Assembly (NCBI GenBank): GCA_949285905.1
Contig: CASDZV010000046.1
Location: forward strand, 1 to 64,000
DNA: 64,000 nt
Origin: an uncultured Spirochaetales bacterium
GTDB taxonomy: Bacteria > Spirochaetota > Spirochaetia > Sphaerochaetales > Sphaerochaetaceae
Direction: 5' to 3'
Under the pieces are notes generated by a model that was given only the letters and a program-made list of their open reading frames with translations, ran no database searches and was not told the DNA's origin. Both the position numbers and the translations under genes were made by a program. Shown here one piece after another: positions 1-64,000 of this stretch (position 1 is its first letter; every line of letters starts with the position of its first letter).

Positions 1-890
1 GCTGCAGCTGCATCTTCCTTGCTGATTGCTTCTGGATACGTGACTGTCACGCTTCCATTGCCATTGATTCTGTAGCTTATACCCATTTCAGCAAGCCCGT
101 ACTTCTCATTCTCAAGAGCAAAGAATGTATTCACATCGCTGTCTGTTGCTACCGCAGGGTATTCAAGCACTGCAGAGCCTGTGCTGATAGTTCCTACAAG
201 CGTGTAGCCTGCATATGTGTACGTGCGGACAATAGGCTCATCAACAACGACAGGCTCAGGCTCTTCCACTGAAACTGGTTGCGGCCTCAGTGAAGGCGGA
301 GTCATGACATAATCCACAAGATCATTTACAAGCGCATCCAGCTCTGAAGCAACCACTTCACGGGAATATGAGAGAGGATAGCGGAATGTTGCTTTGCCAT
401 CGCCAGAAAGAGTGAACGTAATACCGAGTTCTGCCAGTCCATACTTTTCATTCTCTGCAGCAAAGAACGCGACCGCATCTGCGTCTGTGACACCTGCAGG
501 ATAATACAGAACTGTCGAACCAGTATAAATCTCAGCTCTAAGCTCATAACCGGAATAGCGGTAAAGTCTCACATCCGGAATAGCATCGAGATCTGCTTTT
601 GCAGTGCTTACAGCGGATGGGGACCAAATGCGTCCATCATATGTACGCTGGAGATAAAGAGTATATTCTACACCAGCATCCAGTCCTGTCAGCTCAAGAG
701 AGGAAGTATCTGGCGGCAATACTGTCCAGCCATCCGGATTCTCCCCACCCAGCTGATAACGATATGCCGTAACATCAGGGTCATCAAGCGTCCATTCCCA
801 TTTCACTGACATTTCCTGCGCAGCAAGAGGAATTGACAACAACATAAGTATCGCGGCTAAGGCAATGATGAATTTTCTGCTTCTCTTCAT
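1..890 (-). CDS. Exported protein with FN3-like domain and an internal repeat (truncated at left edge)
   Basis: The reading frame starts at ATG 890-888 after a GGGA-like ribosome site and stays open to the window edge, so the C-terminus is missing (296 codons visible). Residues 1-25 are a basic, hydrophobic signal peptide ending in PLAAQ. Residues about 26-100 look like a fibronectin type III sandwich (KWEWTLDDPDVTAYRYQL, then GLDAGVEYTLYLQ). A unit of about 70 residues follows twice, near 109-178 and 224-290, sharing Y-x-GY-x-L, TGS-x-VL-x-YP, ENEKYGLAE and GI-[TS]-[FY]; a Pro/Glu-rich linker separates them. It is presumably periplasmic or surface-exposed. No enzymatic motif was seen and the function is unknown. 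Confidence 0.85.
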   Translation of the reverse strand, partial: MKRSRKFIIALAAILMLLSIPLAAQEMSVKWEWTLDDPDVTAYRYQLGGENPDGWTVLPPDTSSLELTGLDAGVEYTLYLQRTYDGRIWSPSAVSTAKADLDAIPDVRLYRYSGYELRAEIYTGSTVLYYPAGVTDADAVAFFAAENEKYGLAELGITFTLSGDGKATFRYPLSYSREVVASELDALVNDLVDYVMTPPSLRPQPVSVEEPEPVVVDEPIVRTYTYAGYTLVGTISTGSAVLEYPAVATDSDVNTFFALENEKYGLAEMGISYRINGNGSVTVTYPEAISKEDAAA

Positions 891-1003
891 ATTGACTCCC
901 TTATTGGGTATTTTACGCCGACAGAAACCCTGCAAGCAAGGAAAATGAGCCAGCTACATCTAGAATACTCCTTTTTCTTCACAAAGCGTTATAGAATATT
1001 TTC

Positions 1004-1588
1004 ATGTTTGAAAAGAAACTAAGGCGGATAGCTGTCTTCTGCGGTTCATCGTGCGGACGAGATGCAGCATATACAGAAAGTGCTGAAGCGCTTGGAAAAG
1101 CAATGGCAGAACGTGATATCACCCTTGTCTACGGAGGTGGTGGAAAAGGGCTCATGGGATGTATTGCAAAAAGCGTCAGGGAAAACGGTGGCAATGTCTT
1201 AGGTATATTACCTGAAGCAATGAATGTGCCCGAAGTGCGCAAAAACGCGATGGAGACGGAACTCGTAATCGTCAGCGGGATGCATGAACGGAAAAAAGCG
1301 ATGTATGATGCAGCAGACGGATTTATCGCAATGCCTGGTGGCATCGGGACACTGGAGGAGATTTCGGAAATCTATACATGGCGACAGCTGGGGTACCATA
1401 AGAAGAATGTTGCACTTCTCAACACCTCCGGTTACTGGAACAGTCTGCTCTCATTCCTTGACAGAGGTACAGAAGACGGTTTCATTTCACAGCCTGTCAG
1501 GAACCTCCTGATTGTTGAAGACAGCCCGGAGAGACTGCTGGCCAGACTTGAGGAAGAGTCAGCCGCAATCCCTCCGAAACTTGGATGA
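1004..1588 (+). CDS. LOG family protein (TIGR00730, cytokinin riboside 5'-monophosphate phosphoribohydrolase type)
   Basis: This 194-residue Rossmann-fold protein carries the LOG signatures: GGGGKGLMG at residues 44-52, an Arg-Lys-Lys pair near 97-99 and PGGIGTLEE at 111-119, which binds the phosphoribose and supplies the catalytic Glu. Family members hydrolyse the N-glycosidic bond of nucleoside 5'-monophosphates; many bacterial ones are labelled lysine decarboxylase by mistake. The length is normal. The gene is divergent from the left-edge gene and ends one base before the convergent nucleotidyltransferase. No clear Shine-Dalgarno sequence precedes the ATG. Confidence 0.9.
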   Translation: MFEKKLRRIAVFCGSSCGRDAAYTESAEALGKAMAERDITLVYGGGGKGLMGCIAKSVRENGGNVLGILPEAMNVPEVRKNAMETELVIVSGMHERKKAMYDAADGFIAMPGGIGTLEEISEIYTWRQLGYHKKNVALLNTSGYWNSLLSFLDRGTEDGFISQPVRNLLIVEDSPERLLARLEEESAAIPPKLG

Positions 1589-1589
1589 A

Positions 1590-2501
1590 TCATCTCTCCC
1601 AGAGTTTTTCCGGGTAGTATCCTGATTCAATCTTATTCCTGAGCTCTGCCATCACATTAGCCTTATCCTCAGGATATGTCATGCCGAACCACTTATCAGG
1701 AGTGGTGAACACTTTCACAGATCCCTGCCCTGATGTGACCATGGCAGAAACACCGTTCGGAAGAAGACATTCGGTTTTCATCTCCTTGATGCTGTTTTTC
1801 TTGAAGTCCTCCCAGTACCCCATGAAGCTATCAAAAGCATGCGGAGTGAAGCCGAAGAAATTCATAGATACAGGCTCCTCGCCTGTAAGCATCACATCGC
1901 CGGAAGGCATATGGGAGACAACACCTCCATCTGCGGTATATTCAATCTTGGTATTCTCTTCCATGGAAACGAGGTTGCCATCTTTGATCACACAGATTGC
2001 TCTCGAAACTGCCCCTGAAGGACTCATTGTATTCTTGAGAGTAAAACCGACCATCGCATGCGTTGTATCCGAGTTCTCAAGCGTTGAGAGATAATCACCG
2101 AGGATACCATAAGCGCTGCGTCCATAATAATCATCGGCATTGATGACCGTGAACGGAGTCTTTACAGCATCTTTGGCACAGAGGACAGCCTGAATCGTAC
2201 CCCATGGTTTTGTTCTTTCATGAGATACAGCAGCCTCCTCTCCTGTCAGAAGTGCTGTTCTGTCCTGAAAGACATAATCCGCATCCATATTGCGTGCGAT
2301 TCTGTCGAAAAGACGCTCACGGAAATCGTGCTCGATATCCTTCCTGATAATAAATACGACTTTTCCATATCCTGCATGGAATGCATCATAAACACCAAAA
2401 TCAAGCAATGTCTCTCCGTGCATTCCGACAGCATCAATCTGCTTTACTCCGCCATATCTCGAGCCAAGTCCAGCAGCCATTACAAGAAGCGTTGGTTTCA
2501 T
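1590..2501 (-). CDS. Sugar-phosphate nucleotidyltransferase family protein
   Basis: A 303-residue GT-A-like nucleotidyltransferase. The N-terminal NTP-binding motif AAGLGSRYGGVKQ is at residues 9-21 and the metal-binding VINADDYYG at 119-127. Enzymes of this fold transfer NMP from an NTP to a sugar phosphate; the exact sugar cannot be read from the sequence. A good ribosome site (AAGGAGAGA) precedes the ATG at 2501. It is divergent from the ABC importer that follows, which may reflect a shared promoter region rather than a shared pathway. Confidence 0.85.
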   Translation of the reverse strand: MKPTLLVMAAGLGSRYGGVKQIDAVGMHGETLLDFGVYDAFHAGYGKVVFIIRKDIEHDFRERLFDRIARNMDADYVFQDRTALLTGEEAAVSHERTKPWGTIQAVLCAKDAVKTPFTVINADDYYGRSAYGILGDYLSTLENSDTTHAMVGFTLKNTMSPSGAVSRAICVIKDGNLVSMEENTKIEYTADGGVVSHMPSGDVMLTGEEPVSMNFFGFTPHAFDSFMGYWEDFKKNSIKEMKTECLLPNGVSAMVTSGQGSVKVFTTPDKWFGMTYPEDKANVMAELRNKIESGYYPEKLWER

Positions 2502-2625
2502 TTCTCTCTCCTTAAGCTGTATTCTATCTCAGTTTAGTAGCTTTGGAGTGAATTATCCATGTCAAGTTTCTTGTTTTCCAGACTTTTGAATGGAAAAATT
2601 ATTTTCTCATATAGGATTACTTCTT

Positions 2626-2660
2626 AAAACCTGACAAAAATGAAGTTTACGTTAGGTTTT
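2626..2660. repeat. Inverted repeat upstream of the first ABC importer
   Basis: AAAACCTGAC (2626-2635) and GTTAGGTTTT (2651-2660) form a 10-bp stem with one G-T pair and a 15-base loop, followed on the + strand by TTTATTG. It ends in the presumed -35 element of the importer promoter. It could be a regulator-binding site or a weak terminator; no local regulator gene is obviously assigned to it. Confidence 0.4.
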
Positions 2661-2688
2661 TTATTGTTAATTATTTTCTTGTTATAAA
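2660..2688 (+). promoter_or_regulatory. Putative sigma70 promoter of the first ABC importer
   Basis: TTTATT (2660-2665) and TATAAA (2683-2688) are separated by 17 bp in a very AT-rich stretch of the 210-bp divergent gap. Initiation would fall near 2695, upstream of both possible starts of the permease gene. Assigned by eye only. Confidence 0.4.
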
Positions 2689-2750
2689 AGAAGATATCCC
2701 GATAAATCCTCTTGAAATTTTACTATTTTATCCGTAAATTACCTTACACA

Positions 2751-3596
2751 ATGACAAGAAAAGACCGCAAAGCATACTTATTCCTTCTTCCAGCACTGCT
2801 GCTCGCGCTGCTCTTTTCATTCATTCCCCTTGCAAAGAGTTTTGTGGGATCATTTCTGAGAATTTCCCAGTCAGGGAAGGTGCTTGGCTTTGCTCTTTTC
2901 GATAACTACATCTCCCTTTTCACAGACAAAGCATTCCTGTCAAGCGTCCTGAACACGCTGAAATTTGTCATTCTTTTCCTGCCTCTGAATACGCTAGTAA
3001 CGCTTCTTGCCGCCTCCCTTACACGAAAAGAAAAAAAAGGAAACGCGATATGGGAATTCATATTCATCGCACCGCTTGCATTCTCGCTTTCCGCATTCGC
3101 TCTCATTTTCAAGGAAATCTTCCGGGGGTGTGTAAGCATTGCCAACAGAATCACAGGACTCGGACTGGCATGGCTTGAAGAACCGCTTTCAGCAATGGCA
3201 GTACTTGTATTTTTAGGGCTCTTCCTCGACTTTGCCATCGATTACATACTCCTTCTTTCGGCATTCAGAGATACTGACAAGGCAATCATAGAAGCCGCAG
3301 AGATTGATGGTGCCGGGCCTGTACGGCTTTTTTGCCAGATAGAACTTCCATCAATACGCAACACACTCTCAGTAACTATCTTCACAGCCCTCAAAGATGC
3401 TGTTCTCATATCTGCTCCTGTCATGGTACTTACAGAAGGAGGGCCTTTCAGATCTACAGAAACTGTGATGTTCTACTACTACATAGAAGCATTCAGGAGC
3501 GGAAACAGAGCCCATGAAACAACAATAACTGTCGTGATGGTTCTGCTTTCAATAATCATCATGAGTCTTATCTCAAGGAGGAGACGTGATGTCTAA
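2751..3596 (+). CDS. Carbohydrate ABC transporter permease, MalF/UgpA type
   Basis: An integral membrane protein with about six hydrophobic segments and the cytoplasmic EAA loop AAEIDGAGPVRLFCQIELP, which docks to the ATPase. It pairs with the MalG-type permease just downstream (11-bp reading-frame overlap) and the binding protein after that. The start is uncertain: ATG 2751 gives seven residues before the first membrane helix, while an in-frame TTG at 2712 adds 13 residues. Neither has a clear ribosome site. No ATPase gene lies in this cluster, so a shared MsmK/MalK-like ATPase encoded elsewhere is expected. Confidence 0.88.
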   Translation: MTRKDRKAYLFLLPALLLALLFSFIPLAKSFVGSFLRISQSGKVLGFALFDNYISLFTDKAFLSSVLNTLKFVILFLPLNTLVTLLAASLTRKEKKGNAIWEFIFIAPLAFSLSAFALIFKEIFRGCVSIANRITGLGLAWLEEPLSAMAVLVFLGLFLDFAIDYILLLSAFRDTDKAIIEAAEIDGAGPVRLFCQIELPSIRNTLSVTIFTALKDAVLISAPVMVLTEGGPFRSTETVMFYYYIEAFRSGNRAHETTITVVMVLLSIIIMSLISRRRRDV

Positions 3597-4392
3597 AGCA
3601 TTGAGATTTCTCCTGACACTCGCTCTTGCCATCATTATACTTTTCCCGATGCTCTATGCGTTTCCTCTCTCATTCTTCACACCGCAGGATTTCACAGATA
3701 CAGAAGCGCATTTCCTGCCATCTGCACTGTCATTCAGGAATTATCTACTTGCCATCGGACATCGGCACTTTCCACGCTACGTGACCAATTCCATCATAAC
3801 AGCCACATTGTCAGCCCTCTTACGCTCTGCAACAGCTGTAATGGCATCATTTGCATTCACTCACCTCAGTTTCAAAGGAAAACATGTGTTGCTTATTGCC
3901 CTGCTTTCTACACTCTTCATTCCCTCCGATGCACTGCTGTATGAAAACTACATCACAACAGCACGGCTCGGACTTATTGACAGCTATCTTGGAATTGTCC
4001 TTCCATCTGTCTTCAGCGCATCTGCGATGCTTCTCACAATGGGAGCTTACCTCTCCGCCGACAAGGATATCTATGACGCTGCACGGATAGACGGATCTGG
4101 GGATGCGCGGTATATAACACAGATTCTCGTGCCTCTTACAGCACCTGTGACGATTGCTATATTCATACAGACATTCATATCATCATTCAACAGTTATCTG
4201 TGGCCGCTCCTTGTCACTACGCGGCAGCGCATGAGAACTGTGCAGATCGGCATAACAATGCTGGGTTTTGCGGAAGAAGGAGAATATGGTGCACAGTTTG
4301 CAACTATCGTGATGATAACCCTTCCATTCATCATCATGCTTATTCTCTCAAGAAAACTGATTATGAATGCGCTCAGAGGAAGTATCAAATAA
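3589..4392 (+). CDS. Carbohydrate ABC transporter permease, MalG/UgpE type
   Basis: The partner permease of the preceding gene. It has hydrophobic helices throughout and the EAA loop DAARIDGSGDARYITQILVP near residues 163-182. The strong ribosome site AAGGAGGAG (3575-3583) is spaced properly for ATG 3589; an in-frame GTG at 3586 is too close to it. The short overlap with the upstream gene suggests translational coupling. The two permeases should form the heterodimeric membrane channel for a sugar or oligosaccharide of unknown identity. Confidence 0.9.
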   Translation: MSKALRFLLTLALAIIILFPMLYAFPLSFFTPQDFTDTEAHFLPSALSFRNYLLAIGHRHFPRYVTNSIITATLSALLRSATAVMASFAFTHLSFKGKHVLLIALLSTLFIPSDALLYENYITTARLGLIDSYLGIVLPSVFSASAMLLTMGAYLSADKDIYDAARIDGSGDARYITQILVPLTAPVTIAIFIQTFISSFNSYLWPLLVTTRQRMRTVQIGITMLGFAEEGEYGAQFATIVMITLPFIIMLILSRKLIMNALRGSIK

Positions 4393-4410
4393 GCATAGAA
4401 GGAGAAATAT

Positions 4411-5709
4411 ATGAAAAAACTGACTGCGATTCTGATGGTGTTTTTTTGTACGGCCTTGCTCTTCGCTTCCGGCAGCAGCGAAGATGAAGGCATTGTGACA
4501 ATCTGGCACTCCAATTCAGGAGTCATCGGCAATGCTTTCGAAGATATTATCGAAGAGTTCAATAATACTATAGGCAAAGATGAAGGCATAGAGATTGAGG
4601 CCATTTACCAGGGTTCTGCCAATGATGTGCTCACAAAGGTCAAAGCGGCAGCTGCGGCTGACACTTCAACGCTTCCGGATATCGCCCAGCTTGATGCAAC
4701 GGCCGCACTCGACATGAAGAACTCGGAATACCTTGTTCTTCCCGCTGATATAGGAGCAGACACTTCAGCTGTCATGCCATCAGCAATCGAAGCCCTGATG
4801 TCAGAACGCGGGCTTCTTGCAGTCCCATTCAATGCATCATCCCTTCTTTTCTACTATAACAAGACTCTTTTTGACTCCCTCGGTCTTGAACCTCCGGAGA
4901 CGCTGGATGACTTTGCCAATATTGCGTCAAAGCTTGGCGAGAAAGATGCAAACGGAAATGTAACGCGCTATGCTTTCGCTGGTGTTCCTGCGACATATGA
5001 GCTTGGTGCATTCATAGGAGCCCAGAAAGGCCTTTCATATATGGTTGATGAGGCCAATGGACACAGCGGAACTCCTCGTCACGTACTCTTCGACAAGGAA
5101 GGAACATTCGCCAATTTCCTAGATCACTGGAAGAGACTATACGATACAGGATACCTCAACAACATCACATCCGGTGTCAGTACAGAATTTGCATCAGGAA
5201 GAGCTGCGACAATGCTTGCCTCCTCATCAAATCTCTCCACAGTCATCAATACAGTAGGAGGCAGATTCGAAGTCGGAACAGCATTTGTGCCCAAGACCGA
5301 CAATGAAGCGACAGGAGGGGTTAATATAGGAGGCGGTGCCCTATTCTCATTCAGAGGCAGCGAGGCTGTAAAAACAGTACTTGAATACCTGATCTCCGAG
5401 AACGTGCAGCTTGAATGGGCAGAGAAGACAGGCTACATACCAGTGAACACTGGTCTTGAAGATAATCCTGAATATATCGCATTCATCAGCAGCAATCCGC
5501 AGTTTGCGATTGCTATGGACCAGACAAAGGCCTCAAATCCGAAGGTGACTGGAATCTGGATGCCTTCGGCTTATCAGATTTATTACTCATTCCAGGCAGA
5601 GATACGTAACGTGACAGAGAACAACAAGCCAATTCAGGAAGCAGTCGCTGATATGGCTGAAGTTGTGCAGAAAGCACTGGATGACTATGCAGCTCAGAAT
5701 CTCAACTAA
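4411..5709 (+). CDS. Extracellular solute-binding protein family 1 (sugar ABC importer)
   Basis: A 432-residue family 1 binding protein preceded by AGAAGGAGAA. The signal peptide ends LLFASGSSEDE, with no cysteine at the expected cleavage point, so it is probably a soluble periplasmic protein rather than a lipoprotein. The mature chain begins IVTIWHSNSG, typical of family 1 proteins, and later has PFNASSLLFYYNKTLF, a ligand-cleft pattern common in MalE/UgpB-like members. It lies 18 bp after the permeases and must deliver the substrate to them. The substrate is not evident. Confidence 0.92.
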   Translation: MKKLTAILMVFFCTALLFASGSSEDEGIVTIWHSNSGVIGNAFEDIIEEFNNTIGKDEGIEIEAIYQGSANDVLTKVKAAAAADTSTLPDIAQLDATAALDMKNSEYLVLPADIGADTSAVMPSAIEALMSERGLLAVPFNASSLLFYYNKTLFDSLGLEPPETLDDFANIASKLGEKDANGNVTRYAFAGVPATYELGAFIGAQKGLSYMVDEANGHSGTPRHVLFDKEGTFANFLDHWKRLYDTGYLNNITSGVSTEFASGRAATMLASSSNLSTVINTVGGRFEVGTAFVPKTDNEATGGVNIGGGALFSFRGSEAVKTVLEYLISENVQLEWAEKTGYIPVNTGLEDNPEYIAFISSNPQFAIAMDQTKASNPKVTGIWMPSAYQIYYSFQAEIRNVTENNKPIQEAVADMAEVVQKALDDYAAQNLN

Positions 5710-5749
5710 CACAAACCTTACAGCATTCTCAAGAGACGGGAAGAGGACA

Positions 5750-6505
5750 ATGGATGCCCTCATCCCGATCTATGCAGGAAGCGGCTATTCATTCCTCGAT
5801 CTCAACTTCTGTGAGATGATGAATCCTGGATCTGTTCTCAACACAGCAAATGCTGAGAGCTACATATGGACGCTTAAATCGCAAAAGACAATCTACGCTC
5901 TGGAATATATCCAGGCACATGCTCCCTACCCAAGGGATTATCTCTCCCTCTCTGAAGAAGAGAGGCGTTTATCAGATGAAGGTATTATCAGATCAATGAG
6001 ATGGGCTGCAGAACTCGGCATTCCTCATATCGTCGTACATCCTATTAAAGGCAGCATAGACGATAACATCAGATACTTCACTGCGCTTATTGAGAAACAG
6101 CAGAAACCGATACGTATTGCGATAGAGAACATGGAGACAAGAAGCGAAATATGGAAAGCTGATGACCTGCTGGCAATAGCCTCATCGCTGAAACCTGCCG
6201 CTGGACTCTGCCTTGACACAGGGCATGCACATATTGCAGGAGAGGATATTCCTGCTTTCATAGAGAAGGCCGGGGAAATGCTTATCGGAACCCACATTGC
6301 AGATAACAACGGAAGAGAGGATCAGCACCTGCTGCCAGGCTTCGGCACGATAGAGTGGGAAAGAGTGATACCTGCTCTCAAGGCGAATTACTCAGGCTTT
6401 CTCAATTACGAATGCATGTATTTCAACAGACACCTGCCACAGATACTCACTGAAGATGTTATAAAACTCTCACTCGCTGTCGGGGAGTGGCTTCTCAGCC
6501 TCTGA
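5750..6505 (+). CDS. Sugar phosphate isomerase/epimerase-like TIM-barrel protein
   Basis: A 251-residue xylose-isomerase-like TIM-barrel protein. Metal-site motifs are visible: HPIKG near residue 99, IENMETRSE, LDTGHAHIAG and a C-terminal ADNNGREDQHLLPGFGTI segment. Start ATG 5750 has GGGAAGAGGA upstream; the longer frame would overlap the binding-protein gene by 47 bp. It is the last gene of the importer cluster and probably acts on the imported sugar or its derivative (isomerase, epimerase or lyase). Its 3' end overlaps the convergent MerR gene by 36 bp. Confidence 0.85.
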   Translation: MDALIPIYAGSGYSFLDLNFCEMMNPGSVLNTANAESYIWTLKSQKTIYALEYIQAHAPYPRDYLSLSEEERRLSDEGIIRSMRWAAELGIPHIVVHPIKGSIDDNIRYFTALIEKQQKPIRIAIENMETRSEIWKADDLLAIASSLKPAAGLCLDTGHAHIAGEDIPAFIEKAGEMLIGTHIADNNGREDQHLLPGFGTIEWERVIPALKANYSGFLNYECMYFNRHLPQILTEDVIKLSLAVGEWLLSL

Positions 6506-6940
6506 ACGGAAGAATGTACACCTCGAGCTATACTGGCAGGAAGCGCAGAGTGCGCCAGGACACTCGGTGAAACCATCCTCAGCCTTCTCCAGCTGGTGCA
6601 CATGCCACTCCAGCTCATCAATATGCTTCTGCAGTGCATCAAGTTTTGCAAGATCTTCATCAAGCTTCTTCCTGTATTCATCCAGCAGAGCTTTCCTTCT
6701 CAGATTGCCCGATCTGTCAGAATCCTTCATCTCAAAGATGCGCTTTATCTCAAGAAGCGAGAATCCAAGGCCCTTAAGCTCTATGATTCTCTTCAGATAG
6801 ACAAGATCCTCATCTGTATACCACCTCTGACCTCCCGTGGAACGATGAGAACGTATCAGTCCCTGCTCTTCGTAATACCTGATTGTTCTTTCAGAAAGCG
6901 AGCTTAGAGCCGCCATCTCCCCTATTCTGTATCGTCGCAT
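6470..6940 (-). CDS. MerR family transcriptional regulator with C-terminal cysteine cluster
   Basis: Residues 4-70 form the MerR winged helix-turn-helix (YRIGEMAALSSLSERTIRYY, then an RWYTDEDLVYL wing). A long dimerisation coiled coil covers about 80-122. The effector end, residues 127-141, contains four cysteines spaced C-x4-C-x2-C-x5-C, then CTFFRSE. SoxR has C-x2-C-x-C-x5-C for its [2Fe-2S] cluster, so a metal or Fe-S sensor is plausible but the spacing differs. It is divergent from radC across about 66 bp and convergent with the isomerase gene. The target genes are unknown. Confidence 0.9.
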   Translation of the reverse strand: MRRYRIGEMAALSSLSERTIRYYEEQGLIRSHRSTGGQRWYTDEDLVYLKRIIELKGLGFSLLEIKRIFEMKDSDRSGNLRRKALLDEYRKKLDEDLAKLDALQKHIDELEWHVHQLEKAEDGFTECPGALCASCQYSSRCTFFRSEAEKPLPDSE

Positions 6941-7006
6941 ACCATGATTTTACATGAAATACCAGGAAAAACTGACCAAAATATAAGGCTAGAGCGTATT
7001 ATAGGC

Positions 7007-7690
7007 ATGAAGAAATATATTTTCGAAGCTGGATACAGCTCATTCAAAGAGACACCGGAAGAGGAAAGACCGAGGGAAAGACTGGAAAGACTTGGTGCTG
7101 GAGGACTGAGAGATGAGGAGCTTCTGATGCTCATAATCGGTTCTGGCAATTCAGGACGCGCAGTAGACGAGATTGCAAGCGATCTTCTTTCACTGCTTGA
7201 TGAGCACCCGGAAATCACGAGAGAAGAGATTATGCTCATACCAGGGCTTGGCAAAGCAAAGGCAGCAGCAATTGACGCTGCTCTTGAGCTAGGAAGAAGG
7301 CGTGTCAGAGTAAAAGGCAGGACAATCACACAGCCAAGGGACATCTTCATGGAAGTGCGGCACTACGCGTCCCGCTCTCAGGAATCCCTGATTGTCGTAG
7401 CACTCAATGGAGCTCATGAATCAATTGGTACCATAGTCGCAACAGTAGGCCTGCTTAATAAGACTATAGTACACCCACGAGAAGTCTTTGCAGATGCTAT
7501 TAAAAACAGAGCTGCCGCCATTGCAATTGCCCATAACCATCCTTCTGGAAATGTTGAACCATCGGAAGACGACAAGGAAGTGACAAGACGTCTTGTACAG
7601 TGCGGGACAATACTTGGCATCAAAGTACTGGATCACATTGTATTCACAGATGAGAAGTACTACTCATTTCTTGAGCATGGGATGATGTGA
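7007..7690 (+). CDS. radC: RadC family JAB-domain protein
   Basis: A 227-residue RadC/UPF0758 protein. An N-terminal helix-hairpin-helix region (LIPGLGKAKAAAIDAALELG) is followed by the JAB/MPN metalloprotease-like domain with the zinc signature AHNHPSGNVEPSEDD. Start ATG 7007 gives the standard N-terminus; the longer frame from 6944 would reach almost to the MerR start codon. The molecular role of RadC is still disputed, and the family is often found on mobile elements. Sequence related to its last 20 codons recurs at 8348. Confidence 0.93.
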   Translation: MKKYIFEAGYSSFKETPEEERPRERLERLGAGGLRDEELLMLIIGSGNSGRAVDEIASDLLSLLDEHPEITREEIMLIPGLGKAKAAAIDAALELGRRRVRVKGRTITQPRDIFMEVRHYASRSQESLIVVALNGAHESIGTIVATVGLLNKTIVHPREVFADAIKNRAAAIAIAHNHPSGNVEPSEDDKEVTRRLVQCGTILGIKVLDHIVFTDEKYYSFLEHGMM

Positions 7691-7696
7691 ATATAT

Positions 7697-7724
7697 TTGA
7701 GATATTTTTTAATTATTATATAAT
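7697..7724 (+). promoter_or_regulatory. Strong sigma70-type promoter of brnTA
   Basis: TTGAGA (7697-7702) and a consensus TATAAT (7719-7724) are separated by 16 bp, just upstream of the AAGGAGG ribosome site at 7726-7732. Initiation would fall near 7731, leaving a very short leader. This is one of the best promoter matches in the window. Confidence 0.65.
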
Positions 7725-7727
7725 TAA
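7709..7727. promoter_or_regulatory. Palindrome over the brnTA -10 box (probable autoregulatory operator)
   Basis: TTAATTAT (7709-7716), a three-base centre and ATAATTAA (7720-7727) form a perfect inverted repeat covering the -10 element. BrnA-type antitoxins have a ribbon-helix-helix fold and repress their own operon, so this is the natural site. The binding is inferred. Confidence 0.5.
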
Positions 7728-7736
7728 GGAGGCTAG

Positions 7737-8039
7737 GTGAATAAGGACATCACATTTTCATGGGATGCAAAGAAGAACCGGGCAAATAAACGGAAACATT
7801 CCGTATCATTTGAAGAGGCGCTATCGGTGTTCTATGATGAGGAGGCTTTGCTTATATCGGATCATGAGCATTCCATTGAAGAGGAGCGATTTGTGTTGGT
7901 AGGAATGAGCAATCTGTTCAGAATTCTTGTTGTCTGCCACTGCTATCGTCAGGAAGATGAGGAAATCCGGATTATATCAGCCCGCAAGGCGAACAATGAA
8001 GAAAGGAAGCAATACGAACATCTGATAGGCAGGAGATAA
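7737..8039 (+). CDS. brnT: BrnT family toxin (type II toxin-antitoxin, RelE/ParE-like fold)
   Basis: A 100-residue protein with the DUF497/BrnT pattern: FSWDAKKNRANKRKHSVSFE at the N-terminus, then RFVLVG, FRILVV and IRIISARKANNEERKQYE. BrnT is a ribonuclease toxin that inhibits translation and is neutralised by BrnA. The start is GTG 7737, fixed by AAGGAGG at 7726-7732. The antitoxin gene begins two bases after its stop. The toxin-first order is standard for BrnTA. Confidence 0.9.
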   Translation: MNKDITFSWDAKKNRANKRKHSVSFEEALSVFYDEEALLISDHEHSIEEERFVLVGMSNLFRILVVCHCYRQEDEEIRIISARKANNEERKQYEHLIGRR

Positions 8040-8041
8040 AA

Positions 8042-8251
8042 ATGAAGGATAATTACAATTTCAGCAAAGGCATTAAGAATCCCTATGTAAAGAAGCTCAA
8101 GAAGCAGATTACTATACGCATAGATGCGGATGCAATAGAATACTTCAAAGAACAGGCAGCTGACGTTGGGATATCCTATCAGAATCTCATCAATCTCTAT
8201 CTCAGGGACTGTGCAGAGAAAAAGAGGAGACTTTCGTTCTCATGGGAATGA
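8042..8251 (+). CDS. brnA: BrnA-like antitoxin
   Basis: A 69-residue protein with a Lys-rich N-terminus (NPYVKKLKKQITIRIDADA) and a predicted ribbon-helix-helix ending in YQNLINLYLRDCAEKKR. The ITIRID strand is the usual DNA-contacting beta strand. It is directly coupled to brnT and should bind both the toxin and the promoter palindrome at 7709-7727. It is short for some BrnA proteins but matches the CopG-like subset. Confidence 0.85.
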   Translation: MKDNYNFSKGIKNPYVKKLKKQITIRIDADAIEYFKEQAADVGISYQNLINLYLRDCAEKKRRLSFSWE

Positions 8252-8347
8252 GCAAGACATATATGGAACAAGTTGCAGCTACCTCGAATCCAGTTTAGTC
8301 GCGGAGTGACATTCTTCACTTGATTGCATTATTTTCTGCTGAAAATG

Positions 8348-8476
8348 ATTCACACTGCGTTCACAGACGAGAATTACTACGAGTACTACGCAGTTCCTGA
8401 ACATGGGCTGATTCAGCAAAAACAACTTGATATATCTCAAAATCCTGAGCCATTCAGGATACGAATCAACCTATGA
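8348..8476 (+). pseudogene. Decayed 3' fragment of a second radC
   Basis: The frame from 8348 reads IHTAFTDENYYEYY then PEHGLI, matching the C-terminus of the intact RadC upstream (DHIVFTDEKYYSF, LEHGMM). The related DNA (cacactgcgttcacagacgag against cacattgtattcacagatgag) covers about 60 bp. The frame then runs to a stop at 8474-8476 through sequence that forms a terminator. No upstream radC sequence was found between 8252 and 8347. That stretch has no gene I can support. Confidence 0.55.
8442..8460 (-). terminator. Probable terminator of the his operon
   Basis: Read leftward, ATCCTGA, a five-base loop and TCAGGAT form a perfect 7-bp stem followed by TTTGAG. It lies just past the stop of the last gene of the his operon. 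The T-tract is short, so termination may be partial. Confidence 0.5.
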
Positions 8477-9062
8477 TTGTCACTCCGAGGGCTCTCACTA
8501 CAGCCATCGACTGAGCAATATCAAGCTCTGCACCTTTAAGCTCTCTCATGTTTTCTGAAATAGTGATCCCATCAAGTGAAGAGTTATTGAAACTGATACC
8601 AGCTAAATGAGTATTACGGAATATTACATTAGCAAGGTCTGTATTCAGAATTTCCAGTTTCCTGTGACTGATTTCTGCAAAAGATGAATCCGGCATATCT
8701 GAATCAATGATTCTTGAATTATTAAATTGGGCGTGGTCGAATGTGATGTAACGGGCAGAAGCATTTACTATTTCAATCCGGCGCAACCTTGAAGAAGAGA
8801 AAGACACACCAGTCATTCTGCATGAACGGAACGTCACACGAAGGAGAGATGAATCTGAGAAATCCGCATTTGTGAAATCACATGAATCAAAAACAACATC
8901 AGTCAGTGTCGCTTTGCTGAATGCCGAGGCTGCAAACGAGACTGATGAAAATGAGGATGTGCGGATAATCAGATCGGAAAAATCCTCTCCATCATATGCT
9001 GTCCCATTTTCTTCAATGCATTCTGCATCTGAATCTGTCGAGATTGCGTCCCGGAGTGTCAT
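8466..9062 (-). CDS. Pentapeptide-repeat protein
   Basis: A 198-residue protein with about 20 tandem A(D/N)LXX-like pentapeptides between residues about 28 and 165 (for example SCDFTNADFSDSSLLRVTF), predicted to fold as a right-handed quadrilateral beta-helix. There is no signal peptide. Its ATG overlaps the hisIE stop codon (TGATG at 9064-9060), so it is translationally coupled to the his operon. Known pentapeptide proteins include gyrase-protecting DNA mimics (MfpA/Qnr), but most are uncharacterised. No link to histidine biosynthesis is known to me. Confidence 0.88.
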   Translation of the reverse strand: MTLRDAISTDSDAECIEENGTAYDGEDFSDLIIRTSSFSSVSFAASAFSKATLTDVVFDSCDFTNADFSDSSLLRVTFRSCRMTGVSFSSSRLRRIEIVNASARYITFDHAQFNNSRIIDSDMPDSSFAEISHRKLEILNTDLANVIFRNTHLAGISFNNSSLDGITISENMRELKGAELDIAQSMAVVRALGVTIIG

Positions 9063-9670
9063 CAGCGGGAGTGCCTTTCTTTAAGGACATCTATGACTTC
9101 AGAAAGCGTCGCATCCTTCTGGGCAAGAAGAACAAGGAAGTGATACATCAAATCAGCGCATTCTCCAAGAAACTGGTCCTTGTCATCATCTTTAGAGGCA
9201 ATAACAAGCTCCACAGCTTCCTCTCCAACCTTCTGTGCAATCCGGTTAAGACCACGTGAAAAAAGATGATTGGTATATGAGCCCTCAACAGGATTGGCTC
9301 TTCTGTCCCGGATGACAGATTCCAGATAGAAAAGGAACTCAGGAGAAGAGACCTCAGTCGGCTGATTTTCTTCTCCGAAGCAGGTATCAGCACCTGTATG
9401 GCAAACTGGACCGGAAGGGATCGCTTTCACAAGAAGAGTATCCCCATCACAATCAGCAAGAATCTCTCTCACCTGCAGGAAATTGCCGCTCGTCTCTCCC
9501 TTTGTCCATATGCGTCCGCGAGAGCGCGAGAAGAAGGTAACAAGACCACGGTCAAGTGTGAGCTTATAAGCCTCCTCATTCATATATCCAAGCATCAGCA
9601 CCTTTCTTGTGACTGCATCCTGAACGACTGCAGGAACAAGGCCGCCGCCTTTCTCAAAATCTATAGTCAT
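9062..9670 (-). CDS. hisIE: Bifunctional phosphoribosyl-AMP cyclohydrolase / phosphoribosyl-ATP pyrophosphatase
   Basis: The cytosolic enzyme for steps two and three of histidine synthesis. The N-terminal HisI domain (residues about 1-105) has DCDGDTLLVKAIPSGPVCHT and TCF with the zinc and magnesium ligands. The C-terminal HisE domain (about 110-202) has KVGEEAVELVIAS and a downstream ECADLMYH acidic motif. A fused HisIE of 202 residues is standard. GGAGGGGTT precedes ATG 9670. It is the last biosynthetic gene of the operon, 11 bp after hisF. Confidence 0.96.
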   Translation of the reverse strand: MTIDFEKGGGLVPAVVQDAVTRKVLMLGYMNEEAYKLTLDRGLVTFFSRSRGRIWTKGETSGNFLQVREILADCDGDTLLVKAIPSGPVCHTGADTCFGEENQPTEVSSPEFLFYLESVIRDRRANPVEGSYTNHLFSRGLNRIAQKVGEEAVELVIASKDDDKDQFLGECADLMYHFLVLLAQKDATLSEVIDVLKERHSR

Positions 9671-9681
9671 AACCCCTCCAC

Positions 9682-10443
9682 TTACCTGACCGGTATGCCG
9701 GACTGCCTGAGATAATCCTTCAGCTGGTGTATATCTATCTCATGAAAATGGAAAACAGAAGCCGCAAGTGCAGCATCAGCCATGCCATCTTCGAAAACAG
9801 TCCTGAAGTCATCCATTTTTCCCGCTCCGCCAGAGGCTATAACAGGAATATCAATATTACTGCTGATTATCCGGGTTAAGTCAACAGCAAAACCATCCTT
9901 CGTCCCATCCTTATCCATTGATGTCAGAAGAATTTCCCCAGCGCCTCTTAAAGAAGCTTCTCTCGCCCAGGAAAGCGCATCAAGACCTGTTGACGTACGC
10001 CCGCCATCAATAACTGCTTCATAACCAGAAGCCATAGAGCTCTTTGAACGCGCATCAAGAGCCAGCACTATACACTGGCTGCCGAATCTGGAGGAGAGCC
10101 TGTCAATCAAAGAAGGATCACGAACCGCAGCTGAATTGATTGAGATTTTGTCAGCGCCTGCCTCCAGAAGTCTTGCAACATCATCCTCTCCTCTTATCCC
10201 CCCGCCAACTGTAAACGGTATTGAAATGCGCTTCGCAATATTCTCCACAAGCTTTGTCATCGTGCCACGGTTCTCAACTGTTGCCGTGATATCCAGGAAC
10301 ACAAGCTCATCAGCTCCCTCTTCTGAGTAAAACTCCGCCAGATCAAGCGCAGATCCAGCGTCCCTGAGCTGCACGAAATTCACCCCTTTCACAGTGCGTC
10401 CGTCTTTCACATCAAGGCATGGGATTATTCTTTTCGCCAGCAT
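9682..10443 (-). CDS. hisF: Imidazole glycerol phosphate synthase cyclase subunit
   Basis: A 253-residue (beta/alpha)8 barrel. The catalytic aspartates lie in [15 protein letters not shown] (Asp11) and ALDARSK (near 130), and phosphate-binding Gly motifs (VGGGIRG, ASGGAG) are present. With HisH it converts PRFAR plus glutamine-derived ammonia into IGP and AICAR. GGAGG precedes ATG 10443, and the gene overlaps the hisA 3' end by 19 bp. Confidence 0.97.
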
Positions 10444-11150
10444 GAAGCCTCCTTCATCTCTGCAATTGTAATACGACCTTCGTAATATGCTTTCCCGACA
10501 ATAACCCCGTCAGCGCCCATATCATAAAGTGCTTTAAGGTCATCCATTGAAGAAACTCCGCCAGAAGCTATCAGGTTAAGATCAGCAACAGAAGCAAGAA
10601 GCTTCTCATAGAGCGCGAATGATGGCCCGGAAAGCATTCCATCATGTGCAATATCAGTGACAACAACGTCTCTTATTCCTTCTTCGGCAAATCTGGAGAC
10701 AAATGGAATTATGCTGATGTCCGTCGTTTCCATCCAGCCAGAAACAGCAACGGATTCTCCTCTGACATCGGATGAGAGTATTATGCGTCCTGGCCACTCT
10801 CTGCCCCAGCTGATGACTTCTTCCGGATCCTTTGCGGCTTTTGATCCGATATTCACTTTGTCAGCCCCCGCATTGAACGCCTCAAGAAGCGCACTTTTTG
10901 TCCTGACACCTCCTCCGAAATCTACAATGAGCCCCGTTCTGGACGCTATCGTTTCAAGAACCCGGAGATTATCCCCTCGTCCTGCAGCTGCATCAAGATC
11001 TACAAGATGAAGATATTCAAGCCCACCATCCTCAAAAGCCCTGGCAGTATCCAGCGCATCAAGACCATATGATGTTTTCCTGCTGTAATCGCCTTCGGAA
11101 AGCCGTACCGGAGAACCATCTATAAGATCAATTGCAGGTATTACTCTCAT
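10425..11150 (-). CDS. hisA: ProFAR isomerase (phosphoribosylformimino-AICAR-phosphate isomerase)
   Basis: The HisA barrel starts [21 protein letters not shown] at ATG 11150, overlapping the hisH stop by four bases (ATGA). The catalytic aspartates sit in AIDLIDG and [10 protein letters not shown], and [10 protein letters not shown] binds phosphate. It converts ProFAR to PRFAR. The usual length (241 residues) supports this start; the longer open frame only extends into hisH. Confidence 0.96.
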
Positions 11151-11737
11151 GTTTCCTCCAGAAACGACCGGAGCATCTGATCCCCCGCTTTTCCACTCTT
11201 CTCGGGATGAAACTGCAGACAATGGAAATTGTCCTTCCTAAGAGAAGCTGAGAAACGGATACCGCCATACTCCGTCACTGCTGAAGTGAACTCGGAAAGC
11301 GGCGCATAATACGAATGGACGAAGTAAACATACTCGCCTTCTGCAGTATGTCTGTAAACAGAATCATCAAGACATTCAATGGTATTCCATCCAACATGCG
11401 GGACCTTAAAACCCATTCCTTTAGGAAACAGCTTGACTCGCACCGGAAAGATTCCCAGACAATCTGTATCTCCTTCCTCGGATGATGAGCACATCAGCTG
11501 CATCCCCAGACAGATACCAAGGAACGGCTGCTTGAGAGAGCGGATGACATCGTCCAGCCCTTTTTCATGCAGATACTCCATTGCGTAAGAAGCTTCTCCG
11601 ACACCGGGAAAGATGACTTTATCTGCACTTTTCAGCACATTCTTATCATCTGTCAGAACCGCATCATACCCAAGACGATCAATGGCGTTCATGACAGAAA
11701 GGACATTGCCGGCATTATAGCGTATGACTGCAATCAT
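11147..11737 (-). CDS. hisH: Imidazole glycerol phosphate synthase glutaminase subunit
   Basis: A class I glutamine amidotransferase of 196 residues. The nucleophile is in GICLGMQLM (Cys near 77), and the His/Glu of the triad are in QFHPEKSG near the C-terminus. It supplies ammonia to HisF. AAGGGGATGCT precedes ATG 11737. It is linked by four-base overlaps to hisB upstream and hisA downstream. Confidence 0.96.
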   Translation of the reverse strand: MIAVIRYNAGNVLSVMNAIDRLGYDAVLTDDKNVLKSADKVIFPGVGEASYAMEYLHEKGLDDVIRSLKQPFLGICLGMQLMCSSSEEGDTDCLGIFPVRVKLFPKGMGFKVPHVGWNTIECLDDSVYRHTAEGEYVYFVHSYYAPLSEFTSAVTEYGGIRFSASLRKDNFHCLQFHPEKSGKAGDQMLRSFLEET

Positions 11738-12870
11738 AGCATCCCCTTTGTGCTGGCCACACGTGCATCCCCAGGGATACGGCGCACTGCCTTTCTCATA
11801 GCCCTGGCAAATGCCTTGAACAGAGCCTCAGCTGTATGATGGCTGTTACCACCTCTTGTTGCACTTAAGTACAGGTTACAACCGGACGCAGATGCAAAAG
11901 AACGGAAAAAATGCTTCATGAGCTCTGATGGGAATTCACCGATATACGGCACTGTGAATTCAACATCCCAGACAAGCTCTGGCCGAGACGAGAAATCAAT
12001 AGCAGCTGTTGCCACCGTATCATCCATCGTCACGATCTCGTAGCCATAGCGTTCGATGCCACGCTTGTCGCCGAGAGCCTTCCTCACAGCTTCCCCAAGA
12101 ACAAGCGCCGTGTCCTCTGCTGTATGATGCTCATCGATATAAAGGTCCCCATCTGCTTTGCCTTCAATATCAAAACGTGAATGCCTGACAACCTGAGAGA
12201 GCATATGATCGAAAAAACCGATTCCAGTTGAGACAGTTCCTTCTCCTGTGCCATCAAGATCAATGCTCATCGATATCTTAGTCTCCTTTGTGCTCCTCTC
12301 AACTGAAGCAGTTCTATGAGAGAGCGATTCATCTTCAACAAGATATGATGCTATATCAAGCCATGAAAAAGTCTTAAGCGCTATTGTATCCATAAGATCT
12401 TCAGGGATATCAAGTTCCTCATCAGTAATAAGAAATCCGCGGCAGCCCATGCTTCGGGCAAGGAGCATATCTGTAATACGGTCTCCGATCATAAACGAAG
12501 AGGCCATGTCATAACGCTCGCTGCGATAGCGGTCAATCATGGCAGTCCCAGGCTTGCGTGTCGGAAGATTCTCCTCTGGAAGCGATAGATCGATATTAAT
12601 GTCATCGAAAACGATTCCTTCGCCTCTGAGTGTTGTGAAAATACGTTCAGCAGGTCCTGAAAAGCCTTCATATGTGAATGCCCTTGTACCTACTCCATCC
12701 TGATTAGATACCATGACAAGAAGATAATCAGAACGCTTTGTTATCTCACGAAGGGCCTCAAAGACATGAGGGATATACTCGATGCTCTCATATGTATCGA
12801 CCTGCCGCTCTCGCACAATAACACCATCGCGATCGATGAAAAGAATCTTTTTCCTATCCCCTCCAGCCAT
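11734..12870 (-). CDS. hisB: Bifunctional histidinol-phosphatase / imidazoleglycerol-phosphate dehydratase
   Basis: A 378-residue fusion. The N-terminal HAD phosphatase (about 1-170) starts ILFIDRDGVIV and has SNQDGVGT and IGDRITDMLLA. The C-terminal IGP dehydratase (about 185-378) has GIGFFDHML, DEHHTAEDTALVLGEA and a later NSHHTAEALFKAFARA metal site. The zinc-loop Cys/His residues known in the E. coli HAD domain are absent here (LPEENLPTRKP in that region). AAGGAGG precedes the ATG. The fused form is typical of gamma-proteobacteria and Bacteroidota. Confidence 0.95.
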   Translation of the reverse strand: MAGGDRKKILFIDRDGVIVRERQVDTYESIEYIPHVFEALREITKRSDYLLVMVSNQDGVGTRAFTYEGFSGPAERIFTTLRGEGIVFDDINIDLSLPEENLPTRKPGTAMIDRYRSERYDMASSFMIGDRITDMLLARSMGCRGFLITDEELDIPEDLMDTIALKTFSWLDIASYLVEDESLSHRTASVERSTKETKISMSIDLDGTGEGTVSTGIGFFDHMLSQVVRHSRFDIEGKADGDLYIDEHHTAEDTALVLGEAVRKALGDKRGIERYGYEIVTMDDTVATAAIDFSSRPELVWDVEFTVPYIGEFPSELMKHFFRSFASASGCNLYLSATRGGNSHHTAEALFKAFARAMRKAVRRIPGDARVASTKGML

Positions 12871-13894
12871 TCATTGCCTCCTTAAGGGCCTCCATTTCTT
12901 TTTCAGACCCGATAGTAACCCTTATTGTATTCTCAAGCATCGGATCTGAAGACCTGTTGCGGACAACAATACCACGAGAAATAAGATAATCATACAATCT
13001 TGCTGCACTATCCACACGGAACAGTACGAAATTCGCCTCCGAAGGGAATACAGTCCTGACATACGGCAGCGTGCGGAGAAAGGATGAGAAGGCTTCCCTT
13101 CTCTCTATTGTCTCTTGCACTCTCTTTCGGACACTGCAATCATGAAGAGCTTCCAGCCCTGCCGCTTCAGCAGGCCTAGAAACATTGTATGGCGGTTTCA
13201 CTTTCATGAAAACCTGCTGGATTTCAGGACTTGATACCAGAACACCCAGACGCGCGCCGGCTTTACCATATGCTTTTGAGAATGTTCGCAGCACAACAAT
13301 TCTCGGATTATTCTCTATAGCGGAAACAGCGCTCTCATAATGCTCTGCGAAGTCACAGTATGCCTCATCAACAGCCGTAATGCCGCTATTCACTTCTGCA
13401 ATACGCCTGATTGTACTCAGCGGATATACACGTCCGGTAGGGTTATTAGGCGAGCATATAAAGACAATCTTTGGACGCTTTTCCATTATTGCACTTACAA
13501 TTGCATCCTCGTCCAGGTTCAAATCAGATGTAAGAGGAATGTCAATGACACCCACATTGGACGTGCGGGCAAAAACAGAATAAGTACCATATGTCGGCCG
13601 TTCTATCATTACGCAGTCTTTTCCGGGGGCGCAGAACATGCGTATGAGAAGATCTATGACCTCATCTGAGCCATTTCCTATAGCACTCATGCTGTATGGT
13701 ATCCCCATTACACGCTCCATCTCCTTTCTAAGCTCTCTTGCCAGCGGATCGGGGTATCTGTTTATGCCGTCATTGCCACCAATCCAGCTTTCATTAGCAT
13801 CAAGAAGGATATCCGCCTTGCCTGAAAACTCGCTCCGTGCAGAGCTATATGGCACCAGAGAACGTATCCACGGATTAAGTAATTCATCAATCAT
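12854..13894 (-). CDS. hisC: Histidinol-phosphate aminotransferase
   Basis: A 346-residue fold-type I PLP aminotransferase. The cofactor lysine lies in RTFSKAYGKAGARLGVL, preceded by NNPTGRV and TAVDEAYCDFA. It converts imidazole-acetol phosphate to histidinol phosphate. It overlaps hisD by 8 bp and hisB by 17 bp, consistent with tight operon coupling. Confidence 0.95.
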   Translation of the reverse strand: MIDELLNPWIRSLVPYSSARSEFSGKADILLDANESWIGGNDGINRYPDPLARELRKEMERVMGIPYSMSAIGNGSDEVIDLLIRMFCAPGKDCVMIERPTYGTYSVFARTSNVGVIDIPLTSDLNLDEDAIVSAIMEKRPKIVFICSPNNPTGRVYPLSTIRRIAEVNSGITAVDEAYCDFAEHYESAVSAIENNPRIVVLRTFSKAYGKAGARLGVLVSSPEIQQVFMKVKPPYNVSRPAEAAGLEALHDCSVRKRVQETIERREAFSSFLRTLPYVRTVFPSEANFVLFRVDSAARLYDYLISRGIVVRNRSSDPMLENTIRVTIGSEKEMEALKEAMNGWRG

Positions 13895-15170
13895 CTGAAA
13901 GCCTCACTTTCACAGCATAGCTATGTGCTTCCAGCCCCTCTGCCTCTGCAAGCGTCTGGATAACAGGCCCGAGATTTCCTAGACCTTCCCGAGTTATCTG
14001 CTGCACCGTGATTTTCTTTATGAACGAATCAACAGAGACACCGGAAGAAGAGCGGGCCCAGCCTGAAGTCGGGAGTGTATGATTAGTTCCGGAAGCGTAA
14101 TCACCAGCGGATTCAGGTGTCCATGACCCGAGAAAAACTGATCCGGCATTCTCAACTCCTCTGAGTATTGCGTCCGGGTTCTCCGTCGATATAATCAGAT
14201 GCTCCGGTGCATACTCATTGACAGCATCCACAAGTGCCTCATCTGAATAAAGAGGGAACGCATATGAATGGGAAAGCGACGGAAGCATATATTCATGCCG
14301 GCCTATTCTCTCCAGCTCTTTCCCGATAGCCTCATCAACATTTCTGTAAATACATTCAGCTTCTTCAGGATTGCCAGCTCTCACAAGAAGCATTGCCTGA
14401 CTGTCCTTGCCATGCTCTGCCTGCGAGAGAAGGTCAGCCGCAGCTGCTGTCGCTGAGGATGTTCTGTCTACTACAACCATCACTTCCGATGGACCGGCAA
14501 GCATATCTATCGCAACAACTGATGATATCTGACGTTTTGCCTCTGTCACATAACTGTTGCCAGGCCCGAAAATCTTGTCACATCGTTCAACACTCTCTGT
14601 CCCATAAGCGAGAGCTGCAATGGCCTGTGCACCACCGACTTTAAGCACTCTGCTCACTCCAGCTTCCTTTGCGGCGTAGAGAATCACAGGACTCACCTTA
14701 CCATTTCTGGCGGGAGTTGCAAGAGTGATACTGCGGCATCCCGCAACACGAGCTGGAACACTGAGCATCAGAACAGTAGAGAAAAGAGGAGCAGTCCCAC
14801 CGGGAATATAAAGGCCGACTCTTGAGATAGGGACAATCTTCCGCCAGCAGCGGACACCCTTTTCAGTCTCAACATCCTCTCCTTCAGGCATTTCAGATTC
14901 ATGAAATCTCCGGATGTTGACAGCTGCATGCCTGATTGCAGCTTTCAGATTTTCAGGCACCAGGCCACAAGCTTCCTCGATTTCATCATCTGTCGCGAAA
15001 AGGGAATCGAGATTGGAATTATCAAAGCGGAGAGCATAGTCACGGAGAGCAGAATCCCCCCGCGCCTTCACATCTTCAATAATCTTCCTCACACTCTCCT
15101 CTATTTCCACATTCCCGTCATTCGGACGGCGGAGAAGAGTCTTGTCGTAATCAGTGAATTTCAGATACAT
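13887..15170 (-). CDS. hisD: Histidinol dehydrogenase
   Basis: A zinc-dependent NAD enzyme of 427 residues that performs the last two oxidations to L-histidine. Visible family signatures are GLYIPGGTAPLFSTVLMLS, FGPGNSYVTEAKRQ, DMLAGPSEVMVV and PEHLIIST. ATG 15170 is preferred over the GTG at 15176 because the GGAG ribosome site is correctly spaced for it. The hisG stop overlaps this region. Confidence 0.96.
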   Translation of the reverse strand: MYLKFTDYDKTLLRRPNDGNVEIEESVRKIIEDVKARGDSALRDYALRFDNSNLDSLFATDDEIEEACGLVPENLKAAIRHAAVNIRRFHESEMPEGEDVETEKGVRCWRKIVPISRVGLYIPGGTAPLFSTVLMLSVPARVAGCRSITLATPARNGKVSPVILYAAKEAGVSRVLKVGGAQAIAALAYGTESVERCDKIFGPGNSYVTEAKRQISSVVAIDMLAGPSEVMVVVDRTSSATAAAADLLSQAEHGKDSQAMLLVRAGNPEEAECIYRNVDEAIGKELERIGRHEYMLPSLSHSYAFPLYSDEALVDAVNEYAPEHLIISTENPDAILRGVENAGSVFLGSWTPESAGDYASGTNHTLPTSGWARSSSGVSVDSFIKKITVQQITREGLGNLGPVIQTLAEAEGLEAHSYAVKVRLSDD

Positions 15171-15172
15171 AC

Positions 15173-16033
15173 TCACTCCGTCATCTTCTCAATATTCATA
15201 ACAAGGATACCTTCTGCTCCCAGTCTCCTAAGCTCTTCAAAAACAGCCCAGAAACGATTCTCATCAACTGCGGACTGCACAGAAACCCAGTTTTTATCCA
15301 TCAATGGCGTAACTGTCGGACTCTTCATTCCGCCGATGATAGCGGCCGCCTCCTCAAGCTTATCTGAAGGAAGATTGAATAAGATATATTTCTGATGCCG
15401 GGCAAGCATGACAGCATCGATGCGTTCAAGAAGGCGATTAAGAAGCACACGCTTCTCGTCTGACATGTCAGAACGGGCTATCATGACAGCTGACGAGCGA
15501 TAAATGCACTCAACCTCTTCCAATCCGTTCATCTTCAGTGTTGTTCCAGTGGAAACCAGATCAGCAATCGCATCCGCGATACCGACATCGACTGTAATCT
15601 CAACAGAACCAGATACAACGACTATCTGGGCATTCACCCCGTTTTTATTAAGCACATCCGAAAGAATTCTGGGATATGATGTGGCAATTCGTTTGCCTTC
15701 CAGCGATGAAAGATCTTTATAAACAAAACCATGGGGTACTGCAATCGAGAGCCTGCAGGAGGCAAACTTCAGGTCACGTACTACAGAGAGGCTGATACCG
15801 CTCTCATCATATTCATTCCTGCCGACAATACCGATATCTGCGACACCATCAGCAACGTACTGCGGTATGTCATCATCGCGTACAAAGAGGAAATCCAGGG
15901 GGAATCCCGATGCAGAGGCTTTCAGCACACGGCTGTCTGCATTTACATCAATCCCGCATGACCGGATGAGATCGAGACTCTTTTCAGAAAGTCGTCCGCT
16001 TTTCTGAATGGCGATACTGATTGTGCTTTCCAT
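15173..16033 (-). CDS. hisG: ATP phosphoribosyltransferase, long form
   Basis: The first enzyme of histidine synthesis (286 residues), starting MESTISIAIQKSGRLSEKS after CGAGGAGGAGT. Catalytic-domain motifs include DIGIVGRNEYDE and the PRPP loop DLVSTGTTLKMNGL. The C-terminal regulatory domain (about 210-286) is present, so this is the long, histidine-feedback-inhibited form that does not need HisZ. The frame open to 16084 runs into the attenuator and is not used. Confidence 0.95.
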   Translation of the reverse strand: MESTISIAIQKSGRLSEKSLDLIRSCGIDVNADSRVLKASASGFPLDFLFVRDDDIPQYVADGVADIGIVGRNEYDESGISLSVVRDLKFASCRLSIAVPHGFVYKDLSSLEGKRIATSYPRILSDVLNKNGVNAQIVVVSGSVEITVDVGIADAIADLVSTGTTLKMNGLEEVECIYRSSAVMIARSDMSDEKRVLLNRLLERIDAVMLARHQKYILFNLPSDKLEEAAAIIGGMKSPTVTPLMDKNWVSVQSAVDENRFWAVFEELRRLGAEGILVMNIEKMTE

Positions 16034-16045
16034 ACTCCTCCTCGG

Positions 16046-16077
16046 AAAGAAAAAGACCTCCCGCCAATGGGGAGGCC
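16046..16077 (-). terminator. his attenuator terminator hairpin
   Basis: On the transcribed strand GGCCTCCC (16077-16070), a 7-base loop and GGGAGGTC (16062-16055) form an 8-bp stem with one G-U pair, followed at once by TTTTTCTTT. It sits between the leader and hisG, only 12 bases before the hisG start codon. An intrinsic terminator inside a 5' leader implies attenuation. Confidence 0.75.
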
Positions 16078-16130
16078 GTATCATAAGGAACCCATCATGG
16101 CGCTGTCATGACTAAAGCAGGCTATGATGG
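16063..16130 (-). promoter_or_regulatory. Alternative leader structures of the his attenuator (segments 1:2 and 2:3)
   Basis: Segment 1 (CCATCAT, 16130-16124), which includes two leader His codons, is fully complementary to ATGATGG in segment 2 (16098-16092). Segment 2 (GCCATGATGGG, 16101-16091) can instead pair with segment 3 (CCCCATTGGC, 16072-16063) through GCCA/TGGC and ATGGG/CCCAT. Segment 3 is the 5' arm of the terminator. A ribosome stalled on the His codons would cover segment 1, free segment 2 and block the terminator. The logic is the classical one; the pairings were found by eye. Confidence 0.65.
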
Positions 16131-16153
16131 CTATGTCCGTTTCTTCTTTCCAT
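16112..16153 (-). CDS. hisL: Histidine leader peptide (hisL-like)
   Basis: A 13-codon frame reads MERRNGHSHHSLL followed by TAG: three His codons within four, placed just before mutually exclusive hairpins and hisG. The frame stays open upstream, so initiation could also be at 16168 (18 codons, MYRFH before this core) or 16210 (32 codons, five His in all). None of the three ATGs has a convincing Shine-Dalgarno sequence, which is the weakest part of the case. Confidence 0.6.
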   Translation of the reverse strand: MERRNGHSHHSLL

Positions 16154-16330
16154 GTGAAAACGGTACATGATGAGAAAAGCATAGTCAACAGAATGAATAC
16201 CGCGATTCATTTAAATTTCATTAAAACAGAGAGAAGCAATGCTCATGCAAATCTGTATCATCACAGGCATGGCAATAACGAGAACCTAATATCAGAATAC
16301 AGAATATACGGAACGCAGCCTGCTCAGCTT

Positions 16331-16912
16331 TCAGAAATCCGTGCTGCTGAAACTGTCATTGTGCTTTCTGAATTTTCTGCTGTAGACAGCTGAACTGATC
16401 GCACCGTAGATCATAAGCGCTCCGGAGGCGAAAAGAATAGCAGCGAATAGCGTCATAACAGCACCTGTAAGAAAGTTAGGAAACAGGAACAGTATTACTG
16501 CAAATACAAATGAAAGTATCGTCTCAAGCCCCAGTCCGCTGACCATCACACTTCTGTTTGAGAGGAATATCAGGTCTACAAGATCAACGATTCCAGTAAT
16601 AAGGAACGCCGCCGCAATAATGTAAACAAGAACTGTCGGAATGAGTGTCGGCGCTGCAATTGCAATGATGATCGTAATAATCCCGAAAATCATATTCAGA
16701 AGCGCCTTTCCCATCGAGACATTGCGTATACTCTGCCAGAGGACATCTTTCAGCTTATAAGAAGCTAAAAGCGTTCGTACACCATCAATGACGAGGTATA
16801 TGCCGAACGCAGAGATGACAACTGTCAGGAATCCGGAAGGTCGGATTATCATATACAGTCCGATGAATATCATCAGAAGACCGGAAATCATTAATGGAAT
16901 GTACCTTTTCAT
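16331..16912 (-). CDS. DUF308 / HdeD-like integral membrane protein
   Basis: A 193-residue protein that is almost entirely six transmembrane helices (IPLMISGLLMIFIGLYMII at the N-terminus; GIITIIIAIAAPTLIPTVLV in the middle). It has the repeated small-residue pattern of the DUF308 family, which includes E. coli HdeD of the acid-resistance island. The short polar C-terminus ends KHNDSFSSTDF. Its function here is unknown. The 16154-16330 gap on its 3' side holds the upstream part of the his leader and probably that promoter. Confidence 0.8.
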   Translation of the reverse strand: MKRYIPLMISGLLMIFIGLYMIIRPSGFLTVVISAFGIYLVIDGVRTLLASYKLKDVLWQSIRNVSMGKALLNMIFGIITIIIAIAAPTLIPTVLVYIIAAAFLITGIVDLVDLIFLSNRSVMVSGLGLETILSFVFAVILFLFPNFLTGAVMTLFAAILFASGALMIYGAISSAVYSRKFRKHNDSFSSTDF

Positions 16913-16988
16913 ACATAAAATATTATTCCAGATTCTGCAAAAGAAAAGTGCTGTTCAACCTTTCCCTCTTTTCCTGTAGGATTCAGAT

Positions 16989-17657
16989 ATGATCGAAAAG
17001 AAATATCTCCTGTTTGATGCAGACAATACACTTTATGACTTCTCAGCCACGGAGAAAGCAGCATTATCCAGACTTTTCAGGAAGTATGAAATATCAGAGA
17101 GTCTTCTTCCTGTTTATCATGAAGGCAACAGACACTGCTGGAAAACATATGAGGAAGGAGGCATTACTCTGGAAGAACTGGAAACCGAGCGTTTCAGGCT
17201 GTTTATCGAAGCAATCGGAAGAAGTGATGACCCCGCTATTATGGGCTGTGATTACTCTACGATGCTTGGAGAGGAAGGCATCATGATAGACGGCGCTCTA
17301 GAGACACTTGAAGCTCTGAAAGACAGATACAGCATCTCGCTCATAACAAACGGAATAGCTAAAGTGCAGAAAGAGCGCATCAGACGGACAGGCACAGCCA
17401 GATTTTATGACAGAGTCTTCATAAGCCAGGAAATCGGATATGCAAAACCTGACACGCGGTTTTTCAATTATGTCCTCTCAGAGCTAAAAGCTTCCAGAGA
17501 CGAGTGTCTTGTCATCGGAGACAGTCTCACCAGCGATATCAAAGGAGCAAAAGACAGTGGCATCGAAAGTGTCTACATCTCATTCAAAGGAGATATATCA
17601 TCCGATGCCACATGGTCCGTTTCATCATATAACGAACTGCTGAGACTCCTCTCCTGA
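16989..17657 (+). CDS. HAD-superfamily hydrolase, YjjG-like nucleotidase
   Basis: A 222-residue HAD hydrolase with motif I FDADNTLYDF, motif II SLITNG, and motifs III/IV in GYAKPDTRFF and VIGDSLTSDIKGAKDSG. The length, cap arrangement and NTLYDF motif match the YjjG group of pyrimidine 5'-nucleotidases that clear non-canonical nucleotides. Substrate specificity is inferred. It is divergent from the DUF308 gene and ends two bases before the convergent DUF5107 gene. Confidence 0.85.
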   Translation: MIEKKYLLFDADNTLYDFSATEKAALSRLFRKYEISESLLPVYHEGNRHCWKTYEEGGITLEELETERFRLFIEAIGRSDDPAIMGCDYSTMLGEEGIMIDGALETLEALKDRYSISLITNGIAKVQKERIRRTGTARFYDRVFISQEIGYAKPDTRFFNYVLSELKASRDECLVIGDSLTSDIKGAKDSGIESVYISFKGDISSDATWSVSSYNELLRLLS

Positions 17658-17659
17658 TT

Positions 17660-20600
17660 TCACATCAGAGCAGCCAGAGCCTCAAGCTGCTGCAAATGGA
17701 ACCTTGCTCCCTGATGATACAAATCAAGCACAAGCACATCTTCAAGTTTTTTCCTAGCACCTTCCTTATTGCCAGCAGCAAGTTCACCGAGAGCGATCAG
17801 ATAAACGCAATGTGCCTTGTTCTTCCTTGTTAAATCATCATCCCAGAGCTGGAGATCGGGAAGCGAGACTGCGAAATAATCGAATCTGATTTCATCGAAA
17901 TAGTGCTTTTCCCCGAAATCCGACATTGCATTAAAACGCTTCTTCGCACCTCTCTCGTCTCCGAGTTTTCTGCGGCAGAGTCCCTGATAGAGAGCCATAT
18001 CCGCAGGCTGGTCGTTATAATAGAGCGCACTCGAAAGCTCTTCTGTTCCTTCAGTGCCTTTCCTGAACTCAGCTTCTGCCTCTTCCTTCTTTCCTGTCTT
18101 CTCGAGGCAGAGGCCAAGCAAGTAGTGGATATCATTATCCTTCGTTCCCTCAAGCTTGCCTTCCCCGAGATTCTCAGGATACACAAGTGCTGAAGAAAGC
18201 AGTGCCACCGCTTCCTGATAATGAGAGGAGACAATCTGGGCAAGTGCAAGATTCTCAAGCGCTCTCTTGTATTGCGTAGTCACCTTTCCTTCTCCGCCCT
18301 CCCATGGATGGAACTTGCGTTCCCTGATTCTCTTCAGCGCTTCCTCATACCTGCCGGAGAAATTCAGCAGCGCAATATATGTGATATACAGGTCATCACG
18401 CTTCTGAGTGACACAGAGGTGCTTTTCAAGGAAAGAAAGCCTCTCATCAAGAGCAAAACCTAGTTTTTCCTTCAGCTGATCAAGTTCAAGAAGGACTCTG
18501 GCATCATCAGGATCCAGTGAGTACGCTTTCTCAAGAGCTTTCAGAGCCTCTTCTTTTTCCCCGCGCTTGTTATAAAGAACAATACTCAGATTACGGAAAA
18601 CAGTTGGGAATGAGCTATTGGCTTCAGATGAGATCTTCCAGTCTCTATAAGCCTCCTCATACCGTCTCTTGTCATAAAGAAGATTGCCCCGGAGATACCG
18701 TGCCGCAGCATCGCAGCTGTTCTTGCCGATTGCTGAGGAAAGAGCAACATACTCATATGCAGTAGATGGAAAGCAATATGTGACATCTGTCTTTTCAGCT
18801 TCTCTGCGCACAGCCTCAGCTTCCTCCGTCTTACCTGCCGCTTCAAGCTCATATGCCTCGGCATATTTAACGCTGGCAGAAGATGGCGCACTGTGAAGAA
18901 GTGCCGCAGACGCAAGATGTTCTCCCCATGTGCTGAGATCAGAAGCAGCGTTCATATAATTTACAATGCGGCCATTCATCATTTCATGAAGCTTTTCGTC
19001 TGAGACTCTTCCTTCCATGGTGAGGAAATAAAGCGCTGTGAAACAGAACGGATTTTCCTCAAGAGAAGCAACAGCCGCCTCCACAGCCTCTTCTTCCCGT
19101 CCGAGATGCTTCAGGATGAAGGCTTTAAGGGAAGACGCGGAAGAATTGGCTTCATTCCTGTTCAGGCTGCTTTCGACAAATGAGAGTGCCTTATCATAAT
19201 CTGAACGCTGGAGAGCAATTTCCGCAAGGTAATAATATGCCTCGCATTTCTCTGCTTCATTCCAGGTTGCCTTGTAGAATGCGTCGTATGCCTCGTCCAT
19301 GCGCCCCTGATAAAACAGCGAGAGACCAAGATTGAATGAGGGCTCTCCTGTATAAGGATTCGGAGTGAACATTGTCAGCCGTTTCAAGGCCTTTCTGAAA
19401 AGCTTCTCTGATGAGATGAAATCACAACGCCGCAGAAGTAGTTTGCCATAAGCATTATTCACCCTGATATCATACTCATCCCGTTTGAGCGCCTCCTTAT
19501 AGTAAGCATCTGGTTCGAATGTGGCATGTCTGTACTGTTCCAGGTGCTCCCCGATAAGATAAAGCTCCTCATTTGTCATTACGTCCTCTGGAGCTTTTAC
19601 TTTCTCTGCAGGCTCAGGAAGTTCCTCCAGTGTCTTTTCCATCTCTGCAGCTTCAACAAGGAGGCAACCATCTCCGTCATAAAGCGAAAGCACTGGTTTC
19701 CTGTATCCGCCATCAATATGGACACTCTCCTCAAAGAAGCTCTCAGGAGAGAGGGATACGTTCTTCTCCCAGACAGTCTTGCCATCAAGCGAGAAGACAA
19801 GACGGGCATTGCTGATTGATTGCATCGCAGAAACGAAGACCGTCACATCGTTTCCTGTGTGCTCGAAATTCAAAGCCGCATTGAGATTGGCGTTCTTCAC
19901 ATATCCTGCGCCTTTATAAGGCATGAAATACTGCTTGAATGACTTCTCTTCAAATGGCATCAGCCATGTGAAATCCGGCTGATTGTCAGTAAAGACGCCT
20001 GTCATAAGCTCAATATAAGGGCCGTTTGCATCCGTCAGGTTCCTGTCCCATGCCTTGCCGAAATCACCACAGCCCCATGTCCACTGCTTCTTGCCAGGAG
20101 AGATATGATGATCAGCAACATGAAGAATACCCGCTCTCTTGCCATAATCATATCCGCCGACAAAATCATATGTGCTCTTATATGCCATATATGACGTAGG
20201 AACAGGAATATTCTTATATCTGGAGATATCTACGCCTTCGCCATAGTCATGCTTGTAATAAACACCGGTTGCTATCGGGAAGCGCGAGACATCCCTCTTG
20301 CCGTGATCGAAGACAGCATTGACATCGGGAGGGAATACAGACTGCGTGTCATCATTTACAGAGACAGCAGGGTTCGCCCACCAGAGGAATGTCTGGGGAA
20401 GGGACGTTCTGTTGAAGAGCTTTGCCTCAATTTCTATATACGCCTTGCCAGGATGGACTGTAAACGTCGTGGTCACTACCGTACCATACATCTCATCAGC
20501 ATCTCCGATTACAAGAGATGCAGAGCCATCATCATTTTTACGTGTGAAATATGAGACTGGCATATACGTCGTCGGTCTGTGATGCTGTGGCCAGTTGAAT

Positions 20601-20953
20601 TCTATACCACCGCTGATCCAAGGTCCCAGAAGTCCGACAAGAGCTGGTTTGATGACTTCATTGCGGTAAACGAAGTCATAATCATTCGTCTTGTCCTTCG
20701 CCCACTGGATCCTGCCGCCGAAGCAAGGAAGGACAGTCACTTCAATGTACTCATTTTCAAGAATGACAGCTTCATATTCGACATCGGATTTCTCATCCCC
20801 GATACTGTCAATGACGGGATATGGATATACTTTACCGCTCGACCCCTGATACACTCTCTTTTCCAGGAACATCGGATTCTTATCCGGCTTCCCGACAGGG
20901 TATGTCGGTATCATGATTTTCTCGACTCGGACATCCGCAAACGACTCAGCCAT
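17660..20953 (-). CDS. DUF5107 domain protein with C-terminal tetratricopeptide repeats
   Basis: A large cytosolic protein (1097 residues, no signal peptide). Residues about 1-400 form a DUF5107 domain, a galactose-mutarotase-like beta-sandwich (ITVLPCFGGRIQW-like core, GGIEFNWPQHHRPTTYMPV, WTWGCGDFGKAW). From about 480 to the end it is helical TPR repeats (for example RCDFISSEKLFRKALKRL, EEALKALEKAYSLDPDDARV). GGGAGG before ATG 20953 sets the start. It is the last gene of the leftward LacI-linked operon. A role in recognising or processing a carbohydrate is likely; the activity is unknown. Confidence 0.85.
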   Translation of the reverse strand: MAESFADVRVEKIMIPTYPVGKPDKNPMFLEKRVYQGSSGKVYPYPVIDSIGDEKSDVEYEAVILENEYIEVTVLPCFGGRIQWAKDKTNDYDFVYRNEVIKPALVGLLGPWISGGIEFNWPQHHRPTTYMPVSYFTRKNDDGSASLVIGDADEMYGTVVTTTFTVHPGKAYIEIEAKLFNRTSLPQTFLWWANPAVSVNDDTQSVFPPDVNAVFDHGKRDVSRFPIATGVYYKHDYGEGVDISRYKNIPVPTSYMAYKSTYDFVGGYDYGKRAGILHVADHHISPGKKQWTWGCGDFGKAWDRNLTDANGPYIELMTGVFTDNQPDFTWLMPFEEKSFKQYFMPYKGAGYVKNANLNAALNFEHTGNDVTVFVSAMQSISNARLVFSLDGKTVWEKNVSLSPESFFEESVHIDGGYRKPVLSLYDGDGCLLVEAAEMEKTLEELPEPAEKVKAPEDVMTNEELYLIGEHLEQYRHATFEPDAYYKEALKRDEYDIRVNNAYGKLLLRRCDFISSEKLFRKALKRLTMFTPNPYTGEPSFNLGLSLFYQGRMDEAYDAFYKATWNEAEKCEAYYYLAEIALQRSDYDKALSFVESSLNRNEANSSASSLKAFILKHLGREEEAVEAAVASLEENPFCFTALYFLTMEGRVSDEKLHEMMNGRIVNYMNAASDLSTWGEHLASAALLHSAPSSASVKYAEAYELEAAGKTEEAEAVRREAEKTDVTYCFPSTAYEYVALSSAIGKNSCDAAARYLRGNLLYDKRRYEEAYRDWKISSEANSSFPTVFRNLSIVLYNKRGEKEEALKALEKAYSLDPDDARVLLELDQLKEKLGFALDERLSFLEKHLCVTQKRDDLYITYIALLNFSGRYEEALKRIRERKFHPWEGGEGKVTTQYKRALENLALAQIVSSHYQEAVALLSSALVYPENLGEGKLEGTKDNDIHYLLGLCLEKTGKKEEAEAEFRKGTEGTEELSSALYYNDQPADMALYQGLCRRKLGDERGAKKRFNAMSDFGEKHYFDEIRFDYFAVSLPDLQLWDDDLTRKNKAHCVYLIALGELAAGNKEGARKKLEDVLVLDLYHQGARFHLQQLEALAALM

Positions 20954-20981
20954 TTTTCCTCCCACACATCGTATGATATGA

Positions 20982-22058
20982 TTATATATAGTCAGCCTTC
21001 CCTATCAGGGCCAGTGAATATGTCTCCTTCATCAGGATCTGGACATCTGAATAGAAGATCTTATTGTTCATCTCATTTCCTGTCAGATATCTGAAAAGCA
21101 AGCGGATAGCCAGCAGAATCTGTCTTGCAGGGTGCTGGTATATCGATGCTTTGATGACACCCCTGTCGAGATAGTCCTTCAAAGCTGAGGTGCTTTCATG
21201 GGTTATCATGATGATGTCGCTGCGCCCGGACTCATCCACTGCTCTTGCAACACCATCAAAGATTCCATTCATGACATAGAAGGCATTGGTCTGTGGATAC
21301 TTCTGCAGCACATCCTTCACTTTCAGATACAAGTCCTCATTCAGCTCACCGTCAGAAAGGCCTGTACCAGTTATCGTCTGTGTAAGCGTGAGATTCCCAA
21401 GCTCTGATGTTGCCTTGCTGACAAACCCCGCTATCCTGAGCTGAGAGCCGATGAACTGGTTATTCGATGAGACGACTATGACATTCAGCTGCTCACTGCC
21501 CGCATAGAGGCTCATCAGCTTAGCTGCAAGTGTGCCAAGCGCCATATCATCAGGTCCGACATGGAAGAGGGACCGGGGGCTGCTTGTTTTATCGATAATC
21601 GTGGCAAATGGAATGCTTTCCGGGATGCACGCCTCGATATCATCAAGAGCAAAATTCACAACAGCTCCGATGATGATACCGGACACACCCTGTTCCAGAA
21701 GATATGAGATCGCCTCGCGCTGCCCTTCACTGCTATAATCCGAAGATGTGTGAACGACAAACGAGACACCATAGGAAGACAACATCGACTCTGCCTCCTT
21801 GATGCCCGCGGCAATCTCATTCCAGAACTCACAATCAATTTCAGGATATGTTATACCGATGACAATCCCTTTCTTGCGCAGTGCAAGGACTTTGGCCGCA
21901 GAACAGGGTTCATAATCAATTCTGGAAAGCACATCCTTCACTTTCGCTTCAGACTGCGGAGAGACATTTCCTCTCTTATGGATAACCCTGTCAACTGTAC
22001 CTATGGAAACCCCTGCCATCGCGGCAATATCTTTGATTGTATATACCGTTTTTTCCAT
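20982..22058 (-). CDS. LacI family transcriptional regulator
   Basis: A 358-residue repressor-type protein. Residues 6-32 are the LacI helix-turn-helix (YTIKDIAAMAGVSIGTVDRV), then the hinge and a periplasmic-binding-protein-like effector domain (IGITYPEIDCEFWNEIAAGI). The N-terminal half of the domain resembles sugar-responsive members. It is embedded in the sugar operon it probably controls. The two TGTTAACGTTAACA-type palindromes at 24844 and 25013 are the obvious candidate operators. Confidence 0.92.
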   Translation of the reverse strand: MEKTVYTIKDIAAMAGVSIGTVDRVIHKRGNVSPQSEAKVKDVLSRIDYEPCSAAKVLALRKKGIVIGITYPEIDCEFWNEIAAGIKEAESMLSSYGVSFVVHTSSDYSSEGQREAISYLLEQGVSGIIIGAVVNFALDDIEACIPESIPFATIIDKTSSPRSLFHVGPDDMALGTLAAKLMSLYAGSEQLNVIVVSSNNQFIGSQLRIAGFVSKATSELGNLTLTQTITGTGLSDGELNEDLYLKVKDVLQKYPQTNAFYVMNGIFDGVARAVDESGRSDIIMITHESTSALKDYLDRGVIKASIYQHPARQILLAIRLLFRYLTGNEMNNKIFYSDVQILMKETYSLALIGKADYI

Positions 22059-22059
22059 A

Positions 22060-22920
22060 TCAGACTAAATAACCAAAACTCCCCTCAAAAATATTATCCT
22101 GAGCATAATAGCACTTTCCATCTCCTTCACCGACAACTTCAAGCCCGCAACAGGCAGACGTGGCGATGAGTGTATGCATATCGACTCCGCCGAAAGCAAC
22201 AGAAGACACATTTCCTGCGTTGACTTTATATTCCGCGATTTTCGTCCCATCCGGGGAGATGGCATAAATCATTCCGGCACCCCAAAGCGCAGTCCATACA
22301 TTTCCGTTTCTGTCAATGGCAAGGCCATCAGGTTCCCCGTCATCAGGAAATGCAGAGAAAAAGATCCTTCCATCATAAAGCGAACCAGTTGCATGATCAT
22401 AACGATATGCTCTGATTGTCTTATATCCGGAATCTGTATGATAGAATACACTGCCATCTGGCGAAAAACCAAGTCCGTTTGAAATCTTCAGATTGTCCAG
22501 TAGGACTCTCCAGGATCCATCACGCTCTATTGAAACAAGCCTGCCATCCACGTTGTCGGCTTTCTTTATTCCTGCAAGAATCCTTCCTTCCGGATCGGCT
22601 GTGGCATCATTGAATCTCTCGCCATCCTCGAACTCAAAAGACAGCAGATTGCTGCCGAGAGAGAATCCTCTGCCGCTCCGTTCTGCCATAACAAGCCCTT
22701 TCTCAGTCAGAAGGAGAATATCTCCAGACTTCGTGATCAGAAAAGCTCCTGTCTGGTACTCTGTCTCAAGCTCTGTCCTGACATCACGGAAAGAGGAATC
22801 TGCGGAATATATCGTGCCATGGAGGATATCTGTGAAATAGAAGCGCCCGTCCACAGGGTTCCATCTTGCGTTTTCACCTAATTCACAGCATGGGAAGTCC
22901 AGGGATGAGAATTCTACCAT
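22060..22920 (-). CDS. SMP-30/gluconolactonase family sugar lactonase
   Basis: A 286-residue six-bladed beta-propeller with ELGENARWNPVDGRFYFTDI at the start (metal-binding Glu), NDATADPEGRILAG, ISNGLGFSPDGSVFYHTDS and EPDGLAIDRNGNVWTALW. Family members hydrolyse aldonolactones with a divalent metal. Between an SDR dehydrogenase and an aldonate dehydratase, it should open the lactone made by the dehydrogenase. It overlaps the dehydratase gene by 7 bp. Confidence 0.9.
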   Translation of the reverse strand: MVEFSSLDFPCCELGENARWNPVDGRFYFTDILHGTIYSADSSFRDVRTELETEYQTGAFLITKSGDILLLTEKGLVMAERSGRGFSLGSNLLSFEFEDGERFNDATADPEGRILAGIKKADNVDGRLVSIERDGSWRVLLDNLKISNGLGFSPDGSVFYHTDSGYKTIRAYRYDHATGSLYDGRIFFSAFPDDGEPDGLAIDRNGNVWTALWGAGMIYAISPDGTKIAEYKVNAGNVSSVAFGGVDMHTLIATSACCGLEVVGEGDGKCYYAQDNIFEGSFGYLV

Positions 22921-24062
22921 TCAGTCACACTCCCATCTGCAAGGCGGTAAATCACATTCCGCCACTGATGACCTTCCTTTGCCATCTCACGTACAGACTC
23001 CTCATTTATCTCAACACCGAGGCCAGGCTTCTCAAGCAGCTTGATGGATCCTGTACTGAAATCGAAGATATCTGTATTGAGGACATATTTATCCATTTCC
23101 TCACCCTTATTGTAAGCCATGCCGAAACTCTGCTCCTGAATACATGCATTGATAGATGTGAAATCGACTTGCAGACAGGAAGCAAGGGCAACCGGTCCCA
23201 GAGGACAGTGAGGGGCAAGCGCGACATCATATGCCTCTGCCATTGCCGCTATCTTGCGGACTTCTGAAATACCACCGGCATGTGAGAGGTCTGGCTGTAT
23301 TATATCCACATAACCTTCAGAGAGCATACGCTTGAATCCCCAGCGCGTGTAGCATCTCTCCCCTGTTGCCAGCGGAATAGATGAAGATGAATGAAGCTCT
23401 TTGAAAGCTTCTTCATTGTCGATGAGAACAGGTTCCTCCACAAAGAGAATACGATACTTCTCAAGCTCTCTGAGAAGTGCCTTTGCCATGCTCTTGTGCG
23501 CTCTTCCGTGGAAATCAATTGCTATGCCAAGCTCATAACCCACCTCGCTGCGTATCGCATCGACTTTGGCTATGAGTTTATCCATCTCACGGCTGTCTGT
23601 GATCCACCCGGTTTTGTCCGTACCGAACATCTTGATGTTATTGAAACCGGCCTCCATCTTCTTCCTGGCATTCAGCGCAGCCTCTTCCGGTGTATTTGAA
23701 TCAATCCAGCTGTATATCTCCATTCTGTCACGGACAGCACCTCCGAAGAACTCATAAACAGGAAGACCATACTTCTTGCCTTTTATATCCCAGAGAGCCT
23801 GATCAATTCCTGAAATGGCACTGGTAAGGACAGCACCTCCTCGATAGAAAGCGCCTCTGTAAAGAGTCTGCCAGATATCCTCTATATTCCCGATATCCCT
23901 ATCCATGATAACCGAGCACAGCTCTTTCACTGCCGCCTCTGCCGATTCTGCCTTGCCCTCCACAACAGGCTCACCCCAGCCGACGTATCCATCATCAGTT
24001 TCAATGCGGAGGAAAAGCCAGCGCGGTTTAATCCTGAATGTCTCAATTTTCGCGATTCTCAT
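22914..24062 (-). CDS. dgoD: Galactonate dehydratase-type enolase superfamily enzyme (paralogue 1)
   Basis: A 382-residue mandelate racemase/muconate-lactonising enzyme protein. Signatures are AIDFHGRAHK (Asp and His), FVEEPV (Glu), the metal Glu in TGERCYTRW, PDLSHAGGIS and APHCPLGPV (catalytic His), the arrangement of D-galactonate dehydratases. It would dehydrate a C6 aldonate to a 2-keto-3-deoxy acid. The exact stereochemistry is inferred. GGGGGTGGAG precedes the ATG, and the SDR stop overlaps it by four bases. Confidence 0.88.
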   Translation of the reverse strand: MRIAKIETFRIKPRWLFLRIETDDGYVGWGEPVVEGKAESAEAAVKELCSVIMDRDIGNIEDIWQTLYRGAFYRGGAVLTSAISGIDQALWDIKGKKYGLPVYEFFGGAVRDRMEIYSWIDSNTPEEAALNARKKMEAGFNNIKMFGTDKTGWITDSREMDKLIAKVDAIRSEVGYELGIAIDFHGRAHKSMAKALLRELEKYRILFVEEPVLIDNEEAFKELHSSSSIPLATGERCYTRWGFKRMLSEGYVDIIQPDLSHAGGISEVRKIAAMAEAYDVALAPHCPLGPVALASCLQVDFTSINACIQEQSFGMAYNKGEEMDKYVLNTDIFDFSTGSIKLLEKPGLGVEINEESVREMAKEGHQWRNVIYRLADGSVTEW

Positions 24063-24826
24063 AACTCCACCCCCTTGAAGAACTTGTTTTCAGTGAGAAC
24101 AGGAAGAACCGCGCCTCCATCGATAGTCACGCAGTTTCCTGTCATATATGAGCAAGCCGGACTTGCGAGGAATGCGATGATAGCAGCGATTTCCTCTGGT
24201 TTTGCAAAGCGTCCTAGCGGAATACGCTCCATGACATCGTAAATACCGGTCTCCGGATCCCAGCCAACATCTGTATATCCAGGGGCAACTGTAATGATGC
24301 GGATACCATACTCTGCAAGCTCCATCGATGCGTTCTTGCCGAACTTGGTGAGAGCAGCCTTCGCAGGCCCGTAAATTGTCGCGCCCGGCCAGCAACCGTC
24401 AACGTGATTCGAGGACATGTTGATCACAACGCCTTTGATTGAGTGCCTGACCATGTTCTTCGCAGCATACTGCGTACCGAAATATGCCCCTTTGAAATCA
24501 GTGGAGATCAGACGGAGCCATTGCTCTTCAGTAACTTCAAGGAATGGATAGAACTTGCTGATACCTGCATTGTTGACCATTACATCAATACCGCCAAGAT
24601 CCCGGTCAAAGGCCTCGAACATTGAAGCAAGCTCATCGAGATTTGCCACATCAGCTTTATAAATATGGTGCTCCCCTCCAAAAGCATCGCATGCTTTCTT
24701 TGTTTCCTCTGCACCTTCACTGTTTGAGCAGTAATTTATTCCCACATTGTATCCGTTCTTTGCCAGCTGGATGGCAACAGCTCTCCCGATTCCATGGCTA
24801 GCGCCAGTGATTAACGCATTCTTCAT
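24059..24826 (-). CDS. SDR family NAD(P)-dependent sugar dehydrogenase
   Basis: A 255-residue short-chain dehydrogenase. The cofactor loop GASHGIGRA is near residues 7-15, NNAG near 88, the catalytic Ser is in INMSSNHVDG and Tyr-x3-Lys in YGPAKAAL. It starts MKNALITGASHGIG at ATG 24826, with AGAGG upstream. As the first gene of a set with lactonase and aldonate dehydratase, it probably oxidises an aldose at C1. Database-style labels of such proteins as 3-ketoacyl reductases would be misleading here. Confidence 0.88.
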   Translation of the reverse strand: MKNALITGASHGIGRAVAIQLAKNGYNVGINYCSNSEGAEETKKACDAFGGEHHIYKADVANLDELASMFEAFDRDLGGIDVMVNNAGISKFYPFLEVTEEQWLRLISTDFKGAYFGTQYAAKNMVRHSIKGVVINMSSNHVDGCWPGATIYGPAKAALTKFGKNASMELAEYGIRIITVAPGYTDVGWDPETGIYDVMERIPLGRFAKPEEIAAIIAFLASPACSYMTGNCVTIDGGAVLPVLTENKFFKGVEL

Positions 24827-24843
24827 TCTTGCAAACCTCTTTC

Positions 24844-24857
24844 TGTGTACGTTAACA
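24844..24857. promoter_or_regulatory. Candidate LacI-type operator O1
   Basis: TGTGTACGTTAACA differs at two positions from the perfect palindrome at 25013-25026. It lies in the predicted early transcribed region of the SDR operon, 17 bp upstream of the SDR start codon, where a bound repressor would block transcription. Confidence 0.55.
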
Positions 24858-24878
24858 GGAATAACCTGATTCAAACAC

Positions 24879-24906
24879 ATCATAAAGCCAAAAGCAAAAA
24901 AATCAA
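24879..24906 (-). promoter_or_regulatory. Putative promoter of the SDR-dgoD-lactonase-lacI operon
   Basis: Reading leftward, TTGATT (24906-24901) and TATGAT (24884-24879) are 16 bp apart, both good sigma70 matches. Initiation would be near 24872, just before operator O1. Confidence 0.5.
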
Positions 24907-24930
24907 TAGTAAAATTTTCAAATTTTTCGT

Positions 24931-24959
24931 TTGACAATACCACAAAGTGGCCTTACCCT
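24931..24959 (+). promoter_or_regulatory. Putative promoter of the sugar ABC importer operon
   Basis: A consensus TTGACA -35 (24931-24936) lies 17 bp before TACCCT (24954-24959), a poor -10. The weak -10 may be compensated by an activator. The resulting leader of about 75 bases contains the palindrome at 25013-25026. Confidence 0.4.
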
Positions 24960-25012
24960 AGTTTCAGGCACAGTGAGGTATGTGTCTTGATGGCTGAAAT
25001 ACAATTTTTGGC

Positions 25013-25026
25013 TGTTAACGTTAACA
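25013..25026. promoter_or_regulatory. Candidate LacI-type operator O2 (perfect palindrome)
   Basis: TGTTAACGTTAACA is a perfect 14-bp palindrome with the central CpG typical of LacI-family sites. It lies 15 bp before the ATPase start codon. With O1 at 24844 it brackets both divergent promoters, so one repressor could control both operons, possibly by looping across about 169 bp. Confidence 0.65.
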
Positions 25027-25041
25027 CAAAGGGAGAGAACG

Positions 25042-26535
25042 ATGGCATCAATCGAATTCCGGAACATTTCGAAGACTTTCCCCGGCGTAAAGGCTCTCGA
25101 CAACATCTCCTTCAAGGCCGAAAGCGGAAAAGTCTACGCATTTCTCGGAGAAAACGGAGCAGGAAAATCCACTCTTCTGAAAATAATGAACGGAGACTAC
25201 CAGCCTACATCTGGTGAGATGTTCATTAATGGCGAAAAGAAAAGCTTTTCCACACCAAAGGAAGCCATAGCCGATGGCATCAGCGTCATCTACCAGGAAA
25301 GACAGGTTGTCAAGGAGATGACAGTTGCAGAGAATGTCTTTCTAGGCTCATGGACCAAGGGAAAACTCGGACTTGTAGACTTTACCCAGATGAATGCAAA
25401 AACTGCGGAGATCATTTCATCCCTGCACATGAACATTGCGCCGGACAAGAAAGTATCGACGCTCAGCATCGCGGAGCAGCAGCTTGTGGAGATTATCAAG
25501 GCAATTGTCAGAGACAGCAACATCATCGCATTCGATGAGCCGACTGCCAGCCTTTCTGATGATGAGATTGAGAATCTCTTTGAGATCATCAGGTCCCTGC
25601 AGAAACAGGATAAGATAATCTTCTATGTCTCGCATAGAATGAATGAAATAAGGAAGATAGCTGAGAAAGTAGTCATCTTCAAAGATGGCAAGCTGGTGGA
25701 TCTGGTTGATACAGACGCTGTCACAGATGATCAGCTGATCAGCATGATGGTCGGCCGCCCGCTCGGAAAGATTTTCGAAGAACTCGACCGCAATGATAAA
25801 ATCGGCGAGACAATCATCAAAGTGGAGAATCTGACAACCCCATATGTGAGAAATATCTCATTTGAAGGGCGAAAGGGTGAAATCCTGGGCTTCGCGGGGC
25901 TTGTAGGAGCAGGACGCACAGAGATAATGAAAGCTATTTTCGGTCTCGACCGCGTCAAGGAAGGGAAAATCTGGATCAATGGCAAAGAGTATATTCCTCA
26001 CTCCCCTGCCCATGCTATCGAAAACGGAATCGCGCTTGTTCCAGAAGACAGAAAGGACCAGGGAATCCTGCCGAATATATCTGTAAGAGGAAATATCTCA
26101 ATCAGCATCCTGAAAAAGAGACTGCTGACGAAGATAAAGTTCATTGATGAAGGCAAGGAGAAAGAGGTAGCGGCAAAGAGCATCAAGGCTCTCAACATAA
26201 AAACGCCAGATGATGAAAAGCTCATCAGCCAGCTTTCCGGAGGAAACCAGCAGAAGGTAATACTCGGCAGATGGCTTGAGACAGAACCTGAGATTCTCAT
26301 TCTCGATGAGCCTACAAAAGGTATCGATGTCGGAGCGAAGAGCGACTTCTACAAACTCATCTGCGAATGCGCGAAGAGAGGAATACTTGTGATTCTCATC
26401 TCTTCCGAGCTTTCTGAGATTATCGGGCTCTGCGACAGGGTGATGGTAGTCCGTGAAGGAGAGATTTCAAAGGAACTCGACAGGTCTGAGCTCTCCGAAG
26501 AAACAATCCTGAAATATGCAATGGTAACGAAATAG
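25042..26535 (+). CDS. Sugar ABC transporter ATP-binding protein, RbsA/MglA type
   Basis: A 497-residue tandem ATPase. The N-terminal cassette has GENGAGKSTLLKIM, an LSIAEQQLVEII signature and AFDEPTASL. The C-terminal cassette has the degenerate GLVGAGRTEIMKAIFG loop usual for this family, LSGGNQQKVILGRWL and LDEPTKGIDVG. GGGAGAG precedes the ATG. It powers uptake through the permease encoded 11 bp downstream. Sugar identity is not set by this subunit. Confidence 0.94.
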   Translation: MASIEFRNISKTFPGVKALDNISFKAESGKVYAFLGENGAGKSTLLKIMNGDYQPTSGEMFINGEKKSFSTPKEAIADGISVIYQERQVVKEMTVAENVFLGSWTKGKLGLVDFTQMNAKTAEIISSLHMNIAPDKKVSTLSIAEQQLVEIIKAIVRDSNIIAFDEPTASLSDDEIENLFEIIRSLQKQDKIIFYVSHRMNEIRKIAEKVVIFKDGKLVDLVDTDAVTDDQLISMMVGRPLGKIFEELDRNDKIGETIIKVENLTTPYVRNISFEGRKGEILGFAGLVGAGRTEIMKAIFGLDRVKEGKIWINGKEYIPHSPAHAIENGIALVPEDRKDQGILPNISVRGNISISILKKRLLTKIKFIDEGKEKEVAAKSIKALNIKTPDDEKLISQLSGGNQQKVILGRWLETEPEILILDEPTKGIDVGAKSDFYKLICECAKRGILVILISSELSEIIGLCDRVMVVREGEISKELDRSELSEETILKYAMVTK

Positions 26536-26546
26536 AGGTGGAGGAT

Positions 26547-27542
26547 ATGGACAAAAACGGAAATGGAATTCTAGCTAAGCTGAAAAAATCCGAAATGGCT
26601 GACAGGCTGTCACTGATAATAGCTCTGGTCATCCTCGTGATTTTCTTCTCGGTACAGAACAGGCATTATTTCACAACACAGAATCTCATAAACATTCTGG
26701 TCACCTGCTCGCTGATGGGTTTCATCGCGATCGGTGAGACGTATCTTATCATTGCGAACCAGATCGATCTCTCTGCCGGATCCGTTGCAGCGTTCTCCGG
26801 CGTTCTGGTTGCGGTGCTGGTGGGGATGGGCGTGAATCCGCTTCTTGCTCTTCTCATCACTGTCATTGTCGGAGGTCTTATCGGAGCTCTTAACGCCACA
26901 GGCATAAACTTTCTCAATCTGCAGCCATTCATCGCAACTCTTGCATCCATGCAGATTATCAGAGGTTTTGCTTACATCCTCTGCAACGGCAAGGCTGTCC
27001 CGATTTCAAACATCGACTTCATCAACCTTGGAAGCAAACCGCTTATCGGAAGAATCACATTCCCTGTCATTCTCCTCCTGCTTGCTTTCATTGTTCTCGG
27101 AGTGATACTGAAAAAGACGTATTTCGGCAGAAGTATCTATGTTCTTGGCGGAAACCCATATGCGGCACGCCTTGCAGGTCTCAACCCCAAAGCCGTCATC
27201 TACAAACTTCATATACTCTCTGGAATCATGGCAGCTCTTGCAGGTGCACTTCTTGCAGCAAGAATGAACTCTGGACAGCCATCTGCATGCGACGGTCTTG
27301 AATTCGATGGTGTCACAGCGGCTGTCCTTGGCGGCTGTGCATTCACAGGTGGTGTAGGAACAATACTCGGAACATTCATCGGCATGCTCGTTCTCCAGAG
27401 CTTCAATACAGGTCTGATCATGCTCAATGTCCAGATATTCTGGCAGAACGTAGCACAGGGAGCATTGCTTGTAGTAGCACTTGCTTTCGACTTCTACAGG
27501 AAGAAAGCAGCTGCAAAGAAACTTGAAACTAAAACAGCTTAA
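26547..27542 (+). CDS. Sugar ABC transporter permease, RbsC/AraH type
   Basis: A 331-residue membrane protein with 8-10 hydrophobic helices. Family features include QIDLSAGSVAAFSGVLVAVL, the cytoplasmic coupling region NPYAARLAGLNPKAVIYKLH and GVTAAVLGGCAFTGGVGTILG. ATG 26547 follows GAGGTGGAGG; the in-frame GTG at 26538 overlaps that ribosome site. It should dimerise to form the channel for the upstream ATPase and downstream binding protein. Confidence 0.93.
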   Translation: MDKNGNGILAKLKKSEMADRLSLIIALVILVIFFSVQNRHYFTTQNLINILVTCSLMGFIAIGETYLIIANQIDLSAGSVAAFSGVLVAVLVGMGVNPLLALLITVIVGGLIGALNATGINFLNLQPFIATLASMQIIRGFAYILCNGKAVPISNIDFINLGSKPLIGRITFPVILLLLAFIVLGVILKKTYFGRSIYVLGGNPYAARLAGLNPKAVIYKLHILSGIMAALAGALLAARMNSGQPSACDGLEFDGVTAAVLGGCAFTGGVGTILGTFIGMLVLQSFNTGLIMLNVQIFWQNVAQGALLVVALAFDFYRKKAAAKKLETKTA

Positions 27543-27556
27543 CAATAGGAGGCTTT

Positions 27557-28543
27557 ATGAAAAAGTTAGTTGTTTTACTGCTTACAGTAACATTGATCGC
27601 AACATCGGCTTTTGCTAGTGGCGCAGAGGAATCTGACGGATTCACAATTGCTGGTATCTACAAGATGGGCGACGCTGAATGGTTCCTCCAGGAAGGAGAG
27701 GCTTCAAGAGAGGTAATTGAAGCTGCTGGCGGCACATTCATGTACATGGATGCTGGCCTTGACGGTGCCAGGTACATTGAGATGATTGACAATGCTATCA
27801 CACAGGGCGTTGACGGCGTTCTCACATGTCCTCCAGATCAGAATCTCAGCCAGGCTGTCGTAAACAAGCTTGAAGCAGCAGGTATTCCTGTCATTGCCTG
27901 CGATGACGCACTCCAGACACCTGATGGAACACGTCTTGCACCATGGGTAGGAATCGATGGATACAACATCGGAAAGTCTGTAGGCGAATGGGCTGTCGAA
28001 TATATCACAGAGAACAACCTCGCAGATGATCCAGAGTTCGGTATCATGCTGATGACAGCAGATACAGTATCCTCTGTTGTTCCTCGCACAGAAGGACAGT
28101 ACGACGTCATCGACGCAGCATTCCCTCAGATTGATGACAGCGGAAGAATCTTCAGAGCTGACCACGATACAACAGCAGCAGATGGAAATACAGCAGCCGC
28201 TGCAGTTATCACAGGCAATCCTCAGATCAAGAAGTGGCTTGTCCTCGGCGTTTCCGATGATGGTGCACAGGGTGCTGCAAGAGCACTTGAATCAGTTGGC
28301 CTTGCCGCTAATTCGATGTGTGTAGGTCTCGGCGGATACTTCGCACCAGAAGAGTTTGCTAAAGAGACTTCCCCATTCAAGGCTTGTGCATACTTCAGCG
28401 CAAAGGACGTAGGTGGAACAGCCGCCAGATACATGGTCGACTACCTGCAGAACGGTACTCCGATACCGGAATCCTATGGTACAGGTGCTATCATTGTTGA
28501 GCCAGGCGATGACCTTGCTACAATAATGCCAGAATACATGTAA
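27557..28543 (+). CDS. Sugar ABC transporter substrate-binding protein, AraF-like
   Basis: A 328-residue periplasmic binding protein. The signal peptide ends SAFASGAEESDG with no lipobox cysteine. The mature part reads FTIAGIYKMGDAEWFLQEGE, then GVDGVLTCPPDQ and GIPVIACDDALQTPDGTR, an arrangement that recalls L-arabinose/galactose-binding AraF. A strong AGGAGG lies before the ATG. A perfect terminator hairpin just after the stop suggests this gene is expressed above its downstream neighbours. Confidence 0.9.
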   Translation: MKKLVVLLLTVTLIATSAFASGAEESDGFTIAGIYKMGDAEWFLQEGEASREVIEAAGGTFMYMDAGLDGARYIEMIDNAITQGVDGVLTCPPDQNLSQAVVNKLEAAGIPVIACDDALQTPDGTRLAPWVGIDGYNIGKSVGEWAVEYITENNLADDPEFGIMLMTADTVSSVVPRTEGQYDVIDAAFPQIDDSGRIFRADHDTTAADGNTAAAAVITGNPQIKKWLVLGVSDDGAQGAARALESVGLAANSMCVGLGGYFAPEEFAKETSPFKACAYFSAKDVGGTAARYMVDYLQNGTPIPESYGTGAIIVEPGDDLATIMPEYM

Positions 28544-28560
28544 TCTCATACATTTCGCTT

Positions 28561-28588
28561 CCGCCGGTGTCAAAAGCCGGCGGTTTTT
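28561..28588 (+). terminator. Intrinsic terminator after the binding-protein gene
   Basis: CCGCCGG (28561-28567) and CCGGCGG (28577-28583) pair perfectly around a 9-base loop, followed by TTTTT. It separates the importer genes from the epimerase-like and creatininase-family genes, which must be reached by read-through or by a promoter of their own. Confidence 0.8.
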
Positions 28589-28599
28589 CATCAGATAAA

Positions 28600-29517
28600 A
28601 TGATCAGAAAAGAAAACAACTCTTACATAATCACAAATGATTCTCTCCGTATCACTGCGCTGCCTGAACGGGGTGGAAAGATTTCCTCCATCCGTTATCT
28701 TGATAAGGATTTCGAGCTTCTTTTCCAGAATCCAGCCGGGAACTGGGGCAAGGCCGGACTTGAGAGTTCATTTGAGGACTTCGAAGCCGCAGGGGCAGAT
28801 GACACATTCCCATCAATCGATCCGGAAGATGTCAAAGTGGGTAATTGCGATGTGCACTATCCTGACCACGGCGAGATATGGACATCTTCAATGGATGCAG
28901 AAAGCAATGACGATATCCTCTCCTTATCGTACCAGAGCAGAATACTGGACTATTCCTACAGCAAGAGAATCATGGTGCGGAAAAAGTCCGTTATTCTCTC
29001 TTACATGATAGAGAACACAGGGAAGGTCCCTTTCCCTGCCATATGGACACTGCACGCGCTGGCAGCTGTCGACAGCGACACAGAAATATTCCTTCCAGAG
29101 GATGTGAATGAGGTCCAGAACGCTATGGGGCCAGATGGTATTCTTGACTGGGAAAAGGATGAGAGACGGCCCTACCCCATTACGGCTGGCTATGACTTCA
29201 GAAAGGCAGTAAATGAAGCTGATAAAGGAAAATGCTCCAAATTCTACGTCCCCGGCAAGGTCACAGAAGGAAGGTGCGGTTACATCTATCCTTCACGTGG
29301 TGTGAAGGTTGTCATAAGCTATGACAATGAGAAACTGCCCTATCTTGGCTTCTGGAAGACTATAGGAGGTTTCCGTGGTGACGTGAATGTGGCATTAGAG
29401 CCATCCACTGGTTTCTATGATAATACAGCCAATGCGAAGAAACATGGCTGCTGCCCTGTGATGAACCCTGATGATATTCTCGCTTTTGAGGTGAGAATCA
29501 GTTTCGAGGATATTTGA
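28600..29517 (+). CDS. Aldose 1-epimerase-like protein
   Basis: A 305-residue beta-sandwich protein of the galactose mutarotase superfamily: YIITNDSLRITALPERGGKI at the N-terminus and FPAIWTLHALAAVDSDTEI with a central His. The start is ATG 28600; an upstream GTG at 28567 is inside the terminator stem. No clear ribosome site is seen. It could interconvert anomers of the imported sugar for the dehydrogenase. The standard aldose-epimerase catalytic pattern is not fully recognisable, so the activity is an inference. Confidence 0.78.
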   Translation: MIRKENNSYIITNDSLRITALPERGGKISSIRYLDKDFELLFQNPAGNWGKAGLESSFEDFEAAGADDTFPSIDPEDVKVGNCDVHYPDHGEIWTSSMDAESNDDILSLSYQSRILDYSYSKRIMVRKKSVILSYMIENTGKVPFPAIWTLHALAAVDSDTEIFLPEDVNEVQNAMGPDGILDWEKDERRPYPITAGYDFRKAVNEADKGKCSKFYVPGKVTEGRCGYIYPSRGVKVVISYDNEKLPYLGFWKTIGGFRGDVNVALEPSTGFYDNTANAKKHGCCPVMNPDDILAFEVRISFEDI

Positions 29518-30288
29518 ATGAGCAAGACTGAGTTAAGACTTATGAGACCGGACGAGATACTGAGAAAGGCAGAGTATCCTTCTGTTGCTCTGCTTCCTGT
29601 CGGGTCACTTGAATGGCATGGTGTTCATATGAACATCGGAATGGACACAATGCACAGCGAGAGAGTAGCTGAAATCGTCGCAGAAGCGCTCAATGCCGTG
29701 CATCTTCCAGCTTTGTACATAGGCACGGAAGTGAAACGTACTGAGAAACAGCTGAAGAATCTGGGCTTTACAGGGAACGAAGACATCACAGGGGTGGACT
29801 TCCCTTCCAATTCAATTAAAAGCATGTATTTTCCCCCTGAAGTCTTCAGGTCCGTTGTGGAAACAGAAATAAAATACCTCAAGGATGTGGGATTCCGGAA
29901 GATAATCATCCTCAACGGCCATGGTGCAGACAAACAGATAGAAATACTCGATGAACTTTCATCCCTCTACAGTGACGAAAGGACAAAAGTCGTTAACTTC
30001 CTCTGCTTCTCACCTGATAGCAAATACGATCTGGGGCATGCCTGTCTCCTGGAAACTTCAATCATGATGGGAATCAATGCAGAGTGCGTTGATAAATCAG
30101 AACTCCCAGAACGCAGTATTCCGCTCAAATTCACAGAGTGCGGTTTTTATGACGGGAAAGCGATTTCAGGAAATCCCAACAGCACATACACAGTTGAGTT
30201 TGACCCACGCGACGCTACAAAAGCTATAGGAAAAGAGCATCTGAAGAAGATTTCAGAGGAATGCATTGACATAATAAAAAGACTCTGA
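29518..30288 (+). CDS. Creatininase family protein (metal-dependent amidohydrolase-like)
   Basis: A 256-residue protein with the creatininase signature PVGSLEWHGVHMNIGMD (Glu32, His34, Asp43 as metal ligands) and IIILNGHGADKQ near residue 130. Family members hydrolyse cyclic amides or act as peptidases; some are uncharacterised genes in sugar clusters. It begins immediately after the stop of the epimerase-like gene (TGAATG). Its place in this pathway is unknown; opening a lactone or lactam-like ring is only a guess. Confidence 0.85.
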   Translation: MSKTELRLMRPDEILRKAEYPSVALLPVGSLEWHGVHMNIGMDTMHSERVAEIVAEALNAVHLPALYIGTEVKRTEKQLKNLGFTGNEDITGVDFPSNSIKSMYFPPEVFRSVVETEIKYLKDVGFRKIIILNGHGADKQIEILDELSSLYSDERTKVVNFLCFSPDSKYDLGHACLLETSIMMGINAECVDKSELPERSIPLKFTECGFYDGKAISGNPNSTYTVEFDPRDATKAIGKEHLKKISEECIDIIKRL

Positions 30289-30291
30289 ATT

Positions 30292-30314
30292 AGGGGAGCC
30301 GAAGCTCCCCTTTA
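30292..30314. terminator. Bidirectional terminator between convergent operons
   Basis: AGGGGAGC and GCTCCCCT form a perfect 8-bp stem with a CGAA loop (30292-30311), followed by TTTAT on the + strand. The minus-strand read continues into AATTC. It fills the 26-bp gap between the creatininase-family gene and kdgK. Confidence 0.75.
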
Positions 30315-31334
30315 TCATCTCTGGACTCTTCCGGAGGCATTTCCTCCAGCAAGACTCCTGACTTCATCGACAGATACAAGATTGAAATCATGTTCGATGG
30401 AATGCTTCAGGCAGGAGGCAGCCACTGCAAAATCAATGGCTTTCTCTGCCTCATAGCCATTTGACAGTGCATAGATAAGGCCAGCACCGAAGGAATCTCC
30501 GCCACCTACCCTGTCTACAATCTGGATTGTATATTCAGGTGCGAAATATGCTTTGCCTTCACTATAAAGCATGCCGCTCCATTTGTTGACAGATGCAGAT
30601 ATGCTTGTCCTGAGCGTTATAGCAACCTTGCTGCAACCGAAACGCTCATGTATCTGACTGGCTACATCAACATACCCTTCCTTCTCAAGCTTGCCTTTCA
30701 CAAGATCAGTGCCCTTTGCCACAATACCGAAGACATCAGAGGCATCCTCCTCATTTGCGATGCACACGTCGACGTACTCAATAAGCCTGGACATCACCTC
30801 TCCTGCTTTCTCTCTCGACCATAGCTTATTTCTGTAATTCAGATCACAGCTGATCACTGCACCATGTGCCTTAGCGGCTTTACATGCTTCCTCACATATC
30901 GCAGGAAGATTATTGCCAAGCGCAGGGGTAATACCAGTGAAATGGAACCATGTACAGCCTGAGAAAATGCTGTCCCAGTCAAAATCGGAGGGAGAAGCCT
31001 CCGCTATGGATGAGCCAGCTCTGTCATAAAGCACCTTCGAAGCTCTCTGGCTGGCCCCCTTCTCGACATAATAGACACCGAGGCGGTTACCACCATAACT
31101 GATCATAGATGTGTCGACACCGAAACGGCGAAGCTCATTTACAGCGCACTTCCCCAGATCGTTTGTCGGAAGCTTAGTGACAAAAGCCGCGTCCATACCG
31201 AAATTAGCAAGCGAGACAGCCACATTGGCTTCCCCTCCCGCAAATGAAATCTCGAAGGAAGAAGCCTGCTGCAGACGCTGGTATCCAGGAGGATTCAACC
31301 TCATCATTATCTCTCCGAATGTCACCGCTTTCAT
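30315..31334 (-). CDS. kdgK: 2-dehydro-3-deoxygluconate/galactonate kinase (PfkB family)
   Basis: A 339-residue ribokinase-fold enzyme. The N-terminus MKAVTFGEIMMRLNPPG and FAGGEANVAVSLANFG are typical of KDG kinases, and the C-terminal GGGDSFGAGLIYAL contains the catalytic Asp. It phosphorylates the 2-keto-3-deoxy acid made by the dehydratases. GAGAGGAGG precedes ATG 31334, which overlaps the aldolase stop by four bases. It is the last gene of the leftward operon. Confidence 0.9.
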   Translation of the reverse strand: MKAVTFGEIMMRLNPPGYQRLQQASSFEISFAGGEANVAVSLANFGMDAAFVTKLPTNDLGKCAVNELRRFGVDTSMISYGGNRLGVYYVEKGASQRASKVLYDRAGSSIAEASPSDFDWDSIFSGCTWFHFTGITPALGNNLPAICEEACKAAKAHGAVISCDLNYRNKLWSREKAGEVMSRLIEYVDVCIANEEDASDVFGIVAKGTDLVKGKLEKEGYVDVASQIHERFGCSKVAITLRTSISASVNKWSGMLYSEGKAYFAPEYTIQIVDRVGGGDSFGAGLIYALSNGYEAEKAIDFAVAASCLKHSIEHDFNLVSVDEVRSLAGGNASGRVQR

Positions 31335-31999
31335 ACGTTTCCTCCTCTCACGCTCTTCCATGTCTCGCTGGCTGCTTTTGCTCTCCTGCCAATCTCTTCC
31401 CAGTCATGATTCTTTATCAGAGCTTTGTTAGCTATCCACGAACCTCCGACAGCCACTACATTAGGCTCCGCCGCCCATGCAGGGAGATTATCCTGGCTGA
31501 GGCCGCCCAGAGGGAACAATTTGATTCCCAGATAGGAATATGGACCCATCATCGCCTTCATATACTTAATGCCTCCAAGCGGCTCTGCTGGAAAGAGCTT
31601 CAGGAACCTGCATCCTTCGCCATATGCCGCCTCGACCTCGCTGGCGGTTGAAATACCTGGCGCAAACGGCAATGAAGCCTCTATTGCCCTCCTCACTATC
31701 TGGGGATTGAAGCCAGGTGCGACACCCATTGATACGCCAGCTTCCAGAACCTGATCAATCTGTTCTGGGAAGAGCACAGTACCTGCGGTGATGAACATAT
31801 CAGGATAAGCCTTATGAATAAGCTTCATCGCAGGCACAGCGGCCTCTGTCCTGAGTGCCAGCTCAATAGCAGTCACTCCATTATCATATAATGCCTTTGC
31901 AACTGGCAAAGCATCTTCTTCGTTAACAATTTCAAGTACACCGAAGACCCCTCGTTCTGTCACGGTCTTCATCACATCATCAGGAATAACCTTTGACAT
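31331..31999 (-). CDS. eda: KDPG/KDPGal-type aldolase (2-dehydro-3-deoxyphosphogluconate aldolase family)
   Basis: A 222-residue class I aldolase. The Schiff-base lysine lies in CRFLKLFPAEPLGG, preceded by AIELALRTEAA and FITAGTVLFPEQ. It splits phosphorylated 2-keto-3-deoxy aldonates into pyruvate and glyceraldehyde 3-phosphate. Whether it prefers the gluco or galacto isomer (Eda against DgoA) cannot be decided. It lies in the same operon as the kinase, ABC importer and dehydratase. Confidence 0.9.
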   Translation of the reverse strand: MSKVIPDDVMKTVTERGVFGVLEIVNEEDALPVAKALYDNGVTAIELALRTEAAVPAMKLIHKAYPDMFITAGTVLFPEQIDQVLEAGVSMGVAPGFNPQIVRRAIEASLPFAPGISTASEVEAAYGEGCRFLKLFPAEPLGGIKYMKAMMGPYSYLGIKLFPLGGLSQDNLPAWAAEPNVVAVGGSWIANKALIKNHDWEEIGRRAKAASETWKSVRGGNV

Positions 32000-32011
32000 T
32001 CACTCCTCCTT

Positions 32012-32773
32012 CTATGAATTGCCAAGTATGTAAGGCAGAAGAGCCTCCATCTGTGCTCCTGCCTTCAAAAGTTCATTCTCTATCTTCTTCCGTTTTTCAT
32101 CAGTGTAACGGAAAACAGGCAGAGAAACTGATATTGCGGCAACTATGCGGTTATCTTTCCGAAGTGGCCGGGCAATGCAGCGGACATCATAATTGCTTTC
32201 CTCACACTCGTATGCAAACCCTGTGCTCCTCACTTCCGCAAGCTGGGCTTCAAGAACCTCAAAGGATGTTATCGTATTGGCCGTGATTGGTTTCAGCCCA
32301 TCAGGATAGAGCGCCCTCAGATCATCTGAAGACAGCTCAGAAAGGAGAGCTTTGCCAAGCGCTGTACCATATGCGGGTATGACATTCCCAACTGCGGAAT
32401 ATGTACGGACTGAACATGTTGACTCTATCTTGATGAGATAAAGGACATTGCCTCCTTCCAGCCTTGCGAAATGCATCGTCTCACCGCCACAGCGCTCAGC
32501 GGTCTTCGACAGAATTGACTTCACTGATGAATAGCTGTTATCACCGGCAATATATGCAGATCCTGCAAGAAACAGGGAAAGTCCTGGACAATACCGTCGT
32601 GTCTCATAATCCATAGAGACATATTCAAGCTCAAGAAGTGTCTGCAGAATCGGATAAAGAGTCCCTACCGGTATGCCGAGTGCAGATGAGCACTCGGCAA
32701 GTGTCACACCGTTGTTGGCAGAAATATAGTTGAGAACCGAGACAACCCTCCATGTGGGCTTGTGCAGCGTCAC
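32012..32773 (-). CDS. IclR family transcriptional regulator
   Basis: A 253-residue regulator. The winged helix-turn-helix is at residues 7-65 (VVSVLNYISANNGVTLAECS, GIPVGTLYPILQTL), and the C-terminal GAF-like effector domain includes VIPAYGTALGKALLS and RCIARPLR. IclR proteins often answer to sugar acids or keto-acids, as with KdgR-type members. It is inside the operon, overlapping the permease stop by four bases, and probably controls the operon. Its operator was not identified with confidence. Confidence 0.9.
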   Translation of the reverse strand: MTLHKPTWRVVSVLNYISANNGVTLAECSSALGIPVGTLYPILQTLLELEYVSMDYETRRYCPGLSLFLAGSAYIAGDNSYSSVKSILSKTAERCGGETMHFARLEGGNVLYLIKIESTCSVRTYSAVGNVIPAYGTALGKALLSELSSDDLRALYPDGLKPITANTITSFEVLEAQLAEVRSTGFAYECEESNYDVRCIARPLRKDNRIVAAISVSLPVFRYTDEKRKKIENELLKAGAQMEALLPYILGNS

Positions 32774-33612
32774 TCTTTGACACCTCCCTGAGTAAGACTG
32801 CTGATGAAGTATTTCTGCAGGAATATGAACATAAGCACCAGAGGAATACAGGAAAGGACAGAAGCTGCCATGAGGTCATTCCACATGATCTTGTAGTAGC
32901 CGGCCATCTCTCCGATTGCCACTGTCAGTGTCTTCATCTCCTCTCTTGTCGCTATAATCATCGAGAACATATATTCATTCCAGCAGTTGATAAAGGAATA
33001 AATAGTCGTTGTTATGATTCCAGGCAGTGTCAGCGGTGCGATAATCTGGAAGAATGTCCTGAACGACCCGCATCCATCGATAGCAGCTGCATCATCAAGT
33101 TCCTTCGAAATGCCCTGGAAAAATCCATACATCATCCATGTGCAGAACGGAATGACAGTGGATATGTAGACAAGGACAAGTCCAACGAGACTGTTTGAAA
33201 GCCCATATACTGACAAAAGCTTGTAGAACGGCACGAACAGCATGACAGAAGGGAACATCTGCGTTGTCAGGATGAAGAACATCGCCGCAGCTTTTCCCTT
33301 GAAGCTGAACCTGGAGAATCCATATCCTGCCAGTGTCGAGCACAGCACCGCCACAAACGTCGATGAAAGCGTTGTCACAGCACTGTTGCGGAAGAATGTC
33401 AGGAATGGATAGTTGTTTATGACATTATGATAACCCTCTGAGACAGCATCAACAGGGAACAATGTACTTCTGCGCGCTGTCATAATCTCGTTTATAGACT
33501 TAAACGATGTGCTGAGCATGAAGATAATCGGGATAATAACGACAACAGCAGCAATAATGAGGATTGTATAATTGAATACGCCTTCTCTTCTCTTAGCAGC
33601 ACTTCTACTCAT
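32770..33612 (-). CDS. Carbohydrate ABC transporter permease, MalG type
   Basis: A 280-residue membrane protein with six hydrophobic helices and the EAA loop KELDDAAAIDGCGSFRTFFQ. It pairs with the MalF-type permease (8-bp overlap) and the binding protein of the same operon. As in the cluster at 2.7 kb, no ATPase gene is nearby. Confidence 0.92.
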   Translation of the reverse strand: MSRSAAKRREGVFNYTILIIAAVVVIIPIIFMLSTSFKSINEIMTARRSTLFPVDAVSEGYHNVINNYPFLTFFRNSAVTTLSSTFVAVLCSTLAGYGFSRFSFKGKAAAMFFILTTQMFPSVMLFVPFYKLLSVYGLSNSLVGLVLVYISTVIPFCTWMMYGFFQGISKELDDAAAIDGCGSFRTFFQIIAPLTLPGIITTTIYSFINCWNEYMFSMIIATREEMKTLTVAIGEMAGYYKIMWNDLMAASVLSCIPLVLMFIFLQKYFISSLTQGGVKE

Positions 33613-34495
33613 TCTTCATCATCCTCCTGTAACCGATTGTGATAACCGCGCAGATGAGGAATACAATCACGGCTATTGCTGACGATGTACCGAAATCGAA
33701 GTACATGAAAGCTCTCTTGTAGATATCAACAGCGACAGTTGTAGTTGCAGTTCCCGGCCCGCCCTGGGTAAGGAGCCAGATCATCGTCACATGCTTGAAC
33801 CACCATACTGTATCCATAATAAGCGTAACCATCAGTGTTGTCTTAAGGCTTGGCAGGACGACAAGCCAGAACGTCTGCCGATTTGATGCGCCATCAATGA
33901 TAGCAGCTTCCTTTATCGTACTAGGCACTGTCTGAAGACCCGCGAGGATCTGGATCATGACAAGCGGAGTACCTTTCCAGACACAGACAAGGATAATCGC
34001 AGGAAGAGCAAGCTGCAGTGATCCCAGGAACGACACAGGCTCGTCAATCAATCCTGTAACCTGCAGGAAGCTGTTGATGATACCAGTTGCAGGATGGAAC
34101 ATGAATTTCCAGAGATTGGCAATAACAACTTCCGGGAAAAGCCATGGCAGGAGCAGCACAGCTCTGAAGAATGTCCTGAACCGTATCTGTTTGGACAGTA
34201 TATTTGCCAGCAGAAGGCCGAATATGAAATGCCCCAGAACCGTGAAGAATGTGAATATGACAGTTATTTTCAGGCTTTCCCAGAATGCAGAGTCCTTGAA
34301 AGCTCTCATATAATTCTCTAAACCAACGAAATCCCACCGAGCAACAAGATTTGTCTCGAAGAAGCTGACATAGATTCCATAGCAGAAGGGATACAGAACA
34401 AGAAGCACAAGAAGCAGGATTGCCGGTACAATGAAACACGCCGGAACCACCCCTTTTGCTATGGAGTCCCTGATGGATCTTCTTCCATTTACCAT
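33605..34495 (-). CDS. Carbohydrate ABC transporter permease, MalF type
   Basis: A 296-residue permease with the EAA loop TIKEAAIIDGASNRQTFWLV, starting MVNGRRSIRDSIAKG. It forms the channel with the next gene. It is separated from the binding-protein gene by 72 bp that hold a strong hairpin, consistent with lower expression of the permeases. Confidence 0.92.
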   Translation of the reverse strand: MVNGRRSIRDSIAKGVVPACFIVPAILLLVLLVLYPFCYGIYVSFFETNLVARWDFVGLENYMRAFKDSAFWESLKITVIFTFFTVLGHFIFGLLLANILSKQIRFRTFFRAVLLLPWLFPEVVIANLWKFMFHPATGIINSFLQVTGLIDEPVSFLGSLQLALPAIILVCVWKGTPLVMIQILAGLQTVPSTIKEAAIIDGASNRQTFWLVVLPSLKTTLMVTLIMDTVWWFKHVTMIWLLTQGGPGTATTTVAVDIYKRAFMYFDFGTSSAIAVIVFLICAVITIGYRRMMKNE

Positions 34496-34516
34496 TGATT
34501 CATCTCCATTTTAATT

Positions 34517-34542
34517 GGTGGAGGCCTTTATTGGCCCCCACC
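34517..34542 (-). terminator. Hairpin between binding-protein and permease genes (attenuating or 3'-stabilising)
   Basis: GGTGGGGGCC and GGCCTCCACC pair over 10 bp with one G-U and a six-base loop. There is no T-tract on the transcribed strand, so it is more likely a 3'-end stabiliser or partial stop that raises binding-protein mRNA over permease mRNA than a full terminator. Confidence 0.55.
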
Positions 34543-34567
34543 GTTTTCTGATTACAGCTGCACTCAA

Positions 34568-35839
34568 TCAACCATTTGCGCGGTCGCAGATTGCCTGAGC
34601 TCTCTGCTGTGCTCTTGCAGCTGCTTCTTCCGGTGTCATTGCGCCGGAAAGCACGTTCTGATATGCCTCACCGTGGATATCTCTAACCTCACCATATCCT
34701 TCGATTGTTGGCTGTGTGTAATCGCTCTCAAGGCCAGCGAGGAATCCTGCCATCTCCGGCTTCTCGAGAATAGGATCGTCAGTTGAGAAGTTCTTTGCAG
34801 GAAGACGTCCTGTCAGCTCTGCAAATGCCTCACCGTTCTCATCAGAGCAGAGATACATGAGGAACTCAGCGACTGCTTCCTTGTGCTCACAGTCCTTGTT
34901 GATATAGAAAGCAGAGCCGGAAGGAATAGCTGCGAATCTCTCAACAGCAGGAATCGGGAACGAACCAAGCTTGCCCTTGAGTTCAGGAACCTGGGATGTG
35001 ATAGCTCCGATAGCGTTCGATCCTGTGATGAGCATTGCTGCACGGCCAGAAGAGAAGAGGCTGACTGCTGTCGGGTAATCAGTTTCCATGACTCCTGGAG
35101 GACATACATGATACTTAACATCGAGATCTGTGTATGCTCTGAGTGCGTCAATATACTCCTGGCTTCCTACATCTGTCTGCCACTTGCCATTCTCATCAAG
35201 ATAGAACTCATCAACGCCGAAGTTTCTGATGACATGGGCAAAACGTCCTTCGCCTGAGTCATTCTTTGCACCGACGAGTGCCATACCATAGCTGTCACCC
35301 TTTGTTAATGCCTGGCAAGCTTCTACCATCTCTTCCCATGTTGTTGGCGGCACGATTCCGTTAGCATCGAAGATGTCCTTTCTGTAAAGAACTCCTGGAG
35401 GCGCTGCGAACCATGGAAGACCATATCTGACACCATCCTTAGAGAAGAGGTTGAGATAGTTCTCATTGAACTGTGCAAGGTACTCTTCATCGAAGATCTC
35501 TGAAATGTCTGCGGCAACACCGAGGTCAATGATGTTCTGTGCAGATGACTCATGAACAAGCCAGAAATCAGGCATATTACCAGCTGTTGCAAGGGCAATG
35601 TATCTTGTCAGAAGATCGTTGGAAGCTACACCAATGACCTTGACCTGGATATCAGGATGCTCAGCATTGAACTGGTCGATAATCTGCTGCTCATAATCGC
35701 CTTCAGGTGACTCGAGGATTGTAGAAGAGATGTACTCAATGACAATTGGGCCATCAGATGCTTCCTCAGAAGAACCACTTGCGAATACACCGATCGGCAA
35801 GAGCATCAGAGCGATAAGAAATACTGCTAATTTTCTCAT
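34568..35839 (-). CDS. Extracellular solute-binding protein family 1 (sugar or sugar-acid importer)
   Basis: A 423-residue family 1 protein. AAAAGGAGAAACG sets ATG 35839. The signal peptide ends GVFASGSSEEASDG with no lipobox cysteine. The mature chain begins IVIEYISSTILESPEGDYEQ and has the FYINKDC and LITGSNAIGAIT segments typical of family 1. Because the operon also encodes an aldonate dehydratase, KDG kinase and aldolase, the ligand is probably an aldonate, uronate or a glycoside containing one. Confidence 0.91.
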   Translation of the reverse strand: MRKLAVFLIALMLLPIGVFASGSSEEASDGPIVIEYISSTILESPEGDYEQQIIDQFNAEHPDIQVKVIGVASNDLLTRYIALATAGNMPDFWLVHESSAQNIIDLGVAADISEIFDEEYLAQFNENYLNLFSKDGVRYGLPWFAAPPGVLYRKDIFDANGIVPPTTWEEMVEACQALTKGDSYGMALVGAKNDSGEGRFAHVIRNFGVDEFYLDENGKWQTDVGSQEYIDALRAYTDLDVKYHVCPPGVMETDYPTAVSLFSSGRAAMLITGSNAIGAITSQVPELKGKLGSFPIPAVERFAAIPSGSAFYINKDCEHKEAVAEFLMYLCSDENGEAFAELTGRLPAKNFSTDDPILEKPEMAGFLAGLESDYTQPTIEGYGEVRDIHGEAYQNVLSGAMTPEEAAARAQQRAQAICDRANG

Positions 35840-35859
35840 ACGTTTCTCCTTTTTTATAT

Positions 35860-37014
35860 TTACCATTCGATAGGAGTTCCATCGAATGTATGCTCGATTG
35901 GATTCTTCCAGTCATGCTTGACTGCACTCTTTTCCTTCACCACATCCTCATCGATATCGATGCCAAGGCCAGGGCCTGCAGGAGGAATGATGAATCCATC
36001 CTTGTACTGGAAGACTTCAGGATTCTTAAGACAGCAGAGGAAAGGATTCTCCTTTCTCTGGTCATGGATATCAATGGACTGTTCCTGGAACACAGCATTA
36101 GGAACTGCTGTATCAAGCTGGATACAGGATGCAAAAGCGATAACTCCGAGCGGGCAATGCGGTGCGACAGCACAGTCATACGCCTCTGCCATTGCGGCAA
36201 TCCTCACACACTCGCTGATACCGCCAGCATGGGAAAGATCAGGCTGGACAATATCTGTAGCACCATCTGTGAAGACTTCCTTGAAATCCCAGCGGTTATA
36301 AAGTCTCTCACCCTGGGCAATCGGAGTATGGCACCACTTCACAAGTTCCTTAAGCGCTTCCTTGTTTGTCGGAAGAACAGGCTCTTCCATGAATGAAAGG
36401 CCAAGCTTATCAAGCTCGTATGCGATAACCTTTGCCATTGGCTTATGGACGCGGCCATGGAAATCGATGGCGAAATCCGCGCTTTTGCCGATTGCTTCCT
36501 TCACAGCAGTTGCTTTTTCCACAACAAAATCAACAACACTCGAATCATCCACAAAGGCCATGGAAGGAATGAGGGAGGACTTAATCAGTTTATATCCATC
36601 CTCGAAAACAGCTTTCTTCGCATCGGCGACAAGAGCCTCTGTTGTATCACCATGAATGCTCCTGTAAACCTTCACTCTGTTCTTCACTGCACCATTGATG
36701 AGCTCATAAACAGGCACACCATAGTATTTTCCCTTGATATCCCACAGTGCCTGATTGATGCCTGCCATAGCACTCATCAATATCGCGCCGCCACGATAGA
36801 ATGCACAGCGGTACATTGTCTGCCAGATATCCTCAATCAGCAGAGGATTCCTGCCGACAAGCTGCTTCTTCCATTCGTTCACGGCAGCTTCAACAGTAGC
36901 AGCTCTTCCTTCGATAATCGGTTCGCCCCAGCCAGAAATCCCCTCGTCTGTCTCTATCTTCAGAAACAGAAACCGGAATGGCATGTAGTACATCTTGAGA
37001 TCGGTAATTTTCAT
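35860..37014 (-). CDS. dgoD: Galactonate dehydratase-type enolase superfamily enzyme (paralogue 2)
   Basis: A 384-residue protein clearly paralogous to the one at 22914: both contain IEDIWQT-[LM]-YR, AFYRGGA and QALWDIKGK. Catalytic motifs AIDFHGRVHK, FMEEPV, QGERLYNRW, PDLSHAGGIS and APHCPLGVI are intact. ATG 37014 has GGAG upstream. It is the first gene of the operon, which suggests the aldonate is the imported compound or one step from it. Substrate stereochemistry is unresolved. Confidence 0.88.
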   Translation of the reverse strand: MKITDLKMYYMPFRFLFLKIETDEGISGWGEPIIEGRAATVEAAVNEWKKQLVGRNPLLIEDIWQTMYRCAFYRGGAILMSAMAGINQALWDIKGKYYGVPVYELINGAVKNRVKVYRSIHGDTTEALVADAKKAVFEDGYKLIKSSLIPSMAFVDDSSVVDFVVEKATAVKEAIGKSADFAIDFHGRVHKPMAKVIAYELDKLGLSFMEEPVLPTNKEALKELVKWCHTPIAQGERLYNRWDFKEVFTDGATDIVQPDLSHAGGISECVRIAAMAEAYDCAVAPHCPLGVIAFASCIQLDTAVPNAVFQEQSIDIHDQRKENPFLCCLKNPEVFQYKDGFIIPPAGPGLGIDIDEDVVKEKSAVKHDWKNPIEHTFDGTPIEW

Positions 37015-37078
37015 GGTCAACTCCATCAACTGCTTTAAACTTTTCGTATATGCAAAACAGTTTTCTTATTACGAATAA

Positions 37079-37107
37079 ACTGTAAAACACCATTGCCAAG
37101 CTGTAAA
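37079..37107 (-). promoter_or_regulatory. Putative promoter of the dgoD2-ABC-iclR-eda-kdgK operon
   Basis: Leftward, TTTACA (37107-37102) and TACAGT (37084-37079) are separated by 17 bp. An 11-bp palindrome AAAACAGTTTT (37054-37064) lies just downstream and could be a regulator site. The remaining 37108-37182 is AT-rich with no gene. Confidence 0.4.
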
Positions 37108-37182
37108 GAAAAATCTGCAAAATATTCTGCATCGAATACGATTTGTACAATATTGGATTTCAACCATGGCGGTACGCAGAAA

Positions 37183-37212
37183 AACCTCCATCAGCATAAG
37201 CGTCAGGAGGTT
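37183..37212 (-). terminator. Terminator of the FKBP gene
   Basis: AACCTCC and GGAGGTT (37212-37206 and 37189-37183) form a 7-bp stem around a 16-base loop, followed leftward by TTT. It lies 20 bp past the stop codon of the FKBP gene. Confidence 0.65.
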
Positions 37213-37232
37213 ATTTTCACGGGAACACTTTC

Positions 37233-37973
37233 TCAGGATTCCACATCAATCAGATAAGCATCGAAAATCAGGAGGGAATTGGGTTCAATACCTGTAGGAG
37301 GATTCATGCCATAACCAAGATCGGGATGTATCCAGAAGCGGCAGCGCCCGCCTTCTTTCATCAGAAGAACGCCTTCCCTGAATCCCGGTATGACAGTGCT
37401 GAGCTTCAGAACAGTAGGTTCTCCCCTCTCATAGGAAGAATCTGCCAGAGTTCCATCAAGAAGCGTCAGACGATAGTGCAGCGTTACTGTAGAGTCCTCT
37501 GTCGGTTGTACTCCTCCACCTTCTTTCAGGACTTCATACTGCAAACCGGACAATGTTGTCACAACACCATTCCGCTGCCCGTTGATGGTAAGGAATTCCT
37601 CCGCATCAGATAGATTCTGAACACTTACAGCACTGAACTGCTGCTGAGCCTCAGCCATCGAAGCCCTCTGATACTCTGACGTTATGCCACTCATCTCACT
37701 ATCAGAGTAGAACGAGGATCCTGAACTGTAGTCCAGCACACCACGCGCCATATAAGCATAGTCAAAACCTTCTCCGTATACGCCAGCAGACGACGCAAGC
37801 ATATACCCGAAAACATAGCTGAATGCATCTTCCAGAGCTTCAGGTTTAGCAAGCCCATAGACTCCTCCAGCCATTTCCGGAAGAGCCTTTCCATCTTCAG
37901 CTACCGCAATACCTCTGCTGCATGAAACGATAAGAACAGCAGAAAATAGCAACAACGCAACTTTCTTCAGCAT
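37233..37973 (-). CDS. FKBP-type peptidyl-prolyl cis-trans isomerase lipoprotein
   Basis: A 246-residue protein. The lipobox LIVSC ends a 16-residue signal, so it is anchored in a membrane and faces the periplasm. Residues about 50-150 look like an FKBP N-terminal dimerisation domain. The C-terminal FKBP domain has VTLHYRLTLLDGTLADSSY, VIPGFREGVLLMKEGG and a DLGYG motif. The start ATG 37973 follows GGAGAAGGGG; the longer frame adds a non-signal-like tail. It is a probable folding helper of the Mip/FkpA type. Confidence 0.9.
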   Translation of the reverse strand: MLKKVALLLFSAVLIVSCSRGIAVAEDGKALPEMAGGVYGLAKPEALEDAFSYVFGYMLASSAGVYGEGFDYAYMARGVLDYSSGSSFYSDSEMSGITSEYQRASMAEAQQQFSAVSVQNLSDAEEFLTINGQRNGVVTTLSGLQYEVLKEGGGVQPTEDSTVTLHYRLTLLDGTLADSSYERGEPTVLKLSTVIPGFREGVLLMKEGGRCRFWIHPDLGYGMNPPTGIEPNSLLIFDAYLIDVES

Positions 37974-38146
37974 TCTAGTCGCCCCTTCTCCCACCACTAG
38001 TAGATTAAAGCAATTTTTTTTCGTCGTAAAGATGCAAAAAACCCTATTTAAACGCTTAATTTGCGGTTTTTCACGAATTTTCACTACCCTGAAAATCAAT
38101 TTGCTTTCATTCAATAAGTGTCATATTCTGTAAAAGGAGGTCCGCT

Positions 38147-38422
38147 GTGATTGCCCTGTTCTATGCACTTGTAATTGCTTTCGGTTTTGCTGGAGGAGTC
38201 ATCATAAGAAGAAAAGGCCTGAAAATGATACAGCCTCTGGTATCAGTACTCCTCATTGGATGCGGAATTGGTCTCGTGCTGTGCCCCTTGATTTTCGGAA
38301 AGAACTTCTTCCTCTTTGATCACATACTGGAAAACTCACTGGCATTGCCTTTCCTCATTGCAATCTCAGTGGTGTCAATGATCTTCTTCATGAGCGCAGC
38401 TCTTGGCAAGAAGACAAGATAA
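38147..38422 (+). CDS. Small membrane protein of unknown function
   Basis: A 91-residue protein with GTG start 38147 and AAAGGAGG at 38133-38140. It has three hydrophobic helices (residues about 2-18, 30-46, 62-84) separated by RRKGLKM and GKNFFLFDHI. I do not recognise the family. Its last 48 bp overlap the convergent HELGH gene. The 173-bp gap upstream is shared with the FKBP promoter and contains a possible TTGCTT/TATTCT pair (38101/38124). Confidence 0.7.
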   Translation: MIALFYALVIAFGFAGGVIIRRKGLKMIQPLVSVLLIGCGIGLVLCPLIFGKNFFLFDHILENSLALPFLIAISVVSMIFFMSAALGKKTR

Positions 38423-38800
38423 GCGCACACCTTCCCTCTCTGCCCATCGCTCTGTGTAGAACCAGCAATAATTACCTTCCGGACTGTATAGAGAATACAG
38501 CAGCGCCCATACCGCAGAGGGGAGTCCAATCACCAGAAGGTACAGAGGCCCCAGTTTTGTACTCTGCACTGTATGCCCGAGCTCATGCGCTATAATGCGC
38601 TCATCAGCGCCCTCCGGCACGAAGCAGAACCATCCAAGCGACAATCCGCTTCTCAGGCTCCACGAGTAAACTGAAACGCGGCCGACACGCCGTATAAGAC
38701 GCTTTCCAGCCGCAAATCTGACAATACAGCCAAGCATAAGCTGTGGAAACTGCCAGAGAAGAAGGATAATGAATATGACGCATGAACGGATTAAAAGCAT
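38375..38800 (-). CDS. Small membrane protein with HELGH zinc-peptidase-like motif
   Basis: A 141-residue protein with an N-terminal helix (residues 2-25), then RIIAHELGHTVQ (HELGH at 72-76), a second helix (86-105) and WFYTERWAEREGVRL (117-127). HExxH followed by a downstream Glu is the ligand layout of gluzincin-type metalloproteases, so a membrane protease is possible. The protein is very short for one. It starts 8 bp after the fumarase beta-subunit stop and is the last gene of the long leftward run. Confidence 0.7.
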   Translation of the reverse strand: MLLIRSCVIFIILLLWQFPQLMLGCIVRFAAGKRLIRRVGRVSVYSWSLRSGLSLGWFCFVPEGADERIIAHELGHTVQSTKLGPLYLLVIGLPSAVWALLYSLYSPEGNYCWFYTERWAEREGVRLSCLLAKSCAHEEDH

Positions 38801-38808
38801 ATGAGCTC

Positions 38809-39336
38809 TCAGTCACCACCCTTGAACACCAGCCCCGTACTATCTATCACGCAAATCGCTGGGAACTTCTCAATTGTGAGTTTCAGAAGCGCCTCTGGTC
38901 CCAGCTCAGGGTATGCGACTATCTCCGCGCTTTTGATGCATGAAGCATATAGTGCACCACACCCACCATATGCCTGGAGGTAAAGGCCATGACACTCCTC
39001 GATTGCTTTCCTCACTTCTTCGCTTCTTGGTCCTTTCCCTACCATCAGCTTCAACCCCGCTCTTATAAGAGAAGGAGAGAACGGATCCATGCGGGCACTT
39101 GTCGTAGGCCCTGCAGCTCCGATGGGGAATCCCTCTGGTGCAGGACTCGGCCCCATGTAATAAATTCCATTGCCTTCGAAAGGAAACGGGACCTCTTTTG
39201 ACAGTGACAATGCATCGAAAAGCCTTTTGTGAACCTGATCGCGTCCTACAAAAAGTATGCCGGAAAGCTCCACATCATCACCAGCTCTGACAGATTCGAG
39301 CAGATTATTGCTATATGGCAATACAAGTCTTTTCAT
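38809..39336 (-). CDS. ttdB: Fe-S type fumarate hydratase/tartrate dehydratase, beta subunit
   Basis: A 175-residue protein equivalent to the C-terminal half of class I fumarases: MGPSPAPEGFPIGAAGPTTS, then MVGKGPRSEEV and AYGGCGALYA. It pairs with the alpha subunit upstream (four-base overlap) to hydrate fumarate to malate, or a related dicarboxylate. Two-subunit forms are common in anaerobes. The substrate could also be tartrate, so the symbol is generic. Confidence 0.9.
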   Translation of the reverse strand: MKRLVLPYSNNLLESVRAGDDVELSGILFVGRDQVHKRLFDALSLSKEVPFPFEGNGIYYMGPSPAPEGFPIGAAGPTTSARMDPFSPSLIRAGLKLMVGKGPRSEEVRKAIEECHGLYLQAYGGCGALYASCIKSAEIVAYPELGPEALLKLTIEKFPAICVIDSTGLVFKGGD

Positions 39337-40172
39337 ATTTCACCCCGTCTGAACGTGATCTTTGCCCTGCGCTCTGCCCAGCAATTGACTGTCAGCGCAA
39401 CAGGAAGACCAGCAATATGAGTCGGCTCTGAAAGCACTGAGACACCAAGAGCTGTCGGATAACCGCCAAGACCGCCAGGACCTATTCCAAGGGCATTGAC
39501 AGCATCAAGAATCATCTCAGAAAGCACTTTGTCATCACTTTCCCGGAAGAAGGCTTTCTTTGAAAGAAATGCGGCTCTGTCCATTGTTCCACCGACTCCC
39601 ACACCAAGGAATACTGGAGGACATGGCTTTCCCCCTGCAGCTTTCATCATATCAACAACAGCATTCACTACACCATCTTCTCCCGCTGTCGGATTGAGCA
39701 TCCTCACGGAAGAACAGTTCTCTGAGCCGAATCCTTTGAGAAGGAATGAAAGCGTCACGCTGTCCCCATCCTCAAGTTCATAGAATATGAAAGGGGGAAG
39801 ATTTGTTCTTGTGTTGTTCCGCCCCTTATATGGATGCGTCACAACGCTCTTGCGGTAATAGCCCGCGACAGCTGCTGCTTCTGTACCTTCCATGATGACC
39901 CTCTCGATATCCGCAAGCTTTGCGTCCGAGAATCTGCCAATTGAGGCAAGACACCAGAAAACACCCGTATCCTGACACATGGGAAGACCTGTTCTCCGGC
40001 TTGTTTCAAGATTCAGCCGGATAGCATCCATCACGCTGCAGGCTTTGCCTCCACATGGGATAGCATTCATTATTGACGCCTCTATTTCCTCAGGGAGAAT
40101 ACGAGCGCTCTTTACAAGAGCTTCCTTGACCTTCTGTGATGCCTCAAACAAGATCGCCCTGTCTTGTGCCAT
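39333..40172 (-). CDS. ttdA: Fe-S type fumarate hydratase/tartrate dehydratase, alpha subunit
   Basis: A 279-residue protein containing the [4Fe-4S]-ligating cysteines in GLPMCQDTG and in SENCSSVRMLNPTAG and PCPPVFLGVGVGGTMD. Its 5' end overlaps the radical SAM gene by 29 bp. It forms the catalytic enzyme with TtdB, probably serving a reductive or partial TCA branch, or aspartate/malate metabolism. Confidence 0.91.
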   Translation of the reverse strand: MAQDRAILFEASQKVKEALVKSARILPEEIEASIMNAIPCGGKACSVMDAIRLNLETSRRTGLPMCQDTGVFWCLASIGRFSDAKLADIERVIMEGTEAAAVAGYYRKSVVTHPYKGRNNTRTNLPPFIFYELEDGDSVTLSFLLKGFGSENCSSVRMLNPTAGEDGVVNAVVDMMKAAGGKPCPPVFLGVGVGGTMDRAAFLSKKAFFRESDDKVLSEMILDAVNALGIGPGGLGGYPTALGVSVLSEPTHIAGLPVALTVNCWAERRAKITFRRGEI

Positions 40173-41118
40173 TTCTTTCCATCCTTTCTTCCAGATGTCT
40201 CAGGAATTTCGATTTATCGGGGAATACACGCGGAGCAAGCAGTCTGTGATACGGCGTCTCCGAAATAAGCCGTTCGATGATAATATCACTTTTAAGATGC
40301 CGGAGGAAAAGCTCTGTATCTTCAAGTGTCCGCTCCTCAGACATCACTGTAACAAGGCCTGACAGATAATCATCTGAAAGCGCCGTTCCTCCTGTTATGT
40401 GAAGATTATGAATCTTAACAGCCTCCGCTCCTGATTTGTTCACAGCCTCTGCTGTACGTACAAAATGCCCCCTGCCCTCCCCAGGCAAGCCGAGGATGAC
40501 ATGCGTTGCGACCTTCAGATGATGGCGGTGTGCCCTCTCAGCAGCATCCATATAGCACGCGAGGTCATGACCGCGGTTAATTGATGCAAGAGTAAAGTCA
40601 TCAGCACTCTGAAGACCGAATTCAACCCACACATCCCGGTCTTCTGTTATATACGATTCAAGAAGATCCAGCACATCCTCTCCTACCGTGTCCGGACGCG
40701 TTGATATCAAGAGCTCCTTGAACGGCAGTACAGACAGCCCCTCATCGTAAACGCGTCTGAGGTTCTCAACAGTATCATATGTATTTGTCCAGGACTGGAA
40801 CGACAGCGAGAAAAGCCGGGCTTTATAGCGTCTGGACAGGAACTCCTTGCCTCGCTCTATCTGCTCTCTTATTGAAAGAAGCCTCGGAAGGATGGTATCT
40901 GCTTTTACACTGTCATATGCCGCGCTTCTTCTATATGAAGATTCTGCAGAGCGCTGATAAACAGCAATGGAGCCAGTACCATCGCAGAATGCACAGCCAC
41001 CATGGCGTGATTTATCGCGGTTAGGACAGGAAAAACCTCCATCGACTCCGATACGGTATACAGATTCACCGTACTTCCTCTTCAGATATGAAGAATAGGT
41101 ATTCCATCGCGTGTACAT
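40144..41118 (-). CDS. TIGR01212 family radical SAM protein (YhcC-like)
   Basis: A 324-residue protein starting MYTRWNTYSSYLKRKYG. The family's cysteine arrangement CPNRDKSRHGGCAFC (residues about 31-45) is the radical SAM cluster site, and VWVEFGLQSADD and THVILGLPGEG are typical downstream motifs. The reaction of YhcC-like proteins is not established. ATG 41118 overlaps the patatin-protein stop (TAATG). Confidence 0.92.
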   Translation of the reverse strand: MYTRWNTYSSYLKRKYGESVYRIGVDGGFSCPNRDKSRHGGCAFCDGTGSIAVYQRSAESSYRRSAAYDSVKADTILPRLLSIREQIERGKEFLSRRYKARLFSLSFQSWTNTYDTVENLRRVYDEGLSVLPFKELLISTRPDTVGEDVLDLLESYITEDRDVWVEFGLQSADDFTLASINRGHDLACYMDAAERAHRHHLKVATHVILGLPGEGRGHFVRTAEAVNKSGAEAVKIHNLHITGGTALSDDYLSGLVTVMSEERTLEDTELFLRHLKSDIIIERLISETPYHRLLAPRVFPDKSKFLRHLEERMERNGTRQGDLV

Positions 41119-43304
41119 TATTCGATACCGATCATGAATGACACGCGGGGTGTCATCGAGATATGAAGCCCTGCAGTAATCTGCCCGAACTGTGTTGCTA
41201 TACCGACTGCGACATATCCTCCGATATCCATCTGATCATCTGCCATCAGGAGCTCGGAATACGGCACAAGACTCCGGGAATGGAGAGCAGAAAGCTCATC
41301 ATGCTCTCCTCCGTAAATCTCACAGAAGATACCGGCATCAAGGAAGACAGAGAGAGGCAGCGGCAGCCTTATGCCACCCATGAGATATATGTAATCAGAG
41401 ACTGCAATGCCCATTTCTGTTGATGTATATGCTTCTGACAAATCCAGAGGGCGGCGTATCGTCGCTGTTTTGCCACGCATTATGAATTTGAATATATCAG
41501 TGGGACCAAAGCTACCGAAGATGTCGGCAGTGAATGAATATGAGAATTCATTCTGCGGGAAGTCCCCGCCTACTTTCAGCATCATCTCAGCCTCGACACC
41601 ATTATTGGCAGCGCTGTTACCATCATATGCATCCAGCACAAGACCGAACCCTGCATAAGGGAAAGAGAAGTGATGATCCCGGACATTGCTTTCCGTCAGA
41701 TATGTATAATCATAGCCTAAGACGACATCGAGACGGAGATTGCGAAGAGGGATATATCCAAGACCCGCTTTCGCGAATAATCCGACATCGCTGGAGAATG
41801 TATAGTCATGTGTGCCTGGAATGGATGAATACGCATGCTGGCCATACCTGAGCCCGATATCCCCATACAGGAATGCGGAAGCAAGGAATGGATACTGTAG
41901 CCCCGCATCGATTGTAATGCCTTCGTTGACAACAATCCCATAAGTGAAATCAAGGCGATCCAGCACTTCCATGCGGCCAGAGACCGTGAAGTCCGGGGTA
42001 TAGGCAAAGTACGGGGCTGTGCCATCATCTGATCCGTCATAACGGATACCAAGTCCTCCGCTGAGGCCGAGATGAATACTGCCGGACAAAGACGGATAGT
42101 GCTCACCTTGCACAGATATCACGCCATCCCTGATGTCATAAGTCACAGCTTTCAGTCCTTCATGGCGTCTGATGTCATCAAGAAGGCGCTCAAGCTCCGT
42201 CATCGTCCAGTAATCCATCTCACGGCCCTCGAATTCAGAGAGGTCATGAGCATATGATGAAGGGATATTTCCATCGAAAGTGACACGCCTGATCACAGGA
42301 GAATCAAGAGAAGCATAACTCTCCCTTTCCATCGGAAGCCATCTTTCAAGCCTTTTTTCCAGCTCATCGAAGACGCTCTGGCTTTCCTCAACAGCTTTGC
42401 GTCCTGCTTCGAGAATCTCCTCTCCTGAACCGAAGCTCATTGAAGAGTAATCGGAAATATATGGAACAATGACCCAGTCCGCCTCATCATAGTTCTCGGC
42501 TGAATTCGGCAGCGTAAGATAGTCTGCAAACTGTCCGAAGACGCCAGAGAGCGTTGACATATCATTCCTGCTGTCACCGTAACGATGCCGGGAATCATTG
42601 ACGTCGACTGCAAGGACAATATCTGCACCAAGATCACGTGCGATATCCGCAGGAAGATTATCCTCAAGCCCCCCATCAATCACATAGCTGCCATCATCGA
42701 GGCGGACAGGAGCAAATACAATAGGTATGGCCATCGAAGCGCGCACTGCGTCGAAGAGAGAACCGGACGAGAAGACAACTTTCCTGTTGTTCGTTATATC
42801 GGTACCGACAGCTCTGAAAGGAATCGAGAGATCATCGAAATCGTCAATATAGAGGACCTTGGAGAGATGACGACGGAGAAACCCATTGATGTACTGATCA
42901 TCAATAAGTCCGTTCGAGGCCCCGAATCCAGAAGCACCGAACTCGACTGTCAGCAGATTTGTATCATAATCAGTAAAAGGACTCGGAATTATCTCTGATT
43001 CTCTTATCGCATAGAGATGCAGGAAATAACTCATGAGGTCCGTCTCTGTCACAAGCTTCTCAAGCTCCTCCCCCGAGTATCCTGCGGCATAGAGACTGCC
43101 GACCACGGCACCCATGCTGGTGCCTATTATCATATCAGGAACGATGCCTCGCCTGTCGAGCTCCTCAAGAACCGGAATATGCGCAATACCTCTTGCGCCT
43201 CCGCCTGAGAGCACAAGAGCGAACTTGGGACGGAATATCGAAGCGGGAAGAACGGCAAGCACCGCAGAAAGCAGCATGGCGACAACTAACAGCTTCTTCT
43301 TCAC
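41118..43304 (-). CDS. Patatin-like phospholipase with C-terminal outer-membrane barrel (type Vd-like)
   Basis: A 728-residue fusion. The signal peptide (1-22) is followed by a patatin domain (about 28-300) with the oxyanion loop SGGGARG, nucleophile GTSMG (Ser63) and the catalytic Asp in DGG (Asp210). A short POTRA-like segment (about 345-410) and a BamA/Omp85-like 16-strand barrel (about 420-728) follow. This architecture matches PlpD-type secreted phospholipases. GTG 43304 has AGGAGG overlapping the fmt stop. Confidence 0.9.
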   Translation of the reverse strand: MKKKLLVVAMLLSAVLAVLPASIFRPKFALVLSGGGARGIAHIPVLEELDRRGIVPDMIIGTSMGAVVGSLYAAGYSGEELEKLVTETDLMSYFLHLYAIRESEIIPSPFTDYDTNLLTVEFGASGFGASNGLIDDQYINGFLRRHLSKVLYIDDFDDLSIPFRAVGTDITNNRKVVFSSGSLFDAVRASMAIPIVFAPVRLDDGSYVIDGGLEDNLPADIARDLGADIVLAVDVNDSRHRYGDSRNDMSTLSGVFGQFADYLTLPNSAENYDEADWVIVPYISDYSSMSFGSGEEILEAGRKAVEESQSVFDELEKRLERWLPMERESYASLDSPVIRRVTFDGNIPSSYAHDLSEFEGREMDYWTMTELERLLDDIRRHEGLKAVTYDIRDGVISVQGEHYPSLSGSIHLGLSGGLGIRYDGSDDGTAPYFAYTPDFTVSGRMEVLDRLDFTYGIVVNEGITIDAGLQYPFLASAFLYGDIGLRYGQHAYSSIPGTHDYTFSSDVGLFAKAGLGYIPLRNLRLDVVLGYDYTYLTESNVRDHHFSFPYAGFGLVLDAYDGNSAANNGVEAEMMLKVGGDFPQNEFSYSFTADIFGSFGPTDIFKFIMRGKTATIRRPLDLSEAYTSTEMGIAVSDYIYLMGGIRLPLPLSVFLDAGIFCEIYGGEHDELSALHSRSLVPYSELLMADDQMDIGGYVAVGIATQFGQITAGLHISMTPRVSFMIGIE

Positions 43305-43313
43305 AATATCCTC

Positions 43314-44240
43314 CTATTCAAGCACACTTCCGATGACACTTTTCCGGCCGTTCACAAAAGAGAAGACATCCATCTCCTTCTTCATCGGAGGTAGCACGCG
43401 TGTCACATAGATATAACCATCAGGGAACGCGATCTTCAGTCCCTTTCCTTTCTCACAGCTTACTATTGTACCGCTTTTCTCCTGAGGCGTTGTATGTTCA
43501 ATCTCAAACCCGCTTCCATATACTCCTGTCAGATAAAGCGGCGCTCCATCAAGCATCACATACGCTTTCGGCCATGGATAGCAGGCCCTTATAACACTGT
43601 GGGCCTCTTCTGCGCACATGGAGAAATCTATACGGCCATCCTCTTTTCTAACAAAAGCCGAGAACGTGGCAGTGCCCTGCTGTCTTACAGCCTGCCGGCC
43701 GCTATCCAGAAGAACTGGCAGAACAAAAGAAGGAACAAGAGAGGCGACACGCCCAGAAAGGCTCTCCTCTGTCTCTGTGCCATCAAGTGGTATCGGGAGC
43801 GTGGCGTAGATATCACCCTCATCGATACCGAGTGCGATCTTCTGCAATGATATTCCAGTAACCCTGTCTCCTTCCCTTATTGCCTGATAAATAGGAGAAG
43901 GGCCGCGATGCAGTGGCAGAAGAGATGGATGCACATTGAACGTCTCAGAGAAAACAGAGAGGAACTTAGGACCGAAAATCTTACCACAGCAGAACGATAG
44001 GAGTGTATCTGCCCCGAATGAAGCCACATACTCCCTTTCGTTTTTTCTGATGCTTTCAGGTGTATAGACCTCAAGCCCGAGTTCAAGGGCCCTCTTCTTC
44101 ACAGGAGAAGGCTGAAGCGCCTTGCCACGCTTTCCTGGAGCATCCGGGGAAGAGATCACAAGCGCTATCAAGCCATGCTCTGCAAGGGCTTCAAGAAGGG
44201 GGACTGCTATACTACCGGTACCTGCGAAAACTATTCTCAT
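43314..44240 (-). CDS. fmt: Methionyl-tRNA formyltransferase
   Basis: A 308-residue enzyme that formylates initiator Met-tRNA using 10-formyl-THF. Catalytic Asn and His are in NVHPSLLPLHRGPSPI, and Asp is in GIDEGDIYA. The N-terminal AGTGSIAVPLLEAL and the C-terminal OB-like domain are present. It directly follows def, the usual partner; the def stop and fmt start share bases at 44240. Confidence 0.95.
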   Translation of the reverse strand: MRIVFAGTGSIAVPLLEALAEHGLIALVISSPDAPGKRGKALQPSPVKKRALELGLEVYTPESIRKNEREYVASFGADTLLSFCCGKIFGPKFLSVFSETFNVHPSLLPLHRGPSPIYQAIREGDRVTGISLQKIALGIDEGDIYATLPIPLDGTETEESLSGRVASLVPSFVLPVLLDSGRQAVRQQGTATFSAFVRKEDGRIDFSMCAEEAHSVIRACYPWPKAYVMLDGAPLYLTGVYGSGFEIEHTTPQEKSGTIVSCEKGKGLKIAFPDGYIYVTRVLPPMKKEMDVFSFVNGRKSVIGSVLE

Positions 44241-44752
44241 CAGACCCTTGCCTTCTGCTTGCGCCTGATTCTGTTTTTCTTCTCATATGAATGCACAAGC
44301 CTGTCTCTGCTCTTCTGGTCGAGGTGATCGATATACAGCTTTCCATGAAGATGGTCATTCTCATGCTGGATGACACGGGCAAGCAATCCATCCGCCTCAA
44401 TTGTGAAAGGCTTTCCGTCCAGGTCCTGTGCCTGCACTGTCACACCAAGAGGTCTTATCACTTCATGGTACACTCCGGGAATGGAAAGACACCCCTCCTC
44501 ATAAGGACCTGTCTCAATACTTGTCCCGATAATCACAGGGTTGATGAAAACCATGGGCTTGTTCCCTCTGATGTGCACAACGAAAATCTTCTTAGAAACC
44601 CCGACTTGAGGACCGGCGAGGCCAACGCCATCCGCCTCCTCAAGTGTATCAATCATCGCATCCGAAAGGACGCGAAGCGCATCATCGAAGTCTGTTATGT
44701 CCGAGCATTCCTCCCTGAGGACATCCTCGCCAAGTGTATAGATATCTAACAT
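44240..44752 (-). CDS. def: Peptide deformylase
   Basis: A 170-residue metallo-enzyme that removes formyl groups from nascent proteins. All three family motifs are intact: GVGLAGPQVG, EGCLSIPGVY and QHENDHLHGKLY. ATG 44752 gives the standard N-terminus MLDIYTLGEDVLREEC; the longer frame runs into the kinase gene. It is coupled to fmt downstream. Confidence 0.95.
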   Translation of the reverse strand: MLDIYTLGEDVLREECSDITDFDDALRVLSDAMIDTLEEADGVGLAGPQVGVSKKIFVVHIRGNKPMVFINPVIIGTSIETGPYEEGCLSIPGVYHEVIRPLGVTVQAQDLDGKPFTIEADGLLARVIQHENDHLHGKLYIDHLDQKSRDRLVHSYEKKNRIRRKQKARV

Positions 44753-44754
44753 AA

Positions 44755-45339
44755 TCAAGATGGTATACTTCCACTCTCTTCTTGACAACCACAGAGGATG
44801 ATGTCTGCCCGTTCTGGAACTCTGGATGTGCTGAAATATGCTTCCTCCAGAGGAATCCATCGCTCCCTGAAGACTTCTGCCTTCTCTTCTCCGTTGCGTT
44901 TCATAATGCGTTCAATCTGTACATCTGGCGCGATATCCAGGAAAACAGAGAGATCATAGTAATGTCCGAAACGCTCAGAAAGGCTGTATGCTCCTTCTAC
45001 GATTATCATGCGGGAAGGATCTATGAGGATTTCTTCCTCATCGAAAGTAAGCGCTGAGCAGTCGAACCTCTGATATCGGAACATCTTACTTCCTCTGATG
45101 AAAGGAATGACTTCCTCCATAAAGCGTTCATAATGTACATTTCCTCCGGCTTCACAGAAACGATTTTCAGTTCTCAGCTCAGGGGGAAGGAAGAAATCAT
45201 CCATATGAATCACACAGGCTCCAAAGAGCTCTGCAATAGCTTTTGCAAGTGTTGTTTTCCCCGCTGCCGCTCTCCCGTCAATTGCAAGCACATGGACATT
45301 CTCATCGATACAGGAAAGAACTCTGCCAATGAGATTCAT
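44755..45339 (-). CDS. Uridine kinase-like P-loop kinase
   Basis: A 194-residue P-loop kinase with Walker A DGRAAAGKTT (21-30), an HMDDFFLPPE motif and VEGAYSL, as in the uridine kinase/phosphoribulokinase family. It is shorter than Udk. It overlaps the ECF S-component stop by four bases, so it may phosphorylate and trap the compound imported by that transporter. The substrate (nucleoside or vitamin) is unknown. Confidence 0.82.
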   Translation of the reverse strand: MNLIGRVLSCIDENVHVLAIDGRAAAGKTTLAKAIAELFGACVIHMDDFFLPPELRTENRFCEAGGNVHYERFMEEVIPFIRGSKMFRYQRFDCSALTFDEEEILIDPSRMIIVEGAYSLSERFGHYYDLSVFLDIAPDVQIERIMKRNGEEKAEVFRERWIPLEEAYFSTSRVPERADIILCGCQEESGSIPS

Positions 45340-45866
45340 CCGATTTTCCTTTCTGTGAAACCAGCAATTGAAAGTGCCTTATAGATAACAGGAATGAGCA
45401 CAAGCTGCATAATAATTGCAGGAAGACATGAGATGAAATAGCTGGAAATCCACACAGGAAGCGAATATGATCCACGGGCGAATATGAAAGCTCTTGCGAC
45501 TCCTGCTGTAATACGGCCGAAAAGCATTGCAACTATCAGACTGACAAGGACATTCGCAGTTACATTTCTTGTCTTCACGACTGCCATCATAAACCCCGCA
45601 GCTGCACCATATGAGCCAAGCTCGACCATCATCGGCACAAGCATCGGAGGCCCGGGCATGCCTGTGAAGAGCGAGGAAAGCAAAGGTCCTGCAATACCGC
45701 ATAAAAGCCCGAATGGCCAAGATGTCAGTATTCCACAGAGAAGTACAGGAAAGTGCATAGGCGAAAAAAGGACACCGCCATTTGGAATAGCGTGGAATGC
45801 CATCGGCAGGACGACACATAGTGCGAGACAGACTGCCGTGAACAATGATTTTCTCAAAAGATTCAT
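45336..45866 (-). CDS. ECF transporter S component (substrate-binding membrane subunit)
   Basis: A 176-residue protein of about six helices, with FSPMHFPVLLCGILTSWPFG typical of the ECF substrate-binding family (PF12822-like) and LSSLFTGMPGPPMLVPMMVE in the loop region. It provides substrate specificity and is here encoded directly after its own T component and two ATPases, so this may be a dedicated (group I) system. The ligand cannot be read from the sequence; the adjacent kinase hints at a phosphorylatable nucleoside or vitamin. Confidence 0.82.
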   Translation of the reverse strand: MNLLRKSLFTAVCLALCVVLPMAFHAIPNGGVLFSPMHFPVLLCGILTSWPFGLLCGIAGPLLSSLFTGMPGPPMLVPMMVELGSYGAAAGFMMAVVKTRNVTANVLVSLIVAMLFGRITAGVARAFIFARGSYSLPVWISSYFISCLPAIIMQLVLIPVIYKALSIAGFTERKIG

Positions 45867-46660
45867 TTTGATCCTCCTTTGATGAGAATAGAAATTGCAA
45901 GTATTGTCAAAGATACAAGAAGCGCTATGGCTTCCCTTCCCGTGAATCCGATTCTCACATGCCGTCTCGCATGTTTGCCGCTATATCCTCTTGCTTCCAT
46001 TGCTGTGGCGATCTCATCGGCTTTGCGAAACGCACCAAGGAAGAGCGGAACAGTGAAAGGGATAAGGGAGACAGCCCTGTCCCTCGCGCTCTTTCCACCA
46101 GCCTCCGCTCCACGAGCTCTCACAGAGAGCAGTATCTCACTGCTCTCTGTGCTGAGAACGGGTATCAGAGCGATGGACATAGAGATAATGAAAGAAATCT
46201 CATCGACAGGAAATCTCAGATATGATAAAGGCTGCAGCAAGGCTCTCAGTCCATCTGTTACCGCTATCGGGGTTGCGGTTGCAGTAAGAAGCGATGAAAG
46301 CATTGTCAGCAACGCAACGCTCATGACCATCCTGATTCCCATCATCATCCCATAACGGGAGAAAGTGATGATCCACCATGAGAAATACGCTTCATCCGAC
46401 CTCTGGAAGAGAGCATTCATGAGAAACACTGTGATGAAAAAGACTTTGAACCCCACCAGCGTCCTCAGCACAGGACGGAGAGAGACTCTTCCTATGCGGA
46501 ACAATACGGAAATCACCGCAACAGAAAAGAGATAACCCCATAGCGTTGCAGAGGAGACAATGATGGAGGCAAACAGGATGATGAACGAAACGATGCGTAC
46601 GAAAGCATCCATCTTGTGCAATGGTGATGATGAATGGATGTAAGCACCAGAGAGATTCAT
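45863..46660 (-). CDS. ecfT: ECF transporter T component
   Basis: A 265-residue membrane coupling protein. The conserved cytoplasmic helices contain RARGAEAGGKSA and AMEARGYSG, the two Ala-Arg-Gly motifs that dock on the ATPases. Helices flank these at the N-terminal half and near the C-terminus. Four-base overlaps with the A and S components indicate equal expression. Confidence 0.92.
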   Translation of the reverse strand: MNLSGAYIHSSSPLHKMDAFVRIVSFIILFASIIVSSATLWGYLFSVAVISVLFRIGRVSLRPVLRTLVGFKVFFITVFLMNALFQRSDEAYFSWWIITFSRYGMMMGIRMVMSVALLTMLSSLLTATATPIAVTDGLRALLQPLSYLRFPVDEISFIISMSIALIPVLSTESSEILLSVRARGAEAGGKSARDRAVSLIPFTVPLFLGAFRKADEIATAMEARGYSGKHARRHVRIGFTGREAIALLVSLTILAISILIKGGSK

Positions 46661-47409
46661 CTTTTCCCCTCCATTCGTCTTTTCATCGCATAGGCCAGCT
46701 GCGCTAAATCATGAGTTCTGCCAAGTCCAAGTCTCTCTGAGAGTCTGGAAGTCTCTGTCTCCAGAGTATCCACAGGAGAGCCGTGTTTTGTAATATGCCC
46801 ACCATCCATCACAACAGCGTGATCAGAGAGCGGGAAGAGGCTCTCATCATGAGTGACTGCCACTGCAATCTTCCCGGCAGCCCGGTATTCTCTGAGAATT
46901 GATACAAGACAATTGAAGGAATCAAGGTCGAGACCGACTGATGGTTCATCCAGAAGAAGGATATCGGGCTCAGAGACAAGTACTCCTGCAATAGCCACCT
47001 TCCTCCGCTCTCCTCCGGAGAGAGAAAATGGAGACTGGTACCATTTTTCCCTGCTGACACCAAGCTTGAGAAGCACCTGCTCCGTCTTGTCTTCAATGGT
47101 GCTTTTATCATGGCCTTTTCTGCAAAGGGCAAAAGAGACATCCTTGAAGACAGTCTCTGCAAAAAGCTGCCGCTCAGGATGCTGGAATATGACTCCGCAC
47201 CTGGATATGAATGAATGCTGTACTATGCCATCAAGAATGAGACTTCCCTTATCCGGTTTCTCGAGCCCGGAAAGAAGGGAAAGCAGTGTTGTCTTACCGC
47301 TGCCGCTTCTGCCTGTGATCACAGTAAAGCCGGAGGAAATTGAAATAGAAAGATTCTCTATAAAAAACTCACCGCATCTGAAGAATACATTTTCTAAAGC
47401 AAGCTGCAT
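46657..47409 (-). CDS. ecfA2: ECF transporter ATP-binding protein (second A component)
   Basis: A 250-residue ABC ATPase with Walker A GRSGSGKTTLL, signature LSGGERRKVAIAGVL, Walker B DILLLDEPSVGLDLD and a switch His in AVTHDESL. It heterodimerises with the other A component, overlapping its gene by 16 bp, and drives vitamin or nucleoside uptake through EcfT. Confidence 0.9.
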   Translation of the reverse strand: MQLALENVFFRCGEFFIENLSISISSGFTVITGRSGSGKTTLLSLLSGLEKPDKGSLILDGIVQHSFISRCGVIFQHPERQLFAETVFKDVSFALCRKGHDKSTIEDKTEQVLLKLGVSREKWYQSPFSLSGGERRKVAIAGVLVSEPDILLLDEPSVGLDLDSFNCLVSILREYRAAGKIAVAVTHDESLFPLSDHAVVMDGGHITKHGSPVDTLETETSRLSERLGLGRTHDLAQLAYAMKRRMEGKR

Positions 47410-48206
47410 AATGCCTCCTCAATATCACCCAGGGAAGTGACAAAAGGAAACTCTATGCCTTCCTCTGTCAGTGCTTCTTGCAGAAGAAGAGCAAATGGCG
47501 CTCTCACGCCTGCTCTTTCCAGCAGCGTGCGGGAACTGAGAACATACTCCGCTTTATCATCAGCGATGATTTTTCCTCCGGATAGCAGAAGAACACGGCT
47601 GCACCGCATCGCTTCATCTGCGCTATGTGTTACTAATATTTTCACAGCGTTCCTCCAGAGGGAGGAGACAAGAGAAAAACCAGACTGGCGCCCCGCTCTG
47701 TCCATCATTGAGAATGCCTCATCGAGAATGATGATATCCGGGGACAGCGGGAGAATACCAGCTATCTGCGCTCTTTCCTTCTCTCCTCCGGAAAGCGTCT
47801 GGGGCATACGGTAACGGAAGCTTTGAAGACCGGTGTGTTCAAGGCTTTCATCCACAAGGCGTCTGACAATATCCACAGGAATACCGTAATTCTCAGGGGT
47901 GAATGCAATATCCTCTTCCAGGACAGGAGAGACAAACTGACTGTCAGGATCCTGAAAAACAATTCCTATATGTTTTCTTATCTCACTGTTACGGCTCCTG
48001 TCTCTGACAGAAATGCCATTGACAAGCACATCACCGCGCTCTAAAGGCAGAAGCGCGTCAATGAGTCTGACAAGCGTGGACTTCCCTGAACCATTTGATC
48101 CGAGAATGGCAATTGACTCACCCTGCTCCACAGAAAATGAGACAGAGGAGAGAATATCCCCGCTGCCATATGAGAAAGACAGATTATCTACCTGAATAAC
48201 TGGCAC
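47394..48206 (-). CDS. ecfA1: ECF transporter ATP-binding protein (first A component)
   Basis: A 270-residue ABC ATPase with Walker A GSNGSGKSTLVRL, Q-loop FQDPDSQFVSP, signature LSGGEKERAQIAGIL and Walker B DIIILDEAFSMMD. The usual Pro after the Walker B Glu is Ala (DEAFS), as in many EcfA1 proteins. It is first in the ECF operon, 51 bp after the DUF3842 gene. Confidence 0.9.
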   Translation of the reverse strand: MPVIQVDNLSFSYGSGDILSSVSFSVEQGESIAILGSNGSGKSTLVRLIDALLPLERGDVLVNGISVRDRSRNSEIRKHIGIVFQDPDSQFVSPVLEEDIAFTPENYGIPVDIVRRLVDESLEHTGLQSFRYRMPQTLSGGEKERAQIAGILPLSPDIIILDEAFSMMDRAGRQSGFSLVSSLWRNAVKILVTHSADEAMRCSRVLLLSGGKIIADDKAEYVLSSRTLLERAGVRAPFALLLQEALTEEGIEFPFVTSLGDIEEALCSLL

Positions 48207-48257
48207 ATATGCCCCGGCAACCTTCTGGATGCAGCTATCGATTCAATCAGTACGTCT

Positions 48258-48668
48258 TCAGACATTCAGTACAGCTTCTGCTGCCTTGATAACGCCGTCT
48301 ATCATAGCAGAAAGTGATGTATCCTGTACACCTACGACAATATTGCCACAGATATTCACTGGTACAAGTATACGTTTTGCCCTTGATTTCCCTACAGCTT
48401 CCGCCATCTTCGGAGTCACTTCACCATACATGCTGTCTGCGATGCAGATTCCGATTGGCCCGATGATGATATCCGCACTTCTGGAGAGTACTACAGCAGG
48501 ATTCTCGCCAGTAGCCGCATGGTCAGCACCCGCACGCAGCATCTGCTGTGTCGCGATGCTGTTAGTGCCGACAGCCATTATCTCTGTCTGCGGGAAATGA
48601 GCTTTGAGTGCGGAGACAATAGCCTTCCCGAGGCCTCCTCCCTGTCCGTCAATGACAAGTACTTCCAT
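48258..48668 (-). CDS. DUF3842 family protein
   Basis: A 136-residue protein starting MEVLVIDGQGGGLGKAIV, with GADHAATGENP and IGPIGICIADSMYGEVTP, the pattern of DUF3842. It has a Rossmann-like nucleotide-binding N-terminus and no known function. ATG 48668 is chosen over the upstream ATG at 48707 because the glycine-rich loop normally begins the protein. It lies between priA and the ECF operon. Confidence 0.85.
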   Translation of the reverse strand: MEVLVIDGQGGGLGKAIVSALKAHFPQTEIMAVGTNSIATQQMLRAGADHAATGENPAVVLSRSADIIIGPIGICIADSMYGEVTPKMAEAVGKSRAKRILVPVNICGNIVVGVQDTSLSAMIDGVIKAAEAVLNV

Positions 48669-48703
48669 AGCCTGATAATCGCAAAGAGCGTGATGATAGT
48701 CAA

Positions 48704-50671
48704 TCACATCAGTGAAACAGGATCCATATCAATCTCCATGTATACAGACGACGGGACCTTATACGATGAAAAAAGCGCATGCGCGAAACGCAGCAGAAGG
48801 GATGCAGTCCCCGAGCGCAAGAGCACATGGTAGCGGTAATACTGAGCTTTGCGCTCGATGATGCATGGAGATGGTGAGAATATCTCGATATCATCATATC
48901 CGCCATTCTCTTCCATCGCCGCTGCCATCTCCCATAGTGCTTCGGAAGCTATGCGGACCTTCTCTTCGCTTTTGCCTCTGAGCGTGATGTTCAGCAACCG
49001 TGAATAGGGAGGGAAACCGGTCACTTCACGTTCATGAAGCTCTTTTCTGTAAAAGGTCTCAAGATCATTCTCTGCAGTGGCTGTGATTGCAGATGAAAAT
49101 GGCTGCGTAGTCTGGATGATCACAAATCCGTCATCCCTGTACCGCCCGGCCCTTCCAGCAACCTGATGCAGAAGATCGAATGTGCGCTCTGCCGCTCTGA
49201 AATCAGGGATTGAGAGAGACGAATCAGCATTAAGCACGCCGATGAGCGAAACCAGAGGGAAGTTAAGTCCTTTTGCAATCATCTGTGTTCCAAGAAGAAT
49301 ATCGATGCGGCCATCCCTGAACCCCTGTAAAATCTCCTGGGTCTTGCCTTTTCCGCTCTCTGCCACATCTGTGTCGAGGCGGGCGATGCGTGCGTAAGGG
49401 AAGAGAGCCTTAGCCTCCTCTTCAATATTCTCTGTGCCGAACCCGCGCGGTGCAAGACTCCTTGAATGACACTCAGGACAAACAGAGACAAGGGGTTCAG
49501 AAAAACCGCAGGTATGGCAGACAAGGCGCTGTTCTCTTTTATGATAAGTCAGCGATACAGAGCAGTTGGGGCATGTTATGATGTGGCCGCATTCTGAGCA
49601 GACGTAGTTGTATGTATATCCACGCCTGTTGAGAAAAAGAATGACACCACGCTTCTCCTTAATCGCATGCCTGATAGCCTCCTCCAGCTCCTTTGTTATA
49701 TTCCGCTTCTCCTTCAGACTGTTGACAACGACCACTTCAGGATATCGCCCTTCCCCGATGCGGCTGGGCATGTCAATGCGGCATATCCTGTGTTCCTGCA
49801 TCATCTTCCATGCTTCAAGAGACGGCGTGGCAGAGCCCATGACAAGCACTGCATTCTCAGCCTTTGTACGGTACTCAGCAATCTGACGTGCATGATAGCG
49901 AGGCGACGAACCGGATTTATATGATGTCTCGTGCTCTTCATCAATGATGATCAGCCCAAGATTCTTAAATGGTGCGAACACGCTGCTTCGGGCACCGATC
50001 ACTATATCAACATCGCCTGCCATGATACCATGCCATTGCATCAGACGCTGCGACGGAGTGAGCGATGAATGCAATATGGCGACACGTCCGGAGAATCTGG
50101 CATAAACCTCATCTGAAAGCTGCTCGGAAAGAGTGATTTCAGGAACCATGTACAGAACCTGTCTGCCTTCTCTTATGACATCCTCCGCGCGGCGCAGGAA
50201 TACCTCACTCTTTCCAGACCCTGTAACACCGAAGATGTAATAAACAGGGCTTTCTCCTTTTCTCAGAACAGAGAGTGCATGTTCCTGTTCCGGAGAAAGC
50301 TGTTCTATGGCCCTGAAAGATGATGGCTCATAGAACGGGCTGACTTCGCTTTCACGGCGTCCGGAGGGAATCATCATGGAAAGATTGAGGCCTGCCGGGG
50401 AAAAATACATTCCAGTCATCCATCGGGCAAGGGATAAGAGACGCTCTGTAAAAACAGGTGTTTTATCGATAACACGTTCGATAGATTTGAGATCATAATC
50501 ACCGGAGGGTCGCTCATCTGTAACGCTGACAATGAATCCAGTCATTTTCCTTCTGCCGAAAGGGACAACGGCGCGGGTACCGAAAATAGCTTCTTCTTCA
50601 AGCTTATCTGGAATGATATAGCTATAGCTTGCCTCATAAGGCAGATTAAGAAGAACCTCTGCGTATTTCAA
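48704..50671 (-). CDS. priA: Primosomal protein N' (replication restart helicase)
   Basis: A 655-residue superfamily 2 helicase, on the short side for PriA. Walker A GVTGSGKSEVF, the DEEH box IIDEEHE and paired zinc-binding cysteines (CSECGHIITCPNCS; CHTCGF; CPECHS) are all visible, with helicase motifs V/VI in GTQMIAKGLNFP and HQVAGRAGR. It reloads the replisome at stalled forks. Its start overlaps the UDG-like gene stop by four bases. Confidence 0.95.
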   Translation of the reverse strand: MKYAEVLLNLPYEASYSYIIPDKLEEEAIFGTRAVVPFGRRKMTGFIVSVTDERPSGDYDLKSIERVIDKTPVFTERLLSLARWMTGMYFSPAGLNLSMMIPSGRRESEVSPFYEPSSFRAIEQLSPEQEHALSVLRKGESPVYYIFGVTGSGKSEVFLRRAEDVIREGRQVLYMVPEITLSEQLSDEVYARFSGRVAILHSSLTPSQRLMQWHGIMAGDVDIVIGARSSVFAPFKNLGLIIIDEEHETSYKSGSSPRYHARQIAEYRTKAENAVLVMGSATPSLEAWKMMQEHRICRIDMPSRIGEGRYPEVVVVNSLKEKRNITKELEEAIRHAIKEKRGVILFLNRRGYTYNYVCSECGHIITCPNCSVSLTYHKREQRLVCHTCGFSEPLVSVCPECHSRSLAPRGFGTENIEEEAKALFPYARIARLDTDVAESGKGKTQEILQGFRDGRIDILLGTQMIAKGLNFPLVSLIGVLNADSSLSIPDFRAAERTFDLLHQVAGRAGRYRDDGFVIIQTTQPFSSAITATAENDLETFYRKELHEREVTGFPPYSRLLNITLRGKSEEKVRIASEALWEMAAAMEENGGYDDIEIFSPSPCIIERKAQYYRYHVLLRSGTASLLLRFAHALFSSYKVPSSVYMEIDMDPVSLM

Positions 50672-51351
50672 GCCTTACGCTCCTCCGTTCCGATGCTCTT
50701 CCTTATGAAAAGCATATCCTGCCATATTGGCTTCTTGAGAGATGGGTCTGAGATATAATCTGCCGGAGTATAAGTCACGAAAACCGGTATATGATTCACA
50801 ACAAAGCGTCTCTGACGGAGCATATTCATCGGGAGATTCTTCCTGAGCATATATCTGGCAGTCTCCTCCCCCATCAGGACAATCGCTTCAGGTTTCATCT
50901 CCGCCATCTCTGTACGGAGATAGGCTCTGCACATATCCGCACTCTCAGAAGAGAATTTTCCTGCAGGGCACTTTATAAGCGTTGTAAGTGCCCATTCTCC
51001 TTCTTCAAGAAGGAGCGATAACTTCCACCATGCACGGAAAATCTGAAGGCTCTCAGGTGAGAAAATCAAAGTCCCTTCAGGATAAGGAGCAATGAAAAGC
51101 ACTTTTGCATTGCGCTTCACGATCGGGGAAGCGAAAACAGAACGCTGCATATAGCCACTGCAGCTATGGCAGGACTCTGCTTCTTTATAAATGGAAGCAA
51201 GAACATCTTCCTTGTTCTGAACTTCTTCCCTCTTTGCTTTGACTGTATATTCTGAAAACGGAATCGTCTCACCAGCTGGATCGGAAAGAACAATGCGCTC
51301 TGCATCATCTATAAGCGACAGGAAATAACTTTCTGTGAAATTATCGTGCAT
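50668..51351 (-). CDS. Uracil-DNA glycosylase-like protein
   Basis: A 227-residue protein of the family 4/5 uracil-DNA glycosylase superfamily. VLFIAPYPEGTLIFSPES lies where motif I is expected, TTLIKCPAGKF follows, and the later MGEETARYML and VFVTYTPADYI resemble the C-terminal motifs. CHSCSGYMQ near residue 57 recalls part of the family 4 Fe-S cysteine set, but only two cysteines are in place. GAGGAGAGCA sets ATG 51351. Repair activity is inferred and the motifs are divergent. Confidence 0.78.
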   Translation of the reverse strand: MHDNFTESYFLSLIDDAERIVLSDPAGETIPFSEYTVKAKREEVQNKEDVLASIYKEAESCHSCSGYMQRSVFASPIVKRNAKVLFIAPYPEGTLIFSPESLQIFRAWWKLSLLLEEGEWALTTLIKCPAGKFSSESADMCRAYLRTEMAEMKPEAIVLMGEETARYMLRKNLPMNMLRQRRFVVNHIPVFVTYTPADYISDPSLKKPIWQDMLFIRKSIGTEERKA

Positions 51352-52120
51352 TGCTCTCCTCAAACCATTGGTACTTTTCAGCGTCATAGCTGACATCTGC
51401 TAGATAAAGACCATCCGCAGGCGCTGTGCGAAGTGCTTCACTCCGCATGCATCTGTCAAGACGCTCTTTGAAACGCTCAGTGCTCTCATTTGCTAAAGAA
51501 GCATGAATCATTGTCCCTACCATACTACGGACCTGATGATAGAGAAAAGCATTGCCGGCAGTACGATAACGGAGAATATGGCAGCCATAAGCATCCGTGA
51601 TGTCATCCCATTCGGAGATGTAAATATCCCTGAAACGCGACTCAGAAGGATCCTTTGCAGAAGCAAAAGTAGTGAAATCATGCGTTCCCTGCAGTATCGC
51701 AGCATAGCTCTGAAGCAGATTGATATCAGGAAGCACCTTGAGAGGTGTAATATGCCTGTCATCCCAGGCAAGCATCTGTGTCTGGTGTTTGATCAGATAC
51801 CAGTACTCCCTGGACATTGTGGAAAAGCGGGCATGAAATCCCTCTGGCGCTTCACGCGATGAGAGAATACGTATCGTTTTCGGAAGTCTCGTGTTCAATA
51901 TGAGAGCAAACAGCTCCGGTTTTATACTCGATGACGTGTCGAAATGGCAGACTTGCATGAGCGCATGCACACCGGCATCGGTGCGTCCTGAACCATAGAC
52001 AGTTGTCTCTTTCCCTAAAAGATCGGACAAGGACCGGGATATGCAACCTTGCACAGAGACTGCATTCCCCTGTGCCTGCCAGCCATGGTATGCAGAGCCA
52101 TCATAGCAGACTTCAAGCAT
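51341..52120 (-). CDS. truA: tRNA pseudouridine synthase A
   Basis: A 259-residue enzyme. The catalytic aspartate lies in GSGRTDAGVHALMQVCHFD, and YHQVRSMVGTMI is a typical C-terminal motif. It modifies positions 38-40 of the tRNA anticodon arm. ATG 52120 gives MLEVCYDGSAYHGWQAQ and has AGAAGG just upstream; an in-frame ATG at 52183 would add 21 residues without a clear ribosome site. Confidence 0.92.
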   Translation of the reverse strand: MLEVCYDGSAYHGWQAQGNAVSVQGCISRSLSDLLGKETTVYGSGRTDAGVHALMQVCHFDTSSSIKPELFALILNTRLPKTIRILSSREAPEGFHARFSTMSREYWYLIKHQTQMLAWDDRHITPLKVLPDINLLQSYAAILQGTHDFTTFASAKDPSESRFRDIYISEWDDITDAYGCHILRYRTAGNAFLYHQVRSMVGTMIHASLANESTERFKERLDRCMRSEALRTAPADGLYLADVSYDAEKYQWFEESNAR

Positions 52121-52172
52121 TATCCTTCTCTCGCCATCGCCTGGGAGACTGTACGTCTCTGGCCGTCTCCAG

Positions 52173-52526
52173 TCACTGCGCATCTTCAGCAACCACCATA
52201 GCAACTGCAGCATCACGCTCATGGCTCATAGAAAGATGGAGCGTAAGCCCTTCTGCAAGCTTCTCTGCCCGTCCGGAAAGAATGAAATACGGCTTTCCTT
52301 TCTCATTCTCCGCGACTTCTATTTCTGTAAGGGAAAACCCGTTTATACCTGTTCCGAGAGCCTTGGAGAACGCTTCCTTCGCAGCAAAGCGAGCTGCATA
52401 GTATTCACAAGCGCGCATCGGAGCCTTCTCAATCTCCCGCTGAGTGAACAGCCTGGAGAGAAGCTTGTCCCCCATACCCTCAAAGCGTTCAGGAGATGAG
52501 ATGTCCACGCCGATGCCACGGATCAT
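52173..52526 (-). CDS. acpS: Holo-[acyl-carrier-protein] synthase
   Basis: A 117-residue phosphopantetheinyl transferase with GIGVDISSPERF (metal Asp), RFAAKEAFSKALG (metal Glu) and LSMSHERDAAVAMVV. It attaches 4'-phosphopantetheine to ACP. The length is normal. It starts four bases inside the end of the YbbR gene. Confidence 0.94.
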   Translation of the reverse strand: MIRGIGVDISSPERFEGMGDKLLSRLFTQREIEKAPMRACEYYAARFAAKEAFSKALGTGINGFSLTEIEVAENEKGKPYFILSGRAEKLAEGLTLHLSMSHERDAAVAMVVAEDAQ

Positions 52527-52918
52527 TTAATCTCCTCGAAAAGAATTCTGACACTGGACGGACGCGCACTTACTACAAGCCCATCACGCGTATAGACATC
52601 ATCCCGGTATTCAAGAGAGACAGGAACTCTGACAATGCCAGGACCGTCTACTTGTGAGAAATCCGCAGTTGCAGTGATTTCTGAAGGATCCACAAGATAG
52701 ATGATGCTGTCTGAACCGGTTATCACAGCATCGACAGTATCCGGAACCAGCGATGCAGCCTGATAATCCGAAGGGAGAATAACATCAAGAGGAAGTGTCA
52801 CAATGCGGTCATTGACATTCATGAAACGCACAGCAAGCACAATGAAGAGTGCTGTAAGGAAACTGAATATCTTGGGAATCCAGTTCGACAGGATAGATGA
52901 TACAGCTTTGCTTTTCAT
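52523..52918 (-). CDS. YbbR-domain protein (CdaR-like, single repeat)
   Basis: A 131-residue membrane-anchored protein with a helix near residues 17-33 and one YbbR-like beta domain (DRIVTLPLDVILPSDYQ, then VPVSLEYRDDVYT). CdaR proteins of Firmicutes have several such repeats and regulate the neighbouring diadenylate cyclase. Here only one is present, and the gene overlaps cdaA by four bases, so the regulatory partnership is likely. Confidence 0.85.
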   Translation of the reverse strand: MKSKAVSSILSNWIPKIFSFLTALFIVLAVRFMNVNDRIVTLPLDVILPSDYQAASLVPDTVDAVITGSDSIIYLVDPSEITATADFSQVDGPGIVRVPVSLEYRDDVYTRDGLVVSARPSSVRILFEEIK

Positions 52919-53739
52919 GAGTTCTCCCCCTCGCTGCTCTCAGACCGCTGTGGCGTCTCTTCAGGAAGCACATCATGGTAGCTCAGGAGCTTCAGAAGTG
53001 TCTTCTTGATAGTCTCAGATGAGAGGTCATAGTAAATGTTCGCATTGTATGCCAGCGAGATAGCTCCTGTTTCCTCCGAAACAACAAGAATCACTGCATC
53101 AGATTCCTCTGCCAGACCAAGAGACGCTCTGTGCCTTGTCCCGAAGGTGGCTTTTATGTTCCTCTGCTCCGAAAGCGGCAGATAGCATGCAGCATATGTG
53201 ATACGCCCTCCCTGGATGACACATGCACCATCATGAAGCGGCGTGTCGTGATCGAAGATTGTCAGTATGAGTGTTGATGAGAGATCTGCATTGAGCTTGG
53301 TGCCTGAATCAAGAATCGACTGTATGTCTGTATGACGCGGGAAGACAATGAGCGCGCCACGCTTCTTCTCAACAAGAATGTTGCATGCGTTGAGGATGGA
53401 ATCTATCTGGTCTCCTGTTGTCTGCTGCCCCCTGAAAAGCCTCGACTTTCTGGTGAGAGATGAGGAGAATGCCCTTCTGAGCTCTGGATGATAGAAGACA
53501 CAGAGCAGCATCAGAAATGGCACGCTGATAGTGCGCAGGATAGTCGTAAGCACGGAAAGACCTGTCACACTGCACAAAAGGTAGATGACAATGAGACCGA
53601 ATATCAGGCCCAGAACCTCTGTTGCTTTTGTATCCGATATAGCGAGATAGAACCTGTAGATGACAAACGTCAGCACAGCAGTCTCGACCAGTATTCTTAG
53701 ATAATCTGCAATGCTAATTCCCTGAAATACCTGAAACAT
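52915..53739 (-). CDS. cdaA: Diadenylate cyclase, CdaA type
   Basis: A 274-residue protein with three N-terminal helices (about 8-95) and a DAC domain carrying HDGACVIQGG and GTRHRASLGLAEESDA, the ATP- and metal-binding motifs that make c-di-AMP from two ATP. AAGGAG is properly spaced for ATG 53739; earlier in-frame GTG and ATG codons (53745, 53742) are too close. C-di-AMP commonly controls potassium and osmolyte balance. Confidence 0.94.
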   Translation of the reverse strand: MFQVFQGISIADYLRILVETAVLTFVIYRFYLAISDTKATEVLGLIFGLIVIYLLCSVTGLSVLTTILRTISVPFLMLLCVFYHPELRRAFSSSLTRKSRLFRGQQTTGDQIDSILNACNILVEKKRGALIVFPRHTDIQSILDSGTKLNADLSSTLILTIFDHDTPLHDGACVIQGGRITYAACYLPLSEQRNIKATFGTRHRASLGLAEESDAVILVVSEETGAISLAYNANIYYDLSSETIKKTLLKLLSYHDVLPEETPQRSESSEGENS

Positions 53740-53741
53740 CA

Positions 53742-55244
53742 TCACTCCTTATCCATCCAGCCAAGGGTGCACCTGACAGCTTTCTTCCAGAATCCTACCT
53801 TGTTTTCCCTCTCCTTGTCATCCATTGTAGGCAGCCAGCGCATCTGCTCTTTCCAGTAATGTCTGAGCTCATCCAGGCTTTTCCACACTCCGACTGTAAG
53901 TCCAGCGGCATATGCAGCGCCAAGTGAGGTAGTCTCAACTATAACCGGCCTTATGACTGGAGAGCGGAGGATATCAGCCTGAAAAGCCATTAAAGGAATG
54001 GAATTTGTCATTCCTCCATCTACTTTCAGACTTGTTATCTTGATGCCGCTGTCTGCTTCCATCGCACTGAATATATCATTTGCCTGGAATGCTGTTGCCT
54101 CAAGCACTGCACGGCAGATATGAGCTCTTGTAGCATACCCTGTCAGTCCAGCGATGACACCGCGCGCATCGCTGCGCCAGTATGGAGCGAATAGCCCGGA
54201 GAAGGCAGGAACGATATAGACACCTCCGGAGTCGGAAACAGAAGAGGCTTCTGCATCCAGCTCTTTCGGTGATGCTACCATCTTCAGCTGATCCCTGACC
54301 CATTGCACAAGCGAACCAGCAACAGCTACAGAGCCTTCAAATGCGTAATTCATTGCCTCCCCTTCGCGGCGGAAAGCGACTGTCGTGAGAAGTCCATGCT
54401 TTGAATAGCAGAGATCCTCCCCTATATTCGACAGCAGGAAGCAGTCAGTTCCATAAGTACACTTCGACTCTCCTCTGGAGAAGCATACCTGTCCAAAAAG
54501 AGCTGCCTGCTGATCACCGAGGATTCCAGCAACTGGCACACTTGCGCCCACAGGCCCATCTGGATCGGTATAACCGTATATCACACCGGAAGATGAGACG
54601 ATTTCAGGAAGCATCCCTCGTTTTATTCCTGTTACGGCTAGAAGATGCTCATCCCATTCCCCGCTCCGGATATCCATCAGCATGTAGCGTGACGCATTCG
54701 TCACATCAGTGACAATTCTCCCGCTTCCCGTAAGACGTTTCACGAGATAGCTGTCCATTGTGCCGAAGACGATGTCTCCAGCTTCGGCTGCTGATCGCAC
54801 TCTGGGAACATTATCAAGAAGCCACCGGATCTTGCTAGCGGAGAAATATGGAGAATACAGGAGCCCTGTGCGCTTTCTGATCTCATCTTCATCCACATTC
54901 TTCCTGAGTTCCTCAAGATATGCTTCTCCTCTCAGATCCTGCCAGACAATAGCGTTGTAAACGGGACGGCCGGTAGTACGGGAAAAAGGAACAACAGTCT
55001 CCCGCTGGTTTGTTATTCCGATAGCAGAGAGTGAGGAGCCTTCAATACCTGCTTTTTCCAGCGCATCTTTTATAAGCAGTGCTGTATTGTTCCAGATTTC
55101 CTCTGCATCGTGCTCTACCCAGCCTGGACGGGGATATATCTGGCGATGCTCACGCTGAGAGGAAGAGACCGCATTCCCCTCCTCGTCGAATATCATGAAA
55201 CGGGTGCTCGTCGTACCCTGATCTATAGAACCGACATACTTCAT
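53742..55244 (-). CDS. glpK: Glycerol kinase
   Basis: A 500-residue FGGY-family kinase: YVGSIDQGTTSTRFMIFDEE at the N-terminus, REHRQIYPRPGWVEHDAEEI, and GGMTNSIPLMAFQADIL at the C-terminal FGGY signature. It makes glycerol 3-phosphate for catabolism or lipid synthesis. No glycerol facilitator or dehydrogenase gene is near. The stop codon overlaps a possible cdaA start (TGATG). Confidence 0.95.
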   Translation of the reverse strand: MKYVGSIDQGTTSTRFMIFDEEGNAVSSSQREHRQIYPRPGWVEHDAEEIWNNTALLIKDALEKAGIEGSSLSAIGITNQRETVVPFSRTTGRPVYNAIVWQDLRGEAYLEELRKNVDEDEIRKRTGLLYSPYFSASKIRWLLDNVPRVRSAAEAGDIVFGTMDSYLVKRLTGSGRIVTDVTNASRYMLMDIRSGEWDEHLLAVTGIKRGMLPEIVSSSGVIYGYTDPDGPVGASVPVAGILGDQQAALFGQVCFSRGESKCTYGTDCFLLSNIGEDLCYSKHGLLTTVAFRREGEAMNYAFEGSVAVAGSLVQWVRDQLKMVASPKELDAEASSVSDSGGVYIVPAFSGLFAPYWRSDARGVIAGLTGYATRAHICRAVLEATAFQANDIFSAMEADSGIKITSLKVDGGMTNSIPLMAFQADILRSPVIRPVIVETTSLGAAYAAGLTVGVWKSLDELRHYWKEQMRWLPTMDDKERENKVGFWKKAVRCTLGWMDKE

Positions 55245-55264
55245 AAAACGAGTATATCATATTT

Positions 55265-58129
55265 TCAGCCGGGGAGGCTTTCCGTCTCCCACTCATACTG
55301 CGAAGCGTCAACAGCTTTCCTGTCACCTATAACAGCAGCAGAGAACGCGCCGCCTAGCAAAGAAGATGCAAAGACCTTTCCGGATTCTATGACCTCCTCC
55401 TTGCTGAGGGAGAGAATTTCCTTCTGCTTGCGTTCCCTGTCACTGTCGCTGATGCGGTAAATCATACGGCGAATATCCACAAGAGACCTTACAGCAGGTG
55501 CCATCGGCCTGAGATCTCTGGACAGCATCCCTATAACGGCATCTTCCATCTTCTCATCAGTCACTGTCACTTCCGCTGGAGAAGACAGGAAATCCTCGAT
55601 TGAGCCATCGAGCCTTGGATCACGGTAGGTGTAGAAAGTGAAGATACGCTCGATGTAATCGAGATATGCGCCTGTTCCATATGCCCCGCCTTTCTCCCTT
55701 ATACATGACCAGAGATATGTCTGTGAGAGGATGGACAGGAAAATACGCTCCGAAGATGAAAGGACATCATCCATTCCGGGCGCTGCGCCAGAAATGCCGA
55801 TAAAAGAAACAGAGGATGAAAGCGTGCGGGCCCGGAAGCGCGGAAGAGGAGGAACGCAGTGAGAAGCCTTTCCCAGCGGATGACCGGACGGAATGCGGGA
55901 AAGCAGCGACGAGGCTGTCTCGACGGCATTGTCTATCAGATTATCATCACAAGTCACATGAACCATCATGCGTTCTCTGCCGAGCATCTTCTTTCTGACA
56001 GCTTCAAGCTCATTCCCAAGCACCTTCATATCTGAAGAAAGCATATTCCGGATTGTATACCAGCATGTGACACCTGAAAGGCGCTCCCCTATATACAGCG
56101 ATGGAGAAAGAGAGGCTGACGCCAGAGAGGACGCATAAGTCTGGCCGTTCTGGACAACAGAACTGGAGAAGTCTGTCGAGATATCTGTAAGGGCAGCCTT
56201 TATCCTTGCCTCATCCTGGATTTCTCCCTCAAGAAGAACCTTCAGAATCAGATCAAGTCCTTCCCATTGCAGCTCTGGAAGCGATTTCAGGCGGCATACC
56301 AGGAATGCCTTCTCCTCTCCATCGGAAGAGGCCCCTGACTCAACATAGAATGCATAGCCACCGGAGACATAGCGGAGTTCCGTAGACACCACCGGATATG
56401 GCATGCCAGATGCATCACACATCGAAAAAAGACGCGAAAGAACATTTGCCCTGTCCAGCTCATCGTAACTGAAATCTGAGATATCAAAGACAAGATCTGT
56501 ATAAACAACGCCTCCCGATGTCATTGGCGCTGCTATGACTCCATTGCGGTAAATATGGTGGATTTTATCAAAACGGAGGGGTAAATCAGAACGAGAGAGC
56601 CTTGGGATGGTACTTACAGCTTCCTCACTGTCCGGCGTTCCCTGGAAAAGAGAGAAGGCACGCTCCTTCTCCTCCGAGTACTCGCATTTACGTCTTTCAA
56701 GAACCGCGTTGATAGCCTTCTCGATAGCTTTCCCGTTTGCACTGTCCTTTCTCACAACAGTCAGAAGCCTGTGAGGGTTCTTCACAAGATTGTTTATTAT
56801 CCAGTCCTCAAAGAAACGCGGGTTCTCTTCCAGTTTCCCCCTGATGTCTTTTATGACAGCGGAAGGAGAGAGGAAAAGAGCTGGATCCCGGCCGAATGTG
56901 AGTCCCTTCTCCGCCTGGAAGAAAAGCCTCATTCCCTGCGGTATGCCACCGGGAATCTCCTTAAGAGAGAATTCCATTCTTCTTATCGCCGCCTCTACAG
57001 CCTTCCTGTCCAGCCCTTTGTCTGAGATCTCCTTCAGCGCAGAAAGTATGAATGACTCAATTTCCTCAGCCTTGTCAGGATCAGAGCCGGAGAAACCTGC
57101 ACTGAATGCAAGTTCTCGATAACTTGAGCTCATACCGCTTTCCGTAGAAAGATCAGTACCGAGATCTGACTCCGCAATCGCTTTGTACAGAGGACATCCA
57201 GGAGAACCGAGAAGAATGTCCACAATGAGAGAAAGCAATGTGCTCTCACCGGGCTCTGCATTGTCTCCCAGAAGCCACGACAGCAGAACCGATGCACCAC
57301 TTTCACCCTCTTCTGCTGACGACACAGTGTCATAGCGCCTTGGTTTGTCCCAGCGTTCAGCGCATCCGATACGCTCAATTCTTTTTCCAGGATTGCCTGC
57401 AAGATACTCTTCATCGAGAAGTCTGAGCCTCGCCTCAAGATCAGTATTGCCATAGATGAAGAGCGTTATGTTCGCTGGAGCATAATACTTTCTGTATGCT
57501 TCAAGATATTCCTGATACGTGAGAGTGCAGATATCCCTTGCATCTCCTCCCGACTCCCACTGATACGGAGAAGAGCCGAAAAGTGGCTTTACAGCAGCTG
57601 ATGAGAGAACAAACTCATGCTCTGCCATCTCGCCAAGCATCTCTGAGAAGACAACACCCTCGAAATGAAGGCCTCCCTCTGATGAGATTCTTATCCCCTC
57701 CTGCATGAATGTCTCTTCTCTCAGGAGAGGCTGGAAGACCGCGTCTGTGTATACAGCAAAAAGATTCGAGAAATCCTTCTCAACAGTCGAGGCTGCGGGG
57801 AAATATGTACGGTCAACACCTGTGAGCGCATTCAGGAAAGTATTGCAGCTGTTCCTCACAAGAAGCATAAAAGGATCCTTCACAGGATACTTTCTGCTTC
57901 CTGAAAGTACCGTGTGCTCGATAATATGCGATATGCCTTTGCTGTTCTCTGGCGGCGTGTATGCAGTATATGAGAAGAACTTCTCTTCATCATCTGAATC
58001 AACGTAATAGACTGTGAATCCCGTTCTCTCATGCAGAAGCATGACGCCTGCAGCCTTGTAATCCGGCAGATCCGAGACCTGTGTGACACGAAAGCCTGCT
58101 ATCAGCATTCCCTCTTTGAAACCATGCAT
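55265..58129 (-). CDS. M16 family metallopeptidase, presequence protease (PreP)-like
   Basis: A 954-residue zinc protease of the M16C group. The inverted zinc motif is HIIEH (His68, Glu71, His72), followed by GSRKYPVKDPFMLL, NTFLNALTGVDRTYFP and YTDAVFQPLL, as in PreP/Cym1. Four repeated structural domains fit the length. There is no signal peptide, so it probably degrades short peptides in the cytosol. It is the most upstream gene of the long leftward run. Confidence 0.92.
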   Translation of the reverse strand: MHGFKEGMLIAGFRVTQVSDLPDYKAAGVMLLHERTGFTVYYVDSDDEEKFFSYTAYTPPENSKGISHIIEHTVLSGSRKYPVKDPFMLLVRNSCNTFLNALTGVDRTYFPAASTVEKDFSNLFAVYTDAVFQPLLREETFMQEGIRISSEGGLHFEGVVFSEMLGEMAEHEFVLSSAAVKPLFGSSPYQWESGGDARDICTLTYQEYLEAYRKYYAPANITLFIYGNTDLEARLRLLDEEYLAGNPGKRIERIGCAERWDKPRRYDTVSSAEEGESGASVLLSWLLGDNAEPGESTLLSLIVDILLGSPGCPLYKAIAESDLGTDLSTESGMSSSYRELAFSAGFSGSDPDKAEEIESFILSALKEISDKGLDRKAVEAAIRRMEFSLKEIPGGIPQGMRLFFQAEKGLTFGRDPALFLSPSAVIKDIRGKLEENPRFFEDWIINNLVKNPHRLLTVVRKDSANGKAIEKAINAVLERRKCEYSEEKERAFSLFQGTPDSEEAVSTIPRLSRSDLPLRFDKIHHIYRNGVIAAPMTSGGVVYTDLVFDISDFSYDELDRANVLSRLFSMCDASGMPYPVVSTELRYVSGGYAFYVESGASSDGEEKAFLVCRLKSLPELQWEGLDLILKVLLEGEIQDEARIKAALTDISTDFSSSVVQNGQTYASSLASASLSPSLYIGERLSGVTCWYTIRNMLSSDMKVLGNELEAVRKKMLGRERMMVHVTCDDNLIDNAVETASSLLSRIPSGHPLGKASHCVPPLPRFRARTLSSSVSFIGISGAAPGMDDVLSSSERIFLSILSQTYLWSCIREKGGAYGTGAYLDYIERIFTFYTYRDPRLDGSIEDFLSSPAEVTVTDEKMEDAVIGMLSRDLRPMAPAVRSLVDIRRMIYRISDSDRERKQKEILSLSKEEVIESGKVFASSLLGGAFSAAVIGDRKAVDASQYEWETESLPG

Positions 58130-58156
58130 GAGTAGAAGATAAACGAGAGACAGAAG

Positions 58157-58185
58157 TTGCTCAATAGAGATGAGAAAGATATACT
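58157..58185 (+). promoter_or_regulatory. Putative promoter of nfo (leaderless start possible)
   Basis: TTGCTC (58157-58162) and TATACT (58180-58185) are 17 bp apart. Initiation about seven bases past the -10 would fall on the nfo ATG itself, so the mRNA may be leaderless. No Shine-Dalgarno sequence precedes that ATG. Confidence 0.4.
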
Positions 58186-58191
58186 CACGTC

Positions 58192-59019
58192 ATGCGTTTC
58201 ATTGGTCCACACGTATCAATTAAGGAGAATATCGCATTCGCCGTAGACAGAGCACATGAACTTGGTGCAGCTGGTTTCGCCATCTTCACTAAAAACCAGC
58301 GCGTCTGGGCGTCTCCTGCTCTGAAAACAGAAGACACAGAACTCTTCAAAACGAAAATGAAGGAATACGGATATTCAGCCAGTGCAGTGCTACCGCACGC
58401 CGGTTATCTCATAAATCCGGCAACACCCGATGAAGAGCTGCAGAAGAAATCGCTCAATCTCTTTATTGATGAGGCAAAGCGCGCTGTCAGCCTCGGATTA
58501 TCCCTGATAAACATACACCCAGGCGCATACAAGGAAGGAGACAGGCAAGACGGGATCCTTCGATCTGCAAGAATGATTGATGATGTGCTTGAGGCTGTGC
58601 CTGAAATCCGCGTCAGCATTGAGAACACAGCAGGAGCCGGTACTATTCTCGGAAGTTCTTTCGAGGAGCTTGATGCGATACTGAGCGCTGTCAGGGGAAA
58701 AGACAGAACCGGCATCACGCTGGATACAGCTCATCTTTACGGTGCTGGCTATGATGTGAGGAACGAAGCTGCTTCAATACTCGACAGCTTCACAGAGCGT
58801 TTCGGCAAAAACAAGCTCTATGGAATGCATCTCAATGATTCAAAAGTACCGCTTTCATCGAACAAGGACCGCCACGAAAGCATCGGAAGCGGACATATCG
58901 GGAAAGAAGCATTTCTCCAGATTGTACAGCATAAGGCAACCGAAGGCATTCCGCTTATATTGGAAACTCCTGATGAGAGCGCATGGAAAGATGAGATCAG
59001 GCTGCTCTCAGAGCTCTGA
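58192..59019 (+). CDS. nfo: Endonuclease IV (apurinic/apyrimidinic endonuclease)
   Basis: A 275-residue TIM-barrel AP endonuclease: MRFIGPHVSIKENIAFAV, AIFTKNQRVW, INIHPGAYKEG, IENTAGAGTILG, LDTAHLYGAGYD and HLNDSK-x-PLSSNKDRHESIG are the family's zinc-binding blocks. It cleaves abasic sites in base-excision repair. The 3' end overlaps the convergent lipoprotein gene by 12 bp. Confidence 0.96.
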   Translation: MRFIGPHVSIKENIAFAVDRAHELGAAGFAIFTKNQRVWASPALKTEDTELFKTKMKEYGYSASAVLPHAGYLINPATPDEELQKKSLNLFIDEAKRAVSLGLSLINIHPGAYKEGDRQDGILRSARMIDDVLEAVPEIRVSIENTAGAGTILGSSFEELDAILSAVRGKDRTGITLDTAHLYGAGYDVRNEAASILDSFTERFGKNKLYGMHLNDSKVPLSSNKDRHESIGSGHIGKEAFLQIVQHKATEGIPLILETPDESAWKDEIRLLSEL

Positions 59020-60369
59020 AAGGAACATGCCAGCTGCAGCTGAGCCACAGCGGTCTAGTGCCGCTTCAATAGCTTCAGAATCAGTGCTGCCGCCCCCTGT
59101 GACACTCAATTCATGGATTATATATGGCTCTACTCCATCTTCATCATAGAATGAAAGTCTCGCTTCTGCCCTGGCATAGACCCGTCCGGCACCTTCTGTC
59201 ATATCCACGATGCCCGCTCTGAGAATGACATAATGATCGAGGGCAGGAAATGCATTGCGGGTGAATGCAAGCACATCGCTTTCCTCTTCTCCATGTCCTT
59301 CCACAACAAGGTAGCCCTGGGCTGCTGCCTTCTCAAGATATGAAGAGAATGCGACAAAGCATGGAGATATACCAAGCTCAGTGCCGTCTTCGCTGTACTC
59401 AGCCACTGCAATTACCGTATTGTCGTTGTACATGCGGCTCTCTTCTGCATAGTCATATGTCACAGCTGTCTTGTCCAGAAGTTCGATGAAAGGATCGAGG
59501 AAGCCTTCAAATGCTTTTGAAGCAATCGATTCAAGAATTTCCTCGCTGACATATACAGAGAAGCGGAGACTGCCCTGCCACAGCATATAAGGATTGGTCC
59601 TGAAGAACTCCGCCTCCCCTCTCTCTCCAGTACGTATGACAGTGGAGGCACTCAAAAGTCTTCCGTCATTCCCAAGCATTGTATAATCCACTCTGATCAG
59701 GCCATTGACAACGCGAGGGTGGAGAAGACCGCGCATACGGTTCATGCGGAGTGTCACATCCGTACCACGTCCATCACGTACCGCAATCCCGATATTCTCA
59801 AGATAACCAATAGCTTTGCCAAGGATGCGCTCTGGAGAGTAATCATCATCAAGCACTGGCCCGGAGAGTGAGAGATCCAGCGCATTGAGTGTATCGCTGA
59901 GAGCTTCTGTATCCTCATTCTCCCGATAATGCTCCAAAGCACTCTCAAGAAGCGAGGAAATCTCAGCCGTGCGCTCTATTGAAGCAGAATACTCTGCATC
60001 GCGGGAACTCAGATAAACACTTTCAGGCATCTCAAGCATCACAAAATATGTGATACCTGCATCTGCAGGTGCGCTGTATGTATTTGTAATCACAGCATCC
60101 AGAGCTGCAATTGAATTGAATGACAGAAGCTCCCTGTAATACGGAGAGACAGTATCATAACCAAGCTCACTGCCAAGCTTCTCAAGTACTGAGCGATATG
60201 CAGCTGCCCTGGCTGCGACATCATCCCGCCCGACTCCGGAGCCGACGAACACAGCCATGCCGGCATGGCGTGGTGTAACCCTGGTCCACTCAGGTCCTTC
60301 AGTGGAAGTGAATGTCGTACAGGATGCAATAAGAAGAACAGCAAGTATAAGGCCCAGGATTTTTCTCAA
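59008..60369 (-). CDS. Lipoprotein of unknown function, LPP20-like N-terminus
   Basis: A 453-residue protein with lipobox LIASC at residues 13-17. The segment GVGRDDVAARAAAYRSVLEK (residues about 46-65) resembles the LPP20/flagellar-assembly pattern in which a glycine-rich strand precedes a helix. Similar segments recur near the C-terminus (DSEAIEAALDRCGSAA). The middle is all alpha/beta with no motif I recognise. It is the most downstream gene of an envelope cluster and overlaps its upstream neighbour by four bases. Confidence 0.8.
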   Translation of the reverse strand: MRKILGLILAVLLIASCTTFTSTEGPEWTRVTPRHAGMAVFVGSGVGRDDVAARAAAYRSVLEKLGSELGYDTVSPYYRELLSFNSIAALDAVITNTYSAPADAGITYFVMLEMPESVYLSSRDAEYSASIERTAEISSLLESALEHYRENEDTEALSDTLNALDLSLSGPVLDDDYSPERILGKAIGYLENIGIAVRDGRGTDVTLRMNRMRGLLHPRVVNGLIRVDYTMLGNDGRLLSASTVIRTGERGEAEFFRTNPYMLWQGSLRFSVYVSEEILESIASKAFEGFLDPFIELLDKTAVTYDYAEESRMYNDNTVIAVAEYSEDGTELGISPCFVAFSSYLEKAAAQGYLVVEGHGEEESDVLAFTRNAFPALDHYVILRAGIVDMTEGAGRVYARAEARLSFYDEDGVEPYIIHELSVTGGGSTDSEAIEAALDRCGSAAAGMFLSEL

Positions 60370-61382
60370 AAATCGCCTCCAAATCCTATTGTGAGCGCAT
60401 GTTTTCCCTGAAGATTCTGATAACCGAACCTCCAGAAGAATGAAGGCAATGCATGGTGCTCGTAGAAAATCGAGAAGACAGAACGCCAGTCAAAACCACC
60501 GCTTCCGGTACCGACCAGGAGGGATACACTGCCTCCTATCCTGCCCTCCTCTATTAAAGTGAACTGCCACGACGGGAAGATACGTGAGAGGTTCATATAT
60601 GCTTCCAGACCGACACCTCCATAGACTGTATTCTGTCCTCCTCCATAGCGATAAGCAACGGAGAGAATAGGCACGAACGGGTAAATCAGATCGGATCTTC
60701 CGAGACTTATCATCGCGAAAACTTCAGGAGAAGCGAAATTGAATCCTGACGACAGTGACCCGACAATCTTCCACGCACCGCTCTTTTCCAGCCTCATTCC
60801 CGGATACGGTCTGTTTATGTAAAAAGGATCCAGCGTGAAAGCGCCATCATATGACTCGTCAACTTCAAATCTGGCGCGTGTGTTACCGAAACTGTCATAA
60901 GCTGAGAGTCTTGTGCCCGGACGCAATGGCTCGGCAGCAAGAACAGAGTATGTTCCATCAAGAATGTAGCTCAGCTCAAGCTCTGCCCCGCTGTACAGCG
61001 CTGGCTCATAGAAGAGAATGTTATGCACGCTCCCGGAAAGGGAGGACAGGAGCTCTTTTCTTGTACTTCCGTAGAATTCCACGAGAATCTCCTTTTCTCC
61101 GAAAGAAAGCATGAAAGACGCCTCACTGCTCCCATCATCAAGTCTTGTCTCACTGTATGAGCGCGCATTCAGAATGAGATCGCCTCTTCCGTGAGTATCC
61201 CTGCCGACAACCTCTGAAAGCGACATAAGCGCGTCCTCCGGAAGAGAACCATCTGAAATAATATGTGAGGCAAGCAGCGGAAATGATGAGATGAGGAAGA
61301 GGAAAACCAGAAACAACCCTCTTACTCTCGCATATACTTCTCCTGCTTTATATTTACCTGTCATGCGCCAATTATCCCACAT
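60366..61382 (-). CDS. Predicted outer-membrane beta-barrel protein of unknown function
   Basis: A 338-residue protein with a signal peptide (LFLVFLFLISSFPLLAS) after a basic N-terminal tail, then alternating hydrophobic strands, for example FVPILSVAYRYGGGQNTVYG, ending in a terminal Phe (ALTIGFGGDF) as barrel proteins do. The start is uncertain: ATG 61382, or ATG 61364 in the same frame, both with weak ribosome sites. It is coupled to the lipoprotein gene downstream. No family was recognised. Confidence 0.72.
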   Translation of the reverse strand: MWDNWRMTGKYKAGEVYARVRGLFLVFLFLISSFPLLASHIISDGSLPEDALMSLSEVVGRDTHGRGDLILNARSYSETRLDDGSSEASFMLSFGEKEILVEFYGSTRKELLSSLSGSVHNILFYEPALYSGAELELSYILDGTYSVLAAEPLRPGTRLSAYDSFGNTRARFEVDESYDGAFTLDPFYINRPYPGMRLEKSGAWKIVGSLSSGFNFASPEVFAMISLGRSDLIYPFVPILSVAYRYGGGQNTVYGGVGLEAYMNLSRIFPSWQFTLIEEGRIGGSVSLLVGTGSGGFDWRSVFSIFYEHHALPSFFWRFGYQNLQGKHALTIGFGGDF

Positions 61383-61400
61383 TTCCAGCTTCTATGAAAA

Positions 61401-62246
61401 CTAAGCATTGAAATTGTATTTTTCCAGCATTGCTTTAGCCTCATCGACAACTCCGAAGAGCGCGAAAACGACAAGAATGACGGATGTGACAACAGGCCCT
61501 TTTGAAAGCGACTGGCTGATACTGATCACGGAAGAAGCTATGCCCCAGTAAACCATTGGCTCCTTTGCCACATCCTCCAGCCAGTCCACAAATGACTCAT
61601 CCACATCCATGTCGCTCTTATAATGCTCAACTATTGCCATGATTGTGGCAGCGAGGACACCTGCAGCAATGGCTATCGCAGATGCAGCTGTCACCTTTCC
61701 CCACAAAATGGTGTTCGGAATGAGAGAATAGACAACTGCTGCTGTGAGAAGAACGGCACTTTTTATGACAAGCACTGTAAGGTCATCATAGAATTCCTCC
61801 ATCTGACTTGGCGTGAGTACGCTCAGAGCCTTCTCAGCTTCCCTGAAAAGCCTCGCCTCAGCCTCCTTCACCTTCTCCCTGATCTCCTCAAGCTCATAAG
61901 AAGGCACAAGCTCCTCAGCGGCATCAAAAACATCATCAGCACTCTGGAATCGCTGTGTTTCCAGCATGAACTCAAGATACTCCCTGCCATTCTCCTCTTC
62001 CATTGCACGCACAGCGACATCGTAGCCATCGACGCCGTCAAGGACTCCACGGATATCAAGATCATCCTCGACATACTTCCTGATATCATCAAGATAGATA
62101 TCAATGGCCCTGCCGGATGCGGAAACCAGCGCAGAAGATGAGATTTCCCCCGGTCCTGACTGCGGGAGGGAACAGGAGGCGGCAAGAATCGAGACGATAA
62201 GGAGCAGGGCGATCCCCCTGTCCAGCATAGTGAATACTTTCTTCAT
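61401..62246 (-). CDS. Lipoprotein with C-terminal membrane helices, unknown function
   Basis: A 281-residue protein. CTGGAGGAG sets ATG 62246. The lipobox LAASC lies near residue 23; an acidic helical region follows (about 40-150, rich in Glu/Asp, such as REKVKEAEARLFREAEKAL), then three hydrophobic segments (about 155-178, 184-202, 226-262). A lipoprotein with internal membrane helices is unusual. Its 5' leader contains the triple hairpin at 62264-62326. No relative is recognised. Confidence 0.75.
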   Translation of the reverse strand: MKKVFTMLDRGIALLLIVSILAASCSLPQSGPGEISSSALVSASGRAIDIYLDDIRKYVEDDLDIRGVLDGVDGYDVAVRAMEEENGREYLEFMLETQRFQSADDVFDAAEELVPSYELEEIREKVKEAEARLFREAEKALSVLTPSQMEEFYDDLTVLVIKSAVLLTAAVVYSLIPNTILWGKVTAASAIAIAAGVLAATIMAIVEHYKSDMDVDESFVDWLEDVAKEPMVYWGIASSVISISQSLSKGPVVTSVILVVFALFGVVDEAKAMLEKYNFNA

Positions 62247-62263
62247 AAAAACTCCTCCAGAAT

Positions 62264-62326
62264 GCCATCTTATGCGATGGCGGAACAAAGGGCTGGCAAC
62301 GCCAGGGTGCAGCTGATTGCCTGCAC
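62264..62326. repeat. Three consecutive intergenic hairpins
   Basis: GCCATC/GATGGC (62264-62281, 6-base loop), CTGGC/GCCAG (62293-62305, 3-base loop) and GTGCAG/CTGCAC (62307-62326, 8-base loop) follow each other with perfect stems. They sit between two envelope genes read leftward, ending 18 bp before the start codon at 62246. No T-tract follows, so they are not ordinary terminators. Confidence 0.6.
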
Positions 62327-62347
62327 GCAAACAGAATCAAGGCAGAC

Positions 62348-62851
62348 TCAGAAAGCAGCTCCGGCAATGAGGGAAAACCGGAGTTTTGCATACTGAGGCA
62401 CTGCTTTCTCAAGCATCCCCAGACGCCCTTCCTCTGAAGAGAAGGCATCAAGAAGAGACAGTCTGGGTTCGATGAAAAACCAGGAGAATGTCAGCGTCCA
62501 GCCTGCGATGATCTCAGAAAAGAGAATCAAGCGCTCTTCAGGCGCCTCAAGCCCCCAGAAACAGCCAAGTCTCACCATTGAAGCTCCAATGTAGAATCCT
62601 TTCCCATGAAACGGGTAAACAGATATAAGAAGTCCTGCCTCAGCGAATTCCAGTTCGTAATCATATGAGATGGAATATCTGAGCGGAATCGATATGCGGA
62701 GATTGTCCCATCTGTATGAGGCCTCCGCATCAAACCGGAAAGCATTCATGTACACAGAATCGACGCACATCAAGTCCGTTCCTATCTGCCAGGACGGGAA
62801 GAGAGGAAGTGCACAGGAAAGGATGCAGAATGAAAGAAAAAGCTGTCTCAT
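62348..62851 (-). CDS. Small exported beta-rich protein, probable outer-membrane barrel
   Basis: A 167-residue protein with a signal peptide (LFLSFCILSCALPLFPS) and then amphipathic strands such as SYRWDNLRISIPLRYSISYD and FIEPRLSLLDAF, ending in Phe. The size fits an eight-stranded barrel. No family was recognised. It precedes the hairpin-containing gap and the lipoprotein gene in the same leftward unit. Confidence 0.68.
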   Translation of the reverse strand: MRQLFLSFCILSCALPLFPSWQIGTDLMCVDSVYMNAFRFDAEASYRWDNLRISIPLRYSISYDYELEFAEAGLLISVYPFHGKGFYIGASMVRLGCFWGLEAPEERLILFSEIIAGWTLTFSWFFIEPRLSLLDAFSSEEGRLGMLEKAVPQYAKLRFSLIAGAAF

Positions 62852-62902
62852 GCATTCAGGCTAGACAGCTTCAGGACATTTAAAAAGAGGCAGAAGAGGA
62901 CA

Positions 62903-63388
62903 TTATTCATCCCCCCATCCCAGTGCGGACCGGAATTCTTTCTCCCTCTTCTGGAATGATCTCGATGTGAATCTGACCTCTTTGCTCTCCCCGTTCACAG
63001 ACAATGAAAGCCCTGGATGGTGATCATCGACTTTCTTGATGGTATAACCTTCAACAGATTGTGTGAAACACGACCAGGAAGGCTTTACTCCACCCTTCTC
63101 CGATTTGCGCGAGTAGAAAATAATCTCATTCGCTGTTACTGTCAGCGCCCCTCCCAGAAGCTCTGTACCGTCTTTCACAATCATTGAGCATCGCTGGAAG
63201 AAGAAATCTTCCCCTCCTCTGACTTTCTCAATCATCTTCCTTGTCACAACTGATGTGATGACGTAGTAGATGACGACCAGCAGAAGCAGAGGGATAATCA
63301 TAGGAAGAAGCACAATCCCTTTAATCGCAGCATAATAAACAAAGATACCGAACAATATGAGAATCAGAAGAAGAACAGCACGCTTCAT
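62903..63388 (-). CDS. Membrane protein with C-terminal PH-like domain, unknown function
   Basis: A 161-residue protein with two N-terminal helices (residues about 4-20 and 26-48) and a soluble beta-rich part with GGALTVTANEIIFYSRKS, reminiscent of bacterial PH-like domains (tentative). It overlaps the PTS IIA gene by four bases, so the two are co-translated. No function can be assigned. Confidence 0.7.
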   Translation of the reverse strand: MKRAVLLLILILFGIFVYYAAIKGIVLLPMIIPLLLLVVIYYVITSVVTRKMIEKVRGGEDFFFQRCSMIVKDGTELLGGALTVTANEIIFYSRKSEKGGVKPSWSCFTQSVEGYTIKKVDDHHPGLSLSVNGESKEVRFTSRSFQKREKEFRSALGWGDE

Positions 63389-63801
63389 ATATCAAAGACC
63401 TCCAGAATCTCATCATCGCTGTGAGAAGTCATGATTCTCTCCCTGTTTGCAGGAGAAGAAAGGATTCTGACAGCATGCGAAAGAAAATCAACATGGCTGG
63501 TTCCTGCAAAGCGTGGTATCAGAAGCAGGAGGAATATATGAACTCTCTCATCTCCCATGCGCACACCGCTTCTGGAACGTCCTACAACAGCAAGAATTGA
63601 ATCAATCCCGTCAAGTCTGGCATGAGGGACAGCAACACCGTCCCCGATAGCTGTAGAGCCTTCGCTCTCGCGTTCGATAACTGCTTTGATTGCCGCATCC
63701 TTATCAATGGCACCGGACGCATTTACAAGAAGGGTGACAGCTTCCTGCCAAGTAGCGGCTTCAAGATCAGATAAGACAGAAAAAAGAATGTTTCCACTCA
63801 T
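63385..63801 (-). CDS. PTS EIIA domain protein, fructose/nitrogen (PtsN-like) type
   Basis: A 138-residue EIIA protein with the phosphorylatable His in GDGVAVPHARLDG and the flanking IERESEGSTAIGDG. It is slightly short for PtsN. No EIIB, EIIC, HPr or EI gene lies nearby, so it is an orphan and probably regulatory rather than part of a sugar permease, as reported for other spirochaetes. Confidence 0.88.
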   Translation of the reverse strand: MSGNILFSVLSDLEAATWQEAVTLLVNASGAIDKDAAIKAVIERESEGSTAIGDGVAVPHARLDGIDSILAVVGRSRSGVRMGDERVHIFLLLLIPRFAGTSHVDFLSHAVRILSSPANRERIMTSHSDDEILEVFDI

Positions 63802-63910
63802 GCTTCAAGTCTATCCGATTGGCTCAAGAGATAGAAGACAGAAAAATTTTTCTGAAAAATTTGACCAAACGAGGGACTTAAAGCGCATAAGAGTCAAAGG
63901 AGAATAGAAA

Positions 63911-64000
63911 ATGAAAGCAAAACACGCTTTTATAGCTCTTGTGGCTATCTCAGTCATGCTCTTTCCTTCCTGTGAGGAGAGTGCAGACCACGCGACGCTG
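63911..64000 (+). CDS. Lipoprotein, truncated at right edge
   Basis: The frame opens at ATG 63911 after AAAGGAG and reads a signal peptide ending LFPSC (lipobox, Cys20), then EESADHATL at the window end. Only 30 codons are visible, so no function can be given. A TTGACC element at 63861-63866 may belong to its promoter, with a weak CATAAG 19 bp downstream. Confidence 0.75.
   Translation, partial: MKAKHAFIALVAISVMLFPSCEESADHATL

Follow-up and report, generated by a model that had tools for sequence, protein, structure and literature searches.

A putative his operon attenuator with a predicted leaderless leader peptide, conserved in five families of Spirochaetia

The his operon and the region preceding hisG

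The window analysed here (64,000 nt) comes from an uncultured Spirochaetales bacterium of the gut whose genome amounts to 2.35 Mb in 89 contigs. On its minus strand lies a his operon with the gene order hisG-hisD-hisC-hisB-hisH-hisA-hisF-hisIE, running from 16033 down to 9062. The first gene, hisG (15173..16033, start codon ATG at 16033-16031), encodes a long-form ATP phosphoribosyltransferase that scored above the cut-offs of TIGR00070 and TIGR03455, with 1h3d as the nearest solved structure by sequence match. It is preceded by the Shine-Dalgarno sequence GAGGAGG (16036..16042) and followed by the remainder of the operon (9062..15176), in which hisB is bifunctional and hisD, hisC, hisH, hisA and hisF were assigned by reading the translations. 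A search of 100 related genomes found HisG in 84 of them. The nearest named relatives were uncultured Spirochaetales and Spirochaetaceae MAGs, followed by Sphaerochaeta sp. S2, Sphaerochaeta sp. UBA8956 and one Sphaerochaetaceae MAG. The Sphaerochaetaceae lie within the Spirochaetota, and these close relatives confirm the probable spirochaete proposed in the initial annotation of this DNA.

The 120 nt located 5' of hisG contain, on the same strand, a leader ORF, a pairing segment (segment 2), an intrinsic terminator with its U-tract, and the Shine-Dalgarno sequence of hisG. The leader ORF (16112..16153) has 13 codons and a stop (ATG GAA AGA AGA AAC GGA CAT AGC CAT CAT AGC CTG CTT TAG) and encodes the peptide MERRNGHSHHSLL, with the regulatory codons CAT AGC CAT CAT (His-Ser-His-His) at 16124..16135. 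Segment 2 (CGCCAUGAUGGG, 16091..16102) has two alternative partners, the His codons and the terminator apex. The terminator hairpin, made of segments 3 and 4 (GGCCTCCCCATTGGCGGGAGGTC, 16055..16077), is followed by TTTTTCTTT, and its U-tract (TTTTTCTTTC, 16045..16054) ends about 12 nt before the ATG of hisG. Segment 3 (CCCAUUGGCG, 16062..16071), the antiterminator partner of segment 2, corresponds to the upper 5' arm and the loop of the terminator. The protector pairing joins segment 1, CCAUCAU (16130-16124), to AUGAUGG (16098-16092), while duplex prediction gave an antiterminator of 10 bp with a 2-nt bulge, in which CGCCA and AUGGG (16102-16098 and 16095-16091) pair with CCCAUUGGCG (16071-16062). 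The initial annotation had described a short His-Ser-His-His frame, a hairpin involving the His codons, a competing antiterminator and a GC-rich terminator with a U-tract, in the correct order; all were present, the frame on the minus strand at 16153-16112, and their coordinates hold.

Conservation, co-variation and predicted switching

An ORF with 3 His in 4 codons was found in 29 of 3000 dinucleotide shuffles (1%) of the 230-nt region preceding this hisG, and the whole 177-nt leader folded just moderately better than its shuffles (z -2.0). It is therefore conservation, and not the folding energy of a single sequence, that carries the proof of the attenuator. We read the upstream DNA of 52 loci from the Sphaerochaetaceae and four other families of Spirochaetia whose HisG was at least 54% identical, and found that an ATG-started ORF with clustered His codons, together with a terminator 5' of hisG, was kept in 50 of them; one leader (L038) contained two His codons only. 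Two of the 52 related loci (L019 and L026) had no leader 5' of hisG, and no leader of this type was found in other spirochaetes at loci with more distant HisG types. L019 and L026 belong to the same genus as the bacterium of the window, and their hisG directly follows membrane-protein genes resembling the one at 16331-16912 of the window, the leader having been lost or moved.

Six more leaders were taken from named genomes, and the leader counts given below refer to a set of 56. In their 230-nt upstream stretches, an ORF with 3 His in 4 codons was present in 55 of the 56, compared with 0.4 expected from shuffles. The spirochaete leaders contained three to six His codons, the distance from the ATG to the first of them varied from 3 to 10 codons but was invariably in frame, and an intrinsic terminator preceded hisG throughout. 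This in-frame spacing is preserved and a leaderless start is predicted (see below); the ORF may be translated.

Duplex prediction gave segment 2 the same partner in every leader, namely the terminator loop with the upper 5' arm, although the sequences involved differ widely: CCAGAAcAGG with CCTTTCTGG in L029, GAAGTGCG with CGCATTTC in L046, L049 and L051, and GTGACA with TGTCAC in L039. The protector hairpin was clear in the leader of the window and weak in several relatives. Because the terminator was gapped inconsistently when 24 leaders were aligned with MAFFT, the test of co-variation relied on exchanging segments between leaders and not on column counts, after removal of redundancy at three identity cut-offs (34, 20 and 14 leaders) and with 20,000 permutations. 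The pairing of segment 2 with its own terminator beat the permutations (p 5e-5; z -6.4, -5.2 and -4.5 for 34, 20 and 14 leaders, respectively), and about 3 kcal/mol was lost when it was offered the terminator of another leader. His codons and alternative pairings were thus both kept among homologous leaders, the opposite of the outcome that the initial annotation had named as contrary to its reading.

Further evidence was obtained by folding the 56 leaders with the ribosome-covered bases blocked and the polymerase placed just beyond the terminator loop. Segments 2 and 3 formed on average 11.7 pairs when a ribosome was stalled on the His codons, 3.5 on ribosome-free RNA and 4.6 when the ribosome had reached the stop codon, in which last case the terminator formed in 54 of the 56 leaders. 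In the leader of the window the corresponding values were 8.9, 0.0 and 5.5, and the His codons were paired with segment 2 when no ribosome was present. The 5.5 residual pairs indicate that a ribosome at the stop codon would block segment 2 in part only, because it is 9 nt away (median over the leaders, 3 nt). L025, L027 and L049 were among the relatives with little pairing between His codons and segment 2 or with a small difference between the stalled and stop states. The alternative-structure predictions therefore switch as the model requires, depending on whether the ribosome sits on the His codons or at the stop, which corresponds to the classical logic of four segments. For the complete leader of the window, however, the terminator remained the fold of lowest energy in all states, including that with a stalled ribosome (-23.3 kcal/mol), so that antitermination would have to be kinetic and co-transcriptional.

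Promoter, predicted start and proposed mechanism

A -35 element, TTGACT (16183..16188), and a -10 element, TACCGT (16160..16165), are separated by a 17-nt spacer on the minus strand, the second of them ending 6 nt before the leader ATG. TTGAC precedes the leader ATG by 35-37 nt in 53 of the 56 leaders. A TA...T hexamer ends about 6 nt before this ATG, as TACCGT in much of the genus to which the bacterium of the window belongs, and its T, A and T were kept in about 82-84% of the leaders when these were aligned at the ATG. The ATG was itself chosen in the search, and it sits at this fixed distance from the promoter in the same 53 of 56. From the positions of both elements and the usual spacing of bacterial promoters, transcription is predicted to start on the A of the leader AUG (16153). 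The mean Shine-Dalgarno energy was -2.2 kcal/mol before the leader ATG versus -10.7 kcal/mol before hisG; a Shine-Dalgarno sequence preceded hisG in 55 of the 56 leaders and was usually missing 5' of the leader ATG. The leader transcript is thus probably leaderless, starting at the AUG, in which case no ribosome site is expected. The initial annotation had seen weak points in the missing ribosome site and the unassigned promoter, both of which find a likely answer here by deduction from TTGACT, TACCGT and the start at 16153; its proviso that a start downstream of 16153 would speak against the attenuator is not contradicted by the predicted start, which only just satisfies it.

The same attenuator could be leadered: transcription would begin further upstream, and the ORF would be translated either within a longer 5'UTR or by way of an in-frame start codon upstream of it. 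The frame of the window is indeed open from in-frame ATGs at about 16210 and 16168, and three leaders (L039, L052 and L080) do not have the TTGAC spacing, two of which (L039 and L080) carry Shine-Dalgarno-like sites (-12.1 and -7.4) and provide a natural contrast to the leaderless ones. However, the upstream frames are not common to all relatives, unlike the ATG located 35-37 nt after TTGAC, and most leader ATGs have no preceding Shine-Dalgarno sequence, which makes a leadered transcript improbable. We give still less credit to a minor promoter within the leader, formed by ATGACA at 16109 and TATGAT ending at 16080, from which transcripts would start within the terminator and allow histidine-independent expression beside or instead of attenuation: its boxes match the consensus at 10 of 12 positions, but one such site was found versus 2.4 expected by chance, and the alignment of the leaders does not show evident conservation of the boxes.

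No Rfam family reached its gathering score in the window, no his leader was detected between 15950 and 16350 even at E values up to 5, and the T-box family had no match in the leader at gathering or permissive thresholds. The HisR palindrome TTTAnnnnnnTAAA, an operator consensus taken from PMC9413887, occurred in none of the 56 promoters, and a loose version of its TrpR-like form in 2 of the 56. It is accordingly hardly credible that the operon obeys a different histidine sensor, either a T-box or a repressor of the HisR/TrpR type, and that the His ORF is incidental: the genome does contain a TrpR-like gene, but its product falls below the curated cut-offs of both the TrpR and the YerC models, and an incidental His ORF would not be conserved.

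We consider it very probable that the his operon is governed by ribosome-mediated transcription attenuation, and that the leader peptide involved is leaderless. The initial annotation had already proposed a ribosome-mediated histidine attenuator, a reading that conservation, co-variation and predicted switching support and strengthen. To what was observed or computed (the parts, their order, their conservation and co-variation, and the switching predicted by folding), the model adds a start at the AUG, leaderless initiation and a response to histidine, which we infer. RNA polymerase would start at the AUG at 16153 or no more than one base away from it, and this 5'-terminal AUG would be the loading site of a ribosome. 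When charged His-tRNA is scarce, the ribosome would stall on the His codons and cover segment 1, leaving segment 2 available to capture the upper arm and loop of the terminator during their synthesis; the terminator would then fail and hisGDCBHAFI would be transcribed. With ample His-tRNA, the ribosome would reach the stop codon and block the 5' part of segment 2, the terminator would form and transcription would end near 16046. Without translation, segment 1 would pair with segment 2, and the terminator would form as well.

Related attenuators and leaderless genes

The E. coli his leader peptide contains seven His codons, versus three to six in the spirochaete leaders. Three proteins of the operon described here (HisG, HisB and HisIE) belong to the E. 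coli type. Its attenuation mechanism would be that of the hisL leaders of E. coli, Salmonella and other Proteobacteria (summarized in PMC9413887), in which hisG of hisGDCBHAFI is likewise preceded by a leader peptide with His codons, by competing hairpins and by a terminator. In contrast with them, the present leader belongs to another phylum, has no Rfam match and a predicted leaderless start, and its antiterminator is predicted to pair with the apex of the terminator.

Leaderless leader peptides have been described elsewhere. The RNA of Sinorhizobium meliloti trpL begins at the AUG of a leader ORF of 14 codons and undergoes ribosome-dependent attenuation (PMC7298713). The his leader is predicted to be similar in both respects; the start of trpL was mapped by experiment, and trpL senses Trp and belongs to Alphaproteobacteria. 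Transcription of Corynebacterium glutamicum ilvBNC starts one nucleotide from the leader ATG (ilvL) and is subject to translation-dependent attenuation (PMC11857589). This start next to the leader ATG is also what is predicted here, whereas ilvBNC responds to branched-chain amino acids in Actinobacteria and follows a three-hairpin model. The features that characterize trpL and ilvL, namely an AUG start and no Shine-Dalgarno sequence, were found here too, and a 5' end at the AUG is predicted by promoter spacing in 53 of the 56 leaders. In Firmicutes, predicted his attenuators comprise a leader ORF with three to five His codons, a terminator and an antiterminator before his genes; these elements recur here in another lineage, and a leaderless start is not described in the parts of the two sources consulted (PMC9413887; PMC2965389).

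Our literature search found no description of such an attenuator in spirochaetes; subscription journals lay outside this search, and priority is therefore uncertain. As far as we found, the phylum and the leaderless his version are new, the mechanism itself and leaderless leader peptides being already known. Overall, we regard this as a his attenuator whose conservation spans five families, in which the leader peptide is predicted to be leaderless and the antiterminator to invade the terminator from its top. Within the literature searched, it extends leader-peptide attenuation to the Spirochaetota. A leaderless leader peptide needs no ribosome-binding site, and searches that require one would miss such attenuators in lineages rich in leaderless mRNAs. 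Because leadered versions (L039 and L080) occur naturally beside leaderless ones, what leaderless initiation contributes to attenuation can be tested directly.

Among the loci returned, the nearest HisG relatives outside spirochaetes were those of Bacteroidota (50-55% identity). Most of the Bacteroidota loci returned (L090-L149) had a His-rich leader ORF 5' of hisG. These leaders are of the same kind as those of spirochaete hisG and differ from them by their TAnnTTTG promoters, with a distance from box to ATG of 17-20 nt in Flavobacteriia and 6-10 nt in many Cytophagia. Clues for leader-peptide attenuation have been reported in Flavobacterium psychrophilum (PMC9723704). From the shorter distance, many Cytophagia His leaders may be leaderless too, and leaderless His leaders may be common to two phyla. 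A bolder proposal, which we regard as unlikely, is that the leaderless start is part of the sensor, and that the attenuator was kept or passed with a portable hisGDCBHAFI between Bacteroidota and Spirochaetota. The switch would then read the initiation state as well as His-tRNA charging, because intact 70S ribosomes and a suitable balance of initiation factors are needed to initiate at a 5'-terminal AUG.

The leaderless layout was also found elsewhere. The pattern TTGAC-N17-19-TAnnnT-N5-7-ATG occurred 30 times in the genome of the window (L151-L180), versus 7 times for a reversed control, an approximately fourfold excess. About half of the ATGs concerned open long ORFs, which include, as named by reading translations, recO, rlmE, aroF and the TrpR-like gene. 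Leaderless genes are thus probably common in this lineage. For aroF (DAHP synthase), 15 of 23 relatives across Spirochaetia, other families included (L231-L256), carry a TTGAC box placed 35-38 nt upstream of the ATG, and aroF is probably another conserved leaderless gene. Leaderless mRNAs are common in the spirochaete Leptospira interrogans, in which about 440 mRNAs with a 5'UTR of less than 10 nt have been mapped experimentally (PMC5243855).

A class-wide scan for TTGAC-N29-32-ATG combined with CAYCAYCAY retrieved several hisG leaders and was too loose, most listed matches being chance-like; a scan for leaders with runs of Trp codons was likewise too loose, with listed matches that mostly look like chance. 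A search with a trpE model did not find trpE in the genome of the window or in three relatives, and leuA seems to be an internal gene of an operon that is not preceded by its own leader. The TrpR-like repressor gene has a leaderless-type promoter (L172, contig C66, 6276-6314). On another contig of the same genome (L155, contig C20), an ORF of 14 codons with the leaderless-type layout, MSRGGVSLRSYPRT, is located about 70 nt 5' of a gene whose translation resembles a thiamine-binding transport protein.
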